Virus record (IMG/VR): IMGVR_UViG_3300044627_003967
Location: 1 to 26,843 of that record
Reading direction: 5' to 3' (one strand)
Length of the DNA stretch: 26,843 nucleotides
DNA from: a virus
Shown: piece by piece, positions 1-26,843 of the stretch
Layout: each line of letters starts with the position of its first letter
How positions within the stretch are numbered: the first letter of the stretch is position 1
Program-made: the position numbers and the translations under genes
Notes under the pieces: generated by a model
What the model saw: the letters and a program-made list of their open reading frames with translations, nothing else
What the model was told of the DNA's origin: nothing
Databases searched by the model: none

Positions 1-647
1 AACAGATTCATACCATTTGGCGTAGAAACAATAATGATCTTTGTTTTCTTACCGGATGAGATAACGGGATAAACAGAGTTGAAGAATTCTGTAGCAATGT
101 TTTGTGGAACGAACGCAAATTCATCCAAGAATACGATGTTGAATGCACCACCTCGGATAGCACTTGATGATGTGGATGCAGCAATAATCTTTGAACCGTT
201 TTCCAGTTCTACGTTACCCTTATTCCATGTGATGACACCTTGTTGTAACCACATTGGTAGGTTTTCATACGCAAGTTGGTATTTACCAAGAATATCTCTG
301 GCCAGAGAGCCTTTGTTGGCAAGAACGGCAACGTTTTGAGAGTCTTGGAATAATGTTGCATGTAATAGATATGCAACCGTTGTTGTGGTTTTACCAACCT
401 GTCGAGGACATTTTGTAATTACGAAACGATTGTCCTTAAAAAGGTTGAGCATTTTCTCCTGAAAAGGCCACATCCTAAAATTAATAAGACCTTCATCAAC
501 GTTGACGATCTTTACATAATTTTTTGCGAAATAAATTGGATCTTTTGCACATTTTATATACTCATCGATTTGTTCTTGAGTATATTCTAGTTGTACACCG
601 GCTCTCTTTAATAACGGATTGTCGCGGTAAGAATCTTTATTGTCCAT
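1..647 (-). CDS. 17: Terminase large subunit (T4 gp17-like), N-terminal part, cut by window edge
   Basis: ATPase/nuclease motor that packages phage DNA into the prohead and cuts concatemers. The reading frame opens at ATG 647 and stays open to base 1, giving 215 residues; T4 gp17 has about 610, so the nuclease domain lies outside the window. Seen directly: a Walker A motif CPRQVGKT at residues 80-87, a Walker B motif IVFLDE at 171-176 with the Asp-Glu pair for Mg-ATP and catalysis, and the coupling motif STPNG at 208-212. The 'NFRMWPFQEKML' stretch near residue 56 fits the adenine-binding Q-motif region of large terminases. The start lies inside the end of the small terminase gene (11-base overlap), so translation is probably coupled. 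The identity is secure from the motifs and from the 13-14-15-16-17 order. Confidence 0.97.
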   Translation of the reverse strand, partial: MDNKDSYRDNPLLKRAGVQLEYTQEQIDEYIKCAKDPIYFAKNYVKIVNVDEGLINFRMWPFQEKMLNLFKDNRFVITKCPRQVGKTTTTVAYLLHATLFQDSQNVAVLANKGSLARDILGKYQLAYENLPMWLQQGVITWNKGNVELENGSKIIAASTSSSAIRGGAFNIVFLDEFAFVPQNIATEFFNSVYPVISSGKKTKIIIVSTPNGMNL

Positions 648-1056
648 TATTCTTTAGAATTTTTGATAGTTCAGCAGTCGAACCAACAAAAATAGCCTTG
701 TCAATTTTAGTATCACCATTATCTTTTTTCTTTCCGTCCATCTCACGCATTTCTTTTTGCATTTTTAATAGACGATCATTGGCTTCTACCATATTCTTTA
801 GTAGAGTACCATAGACTTCGAACGCTCTTGGATGCTGACCTGCTTTTGCAATCTGTAGGATTTCATCCATTGCATCTTTGCCTTGTTCGATTATATCTTG
901 AAGATTACTTTTCGATTGTTCGTATGCATCTGTCAAGTCTTGTTTCAAATCCAATTCTTCAGAATCACTTTTCACAGGTATCAATGATTGTTTCTCCGGC
1001 ACTTCAACCGGAGTAACATCAAATATTTTTTCCATATTTTTATCAAAAGTATTCAT
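637..1056 (-). CDS. 16: Terminase small subunit (T4 gp16-like)
   Basis: Likely regulator of packaging that recognises DNA and stimulates the gp17 motor. The 139 residues fall in the size range of T4-like small terminases. The core has the layout of the family: an acidic N-terminal region, a helical segment with 'KAGQHPRAFEVYGTLLKNM' (about 71-89), and a second charged helix 'LLKMQKEMREM' used for oligomer coiled-coil packing, followed by a lysine-rich tail. The call rests on this pattern plus its place directly before and overlapping the gp17 gene. The start at 1056 is the first ATG after the upstream stop (1062); an internal ATG at residue 8 (MEKIF) is an alternative start, since related proteins often begin near there. 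Confidence 0.87.
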   Translation of the reverse strand: MNTFDKNMEKIFDVTPVEVPEKQSLIPVKSDSEELDLKQDLTDAYEQSKSNLQDIIEQGKDAMDEILQIAKAGQHPRAFEVYGTLLKNMVEANDRLLKMQKEMREMDGKKKDNGDTKIDKAIFVGSTAELSKILKNNGQ

Positions 1057-1059
1057 ATT

Positions 1060-1899
1060 TTATTGTATGTATCTATAGACTCCGGAATCAAAAACCCATG
1101 TGTATACTTCTCCAGTGTTTGACATTCTTACTCTTGTCACAAAATTTCCTAAAGCATCAGGATCTTCTATGTATGGGTAAGCTCTTTCCGTACCACTTAC
1201 GTTGACACTATATCCACCGGGATTTATATTTTTAATTGTATAACATTTACCGGCATCTACGTTGGCTGAAAGATTTACAACTACATTGCCACCCGCAGTG
1301 GTTGGATCACAAAATAAAATGTCATTTGTATTTGATGCGTTGTGTGTATTTGAAGTTACTGTTATTGCATTTCTAAAACCTGGAGCCAAAGTTGTTTTGG
1401 CAGCTGTTGAAGTATCAAAAACAGTTACTCTTCCATTACTAGTAAATGACCAATTCTGTGTATTTACTCTGACTAAAACTAATTCCTGTTCATCTTTCAA
1501 TTCAACAGAAGTATTTGCTGTAGTGGCAACAACACCAACACTATCAACAATTGCAAAATTTGTATTTGCCCAATTTAATTGAGCAAAGTCATTTTCATTT
1601 CCTGCAAAAACATCAATACTGTTTGCTTCTTGAATATTACCTATTCTTGTATTTGGATATGCATTATTTGCATTCGTTCTAAAAATCAATGAGCCGGTAA
1701 CAATATCACCAGCCTTTGCGATTTTTGTGTTTGCTGTATCGAAAGCTGCGTTAGCTCTTTGTCTGGCTGTGTTATCTGTTACGGCGCCGACATTATATAA
1801 CTCAAAAAAGTTATTGTTTATTTTTTGACCGGCTATTCTTAAAGTATCGCCCTTACCATCATTTGGTAATGTTCCTGTGTTTATTACTTCTTGAGCCAT
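1060..1899 (-). CDS. Fibre-like virion protein inserted between genes 15 and 16
   Basis: Probable structural protein of the fibre/adhesin type; no enzyme motif is seen. The first 40 residues ('INTGTLPNDGKGDTLRIAG', then KINNNFFELY) form a short module found at the N-terminus of many phage and cyanophage fibre-type proteins. An 'RQRANAAFDTANTKIA' stretch near residue 46 resembles the ANAAF repeats of the 1294-aa fibre in this window. The rest is a Ser/Thr/Asn-rich beta-type sequence, and the C-terminal third ('GKCYTIKNINPGGYSVNV' onward) resembles small beta domains at fibre ends. It starts one base after the gene 15 stop, with AAGGG upstream. In T4 genes 15 and 16 are adjacent, so this is an accessory insertion. 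Role in attachment or decoration is inferred. Confidence 0.75.
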   Translation of the reverse strand: MAQEVINTGTLPNDGKGDTLRIAGQKINNNFFELYNVGAVTDNTARQRANAAFDTANTKIAKAGDIVTGSLIFRTNANNAYPNTRIGNIQEANSIDVFAGNENDFAQLNWANTNFAIVDSVGVVATTANTSVELKDEQELVLVRVNTQNWSFTSNGRVTVFDTSTAAKTTLAPGFRNAITVTSNTHNASNTNDILFCDPTTAGGNVVVNLSANVDAGKCYTIKNINPGGYSVNVSGTERAYPYIEDPDALGNFVTRVRMSNTGEVYTWVFDSGVYRYIQ

Positions 1900-1900
1900 T

Positions 1901-2926
1901 TTAGTTGTATTCCCTTATTGATGATGGATATTTACCTGAATCCAGGTCCATCGTAATATCACCAGCAGTGCTGTCCATGGTATATGTATTCAAATCGAAT
2001 GTTGCAGTTGCAGTATCAATTTGTGCATACTTGCCTTCGAATGGTGAGTACGATGTGTATGTATAACTTGCATTTGTTTGAGCAGAAATAATTGGAGATG
2101 TTGAATTGAAATTACCTTTTATATCTGTCAGTCTCAAAATATTTAGAGAAGGTATCCACTGTGTAACTTTTGCAGTGGCTGTGGCTGTACCAAAAGAATA
2201 CCCTTGGTAAACAACATCTCCTATTCCATAATATCCATTTCCTGTGGCTGGATTCATTGTAAATGATACAACATCATTTGTGGAATTTAAACTGTATATT
2301 GAAGAAATAGAATGTGTAATGAAATTTGTTTCTGTGTGTTTACCAAATATAAAGCCTTTGACGGTGAACCTTAAAGTCCAAATGATCATCCTTGTGGCTT
2401 GTTCTCTATCACCTTCATAAACTATTTCGTGATCTGTAGAATTTAAAATTACAGGTATTTCTTTCACGATACCCATTTCAGGAATCAGATTCAATTTTAC
2501 TGTATAATCCGGTGTGAAATATGGTACGATATGTTCAATAACTTGAGTTGCGTCTTCAATATTACGTACATACAAATACAGATTGAAATCAAAATTGTAT
2601 GGTACTGGATTATATTGTGATATTGCTCCAGTTGCATTAGAAGCAAAATTCTTAACGTTTGTATTTTGTTTTCTGGAACTATCATAAGAAAGCCCAGTCA
2701 TTTCAAAAGACAGACGAGGTAAAGCGATCTGTACTTTTTTGTCCAGGTTTGGATCATCCTCTAAACGCATCACATAACGTTCTTTGGAAGCGTATGCAAT
2801 AGGTATTAAGAATCTTTCCTTTTCGATTTGATTTGAGTCGTAACGCACCAGTGTAATATTATTGAATAGGTCACCAAACCCAACAACAATTTTTCGTATG
2901 ATGCGATTGTATTGAATTGCTGCCAT
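1901..2926 (-). CDS. 15: Tail sheath stabiliser / tail completion protein (T4 gp15-like)
   Basis: In T4 the gp15 hexamer caps the tail tube and sheath and forms the joint to the neck. Residues 1-200 carry the family pattern: 'QYNRIIRKIVVGFGDLFNNI', 'ERFLIPIAYASKERYVMRL' and 'QIALPRLSFEMTGLSYDS', then the 'YNFDFNLYLYVRNIEDA' segment. At 341 residues it is about 70 longer than T4 gp15 (272). The excess is largely explained by a module at residues 237-299 (DVVYQGYS... to ...TSYSPF) that also occurs near the end of gp14. ATG 2926 overlaps the gene 14 stop as TAATG, which indicates translational coupling. Confidence 0.92.
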   Translation of the reverse strand: MAAIQYNRIIRKIVVGFGDLFNNITLVRYDSNQIEKERFLIPIAYASKERYVMRLEDDPNLDKKVQIALPRLSFEMTGLSYDSSRKQNTNVKNFASNATGAISQYNPVPYNFDFNLYLYVRNIEDATQVIEHIVPYFTPDYTVKLNLIPEMGIVKEIPVILNSTDHEIVYEGDREQATRMIIWTLRFTVKGFIFGKHTETNFITHSISSIYSLNSTNDVVSFTMNPATGNGYYGIGDVVYQGYSFGTATATAKVTQWIPSLNILRLTDIKGNFNSTSPIISAQTNASYTYTSYSPFEGKYAQIDTATATFDLNTYTMDSTAGDITMDLDSGKYPSSIREYN

Positions 2927-3810
2927 TAAATTTTTCCGAACGGATTAATTTCCGTGAAATCAATAATATTATTTGCCTGATCTTCTATGTACATATTGTC
3001 ATAGTTTTCATTTGGCGTACTATCTCTCAAAGGATTGTAAGTTGTTAACATATATCGAGCATTACTTGTTGCACCAATAATTGTAACGTTGTCTGTAAAT
3101 TCTCCATAAATGTTTGTAACACTTATGGTATTTGATGATGCATCCCAATTCTGTACAGTTGCACTAGAAGATGCATTTGCCAGTGTTTGATCACTAGATT
3201 GATACACAATTTCTTTTTGTGAATAGTTTATTGCATTTCCGTTACGAACTGTCAGATCGATTGTGTAACTAGATTGTGTCACAACATCATCAATATCAGC
3301 AATACCGGTATCGATAACTTCTTGAGAATACTTAAACTTCTCAAGTTCCAGTTCATAGAAGAATGGAATCTTGCGACCTAATGTGAAGAAGTCTTTTGTT
3401 TGATTCACGAACTTAATCTCAAACAATTCACCAGTACCATTTAAGAAAGGTACATAAATCAAATCACCTTCACGTGGTCTTGTAAATACGTTCTGTGGAA
3501 CACGTTGAGAGAACGAACGCTTTGATATGATAACGTTTGCGTTGTTTCGTATTTCTAAACCAAACTTGGTAAAGAACTCTTTGTCTCCCATATACTCCAA
3601 AGCATTTGAAAGATAGAATTCGACAGGGAAAGCAGACTTGAATTTTTTAACTGGATCTTCGCCATACAGTATATCTCTATCTTCTTCATTGAAGATTGGG
3701 CAGTAATAGGAGTCAAATCCCATAATTTTTATCGACTCAACTATTAAGTCTTCAACAACCCGTTGTTCTGCAATCGAGTTGTAGTTGTTAAAGTACACCG
3801 AGGTCGCAAT
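2926..3810 (-). CDS. 14: Neck protein (T4 gp14-like), probably started at a non-canonical ATT codon
   Basis: Neck component that, with gp13, closes the filled head and makes the tail-docking site. The N-terminal half is typical of gp14: 'YFNNYNSIAEQRVVEDLIVE', 'VKKFKSAFPVEFYLSNALEY', 'RVPQNVFTRPREGDLIYVP'. The first canonical start is GTG 3798 (290 aa), but that is 19 bases from the only good ribosome site. ATT at 3810 lies 7 bases after AGGTAGGA (3818-3825) and restores a family-like N-terminus, MATSVYFNNYNS (294 aa). An in-frame TAG sits a few codons further upstream and no ATG is available. I therefore choose ATT; a base error or recent ATG-to-ATT change is the alternative. Residues 196-258 (GTG numbering) form a module shared with gp15. 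Confidence 0.9.
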   Translation of the reverse strand: MATSVYFNNYNSIAEQRVVEDLIVESIKIMGFDSYYCPIFNEEDRDILYGEDPVKKFKSAFPVEFYLSNALEYMGDKEFFTKFGLEIRNNANVIISKRSFSQRVPQNVFTRPREGDLIYVPFLNGTGELFEIKFVNQTKDFFTLGRKIPFFYELELEKFKYSQEVIDTGIADIDDVVTQSSYTIDLTVRNGNAINYSQKEIVYQSSDQTLANASSSATVQNWDASSNTISVTNIYGEFTDNVTIIGATSNARYMLTTYNPLRDSTPNENYDNMYIEDQANNIIDFTEINPFGKI

Positions 3811-3811
3811 T

Positions 3812-4369
3812 TTAGGTTCCTACCTTTCTTCTTTCATTCCACCACTTTTTCATTCTTTGTGAGTGTGCTTGTTGACGGATAGGATCATTTTTATATTTTT
3901 CCGCACTTGCTTTTCCAGCTATACTTGAAATTTTAGAAGTGTCGTTATTTTTTTTTCTTGTTTCAATTGATTTTTTTATTTGTTCTTCTGATATTGTTTT
4001 GCCTTTATTGGCATTCGACAATATTTTTAAATGTTCTTCACTATTTTTTGAGTTTTTTCTACCATTGTGTAGGGCTTTCGCATGTTCTTTAGATATTTTT
4101 TTGCCTCTTTTAGCGAGTGCCATTTTTTCTCTGGTTTCCAATGTCGGTATTCTGCCTTTATTCATATTTTTATGAATCATGTGTATAATATCTTCTTTAC
4201 CAATGTGACCACTTAAAGCTTTCCAAGCAACATTGTCTTGCCAATTACCATATTTTTCCCATAATAAACGGTGAGCGTCTGCATGTTCTTCAACAGTGAG
4301 CTCAATTAAATTGGAAGGATCATCTGTTCCTCCCATGTGTTTTGGAATTATATGGTGTTTATGCTTCAT
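3812..4369 (-). CDS. Free-standing HNH homing endonuclease with NUMOD3-like repeats
   Basis: Predicted selfish DNA endonuclease, not a virion part. The N-terminus 'HKHHIIPKHMGGTDDPSNLI' followed by 'ELTVEEHADAHRLL' is an HNH fold: His5-His6, Asn20 and His29/His33 are the likely metal and catalytic positions. Residues about 71-140 carry serial 'K-G-(x)-(T/S)-x-E-x-(R/H)' units (GRIPTLETREKMALAKRGKK, KISKEHAKALHNGRK, KGKTISEEQIKKS), the DNA-binding NUMOD3 pattern. The C-terminus 'SQRMKKWWNERRK' is basic. It fits exactly between genes 13 and 14, starting one base after the gene 13 stop and ending with TAA one base before the presumed gene 14 ATT start. T4 has no gene here, so this is an intergenic homing insertion; the flanking coding regions appear intact. 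Confidence 0.93.
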   Translation of the reverse strand: MKHKHHIIPKHMGGTDDPSNLIELTVEEHADAHRLLWEKYGNWQDNVAWKALSGHIGKEDIIHMIHKNMNKGRIPTLETREKMALAKRGKKISKEHAKALHNGRKNSKNSEEHLKILSNANKGKTISEEQIKKSIETRKKNNDTSKISSIAGKASAEKYKNDPIRQQAHSQRMKKWWNERRKVGT

Positions 4370-4370
4370 A

Positions 4371-5144
4371 TTAATTCAAATAGAATTCCAAAATACCACC
4401 ATAATTCTTTTCCATGTCGGCTTCCAGCATCTTTATTTCATCTACAGCTTCGGTGTATATTTTATCTCCGTTCAAAGTTACGCCGCCTGGTAATTGAACA
4501 CCGGCAAACTTCTTCAGATTATTGCCCCAACTTCTCTTGATGAGTGCAGTTGCATATTCTTTTAACCAACGATCATTCCAGACTCTACCATACGCACCAG
4601 GATCAATTAAACCATAACACTCAACAACAACTACTGTACCAACTGGTGCTTGCGAGGATCCCCAAGCCCAATCAATAAACAGTTTTTGCATATGTCTTTG
4701 ATAACGGATAGGAACTTCACCAACGAATAACTGTTCCAACATACGTAGATGTTGCATCGTCATTGTGTAGTTAATGTATGATGCGGAAGTAAAGTCATAC
4801 AATTCGTTTAGACGCAACTGATATCTCAAGTCGAACATGTTAATCGATGCTTGAGAATCATACATTGGAAATATTCTGGTCACACCAGTAATTTCCGAAA
4901 CGTTGTTTGCGGTGTCTCTGGCTTGACTAAGATCCAAATAATGATTGTCAATATCGGTTTGATCGATTCGTTTGATGAAGTATAATTTTTGCAGACCGTC
5001 AAAATGATAGTCTTGCCAATACTGTAATGCATCATCGATACGATCTTCCACCTGGTCATCATCAATATTGATTTCGATGACAGGAAAACCCAAACGTCTT
5101 AGACAATAATCTTTGAAATCTGCTCTTGTTGTTATTGTGGCCAT
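4371..5144 (-). CDS. 13: Neck protein (T4 gp13-like)
   Basis: Head-completion protein that binds the portal and joins gp14 in the neck. The N-terminus 'TTRADFKDYCLRRLGFPVIE' followed by 'INIDDDQVEDRIDDALQYWQ' is the family signature; 'RYQRHMQKLFIDWAWGSSQA' and 'NDRWLKEYATALIKRSWGNN' are further conserved blocks. The 257 residues are shorter than T4 gp13 (309) but similar to marine T4-like versions as I know them. ATG 5144 follows AAAGGA at a good distance, and a T4-type late promoter octamer (5164-5171) lies only 19 bases upstream, so this is likely the first gene of the neck-terminase transcript. The next gene downstream is the homing endonuclease. Confidence 0.93.
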   Translation of the reverse strand: MATITTRADFKDYCLRRLGFPVIEINIDDDQVEDRIDDALQYWQDYHFDGLQKLYFIKRIDQTDIDNHYLDLSQARDTANNVSEITGVTRIFPMYDSQASINMFDLRYQLRLNELYDFTSASYINYTMTMQHLRMLEQLFVGEVPIRYQRHMQKLFIDWAWGSSQAPVGTVVVVECYGLIDPGAYGRVWNDRWLKEYATALIKRSWGNNLKKFAGVQLPGGVTLNGDKIYTEAVDEIKMLEADMEKNYGGILEFYLN

Positions 5145-5163
5145 TTTTTTGTCCTTTATGGAC

Positions 5164-5171
5164 TATTTATT
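5164..5171 (-). promoter_or_regulatory. T4-type late promoter before gene 13
   Basis: The minus strand reads AATAAATA, one base different from the T4 late -10 box TATAAATA, which is read by RNA polymerase with gp55/gp33 and the sliding clamp. Its TAA is also the stop codon of the upstream 1519-aa gene. The sequence AAAGGAC and the gene 13 ATG follow within 20 bases, leaving a very short leader. Confidence 0.6.
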
Positions 5172-8100
5172 TGGTTATAAAGGGACTGCTAGGTGGGGTA
5201 AAGTTTGCAGTGTAACGGGCCGCACCGCGGGTGATACGAACATCGTCTAGATAGCCGTTTAAGGCTTGGCCGGCTGCGGCACCTGCTCCGTCGCCAACAC
5301 GCAAAGTGGATGTAGAGTTTAATGCTGTTGCGCCAGTATATGTAGATCCTTCTTGAATTCCGTTTACAAAAAGTTTTATTGATCCTGTTTGGCCCGATAC
5401 TGCCAAGTGATACCATGTGTTAATAACAGGAGTGGTTGTGCCAACAATATCTGCCCCGTCTCCTGTTGCCCAAAAATTAAACTTTGAGTTGAATAAACCA
5501 AGGGCCCAGCCTGTGCCTGAATCTTGATAAGTTGACATTATATATCGAGTACCTGACACAGAATTAAAATATACCCAAGATTCTATAGTAAACGGTCTTG
5601 CTCCAAAATTTGTTATTAGTGTACTGTTTGTAGCCAAATAATCCCCAGTGCCATCAAAATATAAACTACTGTTGCCGTATTTTTTAATGCTTGTTACCAA
5701 GTTACTATTGCCCACGGTTTCATAATCGTTCATCATAGAACTGTCATAAACGCCTGCACTGGTACCATTTAACAGTAAAACACTGTTTTGAATTGCTATT
5801 AGTGGACTAACAGGGGGTGCAAAATTGCTGGTGTAAAGTGCTTGACCTGTTATAATTCGTAGATTGGAAATATATCCGTTCATTGGTGCATTTCCGCTGT
5901 CTATGGCACCAATTAACAAGTTGCTTGTGTCATCTGCTATAGTAAATGAAGCAGTACCAGTTGCTTGAGATACCCCATTGACCCATAGAGTGAATACATT
6001 ACTGGAATTTCTAGTTATTACAACATGGTGCCATTGTCTCAAAGAAAAAGTATCTGTTGAAGTCAACTGCACATTCCAAAAACCACCATCAGTATCACCA
6101 GCATAAAAAGTGAATTTGTTATCTGTAATGTTACCATATGTAAGGAAAAATCCACGAGCTGAAACCTCTGCTCGACGAGATACTAATACTACATAGTTCG
6201 CATTGAGATAAACCCATGCTTCAATGGTGAATGCTCTATTAGACAAATATGTTGTTGTGCTGGGCGGAACAGTTAAATAGTCTCCACTACCATCAAAATA
6301 CATACTACCACCATACACACTTGGTGAGTAAGCAACTCCTGTTGTTGCTGTGGGTGTAAATGGTGCAACTGTTGTTGGTGTGGTGTTACCAGCAACTGTA
6401 ATAGTAAAGTTATTAGTTGAATTGTCTATAAAAGTTGCACTTTGACATGTTAGTAAACTTGTACCGGATATTGCAGTTAATGGTTGAGTAGGTGGAGTGA
6501 ATGCTGAGGTATATACTGCGGTTCCATTTACTAATCTATAGTTAGAGATATAACCCAACATTATAGTACCACCGGCATTTCCAGCAAATAATTCTCCACC
6601 AATTCTGTTTGCACCTGTAAATGCTGTACTGTTAGATGCTGTAGTTGAATCTGCAACTCCATTAAGATATGCTGTTATTGTACCTGATGATCGAACAAAT
6701 GCAATATGATTCCAAGTATTTACTGCCACAGTCTGTGAAGTACCAACTAAAATATTACCACCGTTTCCAAAAATTGCTAATCTTCCAGATGTGTTTACAA
6801 AAAACAAGGCGCCAGTTGAAGTATTGTCGTCGCCTACACACACTAGGCTTCTGCCAGCTGCTAAAGATGTTATATAAACCCATCCTTCTATAGTAAAACT
6901 TCCAGACAATGTTGCAGGAGATGTTGTTGTAACTAGCCAATCTCCAGTACCATCAAAATAACCACTATAAAAAGTAGTGACTGTCTGTGGACTAAAAGGA
7001 CTAAATCTTTGTACACTAACATCGCCGTTACGGGTGATGGTAAAATTGTTTGGGCTATCGTCTACGAATCTATTATCTGTGCAAGTTAGTAAACTGGTAT
7101 TGGCTATGGCAGTTAGTGGTGAAGTACTTGGAGTAAATGCTGAGGTATATACTGCCGTACCTCTTACTATACGAAGATTTGAAATATAACCATTGTATCC
7201 TGTAGATTGTACTGCCCCCAAGTTTACAGTCTGCCCCGAAGGACCCTGAGGCGTGCCGGATTTTGATACTGAAAATGCTTGAACTCCGTTAATGTAACCT
7301 TTAAGAGTCGTGCTTGAATTAGTATAAACCATCGCAACATGCGTCCAAGTATTCAAAGGCACTGTAGCACTACTAACTGCTGATGTTACTGCGCCTCCGT
7401 TATAATAATAGAACATTAGTGTACCATTAGTAAGAGTACCGAATGACCAATAAGTATCAGCTTGGGCAGGGAGTCCGTAAGCAACTTGAAGGGGAAAGCC
7501 ATTAGATGTTTGTGAGTTGGTAACATTATACACCCACATTTCAATGGTGTAATCAGTGTCCCACCACTGAACCATAGATGCACTGTAAGGAATTGTTAAA
7601 TAATCACCAGTACCATCAAAGTAGTTACTCCATAACGGACCATATGGGCTAAATGTGCCTTGTGTGGTATTACCGTTTCTTGTAATTAAGAAGTTGTTGG
7701 TGCTGGAATCTAATAATATATTGTTATTATCGGGTTGATTGGTTTGGCAGGTCAACAAACTTGTGTTGGCTATTGCGGTTAATGGTGTTGTAGGTGGAGT
7801 AAACGCTGAGGTATAGACTGCTGTACCTTTTACTATCCTAGCATCAGAGATGTATCCTGTAAAGTAAGCAGATAAACTACTACTTGCGTATCGTCCTGCA
7901 CCAATGAATGCAGTAGTATTACTAAAGTTGTCAGCGGCTGTTGCCGTTGCACCAAGTACACCATTTACAAATAAACGGTTGGTGCTACCCTGTCGTGTAA
8001 ATGCGACATGTGTCCATGTATTTACATAGTTAGAAACGGTAGCAGAAACAAGTACTGCTGTTGTATAAACTCTAATTACAGTTGAAGAAAATGCCGTTAC

Positions 8101-9726
8101 AGTAAATCCATCTGTGGTTGAGTTTGTTGAACGGCTCTCATAAATTGGAGAATCATTAGCAGTAGTAGCATAAATCCAGCATTCAAAAGTAAAATCGCCT
8201 GTGCCAAATGCGAAAGCAGAATTAGTTGCGGGTGCTAGATAATCACCAGTGCCATCAAAGTAAGTGCTTCCATAGGTACCGTAGCTGGTGTCGGGTACAA
8301 ACGGATCAAATCCTGATACCAGTGTGTCACCATTGCGTGTGATAGTAAATGCGTTTGTGCTGTTGTCAATAAATCCATTACTTTGGCAGGTTAGTAAGCT
8401 GGTGTTGGCTATAGCAGTCAATGGTGTCGTCGGGACTGTAATTGTAGTGCTAGAAGGGTTATATAGAGCGCTGCCTTTTATAACCCGAAGATTAGATATG
8501 TAACCGGGAAAAAATTCAGTATTATTTGGATTACGACCAATTGAAAAAGCAGAACTGGATGAAAAATCATTTGAAGCACCTGTCGCAGTTGCAGCCCTAA
8601 CACCATTTATAAACAATGATGTAGTAGTCGTAGCCCTGCAAACAACAATATGATGCCATATATTATTTACAATACTTCCGGAAGCACTATCCAAATACGC
8701 AGTATCCCAACTTGAAAAACGAATGGTGCTTGTGTTTCTAATAAAAACACCCATTTGAGTGGTGCCAGCAGAAAAATTTGCATACAGTACTTGTGATGTA
8801 GCGGACAATGCGGTTGGGTAAATCCACATTTCAATACAAAAATCACCAGTGCCCATAGATAAACTTGATGTACTCGGAACAGTCAAATAATCACCAGTAC
8901 CATCAAAATAATTACTATAGTAGCCAGGTGTATATGGATTAAAGCCGTTCGGTCTAACATCACCATTTGGTGTTATTGCAAAATTATTATTACTGGCATC
9001 ACTGTCGTATGGCAAAGTTGCAGTGTTTGCACTAATCAAAGTAGTTACATAAGGAAAGTTTAAATCACTAAAAGTTATCGTTATGCTAAATGTTCTTGGG
9101 CTATCTTGCAACTCTGCGTCAATTGCATTTATAGTAAAATTATAAGTTGTTTGATCTGTTCCTGTTACAGTTCCACTCAACAAACCACCACTTGAAAGTG
9201 TTATACCAGTAGGTAAAGTGCTGCCTGCGGCCAATGAATATACAACTGCACTATCACTTGTTGCACTCAATTGAATGGATACTAACGGATCACTATTTGG
9301 AAGTGTGCTTGATGTTACCCAATTAGGTGTGCCACTAAATGTAATACCATTAACCCGTATTGCTACGCCACCATCGCTGTTTACCAAATAAACAACATAT
9401 GTTCCGGCCGAGGTTGCAGGAACTTGTGCCCTAACTTCTGTCGCACTTACAAAAGTTACTGATGTTACTGGAGTATTATTAATTAATACTTGACAACCAG
9501 ATGCAAAGCCTGTGCCTGTAATTTTAATGTAACCACCAGATGTACTTACAGATGTATCATCCAATACATTGTATGAACTATCGGTTACCTGTATATTTGT
9601 TATTTTAGGTCCGCCACCAGAAGAGATATCATTACCAGCAACAATAGCAGTGTTTGCTATAATACCATTGAATGTATAAGTTCCAGTGCTATCTAAACCT
9701 TGCGGTTGAATTCTAGTTAGTGGCAT
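5167..9726 (-). CDS. Large LamG-repeat adhesin / tail fibre protein
   Basis: A 1519-residue virion-type adhesin, probably for binding host surface glycans. Domains seen in order: a short N-terminal module (1-35, 'MPLTRIQPQGLDSTGTYTFN'); an IPT/TIG-like Ig fold (about 40-130, with 'GYIKITGTGFASGCQVLINN'); a putative-Ig (He_PIG-like) domain (about 135-220, 'LPTGITLSSGGLLSGTVTG'); then six LamG/concanavalin-A-like jelly-roll units starting at Y273, Y489, Y702, Y923, Y1143 and Y1356, each opening with YFDG(T/S)GD(Y/W)L, continuing F-x-I-E-x-W-V-Y, and closing with GYISNLRIVKGTAVYTS-like text. Period is about 215 residues. The linker 'NTSLLTCQSNGFIDNSTNAF' and variants recurs between units. A late-promoter octamer lies 24 bases before ATG 9726. 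Receptor binding is inferred from the fold and the fibre neighbourhood. Confidence 0.88.
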   Translation of the reverse strand: MPLTRIQPQGLDSTGTYTFNGIIANTAIVAGNDISSGGGPKITNIQVTDSSYNVLDDTSVSTSGGYIKITGTGFASGCQVLINNTPVTSVTFVSATEVRAQVPATSAGTYVVYLVNSDGGVAIRVNGITFSGTPNWVTSSTLPNSDPLVSIQLSATSDSAVVYSLAAGSTLPTGITLSSGGLLSGTVTGTDQTTYNFTINAIDAELQDSPRTFSITITFSDLNFPYVTTLISANTATLPYDSDASNNNFAITPNGDVRPNGFNPYTPGYYSNYFDGTGDYLTVPSTSSLSMGTGDFCIEMWIYPTALSATSQVLYANFSAGTTQMGVFIRNTSTIRFSSWDTAYLDSASGSIVNNIWHHIVVCRATTTTSLFINGVRAATATGASNDFSSSSAFSIGRNPNNTEFFPGYISNLRVIKGSALYNPSSTTITVPTTPLTAIANTSLLTCQSNGFIDNSTNAFTITRNGDTLVSGFDPFVPDTSYGTYGSTYFDGTGDYLAPATNSAFAFGTGDFTFECWIYATTANDSPIYESRSTNSTTDGFTVTAFSSTVIRVYTTAVLVSATVSNYVNTWTHVAFTRQGSTNRLFVNGVLGATATAADNFSNTTAFIGAGRYASSSLSAYFTGYISDARIVKGTAVYTSAFTPPTTPLTAIANTSLLTCQTNQPDNNNILLDSSTNNFLITRNGNTTQGTFSPYGPLWSNYFDGTGDYLTIPYSASMVQWWDTDYTIEMWVYNVTNSQTSNGFPLQVAYGLPAQADTYWSFGTLTNGTLMFYYYNGGAVTSAVSSATVPLNTWTHVAMVYTNSSTTLKGYINGVQAFSVSKSGTPQGPSGQTVNLGAVQSTGYNGYISNLRIVRGTAVYTSAFTPSTSPLTAIANTSLLTCTDNRFVDDSPNNFTITRNGDVSVQRFSPFSPQTVTTFYSGYFDGTGDWLVTTTSPATLSGSFTIEGWVYITSLAAGRSLVCVGDDNTSTGALFFVNTSGRLAIFGNGGNILVGTSQTVAVNTWNHIAFVRSSGTITAYLNGVADSTTASNSTAFTGANRIGGELFAGNAGGTIMLGYISNYRLVNGTAVYTSAFTPPTQPLTAISGTSLLTCQSATFIDNSTNNFTITVAGNTTPTTVAPFTPTATTGVAYSPSVYGGSMYFDGSGDYLTVPPSTTTYLSNRAFTIEAWVYLNANYVVLVSRRAEVSARGFFLTYGNITDNKFTFYAGDTDGGFWNVQLTSTDTFSLRQWHHVVITRNSSNVFTLWVNGVSQATGTASFTIADDTSNLLIGAIDSGNAPMNGYISNLRIITGQALYTSNFAPPVSPLIAIQNSVLLLNGTSAGVYDSSMMNDYETVGNSNLVTSIKKYGNSSLYFDGTGDYLATNSTLITNFGARPFTIESWVYFNSVSGTRYIMSTYQDSGTGWALGLFNSKFNFWATGDGADIVGTTTPVINTWYHLAVSGQTGSIKLFVNGIQEGSTYTGATALNSTSTLRVGDGAGAAAGQALNGYLDDVRITRGAARYTANFTPPSSPFITK

Positions 9727-9750
9727 GTTTTAAATGTCTTTTAAATAAAG

Positions 9751-9758
9751 TATTTATT
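9751..9758 (-). promoter_or_regulatory. T4-type late promoter before the LamG adhesin gene
   Basis: Minus-strand AATAAATA, seven of eight bases of the T4 late box, placed 24 bases before ATG 9726 and overlapping the TAA stop of the 125-aa gene. Position and recurrence at other gene starts support it; the sequence alone could arise by chance in AT-rich DNA. Confidence 0.55.
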
Positions 9759-10131
9759 CTAAATCTAGAATCACTTCTTGCCAAGAAACAGTTTCTTCGT
9801 TCCATGTGTATGCTTTGCCATCTTCTGGATAAGCAATTGGTGCTTCCCATCTGCATGTATCTTCATTCAAAATCCAAGATGCATATGCATATGGTTTTGG
9901 TGGAATAAAAGCATCTCTTTCAACATCATATGTGTAACCTACACCTGCATAATTTTTTCTTATGTTTGCATTGTAACTTGTTTGTTTCCAATTACCACCC
10001 AAAAGTGATTGGCAAAAAACAATACCTTTTTCTTCTTGCTCGACATTGCTCTCATCCAATAATTCTTGGTTGTTTACTACGATTACTTGTGTGACAATAT
10101 TATTTTCATCCAATTGTGCAAAATGTGCCAT
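9754..10131 (-). CDS. Small conserved phage protein (MAHFA... family), possibly fibre-associated
   Basis: A 125-residue soluble protein without signal peptide or membrane segment. The N-terminus 'MAHFAQLDENNIVTQVIVVN', then 'CQSLLGGNWKQTSYNANIRK', 'YAGVGYTYDVERDAFIPPKP' and repeated tryptophans (SW, CRWEAP, YTWNEETVSWQE) match a small protein I know as recurrent in marine T4-like phages beside tail-fibre genes. Its function is not established to my knowledge. It lies between the glycine-rich fibre gene and the LamG adhesin, so fibre accessory or assembly roles are plausible. AAGAGG upstream of ATG 10131 supports the start. Confidence 0.82.
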   Translation of the reverse strand: MAHFAQLDENNIVTQVIVVNNQELLDESNVEQEEKGIVFCQSLLGGNWKQTSYNANIRKNYAGVGYTYDVERDAFIPPKPYAYASWILNEDTCRWEAPIAYPEDGKAYTWNEETVSWQEVILDLE

Positions 10132-10142
10132 TTTTTAACCTC

Positions 10143-10931
10143 TTAAAATGTAATACTACCTGATCCTGTAAAAGTATATATTCTATATCCACCCGACACA
10201 GAAATTGTGGGGCTACCGGTTGTGCTCTTAGCTGCTGGCAATGTATCAGAATATCTTATAATTACGATGCCGGATCCACCGCTACCCGATAAAGATGCAT
10301 CGCCGTCCGATCCACGACCAGCATTGCCTGTATTGGAAGCTCCTGAAGTATTACCTGCTCCTCCTGTGTTACCACCATCGCCGCCGACTGCATATGTTAC
10401 TGAAGATCCAGATATACTATTTGTTAAACCTGTACCTCCAATGCGGCCGCTAGCCGCAGAACCCGCACCTCCTCCTCCACCGCCGGTACAGGGTGTTACT
10501 CCAATCGTGCCTGCTCCTATAGAACCGTTATTTCCTTGGCCAGCGGTGCCTGAACCAGCGGTTTGATTTGCACCACTAACACCACCTCCACTTCCGCCGT
10601 TTCCTGCGGGTCCAAATATTGCACCAAATCCACCACCAATTGCCGATACTGTGTTAAATGATGAGTTTTGCCCAGAAGTTCCGTTAGTGTTGAACGCCGC
10701 ACCGGCGCCGCCAGCACCAACAATAATTGCGTAAGATTGATCGAAATTAAAAAAATCCATACCAGTTAATAAACCACCGGCTCCGCCGCCACCGCCTCCT
10801 ACATTAACTCCACGGCCGCCGCCGCCACCGGCACCAGCAACAATTAAATATTCAACTGAAATGGGTGACGGAGAATAACCAAATGTTAATCCACCACCAA
10901 CATTAATTCCTCGGCCTATATTAATTCCCAT
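10143..10931 (-). CDS. Glycine-rich tail fibre-type protein (short)
   Basis: A 262-residue protein with dense Gly runs. The frame is open further upstream (to 11006), but that extension overlaps the preceding gene by 65 bases; ATG 10931 gives 'MGINIGRGINVGGGLTFGYS', a normal fibre-like N-terminus, 10 bases after the previous stop. After 'VEYLIVAGAGGGGG' it has many Gly-Gly-x and Gly-x-Gly blocks (about 40-220) and ends in a beta-type tail 'SGIVIIRYSDTLPAA' to 'GYRIYTFTGSGSITF'. Gly-rich adhesins in T-even phages (gp38) are known to form bundles of polyglycine-II helices with variable receptor loops; a similar architecture here is inferred. It is a paralogue of the next gene upstream. Confidence 0.82.
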   Translation of the reverse strand: MGINIGRGINVGGGLTFGYSPSPISVEYLIVAGAGGGGGRGVNVGGGGGGAGGLLTGMDFFNFDQSYAIIVGAGGAGAAFNTNGTSGQNSSFNTVSAIGGGFGAIFGPAGNGGSGGGVSGANQTAGSGTAGQGNNGSIGAGTIGVTPCTGGGGGGAGSAASGRIGGTGLTNSISGSSVTYAVGGDGGNTGGAGNTSGASNTGNAGRGSDGDASLSGSGGSGIVIIRYSDTLPAAKSTTGSPTISVSGGYRIYTFTGSGSITF

Positions 10932-10941
10932 TTTATTTCGT

Positions 10942-11955
10942 TTATGCTGTATATGTTCCAGATGAGGTAAAAGTGTGTACCCAATAGGTAGTATTAGCAG
11001 ACACATATGTTGAAACTATTCCTCCAGTACCTCTTTGAGCTGTACTAGCATACGAAACAATTACAATACCTGAACTACCAGATCCGCCCAATGTTCCACC
11101 ACCACTGGCACCGCCGCCACCTCCTCCGCCACCGCTACCAGTATTTGGAGCAGGTGATGCACTTCCGTTACTATTACCAGATCCGCCGGCACCCCCTATA
11201 GATGATCCACCTGCTCCACCAGTTCCACCTGCTCCACCGCCTCCGCCTGCAGCATAGGTTACAGATGATCCAGTGATTGTTGAAGCTGTACCGGCTCCAC
11301 CAGCACCACCTACGCTGGTGCTAGCTGAATTTGAACCTACTGCGCCAGATCCACCGCCACCACCACCGGCAGATGATCCAGACCCATTTCCACCAGACCC
11401 ATTTCCACCATTGTTACCTTGTGATGGTGATGTTACTGGAATATTACCGGTATATCCCGTACTTGTGCCTGGAGCACTTGTATATCCACCGCCACCGCCA
11501 CCAGATCCACCGGTACTTCCAGCACCATTAAAACCACTACCTCCGCCGCCGCCAGCTGAAACTATGTCTGTTGTTAATGAAGAATTACTGCCAGCTGTGC
11601 CTCCACCATATACTGATGTAGATGTGCCACCAGCTCCAACTACAATGGTATAATTAGTTTGACTAGTTACACCAAGTGTTCCAGTACGATAACCGCCGGC
11701 GCCGCCGCCGCCTGCCGATGCCCAAGTGGAACCAGCACCACCTCCAGCACCGCCGCCTGCGACAACTAGATAATTTATAGCATAATTGAGACCCTGAAAA
11801 ATTCCCTGCCATGATCCATAAGCTTGATTGTACCACTCTATATACCCCAATGTTGTATTCAATCCCATTTGACCATTTTGAGGATTACTCGGGCGACCAG
11901 CAGTAGCCCAAGATGGTAATACTAATCCAGAGGATCCGTCTAATGTTATTGCCAT
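10942..11955 (-). CDS. Glycine-rich tail fibre-type protein (long)
   Basis: A 337-residue fibre-type protein. Residues 1-52 include an N-terminal module common in phage fibres ('TAGRPSNPQNGQMGLNTTLG', then YIEWYNQAYGSWQGI). From 'INYLVVAGGGAGGGAG' (about 60) to about 285 there are long Gly-rich tracts interrupted by short polar loops. The tail 'SSGIVIVSYASTAQRGTGG' to 'TYWVHTFTSSGTYTA' resembles that of the shorter glycine-rich protein downstream, so the two are paralogues with different N-termini. The start is ATG 11955, seven bases from the previous stop, with only a weak ribosome site, which suggests coupled translation. A gp38-like polyglycine-II adhesin is the best guess. Confidence 0.84.
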   Translation of the reverse strand: MAITLDGSSGLVLPSWATAGRPSNPQNGQMGLNTTLGYIEWYNQAYGSWQGIFQGLNYAINYLVVAGGGAGGGAGSTWASAGGGGAGGYRTGTLGVTSQTNYTIVVGAGGTSTSVYGGGTAGSNSSLTTDIVSAGGGGGSGFNGAGSTGGSGGGGGGYTSAPGTSTGYTGNIPVTSPSQGNNGGNGSGGNGSGSSAGGGGGGSGAVGSNSASTSVGGAGGAGTASTITGSSVTYAAGGGGGAGGTGGAGGSSIGGAGGSGNSNGSASPAPNTGSGGGGGGGGASGGGTLGGSGSSGIVIVSYASTAQRGTGGIVSTYVSANTTYWVHTFTSSGTYTA

Positions 11956-11961
11956 AATTGT

Positions 11962-12549
11962 TTACTCATACAAAATATTAACTGAGCCAGCGTCGAAAGT
12001 ATCTGTACCGTTTACTGTGGTTAGTCTAACTCTATCTAAAGTTCCACTTAGTGATTTGGCACCAGCAGTTGAGTATATAAATCCGGCGGCGGTACCAGTT
12101 CCACCTAAACTACCCATACAAGTCCAAGAGTTTGTTGAACTAGAAAGCAAAGTAAGAACAGCTGACCCATGCAATATATGACCAGCACCGCCAATTGAGA
12201 ATCCAAATCCAGCCGTGTAGTTTGTACCGCTAGTTGTAGCTCCAAGAAAAGTTCCAACCCCCAAATAGCCAGTGTTTTCAACTCCGCCTGAATCTCCGAG
12301 CTGTATTAACCAATTACTAGTACCGCTAGTGCTAACGCCGCTATACATAAGTGTAATTCTTTTCACCCAATCTGGAATATCAGTGAAATTTATACTGGTG
12401 CCACTGGTTGTGGTCTTAGCTGTATTTGCCACTAAAGGATAAGTAACACCTGTAGAACTAGTAATTGTGCCCGTAGTTGTAACATTACCAGTAATACTTA
12501 AATTACCAGAACTTTCTATTGCGTCTAGTGCTAATGTTCCGTATGGCAT
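11962..12549 (-). CDS. Fibre tip-type protein, copy 2
   Basis: A 195-residue beta-rich protein. The N-terminal part 'YGTLALDAIESSGNLSITGN' followed by TTTGTITS is fibre-shaft-like. The body runs 'TTTSGTSINFTDIPDWVKRI' to 'LDRVRLTTVNGTDTFDAGSV' and ends NILYE. This body is a domain seen at the C-terminus of many phage tail fibres. Its upstream neighbour (12562-13200) carries a second copy with an identical last 22 residues or so, so the two genes are a tandem duplication with diverged middles. AGGA lies 8 bases upstream of ATG 12549. Confidence 0.82.
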   Translation of the reverse strand: MPYGTLALDAIESSGNLSITGNVTTTGTITSSTGVTYPLVANTAKTTTSGTSINFTDIPDWVKRITLMYSGVSTSGTSNWLIQLGDSGGVENTGYLGVGTFLGATTSGTNYTAGFGFSIGGAGHILHGSAVLTLLSSSTNSWTCMGSLGGTGTAAGFIYSTAGAKSLSGTLDRVRLTTVNGTDTFDAGSVNILYE

Positions 12550-12561
12550 TATTTGTTCCTG

Positions 12562-13200
12562 TTATTCGTATAATATGTTAACTGAGCCAGCGTCAAAAGT
12601 GTCAGTGCCGTTTACTGTGGTTAATCTTACTCTGTCGAGCGCACCGGCAAGCGAAGGGGTATTACCAGCAATCATATACATAGCTCCAGCATTATTTGTG
12701 TATAACACAACTCCAGATGCAATCCAAGTATTTGATCCAATTAAAGTGAGTATAATGTGTCCGGTGGATACAGAAGCTGCTGATGCACCCGCATATACAG
12801 GAATTCCTGTTGTAATGTTTGCTTGTCCGGTACCCAAATTAATTGCACCATAATTTGCAAAGTAACCAGATGTAACAAAGGATCCAGATCCAACTTGAAT
12901 TTGAATTATGCTAGTTCCATTTGTGCTTACCCCATTAAACATCACTGTAATTCTTCTTACCCAACTTGGTATGCTAGTGAAATCTATGCTAGTTCCACTA
13001 GTTGTAGTTTGTGATGTTCCAGAAACCAATGGTTGAACTTCATTTCCGCTCACAAATAAACTGTTGCTTATTGTTACATTTGCATTAGCATTCACAGTTA
13101 ATCCTGTTGTGCCATTACTCTGTAACTGTAGAATGCCACTGGCATCTGCCGATTGTAAAAGACCTGTTGATGAAGTTGATGCGTTAATAATACTTGGCAT
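12562..13200 (-). CDS. Fibre tip-type protein, copy 1
   Basis: A 212-residue protein. Residues 1-70 ('STGLLQSADASGILQLQSNG', then TTGLTVNANANVTISNSLFV) form a typical fibre-shaft start. The domain from 'TTTSGTSIDFTSIPSWVRRI' through 'ALDRVRLTTVNGTDTFDAGS' to NILYE parallels that of the next gene. The central loops differ strongly between the copies, while the flanking strands are nearly the same, as expected of a receptor-exposed domain. It lies just after the 1294-aa fibre gene. The start at 13200 has GGA-type ribosome-site bases (ACGGATAAAAAATG). Confidence 0.82.
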   Translation of the reverse strand: MPSIINASTSSTGLLQSADASGILQLQSNGTTGLTVNANANVTISNSLFVSGNEVQPLVSGTSQTTTSGTSIDFTSIPSWVRRITVMFNGVSTNGTSIIQIQVGSGSFVTSGYFANYGAINLGTGQANITTGIPVYAGASAASVSTGHIILTLIGSNTWIASGVVLYTNNAGAMYMIAGNTPSLAGALDRVRLTTVNGTDTFDAGSVNILYE

Positions 13201-13229
13201 TTTTTATCCGTTTTTGTCAATATCAAATT

Positions 13230-16200
13230 TTATAAAATTACCCATTTTTGTCCAGCAGCTATGTTTATAACGACATTGTTTGCTATAGATAATGGACCAA
13301 CACTGACTGCACTGAAACCAGCACCTATTGTTACATTACTATCTATAACAGTTTTATTTTGAGTAACGAAACCTACAGTAGTATTACCACCGCCGCCTCC
13401 ACCAGAAACTGTTATTTCAACATTTGCATTTGCTGCAACATTTTCCGATAAAATAATTGTGTTTCCACTTAATGAATATGTATTCTTTAATTGAATAACA
13501 CCATCTATGTTTACTACTGTGTATTCTTTACTTTCAGGATTTGTTGTGACACTAAATGTTGATGTATTACCATTTGCAATAAAGAAATTACTATAAACTA
13601 ACAAATTCACTGCGTTATTACTAACTGCAATCAATGCAGCATTTGCTGTGTCTCTTGCGTATTGATCTGTGCCTGATCCTCCTGCGTTAGCTGCAGCAAA
13701 TGCAGCATTGGCTTGTATGAAGGCTGCATTAGCCGTTTGTCTAGCTACGTTATCTGTTCCTGGACCGCCACCACCGCCGCCAGTATTCGCCACTGCGAAA
13801 GCGGCATTAGCTTGTATGAAGGCTGCATTAGCTGTGTTTCTAGCAAATTGGTCTGTGCCGGCTCCACCAGCATTAGCTGCAGCAAATGCAGCATTGGCTT
13901 GTATGTAAGCATTCGTAATATAGGTAAATACATTATACCCAGAAACATAAATGTTGCTTGATATTACATTATTCGAAATAATTTCATTGCGGAATGTGGC
14001 TGATCCATCAACATTTAAATTTTGTAAAACATTAATGTCGCCATTTATAAATGTGTTTCCTGTCAATTCAATCGTTGCCATCGGAAGTCTGTACTGATAG
14101 ACGGTATCATTGCTTGAACCAAGCATGTAAAATCTACTTCCGTCCACTTCAATGAACATACCTATTGGTGCATCATCTTGTGCAGCAACACTGAATGTTG
14201 TTGAGAATACGGCGGTACTAACATTCCACGAAGTTGATAGATTGTATATGTTAACATCATCACCGATGTTGCCCATAACAAACATTCGGGAACCATCGTT
14301 AGCAAAAGACAAATCTTGTGGTACTGTTTCTTCAGAGGCAACACTAAAAGATTGCAGGAATGTGGCTGTTGAAACATCCCAAGCTGTTGATAAAGTATAC
14401 TGATGAACAGAGTCTGTTGAAGATCCTGTCACATACATTGACAAACCATTAGGTCTAAAGAATATACCTGTTGGATTATTATCTTGACTAGAAACGGAGA
14501 ACGATTTACTTTCGTAAGAAGCTGTCGATAAATCCCAAGGTGTCGTCAACGCATATTGGTAAACGGTGTCATTGGTTTGTCCAACAACATAGAATTTAAG
14601 ACCATCTGGTCGGAAAAATAAACCTGTTGGAAAATTTTCTTGTGAAGCAACAGAAAATACTCTGACAAATGTTGCTGAAGAAACCAACCATGGAGTAGTT
14701 AAGTCGTATTCGTTTACATCATCGCCTGTCGTACCCATCACAAACATTTTCTTACCATCAGCACTAATAGACATGGCTGAAGGTGCATCTTCTTGTGTTG
14801 CGACAGAGAATGATACGTTACTATAAATGGCGTTAGCCATATCAACGTTGCTTATAACGGTATTTCCAGTAACTCTACCACCAGTATTTGCATTCAATGA
14901 ATTGTTTGCTCTGTTGAATGCACTTTGAATGAATGGTACTACATTAACACCGGATACAATTGAAGCTGATGTAACATTGATAAAATTAGAAAAAATATTA
15001 TTTGCACCACTGATATCACCATTTGCACCAGATGTTGAGAATCCATTAGCTGTTATGGTGACAATTGTGTTTCCACTAACATTGGCTATTATATTTCCAT
15101 TTGCTGTTGGAATGACAATATTGCTACTTCCGTTTGCTATAGAAGAAGATGGAGCATTCGCAGTGTATTGTACTGTACCATCAGCAAAAGTTAATCCGTT
15201 TGATGATGGTCCTGTGATTCTGATTGCACCAGAAAATAAGTTTCCTCTAGTGGCGATACCACCAGTTGAAATTATTGCACCAGTTGTATTTGACGTTGTT
15301 GCTGCGTTTGATGTGAACAGTGTTGGTTGAGAGAACGTTACAAAACCAGAGTTGAAAACGTTACCGGTACTTGTTGTGTTACCAACCTGAAAATCGCCGT
15401 CTACAGTGAATATGCCACCAACAAACAAGTTGCCCGCTATACCTACACCACCCCTAACAATTAATGCACCTGTGCTGTTTGATGTGGTTGGTCTGGTGTT
15501 TTGTATAATCATTGTCGATGTTGTGGACAATGTTAGGTTACCAGTTACTGTACCACCAGTTGTAGGTAGTGCTGCGTTTGCTGTCGTTCTCGCAAATGAA
15601 TCTATTCCGTTTACTGTCTGACCAACCCAATGACCAGTAGAATTGACAACCGGAATATTTGTGCCAACAGCAAGAAATTCTCCAGCCCAAACGTTACCAG
15701 TGGCTCTGAATGTATTATTCGCAGCATACATTAAGAAATCATTGCTAGAATAGTGTAATGTATCGCTGCCGGTAATTGTTGTGTCGGTAACAATGGGGAA
15801 ATAAGTACCTGTTGTTACATTAGTGATTCTTGCATTGATTGCAACATTAGCTGTATTAGCACTTCCAGCTGAACCAGCCGATATGGTTTGACCAACCCAA
15901 TGACCAGTCGAATTGACAACGGGTATATTTGAACCAACAGCAAGAAATTCTCCAGCCCAAACGTTACCAGTGGCTCTGAATGTATTATTCGCAGCATACA
16001 TTAAGAAGTCACCACTTGAATAATGGAATGTGTCGGCACCTGTAATTGTTGTGTCCGTAACAATTGGGAAATAAGTTCCTGTTGTTACGTTTGTTACTCT
16101 TGCGAATATGGACACGTTTGCTGTTGCAGCACTATTTGCTGTATTCGCATTTATACCAGTTGCACTATTTAATCTTGTACCATCATAGAAGATAAGTGAG

Positions 16201-17114
16201 TTTGCAACTATTTCATTTGATATGTTTGCATTTGGAACATACAAAGTATTGTTTGATAAACTAAACTCAGCATTTGAGTTAGATAGGAAACCAGTACCAT
16301 TTGCAACAATTAAAGTGTTGGCTCTGAAACCACCTAATACAGAATTTGCTCTATTGAAAGCCGCATTGGCTTGTATGAATGCTCCGTTAGCATATAAAGA
16401 AGCACCAGCCGCATTATTGGTTGCGGTATTTGCTTGTGTATATGCTGAGTTTGCGTATGATCCAGCTGTTACTGCTTTGGAGTCTGCTGTTGATGCATTG
16501 GTTGTGGCAGTATTGGCTTGTGTATATGCTGAGTTTGCGTATGATCCGGTAGTATTTTGAGAAGCGTAAGCAGCATTTGCCTGAACGAAAGCAGCATTTG
16601 CAGTAGTTCTTGCTACAGAATCTGTTGAAGAACCACCAGTGTTTGCTGCATTGAATGCTGCATTGGCGTGTGTGTAAGCAGCATTTGCAGTAGTTCTTGC
16701 TACAGAATCTGTTGAAGATCCACCAGTGTTTGCTGCATTGAATGCTGCATTGGCGTGTGTGTAAGCAGCATTTGCCTGTGCAAATGCACCGTTAGCATAT
16801 ATTCCACCTGAAGTTGAACCACCAGATGTGGCCGAAATAACAATTGTTTTTGTTGCAGTATTTGTATTGATACTGATGTTATCACCAGCAACAAAAGAAA
16901 GAGTATCTGAAACACCAGTAGCAAGTATCAGTGAGTTATTTGCATTGATGGTGTCGAATGAAAACTGGTTGGAAATGTAAGATGTTCCACCCAATGAATT
17001 CTTATAATATAGTTTACCATCGGCGTAGTTAATGGCAACCTCACCAAAGGATAAACCTGTTGGTGTGTTACCTGTTGCGCCTGATTTTTTTAACTGTATT
17101 GATGTGTTTGACAT
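13230..17114 (-). CDS. Large tail fibre with ANAAF repeats and a five-repeat propeller-like domain
   Basis: A 1294-residue fibre. Residues 1-50 are the anchor module also found in two other proteins here ('MSNTSIQLKKSGATGNTPTG', then LSFGEVAINYADGKLYY). Residues 105-265 are Ala/Asn-rich repeats (ANAAYTHANAAFNAANTGG and variants), likely a trimeric shaft; similar repeats return at 1068-1165. Residues about 330-500 hold two copies of a 90-residue unit (TYFPIVTDTTITG... to ...STGHWVGQT). Residues 768-1010 contain five 51-residue repeats of the form FSVASQ-x-x-x-x-P-x-G-(L/I)-F-x-x-x-G-x-x-(F/M)-Y-V-x-G-x-(T/S)-x-D-x-V-x-x-Y-x-L-(T/S)-x-x-W, resembling beta-propeller blades. The C-terminus is beta-type (NPESKEYTVVNIDGVIQL... 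AAGQKWVIL). It starts 4 bases after the coiled-coil gene. Confidence 0.87.
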   Translation of the reverse strand: MSNTSIQLKKSGATGNTPTGLSFGEVAINYADGKLYYKNSLGGTSYISNQFSFDTINANNSLILATGVSDTLSFVAGDNISINTNTATKTIVISATSGGSTSGGIYANGAFAQANAAYTHANAAFNAANTGGSSTDSVARTTANAAYTHANAAFNAANTGGSSTDSVARTTANAAFVQANAAYASQNTTGSYANSAYTQANTATTNASTADSKAVTAGSYANSAYTQANTATNNAAGASLYANGAFIQANAAFNRANSVLGGFRANTLIVANGTGFLSNSNAEFSLSNNTLYVPNANISNEIVANSLIFYDGTRLNSATGINANTANSAATANVSIFARVTNVTTGTYFPIVTDTTITGADTFHYSSGDFLMYAANNTFRATGNVWAGEFLAVGSNIPVVNSTGHWVGQTISAGSAGSANTANVAINARITNVTTGTYFPIVTDTTITGSDTLHYSSNDFLMYAANNTFRATGNVWAGEFLAVGTNIPVVNSTGHWVGQTVNGIDSFARTTANAALPTTGGTVTGNLTLSTTSTMIIQNTRPTTSNSTGALIVRGGVGIAGNLFVGGIFTVDGDFQVGNTTSTGNVFNSGFVTFSQPTLFTSNAATTSNTTGAIISTGGIATRGNLFSGAIRITGPSSNGLTFADGTVQYTANAPSSSIANGSSNIVIPTANGNIIANVSGNTIVTITANGFSTSGANGDISGANNIFSNFINVTSASIVSGVNVVPFIQSAFNRANNSLNANTGGRVTGNTVISNVDMANAIYSNVSFSVATQEDAPSAMSISADGKKMFVMGTTGDDVNEYDLTTPWLVSSATFVRVFSVASQENFPTGLFFRPDGLKFYVVGQTNDTVYQYALTTPWDLSTASYESKSFSVSSQDNNPTGIFFRPNGLSMYVTGSSTDSVHQYTLSTAWDVSTATFLQSFSVASEETVPQDLSFANDGSRMFVMGNIGDDVNIYNLSTSWNVSTAVFSTTFSVAAQDDAPIGMFIEVDGSRFYMLGSSNDTVYQYRLPMATIELTGNTFINGDINVLQNLNVDGSATFRNEIISNNVISSNIYVSGYNVFTYITNAYIQANAAFAAANAGGAGTDQFARNTANAAFIQANAAFAVANTGGGGGGPGTDNVARQTANAAFIQANAAFAAANAGGSGTDQYARDTANAALIAVSNNAVNLLVYSNFFIANGNTSTFSVTTNPESKEYTVVNIDGVIQLKNTYSLSGNTIILSENVAANANVEITVSGGGGGGNTTVGFVTQNKTVIDSNVTIGAGFSAVSVGPLSIANNVVINIAAGQKWVIL
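14085..14813 (-). repeat. Five propeller-like coding repeats within the large fibre
   Basis: Five consecutive units of about 51 codons, each starting F-S-V-(A/S) and ending with a Tyr-x-Leu strand and a Trp (in four of five). Conserved Asp/Gly turns and a final YQYRLP are visible. Amino-acid similarity is clear, DNA similarity is modest, so the duplication is old. Confidence 0.75.
15619..16107 (-). repeat. Direct repeat of about 220 bp in the large fibre gene
   Basis: Copies at 15619-15837 and 15889-16107, offset exactly 270 bases. The copies are nearly identical through 'gcaagaaattctccagccca' and 'cagtggctctgaatgtatta' and diverge at the edges. They encode the unit ending STGHWVGQT twice. 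A recent in-frame duplication is the simplest explanation. Confidence 0.85.
16591..16764 (-). repeat. Tandem 87-bp repeat (29 codons) in the fibre shaft
   Basis: Two head-to-tail copies (16591-16677 and 16678-16764) differ at about one base (gaagAAcc versus gaagATcc). They encode two copies of a 29-residue ANAAYTHANAAFNAANTGG-type unit and are followed by the start of a third. Near identity suggests very recent slippage or recombination and easy length variation of the shaft. Confidence 0.88.
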
Positions 17115-17118
17115 TTAC

Positions 17119-17874
17119 TTAAAACGATCCGCCATCTTTGATTGGGCTATTTAATTCGCCAGAATCGATTACCATTTCTGGTTCTATCTGTTTATTTAGC
17201 TCATCAATTTTTTTTCTTTTGGCAGGAGGTAATTGTAAATAGTCAATTTTATCAGTTAATTCATTAACTTGTTTATCATGTTTTTCATTTAAACGCACAA
17301 TATCTTTATTATGTTGTTCAGTTAATGTGGAAATTTTTCCCGCATTTTCTGATACTAGAGAATTAATTTTTGTTTCTAGTTCACTACGAACTCTATTAGT
17401 CTCTTCTCTAGCCTTGTTCAATTCAGCTGCATTTTCCGATACTAAAGAGTTGACTTTTGTTTCCAGTTCAGTACGAACTCTATTAGTCTCTTCTCTAGCC
17501 TTGATCAATTCGGATTTAAAAGTTTCAACATGAGTCGATTGATTTTTAATACTGTCATAATCACGGTATTTTGTTATCAATTGATCTATGTCATTTCTTA
17601 AGTTAGTTGCAGTTTTTTCACTTTCGACCAACTTATTTTTCAAATCTTGAACCAAAGCACTTTCATTTGACGTATTAATGTTTTTCAAATCTTGAACAGA
17701 TTTTTGTAAATCGGCATTCAACTTTGTTAATGCATCAATCTTTTCACTTTGTTCTTTGATAACATCATCAGTAACTTTTGCGTTTGCTTGCATTGAGACA
17801 TTTCGAATAACACAATCTGTTACTGTGCTTGTCAATGTCTCAATGTAATAATTTAAATATTTTTCATTTCCCAT
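17119..17874 (-). CDS. Coiled-coil protein with C-terminal DGGSF
   Basis: A 251-residue, highly charged helical protein of unknown specific function. Residues 1-35 ('NEKYLNYYIETLTSTVTDCV') form a distinct head; residues 36-210 are near-continuous coiled coil (Glu/Lys/Leu/Asn), including two 29-residue copies beginning AREETNRVR at 126 and 155. A basic patch PPAKRKKIDELNK (216-228) precedes an extended tail ending SPIKDGGSF. The last five residues match the C-terminal pattern D-(G/A)-G-x-F of the three proteins encoded just upstream. GATAGGAG upstream of ATG 17874 gives a strong ribosome site. A structural, scaffold or chaperone role for fibres is inferred from position between two fibre genes. 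Confidence 0.82.
   Translation of the reverse strand: MGNEKYLNYYIETLTSTVTDCVIRNVSMQANAKVTDDVIKEQSEKIDALTKLNADLQKSVQDLKNINTSNESALVQDLKNKLVESEKTATNLRNDIDQLITKYRDYDSIKNQSTHVETFKSELIKAREETNRVRTELETKVNSLVSENAAELNKAREETNRVRSELETKINSLVSENAGKISTLTEQHNKDIVRLNEKHDKQVNELTDKIDYLQLPPAKRKKIDELNKQIEPEMVIDSGELNSPIKDGGSF
17326..17499 (-). repeat. Duplicated 29-codon coiled-coil unit
   Basis: Two adjacent 87-base units encode residues 126-154 and 155-183 of the coiled-coil protein. The stretch 'cgaactctattagtctcttc' followed by tctagcctt occurs in both copies. A 29-residue step is not a heptad multiple but equals 7+11+11, which would keep a hendecad-type coil in phase. Confidence 0.8.
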
Positions 17875-17916
17875 TTCAAACTCCTATCATAAAGAAACAT
17901 ACATTATATAGTCAAA

Positions 17917-19818
17917 TTAGAATTGACCTCCGTCTAGTGCAGAAGACCAAACTGGAACACCAGCATTGGTTACTGTCAGAATTTGGTTAGACCATGTTTG
18001 ATCTGATGTACCAGCAGCCGCAGTGACTTGTAATGCACCAGTTCCATTGCCGTATACGATACCGCTTGTGGTGAATGTGGATGCACCTGTACCGCCTTGT
18101 GAAACAGTCAGACCGGAAATGTCTGCGAATGTTGCGGCAGTTACACGACCATATGCATCAACTGTCAGTGAAGTGACTGTCTTTGCTGCACCAGCAGAAC
18201 CTGTTGCTGTGTATGTTGAGTTTGCAAGTTCACTGATTGCACCAGAACCGTTACCAACAAGCAGAGCACCACTTGTGAATGACGATGCACCAGTACCGCC
18301 TCTTGAAACACCTAATGTTCCGCTAGTAATCTGATCTGCACCTAGAGCAATTGCTGAAGATGTTAATGCACTAACACGACCATAAGCATCTACAGTAATT
18401 GCGGAAACTGTATTTGCGGTTGTTAACGTACCTGTTTGAGTGTATGTTACGTTAGCAATTTGTTTCAGGCCGTTGGTGCCATCACCAACAACAATTTGAC
18501 CAGCATTGAATGTGTTAACACCAGTACCACCTTGTGCAACAGTTAATCCAGAGATTGCTTCGAATGTTGCTGCCGTTGTTCTGCCATATGCATCAACTGT
18601 CAGTGAAGATAATGTATTATTGGCTGCACCTGTACCTGTTGGGGTATATGTACTATTTGCTAGTGTTGTCAATGCGCCTGAACCAGCACCAACCAGAATT
18701 GCACCGTTAGTGAAGGAACTTGCACCTGTACCGCCGTTAGGAACAGTCAGGTCATTTGTTAATGACAAAGTAGTTACATTCAGTGTGCTGACTTGTAATG
18801 TCTCAACGTTTGCATATTGAGAAATTAAGTTTGCACGTAAGTTTGCAACGCGGAAACTAGAATCACCAATATCAAGAACGTTATTAGCATGACCTCCAGT
18901 GTAATTATCGAAAACATAGAAATCTTTTGTGCCCGCATGTCTGAACACACCAGCGTGTCTTATGGTTCCATCACTATAGTTACCAGAAAAACCAATATCT
19001 ACGGTATCCGATATGTTGTTGTTAGCCGCCAAGAAAATTAACGGGTCAGCAATGTTTAGTGTTTCAACGTTAATGACTGTTTCTGTACCAAGAACAACCA
19101 AGTTTCCGCTGATTTCTACGTTACCATCAATAATCTGTCTTTGAATCGCAGTGTTTGTTCTCAGTACCGTTCCATTATCGACCGCGATTGTAACTTTATT
19201 GTTCGAAACGGCTGTTATTACACCAGAACCACCTTCAAAATCTAGTGTGTCTGTTGCAAGATTAACTGTATCTGTACCAGTATCACCTTGAATATTTAAA
19301 GATGTTGCGATGGTTGCGGAGTTTGCAATGGCCATAACACGACCGTTTGCAGCAACAGTAACAATAGGTACTGTTGTGGTACCACCATATGTGCCGGCAG
19401 ATAAACCAGAGACTGTTGATAGAGATGCACTTAATGTTGCGTTTGCAGTACCGTTATACAGTTGTGCAGTTGCAACTACATCACCACCAGAGATATTAAT
19501 ATATCTATCTGTCTGGAATTGTGTTGCAGAGTTCGCATTACCTTCAATTGTTGCATTGATCGATGTTGCGGTAATGGTACCGAACGCTGCGTTACCGTTT
19601 GAATCACGGCGAACAATTGCTCCACCAGTGTTTATATTGGTTGCAGAATCAATTTGTGAGGTGTAAAATTGACCACCAACATTGACTACACCGGTGCCAG
19701 CTGGCGAACCGATAAAAATCGTATTTGATAGGTATGAGTACGCTAATTCACCTGAGGCCAAACTCCCTGGTGTTCCTGTTGTGGTTGAGCGTTTAATTCT
19801 AATCGAGGTGTTTGCCAT
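17917..19818 (-). CDS. Tail fibre with GGTGAS repeats
   Basis: A 633-residue fibre. The frame is open 11 codons further upstream, but ATG 19818 follows AAGGA by a good distance and gives the shared anchor N-terminus 'MANTSIRIKRSTTTGTPGSL' then ASGELAYSYLSNTIFIG. Residues 55-350 are fibre-shaft and small beta elements ('NLVVLGTETVINVETLNIAD', 'DGTIRHAGVFRHAGTKDFYV'). Four repeats begin (V/S)-x-x-GGTG(A/V)-(S/N)-(S/T)-F at about 360, 429, 505 and 575, each followed by G-x-(I/L)-x-(V/Y)-G-x-G and LTVDAYGR(V/T)-type text; this is a known phage fibre repeat. It ends ALDGGQF, sharing D-G-G-x-F with its neighbours. A late-promoter octamer lies 43 bases upstream. Host binding or fibre-shaft role is inferred. 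Confidence 0.88.
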   Translation of the reverse strand: MANTSIRIKRSTTTGTPGSLASGELAYSYLSNTIFIGSPAGTGVVNVGGQFYTSQIDSATNINTGGAIVRRDSNGNAAFGTITATSINATIEGNANSATQFQTDRYINISGGDVVATAQLYNGTANATLSASLSTVSGLSAGTYGGTTTVPIVTVAANGRVMAIANSATIATSLNIQGDTGTDTVNLATDTLDFEGGSGVITAVSNNKVTIAVDNGTVLRTNTAIQRQIIDGNVEISGNLVVLGTETVINVETLNIADPLIFLAANNNISDTVDIGFSGNYSDGTIRHAGVFRHAGTKDFYVFDNYTGGHANNVLDIGDSSFRVANLRANLISQYANVETLQVSTLNVTTLSLTNDLTVPNGGTGASSFTNGAILVGAGSGALTTLANSTYTPTGTGAANNTLSSLTVDAYGRTTAATFEAISGLTVAQGGTGVNTFNAGQIVVGDGTNGLKQIANVTYTQTGTLTTANTVSAITVDAYGRVSALTSSAIALGADQITSGTLGVSRGGTGASSFTSGALLVGNGSGAISELANSTYTATGSAGAAKTVTSLTVDAYGRVTAATFADISGLTVSQGGTGASTFTTSGIVYGNGTGALQVTAAAGTSDQTWSNQILTVTNAGVPVWSSALDGGQF

Positions 19819-19861
19819 TATTATTTTCCTTTTTGTTGTTTTTTGTAACAATCCTACGGTC

Positions 19862-19869
19862 TATTTATT
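19862..19869 (-). promoter_or_regulatory. T4-type late promoter before the 633-aa fibre gene
   Basis: Minus-strand AATAAATA, one mismatch to TATAAATA, 43 bases upstream of ATG 19818. It overlaps the TAA stop of the 74-aa gene, the same arrangement as at 5164 and 9751. The 49-base gap that follows (19819-19867) holds only a leader with AAGGA. Confidence 0.55.
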
Positions 19870-20092
19870 AAAATTCGCCACCGTCAGCATTTAAAGTTTC
19901 AATTGACGTATTTGCGACTGCAACAGTAACGTTTTGTGCAAAACTTGAACCACCAATCAATATAACTTGACCGGTATTTGAACCAATATACAGTGCGTTT
20001 GCGAGAAAAGAATATGCCAATTCACCATCCGCCAAAGTTGTTGGCGCAACGTTTGAATATGACCTTAAAATCTGTATTACGGTATTAGCCAT
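19868..20092 (-). CDS. Mini-fibre: stand-alone anchor module ending DGGEF
   Basis: A complete 74-residue gene. Residues 1-50 ('MANTVIQILRSYSNVAPTTL', ADGELAYSFLANALYIGS) align with the N-termini of the 633-aa and 1294-aa fibres; the remainder is a short Val/Ala/Thr segment ending ETLNADGGEF. It therefore joins the anchor module directly to the D-G-G-x-F terminus with no shaft or receptor domain. ATG 20092 abuts the stop of the preceding gene (TAAATG), so translation is coupled. It could be a virion plug or adaptor that occupies fibre anchor sites, or a remnant of a fibre that lost its shaft; the preserved C-terminal motif favours a functional protein. Confidence 0.82.
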   Translation of the reverse strand: MANTVIQILRSYSNVAPTTLADGELAYSFLANALYIGSNTGQVILIGGSSFAQNVTVAVANTSIETLNADGGEF

Positions 20093-20629
20093 TTAAAAAA
20101 ATCCTGCGTCACCACCGGTGAATTGTAAATATGTTGCGGTGTTTGCAATAATACTTTGTACATTTGTGTTTGCGGGTATTTCTCCACCCACAGTTTGCAC
20201 TGGAGCAAAACCTCCTTGCGGAGTTATTAAAATTGCAATTGGATTTGGAAATTCGGCTGTTGGAGCTGCACTAAATGATAATGTACCATTTGCTGCGTCA
20301 GCTTTTAACTGTGTTCCGTCCATATCAATGGTATTACCGGACAAATAAATACTTCTAAATCTTTGTGTTCTACTACCAAGATCGAAAGCTCTTGTAGATG
20401 TTGGTAACAATGCGCCTGTAACTGGTGTCGCCGAGCCAATTCTTCTTGCACTGAATATTTGTGTGTTCGCATTATAGACAAGCACATCACCGGTGGCTGC
20501 ACCGGTCATGTCAACGTCTGGAGAGTCCTTTATCGACTTTGTTGCATAATTGATAGTGCTGACTTTAGTCTGTTGACTATCAATCTTTACTTTTATTACT
20601 GAAGGTTGTGAGACAGTTACTGTAGGCAT
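20093..20629 (-). CDS. Fibre/baseplate-type structural protein ending DAGFF
   Basis: A 178-residue virion-type protein. The N-terminal 'MPTVTVSQPSVIKVKIDSQQ' is beta-type; the middle has a fibre-like segment 'AFDLGSRTQRFRSIYLSGNT' followed by IDMDGTQL, a motif familiar from phage tail fibres; the C-terminus reads 'ANTATYLQFTGGDAGFF', a variant of the D-(G/A)-G-x-F ending. Ribosome site AAAGGATAG overlaps the stop of the 113-aa gene and lies 5-6 bases from ATG 20629. Exact role is not known to me; its place among fibre genes suggests a fibre-network or baseplate connector. Confidence 0.78.
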   Translation of the reverse strand: MPTVTVSQPSVIKVKIDSQQTKVSTINYATKSIKDSPDVDMTGAATGDVLVYNANTQIFSARRIGSATPVTGALLPTSTRAFDLGSRTQRFRSIYLSGNTIDMDGTQLKADAANGTLSFSAAPTAEFPNPIAILITPQGGFAPVQTVGGEIPANTNVQSIIANTATYLQFTGGDAGFF

Positions 20630-20638
20630 TTCTATCCT

Positions 20639-20980
20639 TTAAAATTTAGTAACTTGTGGCACAATATTAACGATTCCTTCCAGAACTCTAGTGGTATTGT
20701 TACTAGAATTTTTAATTAAAACGTCATAGACATATCTTCCAGCAGATATGTTTGCTGTATTTGCTGCACTTATAGACATGCTTAACACACCATTCACTGG
20801 TGTGGGAATGGTTATGACGAATTGAGCTGCCGAGGTACTTGAATAGTATGACTTCTTTATCTGACTTTTTGCTTGATAACCAGTTAAATCGAAAGGTTCG
20901 TTGTCTGCATCATCCAAGGTGATAGAAGTCGAGAAGTCGGCGCCTTGCTCAATGAATAATTCTTGATATCCTGCTGCCAT
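20639..20980 (-). CDS. Small Ig-like/beta virion protein, first gene of the fibre block
   Basis: A 113-residue protein. 'AAGYQELFIEQGADFSTSIT' and 'DLTGYQAKSQIKKSYYSSTS' followed by 'SISAANTANISAGRYVYDVL' and 'TRVLEGIVNIVPQVTKF' make up a compact beta-sandwich pattern that I recognise as a recurrent small structural protein in marine T4-like phages, resembling N-terminal domains of baseplate or tail proteins that bind fibres. No enzyme motif. It follows the only sizeable intergenic gap in this part of the window, which carries a late promoter, and AAAGGTAG precedes ATG 20980. The function is inferred from context. Confidence 0.8.
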   Translation of the reverse strand: MAAGYQELFIEQGADFSTSITLDDADNEPFDLTGYQAKSQIKKSYYSSTSAAQFVITIPTPVNGVLSMSISAANTANISAGRYVYDVLIKNSSNNTTRVLEGIVNIVPQVTKF

Positions 20981-21064
20981 GGGTTATTTCTACCTTTTAT
21001 TATTATATCGGTATTTATCATGTCTGAAAGACACTAAAATATTTAGGACATTTTGGACTTATCG
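20981..21064 (-). other. Intergenic boundary between enzyme cassette and fibre block
   Basis: An 84-base gap, long for this window. In transcript orientation it holds an AT inverted repeat CTAAATATTTTAG, a short hairpin TGTCTTTCAGACA (21021-21033, 5-bp stem, 3-base loop), then the late box GATAAATA. The hairpin has no T-tract directly after it, so I do not call a terminator; it could be a weak 3' end or RNA-stability element for the enzyme transcript. Confidence 0.45.
21012..21019 (-). promoter_or_regulatory. T4-type late promoter before the fibre block
   Basis: Minus-strand GATAAATA, seven of eight bases of TATAAATA, 31 bases before ATG 20980 and in true non-coding DNA, which makes it the best of the four candidates. 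It would start a late transcript through the small virion genes. Confidence 0.65.
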
Positions 21065-21637
21065 TCACTCATTTGTATAGAGGAACAGATCAACTGGCAT
21101 AGCTATTCTGATGTTTCCCCTATAAGTTTCAACAAAATGATATAGAAAACTTGGAAAAACCACGGCATCACCACTCTTTGGTGTGAAAGATAGATTATCA
21201 AACCACTTTGAGAATTGATTATCATAACCTCTATTTGAGTTCTGTCTCGGATCTGTGAAGTAAATATCACCACCAACATCTATCTCTTCACACAAGATAT
21301 AAAAGATGGATGATACTGCCGCACCCTTATGGTTGTGGAAATTTGAGGCGTAGTTTTTTCCGGAACCAGTCAACCAGCCTTTTAGATTGTGACTTTTCCA
21401 ATCTGAGATTTCTTTTCCCAAACTCTCTTTCAGAAATGTATCAAAAAGTGATAACACAACTTCATCAGTAAACTTACAAATAATATCCGATTCATCGTCG
21501 AATATGTTTATGTTACTTAAATCACCTGAAGAATTGAACATGTCATATTTGGTTAAAAAATGACTGAGAAGATTATTTCTTATTTCTTCCGAAAAATCCG
21601 TTTTCAGAAATGGTGTTGGCCACAAATTCTGAATCAT
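21065..21637 (-). CDS. 2OG-Fe(II) oxygenase, 2OG-FeII_Oxy_5-like
   Basis: A 190-residue predicted iron- and 2-oxoglutarate-dependent oxygenase. The N-terminus 'IQNLWPTPFLKTDF' is typical of this subfamily. The jelly-roll core shows FHNHKG (His101, His103), 'AVSSIFYILCEEIDVGGDIY' then FTDPR, and 'PKSGDAVVFPSFLYHFVETY' with distal His167 and 'RGNIRIAM' with Arg177 for 2OG. The usual HxD is replaced by HxH, as in the TIGR02466/PF13759-like group, so the third iron ligand is not certain. Substrate unknown. ATG 21637 overlaps the previous stop as ATGA. It is unlike the two HxD oxygenases at the other end of the cassette and so represents a separate lineage. Confidence 0.83.
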   Translation of the reverse strand: MIQNLWPTPFLKTDFSEEIRNNLLSHFLTKYDMFNSSGDLSNINIFDDESDIICKFTDEVVLSLFDTFLKESLGKEISDWKSHNLKGWLTGSGKNYASNFHNHKGAAVSSIFYILCEEIDVGGDIYFTDPRQNSNRGYDNQFSKWFDNLSFTPKSGDAVVFPSFLYHFVETYRGNIRIAMPVDLFLYTNE

Positions 21638-22029
21638 AACATGAACTCTTCCATAAAATACTTTTTCACATCTGGCACCAAACCCTTTTCTTCAAAGTTC
21701 CAGTGATTGATCTTACTCAGAATTTCATCATATGTTTTTTGATCCAGTTCGTAATTTTTATAGTATGGGTCGTTGTCGAAAAGAAGAGACTGTTCTTTCA
21801 AATATTCTAGTGGTTCTCCACCAAAATATTCAGACAACCATCGTGCATAACATATGCCGACCATGTAACTTTTGGCTGGATATATCCATCCTATGTTACG
21901 ATCATTGAAATAACGAACAGCATTACCAATAATATCATCTGACATTTCAACCGATTTGGTTTTCAGATCATCATCGAAATCGGTGTTGAGTCTATGATAA
22001 ATTTCTTGTCTAATTTTCCAGTCTTTCAC
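21634..22029 (-). CDS. Unrecognised 131-aa protein in the radical SAM/oxygenase cassette
   Basis: I cannot name a family with confidence. It is a soluble, acidic, helical protein with no signal peptide or membrane segment; notable stretches are 'AKSYMVGICYARWLSEYFGG' and 'LFDNDPYYKNYELDQKTYDE'. The only cysteine is in GICYARW, so it is not itself an iron-sulphur protein. The start is GTG 22029 with AGAG 7 bases upstream; the next in-frame ATG is at residue 29 and would remove a conserved-looking basic/aromatic N-terminus. It overlaps the radical SAM gene by 20 bases and the oxygenase by ATGA, so it is co-translated with both and may be a substrate-binding partner, adaptor or substrate. Confidence 0.82.
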   Translation of the reverse strand: MKDWKIRQEIYHRLNTDFDDDLKTKSVEMSDDIIGNAVRYFNDRNIGWIYPAKSYMVGICYARWLSEYFGGEPLEYLKEQSLLFDNDPYYKNYELDQKTYDEILSKINHWNFEEKGLVPDVKKYFMEEFML

Positions 22030-22918
22030 GATACCACTCTATTAAAAATTTATAACCATTGCAACTATTATTTAGATCCTTGACGTAACGATAGTGTTCT
22101 GTCAGGCATTTACCATAAAACTCACAACTTCTACAGATATCACTAACGTTGTTTCGTTTTTCTTTTTGTGTCCATTTAAGGTAGTCTTCCCAACTATCCA
22201 GTTCCAAAAAATATTCATTGTCATTTAAATCGAATTCCAGTACAGCAAATTTACCATTTGGTGTGATGTAGATGTGGTCATCACTGAATGCATTTCGGTT
22301 ACCATTCAGAACATCTTCAATATAATATTCGTTAATGAATTCAAAGTTTTTTTGTAACGGGCTTTCGATCCACTTTTTAACAAACTCCTCAAAGTCTTTG
22401 TGTGTGACGGGATGTTGATTTGCCTGGTTGGTGCTGTAAGGTTTTATTTCCACACTTCTCACACTACTACACATGTTCATCGATAATATAAAATCATCTA
22501 CATCCATCTGTAATACTTTGGGGCTAGCCAAGACCAGTACGGCTATGGGTACTGGGCTCATCAACATGTTCTGATAAACTCTGTCTGACTTTTCTCTGGC
22601 TACCCAATCGTAACTAACACTCAGGTAGAAATCATCTTCATAAAAACCTTCATGCAACATTGAATAGTTGGTATTGATATTGATTTTGCCACTATAGTGT
22701 TTGCGAATCGTGTCTCTCAATCCATAAAAGTAGTCTTTCTTTAATGTACCAATTTCACCACCATACAAATCAACATGTTCTATGTTTGGTATCTGTGATA
22801 ACAAATCATCTAGTTTTTCTAATTCTATTTTCTTCTGGTCAGACAACTGTTCTTCCGTCAGATAACAAAAGTCACATCTGAAGTTACAGAAGTAACTGGG
22901 ATTAATAGAAACATTCAT
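22010..22918 (-). CDS. Radical SAM protein with reduced SPASM-like C-terminus (rSAM-C)
   Basis: A 302-residue radical SAM enzyme. Cys11, Cys15 and Cys18 in 'YFCNFRCDFCY' form the CX3CX2C site for the SAM-bound 4Fe-4S cluster; 'HVDLYGGEIGTL' supplies the GGE motif (53-55) that binds the SAM amino group. The C-terminal part has 'CRSCEFYGKC' (Cys262, 265, 271: CX2CX5C) and Cys286, but lacks the first SPASM cysteine pair: the equivalent 'YITPNGKFAVLEFD' has no cysteine. So it probably holds one auxiliary cluster, or a twitch-like domain. ATG 22918 overlaps the stop of the preceding radical SAM gene as ATGA, arguing for stoichiometric synthesis. Substrate unknown; SPASM-type relatives often modify peptides or proteins. 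Confidence 0.9.
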   Translation of the reverse strand: MNVSINPSYFCNFRCDFCYLTEEQLSDQKKIELEKLDDLLSQIPNIEHVDLYGGEIGTLKKDYFYGLRDTIRKHYSGKININTNYSMLHEGFYEDDFYLSVSYDWVAREKSDRVYQNMLMSPVPIAVLVLASPKVLQMDVDDFILSMNMCSSVRSVEIKPYSTNQANQHPVTHKDFEEFVKKWIESPLQKNFEFINEYYIEDVLNGNRNAFSDDHIYITPNGKFAVLEFDLNDNEYFLELDSWEDYLKWTQKEKRNNVSDICRSCEFYGKCLTEHYRYVKDLNNSCNGYKFLIEWYRERLEN

Positions 22919-23985
22919 GGGTATTCTCTAACATACGGTGTAGGCTCCAGAATACCTGTCATTCCATTTGACTCGATAATATCTGGTGCCAACAGTTTCA
23001 TTTTAGAACAGTGTTCTTCCACCAAGTCATGGTCTTTTAAATCTTTGATTGTTTTCTTGCAACCATTACAAATTTGAAACATTGGGCAAGTGAAACAAGA
23101 ACTTTTAAGGCTCTGTATTTCTGGTTGAAATCTCAAAGGAAATATTTTTTCACCTGACATTTCTTTTTCGAAATCTATTTGATAAAGTTTATCGTCACCA
23201 AATGCACCGCAACTATAATAGTCACCACTAGGTTGTAATGTTCGGATGTTTGCATCACAGTTTCTATTTTGTGGGCAAGTGGTTGCATGACCAACCAGTC
23301 TTTTTACCATCTGTTTTGTGTTATATTCCCACTTTGTCAAATCTTTTTTCCATATTTCAACATATATTTTATACATATATGCCAGTAAATATGGTTGCCC
23401 TTGTTGGCCCATGGTAATGTTTTTAAATTTTACCGGAGGTCCACTACTGAACGCATAGTTCAATTTACATTCCACATCCATTTCCTTGGCCAGTTCAACG
23501 TTCTTGATGGCTAGATGTTCATTCTCCTTAGTGATAACACTTATGAAGTCCGGGCGATAACCAACAACGTCCAGCATCATATCACTGACGTTCCAGAAGT
23601 CTTCTTCACTGAACTCTGTCAAGTCACCTTTGAGTCTACCACCACCATATTGGAAACTGGTTGTAATACCCATGCGAGGATGCGTAAACAGTTCGGTCCA
23701 TTTTTTGGGATTCTTATAGAATGGCCATAGATTACTGGTAAATGATATGCGAGCATCACTACCAATTTCATTCAGATGTTCAATTATTTTCCAGTAATAT
23801 TCTGGGCTCATCATTAGTGGATCGCCACCATTAACAATTATGGTATTTGTTTCTGGATATCTCTTTAAAAACTTAAAGATATATTCGTGATCCAACTCCG
23901 CTGTCTTATCATCGGTGATGTGCGTACTTGAACAAAAGGTACACTTGAAGTTACACTTTTCAGTGGGTTTAATAATTAATTCCAT
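22915..23985 (-). CDS. Radical SAM/SPASM protein (rSAM-B)
   Basis: A 356-residue radical SAM enzyme. 'EKCNFKCTFCSS' gives CX3CX2C (Cys11, 15, 18); 'IIVNGGDPLMMS' gives the GGD/GGE-type SAM motif (53-55). The C-terminus has a near-canonical SPASM layout: Cys243-X10-Gly254-X4-Cys259, then 'CFTCPMFQICNGC' (Cys297, 300, 306, 309: CX2CX5CX2C) and Cys326, enough for two auxiliary 4Fe-4S clusters. The 'LQPSGDYYSCGAFGDD' text matches the 'PSG-x-x-x-x-CG' seen in SPASM proteins such as peptide maturases. It begins 15 bases after the fused oxygenase and overlaps rSAM-C by ATGA. A peptide or protein substrate is the family-based inference. Confidence 0.92.
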   Translation of the reverse strand: MELIIKPTEKCNFKCTFCSSTHITDDKTAELDHEYIFKFLKRYPETNTIIVNGGDPLMMSPEYYWKIIEHLNEIGSDARISFTSNLWPFYKNPKKWTELFTHPRMGITTSFQYGGGRLKGDLTEFSEEDFWNVSDMMLDVVGYRPDFISVITKENEHLAIKNVELAKEMDVECKLNYAFSSGPPVKFKNITMGQQGQPYLLAYMYKIYVEIWKKDLTKWEYNTKQMVKRLVGHATTCPQNRNCDANIRTLQPSGDYYSCGAFGDDKLYQIDFEKEMSGEKIFPLRFQPEIQSLKSSCFTCPMFQICNGCKKTIKDLKDHDLVEEHCSKMKLLAPDIIESNGMTGILEPTPYVREYP

Positions 23986-24000
23986 GACAAAATTTTAGAT

Positions 24001-25101
24001 TCAATATGTCCAAGTGTAATGAAAGATGAATGTGTATCTATTAATGTCGCGTTTGATTAAGTTCCGAATGCCATGTTTGAAGATTGGTGCAGAATTGTTT
24101 ACCAATACCATGACACCATCGTTTGGTAAAATGGTTTTGGTGTTTGTTATTTCTGAATTCACTTCTTTCATAATATTAATGTAACCACCCCACTCTTCTT
24201 TCCAGTCCTTTTCTTCTGTCAGATAACAGAAAACCATTAGGTCAGAACCATCGATTGCATCAACGTGATGTGGTGAATTCTCACTGCCATTCCAGAAATG
24301 AAGATACTTTGTGATGGCATTTGGTGGTCTATACATCCTTAAAGGTGAGAATGTATCATCTTTGATCAGATCATCCGAAATATCAATTAAACTCTTTGGT
24401 GCATTTGTGAAAATGTCTGCACCAATTTTTCTTTCGTAAGATGGTCTATCATATCCGGTAGGATCAACATAATGTTTTTCGTTTTCGTGATACCAGTCTG
24501 GAACTTTTTTGTAAGTTGATTTCTTTGCATCGATCCATTTGGTATTTCTGACTTCTTCCCATAATCTTTCGTGAATATGAGGAGGAATTTTGGTCACAAC
24601 GAAACCTTTATCGAAATATTCTTCAATGAAATCAATATGGTAATTTCTGTTTGAACCTGCGGCAGAATTCGCAACAATCAATCCACAAATCGTATCAAAT
24701 TCACCTAGTTTTTCTTCATTGAATTTTTGTTTAGTATCATACAGTTGTTCAAATTGTGTATTGTAAACTGGTTGAATTTTTTTATTTGTGATTACATCTT
24801 TTATTAAGTTTGCCGTGTATTGTATACAGTTTATTGTTTCATCTGAATGATTTCTGAAAACTGTAAACGACCTTTTGTATCTGTTCAGTTGAAAGTAAGA
24901 ATCATCTTTACCTTCTTCGATATCATAGGAGTAAACACCACCTTCCACATGCAATTCACCCATGAATATGTCGATGACCATGTGTATGTCTCTGCGAAGC
25001 AAGTCATATTCAAATTTAAAATCTGTATATGTTCTTTGAACGTAATGAATTGCCTCCGAGGCAATGAAATCTTTGTTTAATTCAATTAATGGTAATATCA
25101 T
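24001..25101 (-). CDS. 2OG-Fe(II) oxygenase with an extra N-terminal domain (2OG-B)
   Basis: A 366-residue two-part protein. Residues about 1-160 ('LNKDFIASEAIHYVQRTYTD', 'HMVIDIFMGELHVEGGVYSY') match nothing I can name. Residues about 165-366 are homologous to the 209-aa oxygenase at 26103: shared blocks are W-x-E-V, K-x-(V/I)-P-x-W-Y, (R/S)-x-x-YERxIG, and LxFWNGSE. The iron site is HVD (His279, Asp281) with distal His343, and Arg355 in 'DINRYTFIFHY' for 2OG. A TTG four codons upstream is possible, but ATG 25101 has GGAA at a good distance. It overlaps the rSAM-A gene by 20 bases. Reaction is probably hydroxylation of an unknown substrate. Confidence 0.87.
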   Translation of the reverse strand: MILPLIELNKDFIASEAIHYVQRTYTDFKFEYDLLRRDIHMVIDIFMGELHVEGGVYSYDIEEGKDDSYFQLNRYKRSFTVFRNHSDETINCIQYTANLIKDVITNKKIQPVYNTQFEQLYDTKQKFNEEKLGEFDTICGLIVANSAAGSNRNYHIDFIEEYFDKGFVVTKIPPHIHERLWEEVRNTKWIDAKKSTYKKVPDWYHENEKHYVDPTGYDRPSYERKIGADIFTNAPKSLIDISDDLIKDDTFSPLRMYRPPNAITKYLHFWNGSENSPHHVDAIDGSDLMVFCYLTEEKDWKEEWGGYINIMKEVNSEITNTKTILPNDGVMVLVNNSAPIFKHGIRNLIKRDINRYTFIFHYTWTY

Positions 25102-26101
25102 TTTCGTTTCCAACTTTTAAATCAACATAGTCATAGACTTCTTTTAACCAACATGTGTCTTGAGTTCTCATGTCTTTCACGTGATTGCTCATAAAACACC
25201 CCATAGTACACCTTTGTAGGTGTTCGCATTCGTAACAATTGTAACTATCAAACCATTGTTGTTCAGTCACAACTTTAATAGGTATAACTTTCTCCAAATT
25301 CTCAAAGTAACCACAACCACCCCATTTTCCAGATGGCATAACAGTATGCGTATCCATGCATGACATTTTGTTTGCGGTTTTATTGGCAAATGTTTTGAAC
25401 GGATGACAATTGTTCCAGTTCTCAAACATGTACTTCATAAAGTCACGAATCTCAATGTCTTTCGCCATTAGAAATTCATGGTTTTTTCCTGGTCCATAAT
25501 AATCAAAATAGATTGGAAAGTTTTCGTACAAGTAATCAAAAAACGGTACATTGTCCGACATGAATTTATCTATATTTGGCTTCGTCATAATGACGTTGAC
25601 ACTGATTATATATTCTTTAAAATCTTGTATGTTTTTTTTGTAGACTTCAAAAGTTTTTTTGTTGAATCTACCTGACGGGTCATAACTAGTCATAACCGAT
25701 ATTTCGTTATCGTCCAGAAATTTCTTTATTCTTTGTTTCTTTTCCCATATAAAGTTGGTAATGAAAGAAACTTCTAAAGGTATGTTTATTTCTTTGCCGT
25801 ATGCCAGTAATTTCTTGGTGAGTTCGGCGTAGTCGTCGAATACTTTATCTTCTACTGTATCCGAGAATAATTCTCCACCCATCATGTGTATGGAGATTTG
25901 CTTTTTGCCTTTTTTTATTTGCTGGTCAATTGACAATTTAATTGAGTCAAATTTACCAACTATTGTATCGATACCCTCATAGCTATCGTGGTCTTGGTTG
26001 CAGAATAAACAACTCAGATCACAATATTCAAACAGTGTTACAATAATTTCACCAGTATCTGGTCTCTTATTGTGTATATTCAATACATGTTCAGCTATCA
26101 A
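25082..26101 (-). CDS. Radical SAM/SPASM protein (rSAM-A)
   Basis: A 339-residue radical SAM enzyme with textbook motifs. 'EYCDLSCLFCNQ' gives Cys27, 31 and 34 (CX3CX2C); 'ISIHMMGGELFS' gives GGE (75-77). The SPASM domain is complete: Cys248-X9-Gly258-X4-Cys263, then Cys289-X2-Cys292-X5-Cys298-X3-Cys302, and Cys317, the seven-cysteine pattern of anSME-like peptide/protein-modifying enzymes. There is no ATG near the N-terminus; the frame upstream runs to a stop without one, so TTG 26101 is taken as the start, one base after the stop of the first oxygenase gene. A second TTG at 26083 is an alternative. Substrate unknown. Confidence 0.92.
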   Translation of the reverse strand: MIAEHVLNIHNKRPDTGEIIVTLFEYCDLSCLFCNQDHDSYEGIDTIVGKFDSIKLSIDQQIKKGKKQISIHMMGGELFSDTVEDKVFDDYAELTKKLLAYGKEINIPLEVSFITNFIWEKKQRIKKFLDDNEISVMTSYDPSGRFNKKTFEVYKKNIQDFKEYIISVNVIMTKPNIDKFMSDNVPFFDYLYENFPIYFDYYGPGKNHEFLMAKDIEIRDFMKYMFENWNNCHPFKTFANKTANKMSCMDTHTVMPSGKWGGCGYFENLEKVIPIKVVTEQQWFDSYNCYECEHLQRCTMGCFMSNHVKDMRTQDTCWLKEVYDYVDLKVGNENDITIN

Positions 26102-26102
26102 T

Positions 26103-26732
26103 TTAAAACCACTTGTAAATAAAAGAGAAGGTGTATCTATTTATTGATGTGTTATGAAGTTTTTCTACCTTGTGCATGACAAGTGGGTTTGCATTGTTTA
26201 TAACCAACATAGTTCCATTATTAGGAAGAATTTTTTGTTCATAATGACAAATGTTGCCGACTTGTTTCTTCATGGTTATAGAACCGCCCCATTCACTCGA
26301 CCACTTTTCGGAGTCTGTAAGATAAATCAGAATGAGCGTGTCACATCCATTTATCGTATCGAAATGGTAATCTATACTCTCTGAACCATTCCAGAGATCA
26401 ATGTATTTTAATTCGTGTGATTTGTAGTAAGTTCTGAAAAAATCAAATTGATCATTCTCTATAAGTTTATTGCCAATTTTTATCAGTGTGATCGGAGTCT
26501 TTTCGAAAACTTCTTTTCCAATCAGACGTTCATATTCGGATCTATTTGAACCATCTTTCTTCAATTCATATTTGTTTTTCTTTTTGTACCAAGAAGGTAT
26601 TTGTTTGTAGATACCCTCTTCCGAATCATTCATCCACTCAGTCAGATAAACTTCCGACCAAAGTAATTTCAAGATATCATCAGGTACATTCGATTGAAAA
26701 AAACCTAAATCATAATAATCATTTTGTTTCAT
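26103..26732 (-). CDS. 2OG-Fe(II) oxygenase (2OG-A)
   Basis: A 209-residue predicted Fe(II)/2-oxoglutarate dioxygenase. The double-stranded beta-helix core has HFD (His123, Asp125) in 'SIDYHFDTINGCDTLILIYL', the strand 'SSEWGGSITMKKQ', a PNNG turn ('KILPNNGTMLVINN'), distal His187 and Arg199 in 'SINRYTFSFIY' for 2OG. This layout is typical of prolyl-hydroxylase-like oxygenases of PF13640 type. It is a paralogue of the C-terminal half of 2OG-B (24001), with the radical SAM gene rSAM-A between them. ATG 26732 overlaps the upstream stop as ATGA. The substrate cannot be told from sequence. Confidence 0.87.
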   Translation of the reverse strand: MKQNDYYDLGFFQSNVPDDILKLLWSEVYLTEWMNDSEEGIYKQIPSWYKKKNKYELKKDGSNRSEYERLIGKEVFEKTPITLIKIGNKLIENDQFDFFRTYYKSHELKYIDLWNGSESIDYHFDTINGCDTLILIYLTDSEKWSSEWGGSITMKKQVGNICHYEQKILPNNGTMLVINNANPLVMHKVEKLHNTSINRYTFSFIYKWF

Positions 26733-26842
26733 CTAAGTTGATATGATTTCAATTGTTCCGAGTTTTGATTTAATACATGATCCAACAAGTAGATGTTGAT
26801 GTGTTCTTCGTCGCTAGATGGATAAACTCTACTGTTCGATGT
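26729..26842 (-). CDS. C-terminal end of an unknown upstream gene, cut by the window edge
   Basis: On the minus strand one frame is open from the window edge to a TGA at 26731-26729, giving 37 residues (TSNSRVYPSSDEEHINIYLL... ending KSYQLR). The other frame tested, starting at the edge base, closes quickly. The TGA overlaps the ATG of the oxygenase gene as ATGA, the same coupling seen twice further on, which is the main support for a real gene. Too short to name; by position it belongs to the same cassette. Confidence 0.6.
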   Translation of the reverse strand, partial: TSNSRVYPSSDEEHINIYLLDHVLNQNSEQLKSYQLR

Positions 26843-26843
26843 A

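Follow-up and report, generated by a model that had tools for sequence, protein, structure and literature searches.

The 26,843-nucleotide window analysed here (the whole stretch, virus record IMGVR_UViG_3300044627_003967) carries part of a group of roughly twelve linked genes. Many phages have this group, as do some bacteria related to predatory ones. It probably constitutes a phage-encoded RiPP-like modification system acting on the C-terminal tail of PRE, a protein that is associated with fibres and probably located in the virion. The gene set, its linkage to PRE, the invariance of the PRE tail, the intact metal-binding motifs and the nearness to fibre genes can be read directly from the sequences, from which we infer that PRE is the substrate of the cassette enzymes.

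Organization of the cassette

ORF calls in the window identified a cassette of 7 genes, all on the minus strand and mostly overlapping, which encode 3 radical SAM (rSAM) and 3 2OG-Fe(II) enzymes and a conserved 131-aa protein. One ORF (24001-25113) has a TTG start at 25113 and an alternative ATG start at 25101, which is used below.

26729..26843, minus: 3' end of P345, conserved accessory protein, cut by the window (from the identity to contig L028)
26103..26732, minus: O7, 209 aa, 2OG-Fe(II) oxygenase of PF13640 type (E 4.1e-7), HxD...H...R
25082..26101, minus: rSAM/SPASM enzyme B, 339 aa (phrog_1802, 8.2e-43; PF04055 below cut-off)
24001..25101, minus: two-part protein, N-terminal domain and second PF13640 2OG oxygenase (3.3e-6, residues 278-364)
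22915..23985, minus: rSAM/SPASM enzyme C, 356 aa (PF04055, 2.5e-10; phrog_1802, 1.6e-61)
22010..22918, minus: rSAM D, 302 aa, reduced auxiliary region with 4 Cys (phrog_1802, 2.2e-32)
21634..22029, minus: O2, 131-aa conserved accessory protein (phrog_20737, 7.1e-48)
21065..21637, minus: O1, 190 aa, 2OG-Fe(II) oxygenase of PF13759/phrog_81 type (3.7e-10 and 5.4e-22), HxH...H...R
20639..20980, minus: flanking gene of LtfC-like/L-shaped tail-fibre assembly type (PF23926, 7e-7), context and not cassette

The tight one-direction coupling described in the initial annotation was reproduced in full, with ATGA overlaps at 26729, 22915 and 21634, 20-base overlaps at 25082-25101 (ATG start) and 22010-22029, and gaps of 1 base (26102) and 15 bases (23986-24000). 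The window end at 26843 truncates the cassette, and its genes continue upstream. L028, a longer contig of the same phage, is identical to the window over 13,926 bases and adds a fourth rSAM gene (rSAM A), a JmjC-type cupin, 2 accessory proteins and the 190-aa PRE. Because the cassette extends past 26843, the fourth rSAM, the cupin and the likely substrate were invisible to the initial annotation.

Conserved metal-binding residues of the enzymes

All three window rSAM proteins match phrog_1802, and PF04055 is above its cut-off for rSAM C, borderline for rSAM D (22010-22918) and below for rSAM B (25082-26101). In the metal-ligand alignments, which were freed of near-duplicates and limited to lengths of 0.8-1.6 times that of the query, the CX3CX2C and GGE/GGD motifs already noted in these three proteins are conserved at 96-100% (54 to 94 sequences per family). 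The complete or near-complete sets of SPASM cysteines that had been seen in two of them belong to rSAM B (C248, C263, C289, C292, C298, C302, C317) and rSAM C (C237, C243, C259, C297, C300, C306, C309, C326), while the only auxiliary cysteines of rSAM D are C262, C265, C271 and C286. Altogether, rSAM A, B and C have seven or eight SPASM-region cysteines, like peptide-modifying enzymes.

The O7 family retains H123, D125, H187 and R199 at 98-100% (54 rows). O7 and the second PF13640 oxygenase are indeed paralogues, as first proposed (39% identity over 205 residues), and the third oxygenase, O1, belongs to another subfamily; its family keeps H101, H103, H167 and R177, and thus the HxH and not the HxD form. 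The cupin on L028 matches JmjC_2 (PF08007, 1.5e-9); the characterised enzymes of this family are Arg or His hydroxylases.

No RRE-type leader-binding domain was matched in Pfam or NCBIfam among the cassette proteins searched. In the PDB, Foldseek found nothing similar in fold to the accessory protein P239 (E<=0.001), and sequence searches gave no significant match for P239 or O2. We also considered O2 as the precursor and rejected it, since it has neither a repeat nor an invariant tail and its conserved residues are spread along its length. The N-terminal ~150 aa of the two-part protein (24001..25101) gave no Pfam match of note, and the protein gave no tblastn match in the phage collection at E<=1e-3.

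PRE and its invariant C-terminal tail

The PRE gene (4945-5517 of L028) lies upstream of the window, directly after rSAM A and between a tail-fibre gene and the remaining cassette. The protein consists of a fast-evolving body of ~170 aa and a C-terminal tail, normally (CHxS)3-RxRR, and ends CHASCHSSCHGSRSRR; PRE-type proteins range over 130-310 aa. Of the 58 PRE copies in loci selected by the enzyme gene, 57 end in RxRR and 56 contain CHxxCHxxCH. Mean identity over 400 random pairs was 32% for the PRE body, 77% for the last 16 residues and 64% for rSAM C, in a comparison confined to loci with a single PRE and a standard tail (n=54). As the loci were chosen by an enzyme gene and not by the tail, the invariance of the tail is not an artefact of the search. 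Some rows of the alignments A1 (87 thinned PREs, six removed and L028 placed first, giving 82) and A4 had been retrieved with the tail motif; the tail invariance of these alignments is therefore biased and was not used as evidence.

In the AF2 model, the body of PRE has a mean pLDDT of 87, and residues 176-190 are unstructured with low confidence. Foldseek and VIA-align gave no PDB fold match, a PDB sequence search gave no significant match, and PRE has no Pfam match and hence no Peptidase_S74 domain. L036 departs from the standard form, with a tail lacking RxRR. In L117, a PRE-type N-terminus is fused to a Gly_rich_2 domain (PF21722, 1.8e-10), which speaks for the reading proposed here.

Linkage of PRE and the cassette in viral loci

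Viral loci were retrieved via the central rSAM gene of the window (rSAM C), and 20 of 80 were dropped for having less than 7 kb upstream. In 56 of the remaining 60, with at least 7 kb, the PRE gene is present, so that a candidate precursor with a conserved core region adjoins a maturase. It is on the same strand as the set in 56/56 and directly after rSAM A in 49/56. PRE was not detected in 4 of the 60 loci, one of which starts at a contig edge. O2 and the family of P345 (345 aa, 6220-7257 of L028) were each found in 49/60. Conversely, of the 120 loci among the matches listed for the tail motif alone, 114 have a cassette rSAM gene. Near-identical contigs were left in both sets of linkage counts, the 80 rSAM C loci corresponding to about 64 groups.

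Dozens of contigs have this gene set in similar order, which is beyond chance; the most conserved member of the set is rSAM C (57-64% identity to named jumbo phages by tblastn). Judged from these loci, the linkage of PRE and cassette is strong. The refuting condition named in the initial annotation, that the genes would rarely co-occur and would each have an unrelated housekeeping homologue, was contradicted: the genes are nearly always together, and no tested cassette protein comes near an NCBIfam equivalog cut-off. The coordinated modification pathway suggested in the initial annotation is supported by the conserved set, the metal-binding residues and the invariant tail of the linked protein.

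Fibre and virion context

In L028 and Phosso, a gene close upstream gives a tail-fibre PHROG match. In DT01 the gene in this place, and in FLC6 one that lies a gene further off, gives virion/tail matches. In the window, the cassette is followed by the fibre-assembly-type gene at 20639..20980, which also matches phrog_1084 (unknown, 1.5e-28) and phrog_3304 (tail, 2.2e-24). In Atu_ph07, PRE is gene 170 (gp170), with which a published cluster of virion-protein genes begins. The text of that report lists "CDS 170-215" among the clusters defined by virion ESI-MS/MS (PMC6102473), and gp170 would be in the virion according to this boundary. PRE is probably located in the virion, and it may have an adhesive role. 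For RP31, the virion proteome is given as 32 proteins in the text of PMC5468394.

Fibre proteins encoded immediately downstream had been suggested as a target. The suggestion came near, but it probably names the wrong protein, the best candidate being the small upstream PRE. After a non-exhaustive search, fibre proteins inside the window were set aside as substrates in favour of PRE, a far better linked candidate.

The cassette on bacterial chromosomes

The cassette was found in 13 of 129 genomes of the order that holds a Halobacteriovoraceae MAG, and in 9 of these 13 it is adjoined by a gene with a C-terminal Peptidase_S74 (phage-fibre chaperone) domain. Some bacterial tails (L291, L294) have no Cys repeats; the L294 tail has a single Cys, WCHSSHSSHSSHSSRGRR, and the cassette enzymes are still present. 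A search of the genome collection returned 25 stretches, 11 with a PRE gene and 14 with no cassette gene in the locus, the latter taken as chance. Among eight genomes examined, the G007 contig with the tail also carries a terminase, indicating a phage contig inside the bin; in G006 the terminase is on a different contig. In a quick rSAM C tree with long branches, bacterial rows were intermixed with a few viral contigs, and no direction of transfer was drawn from it.

Proposed modification of the PRE tail and alternatives

We propose that PRE, the small protein encoded directly after the fourth rSAM gene, is the substrate. The four rSAM enzymes, the JmjC-type cupin and the three 2OG-Fe(II) oxygenases would act on its tail together with P239, P345 and O2, and Cys, His, Ser and Arg residues may be altered by cross-linking, oxidation or hydroxylation. 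Modified PRE would then be fitted to the fibre or tip apparatus of the virion, where the tail could help to contact or penetrate the host envelope. Certain predatory-lineage bacteria may employ this system as well, next to fibre proteins of the S74 type. More tentatively, giant phages and predatory-lineage bacteria might share a dedicated maturation machine that builds a non-standard, multiply modified (CHxS)n-RxRR peptide tip on a fibre-associated protein in contact with the envelope, for attaching to or opening Gram-negative cells.

If true, the proposal would account for a group of genes labelled "hypothetical" or "auxiliary" in many large phages, would name one small protein whose mass is directly measurable, and would connect phage attachment, by a common chemistry, to fibres in bacteria related to predators. 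Enzymes acting on a short C-terminal sequence would also be useful peptide-modifying catalysts. In the accessible part of the open-access full-text literature, we found no account of a phage multi-enzyme rSAM/2OG modification of its own virion or fibre-associated protein.

The PRE tail could instead be an unmodified metal site. The CHxS tail would then simply bind metal as a tip for piercing or adhesion, with other fibre proteins, a host protein or a glycan as targets of the enzymes. The invariant Cys and His residues are typical metal ligands, and tail-type genes are nearby. However, almost all loci have PRE next to rSAM A and the set, as do bacterial chromosomes; RxRR, which is no metal ligand, is as fixed as CHxxCHxxCH (57/58 and 56/58, respectively); and L294 keeps the enzymes with its single-Cys tail. 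We therefore regard this explanation as rather improbable.

It is improbable, too, that the tail is modified and then cleaved to yield a free bioactive peptide (antibiotic, exclusion factor or signal), secreted or intracellular. Genes for rSAM and 2OG enzymes next to an invariant C-terminal core do have the layout of a RiPP cluster, and rSAM A and C are weakly similar to PapB, DynA and AnSME models. The scores are far from the cut-offs, with 47.6 bits for rSAM A against 340 in the PapB model NF047865, and 47.3 (rSAM C) and 43.3 bits (rSAM A) against 349.45 in the anaerobic sulfatase-maturating enzyme model TIGR03942. Release of a peptide is further argued against by the lack of matches to peptidase or transporter/exporter families for any cassette gene in the window or on L028, by the PRE body, which is a conserved family confidently folded in the model, and by the position of the PRE gene beside virion genes, which in Atu_ph07 is at the border of the virion cluster defined by MS. 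The proposed modification of a retained tail resembles rSAM/SPASM RiPP maturation (PapB, DynA, sulfatase-maturase-like) in that a SPASM rSAM gene lies beside that of a protein with an invariant C-terminal repeat, but the cassette combines four or more rSAM with several 2OG/JmjC enzymes, and its candidate substrate is a folded protein of fibre loci.

Auxiliary metabolism, in which a small molecule, nucleotide or sugar would be the product or target of the enzymes and the PRE linkage would be incidental, is very unlikely: DHFR genes are annotated within the cassette of Burkholderia phages, and the published annotation, in the text of PMC11898562, treats the genes as accessory and the DHFRs as nucleotide-related, but the SPASM-region cysteines of rSAM A, B and C, the PRE linkage (56/60 loci) and the lack of kinase, synthetase and transferase family matches in the set of this phage at the thresholds used all speak against it. 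Nucleotide hypermodification, considered on account of the DHFR neighbours, was rejected, as DHFR genes were present only in the two Burkholderia phages among the five named-phage regions read.

Comparison with other systems

The His-Xaa-Ser (HXS) system, HxsA-D, whose product is described as unknown in the text of PMC9062424, likewise has HxS repeats and rSAM partners, and the bacterial L294 tail is itself an HxS repeat. In HXS, however, the repeats are followed by a further, different C-terminal region, 110 residues or longer (7 of 8 HxsA loci read; the eighth has in-frame stops). Membership was rejected, as four PRE proteins had no TIGR03979 (HxsA) match at E<=1, and so were the HXS partners, with 36 bits for rSAM A to HxsB (cut-off 370) and 28.5 for rSAM C to HxsC (267.9). 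Cassette families match HXS loci only at E 3e-4 or weaker; these loci are only about 3.6 kb long and may therefore not include all of the HXS rSAM genes in full.

Campylobacter phages CP220 and CPt10, as described in the text of PMC2853527, are also large phages with several clustered rSAM genes of unassigned function. CP220, which is included in the phage collection, was absent from the tblastn matches of rSAM A, B or C.

The mosaic adhesive trimer (MAT) fibres of Bdellovibrio are described in PMC10769870, the main text of which does not contain the term "radical SAM". According to that text they have S74-type chaperone domains, as do the proteins encoded beside the bacterial cassettes. In contrast to MAT fibres, PRE itself has no S74 domain, and the cassette neighbour is a shorter, partly prepilin-like S74 protein, with the N-terminal methylation (prepilin) motif above the Pfam cut-off in only 2 of 4 neighbours tested.

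The cassette and its upstream extension

All seven cassette ORFs described in the initial annotation were found on the minus strand at the coordinates claimed for them, together with the ATGA overlaps between them.

21065-21637, minus strand: O1, oxygenase of the PF13759/phrog_81 type
21634-22029, minus strand: O2, 131-aa protein belonging to phrog_20737
22010-22918, minus strand: rSAM D, radical SAM protein
22915-23985, minus strand: rSAM C, radical SAM protein
24001-25113, minus strand: two-part protein, the second part a PF13640 oxygenase
25082-26101, minus strand: rSAM B, radical SAM protein
26103-26732, minus strand: O7, PF13640 oxygenase

The three proteins read as radical SAM enzymes all matched phrog_1802. 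The two supposed oxygenase paralogues both belong to PF13640 and share 39% identity, and O1 indeed represents another subfamily. The first ~150 aa of the two-part protein matched nothing of note. An LtfC-like gene comes after the cassette.

A 156,657-base IMG/VR contig (L028) matches the window exactly along 13,926 bases and is therefore taken to stem from the same phage. It supplied the genes upstream of the window end.

Genes of L028 upstream of the window end, in order
1001-aa fibre-type protein: phrog_22593 (unknown), 2.5e-17; phrog_19602 (tail fiber protein), 1.7e-8
Cupin: JmjC_2 (PF08007), 1.5e-9
rSAM A: fourth radical SAM enzyme of the cassette
PRE: 190-aa protein
P239: accessory protein, phrog_20767
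P345: accessory protein

The existence of a cassette was thus borne out, and its extent grew: further genes lie upstream, and the set recurs in phages and bacteria. The C-terminal end of PRE in L028 is VCHASCHSSCHGSRSRR. At the corresponding place, the phage proteins end in CHTSCHASCHSSRSRR (Phosso), CHSSCHASCHNSRSRR (Atu_ph07), CHTSCHTSCHSARGRR (DT01) and CHSSCHTSCHGSRGRR (SURPRISE13 and FLC6). PRE matched no Pfam or NCBIfam model, and phrog_35144 (unknown, 2.9e-7) matched only its last ~44 residues.

Conservation of the gene set in phages

Searching 50,697 phage records by tblastn gave the same seven records for rSAM C, for rSAM B and for the 131-aa protein: Burkholderia phages FLC6, FLC8 and SURPRISE13, Agrobacterium phage Atu_ph07 (two records), Sinorhizobium phage Phosso and Pseudomonas phage pPa_SNUABM_DT01. 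Five annotated phage regions contain one cassette with similar gene order and additional genes upstream; in Atu_ph07 the gene for the 131-aa protein is inverted and separate from the rest. The Burkholderia phage cassettes also contain two genes annotated as dihydrofolate reductase (L006 10852-12029, L008 10816-12029).

Relatives of rSAM C are encoded in 89 IMG/VR stretches, from which 80 loci were kept (about 64 groups, since near-identical contigs are included). Linkage was counted in the 60 loci with 7 kb or more of sequence on the upstream side of the match. Among these, rSAM A was present in 59, P239 and rSAM B in 57 each, rSAM D in 53, the cupin, O2 and P345 in 49 each, an O1-type oxygenase in 42 and an O7-type oxygenase in 32. 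Metal-binding residues are kept in the cassette families tested. A second architecture (L034, L061, L113, L124, L171 and others) has two short PRE genes in tandem, then rE-type rSAM genes; in loci extending that far, the A/C/D/O2 block is inverted or more distant. The tail gene and cassette genes are also present in L137 (IMGVR_UViG_2706796094_000001, 222,888 bases).

PRE linkage and tail invariance

A PRE gene was present in 56 of the 60 loci, always on the rSAM strand, and the first copy immediately followed rSAM A in 49 of the 56. PRE was not found in L013, L023, L047 and L086; L023 starts at a contig edge, inside P239. The 58 PRE copies had 48 distinct 22-residue ends, yet 57 terminated in RxRR and 56 contained CHxxCHxxCH. 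Since the loci were selected by enzyme and not by tail, the search itself does not account for this invariance. Mean identity over 400 random pairs from 54 loci was 32% for the PRE body, 77% for the last 16 residues and 64% for rSAM C. PRE is a rapidly changing body with a frozen tail.

A scan of IMG/VR for CHxSCHxSCHxSRxRR returned at least 120 stretches. A cassette rSAM gene accompanied the motif in 114 of the 120 matches listed, the tail gene was still present in 5 of the other 6, and 31 of the 120 had two or more tail genes. Tandem precursors occur in L034 and L061, and a five-repeat tail in L083. An expanded array (L072 6006-6713) comprises fourteen CHxx units and three VPV spacers.

The AF2 model of PRE (78 aligned sequences, mean pLDDT 87) shows a helix/strand body, with residues 176-190 unstructured and of low confidence. 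The PDB yielded no match at E<=0.001, and re-alignment of 632 of its chains gave none with a Z of 2. At the same E-value threshold four viral models matched, including Atu_ph07 protein A0A2L0UZF9 (E 5.7e-8), whose 296 residues equal the length of gp170. A protein in L117 joins a PRE-type N-terminus to a Gly_rich_2 domain, which is associated with phage tail adhesins.

The cassette in bacteria

Scanning a genome collection for the tail gave 25 stretches. A PRE gene was present in 11 of them, at least one of which is a phage contig, since a terminase shares the contig with the tail (G007). Chromosomal cassettes were found in L266, by its title a Halobacteriovoraceae MAG, with what by eye look like acyl-CoA and hydroxyacyl-CoA dehydrogenase genes on the flanks, and on a 228-kb contig (L267) with genes resembling, by eye, ABC-F and cbb3-oxidase. 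In the order of the L266 MAG, rSAM C (E<=1e-30) and rSAM A (E<=1e-40) are found in the same 13 of 129 genomes; one of the rSAM C copies lies on a 4,153,408-base contig. The MAG titles suggest that the cassette-bearing bacteria are predators. Collectively, these loci contain rSAM A-E, cupin, O2, PRE and P239 in varying order. All 11 bacterial PRE proteins inspected have an HxSRGRR end and one CH near the tail start (examples: YCHGNFPPPCHGSRGRR, WCHSSHSSHSSHSSRGRR, YCHSNHCSHSNHGSRGRR).

In 9 of the 13 genomes, the cassette adjoins a gene for a protein with a C-terminal Peptidase_S74 (phage-fibre chaperone) domain; for the other four, the sequence covered was short contigs or part of one contig. 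Four such neighbours tested matched PF13884 at 8e-13 to 4.6e-17, and their N-terminal methylation motif was over the Pfam cut-off in two, weak in one and absent in one. Each of the nine genomes has 2 to 19 S74 matches in 3.3-4.2 Mb, so adjacency by chance is unlikely, although the nine are related to each other. In Bdellovibrio, S74 fibres are reported to take part in recognising and invading prey (PMC10769870).

The S74 gene has as neighbour a conserved bacterial VWNxVWND...VAGWVLAxVDKEYE protein (L285 14056-14640, L288 14715-15296, L266 7698-8324, L291 15333-15884), which matched no Pfam or PHROG family and occurs in 8 of 15 bacterial loci and no other locus at E<=1e-5. Small proteins near the bacterial cassettes carry an N-terminal Arg-Arg pair, possibly a Tat-type signal (L285 12503-12868, L288 13121-13495, L266 8431-8730, L295 9214-9594).

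Virion and fibre context

According to the sections of PMC6102473 used here, the Atu_ph07 virion contains 131 proteins detected by ESI-MS/MS, most of them from CDS 31-76, CDS 170-215 and CDS 284-329. The CHxS-tail protein is GenBank gp170, and numbering agrees where checked (gp140 is the tail sheath in both sources). PRE is therefore the first gene of a virion-protein cluster, as judged from the published cluster boundary; this is strong evidence, though not conclusive. In Phosso and L028 a gene with a tail-fibre match lies upstream of the cassette. In DT01 a gene with virion/tail matches takes this position, and in FLC6 such a gene lies one gene further away. The bacterial S74 protein profile also matched 8 ORFs in other loci, including L016, L027, L031, L032 and L108.

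Proposed mechanism and relation to known systems

We observe a recurrent gene set, its linkage, an invariant tail and intact metal sites. PRE would be the substrate of the cassette: several rSAM and 2OG/JmjC enzymes may oxidise, cross-link or hydroxylate its tail, and PRE would finally be located on fibres or the tail tip. The obvious targets are the Cys, His, Ser and Arg residues of the tail. Hydroxylation of His or Arg is what JmjC_2 relatives carry out, and rSAM enzymes of the PapB and sulfatase-maturase types target Cys or Ser. The cassette enzymes scored far under the cut-off of models of this kind, and hence the specific chemistry cannot be named. The initial proposal, a coordinated modification pathway with downstream fibre proteins as one plausible target, was partly right: the pathway agrees with the conserved set and metal sites, but the putative substrate is encoded upstream.

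The cassette resembles rSAM RiPP maturation in how it works. It differs in its candidate substrate, a folded protein encoded in fibre loci, and in that the cassette genes of the window and L028 matched no peptidase or exporter family. Membership in the His-Xaa-Ser system was rejected by the tests made: the proteins fell short of the NCBIfam Hxs models, and HxsA repeats, unlike those of PRE, lie upstream of another C-terminal region. In the parts consulted, papers on the carrier phages list cassette genes without function (PMC11898562, PMC8066314), and the jumbo-phage review PMC7824862 lacks the whole word "SAM". Full-text searching of open-access papers turned up no description of either the tail motif or a phage system of this kind. 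Read as a variant of peptide-modification systems, the cassette makes clear, testable predictions.

Other features of the window

The window, a virus record of 26,843 bases, encodes myophage structural proteins (terminase parts, head closure, tail sheath stabiliser, baseplate and fibre-type proteins). An HNH homing-endonuclease-like gene (3812-4369) sits between the head-closure and head-tail adaptor genes, and two overlapping neighbouring ORFs (10143-11955) both match phrog_2295. A large ORF without PHROG match (13230-17114) contains a pair of 215-base repeats, ~89% identical and 270 bases apart (near 15619-15833 and 15889-16103).
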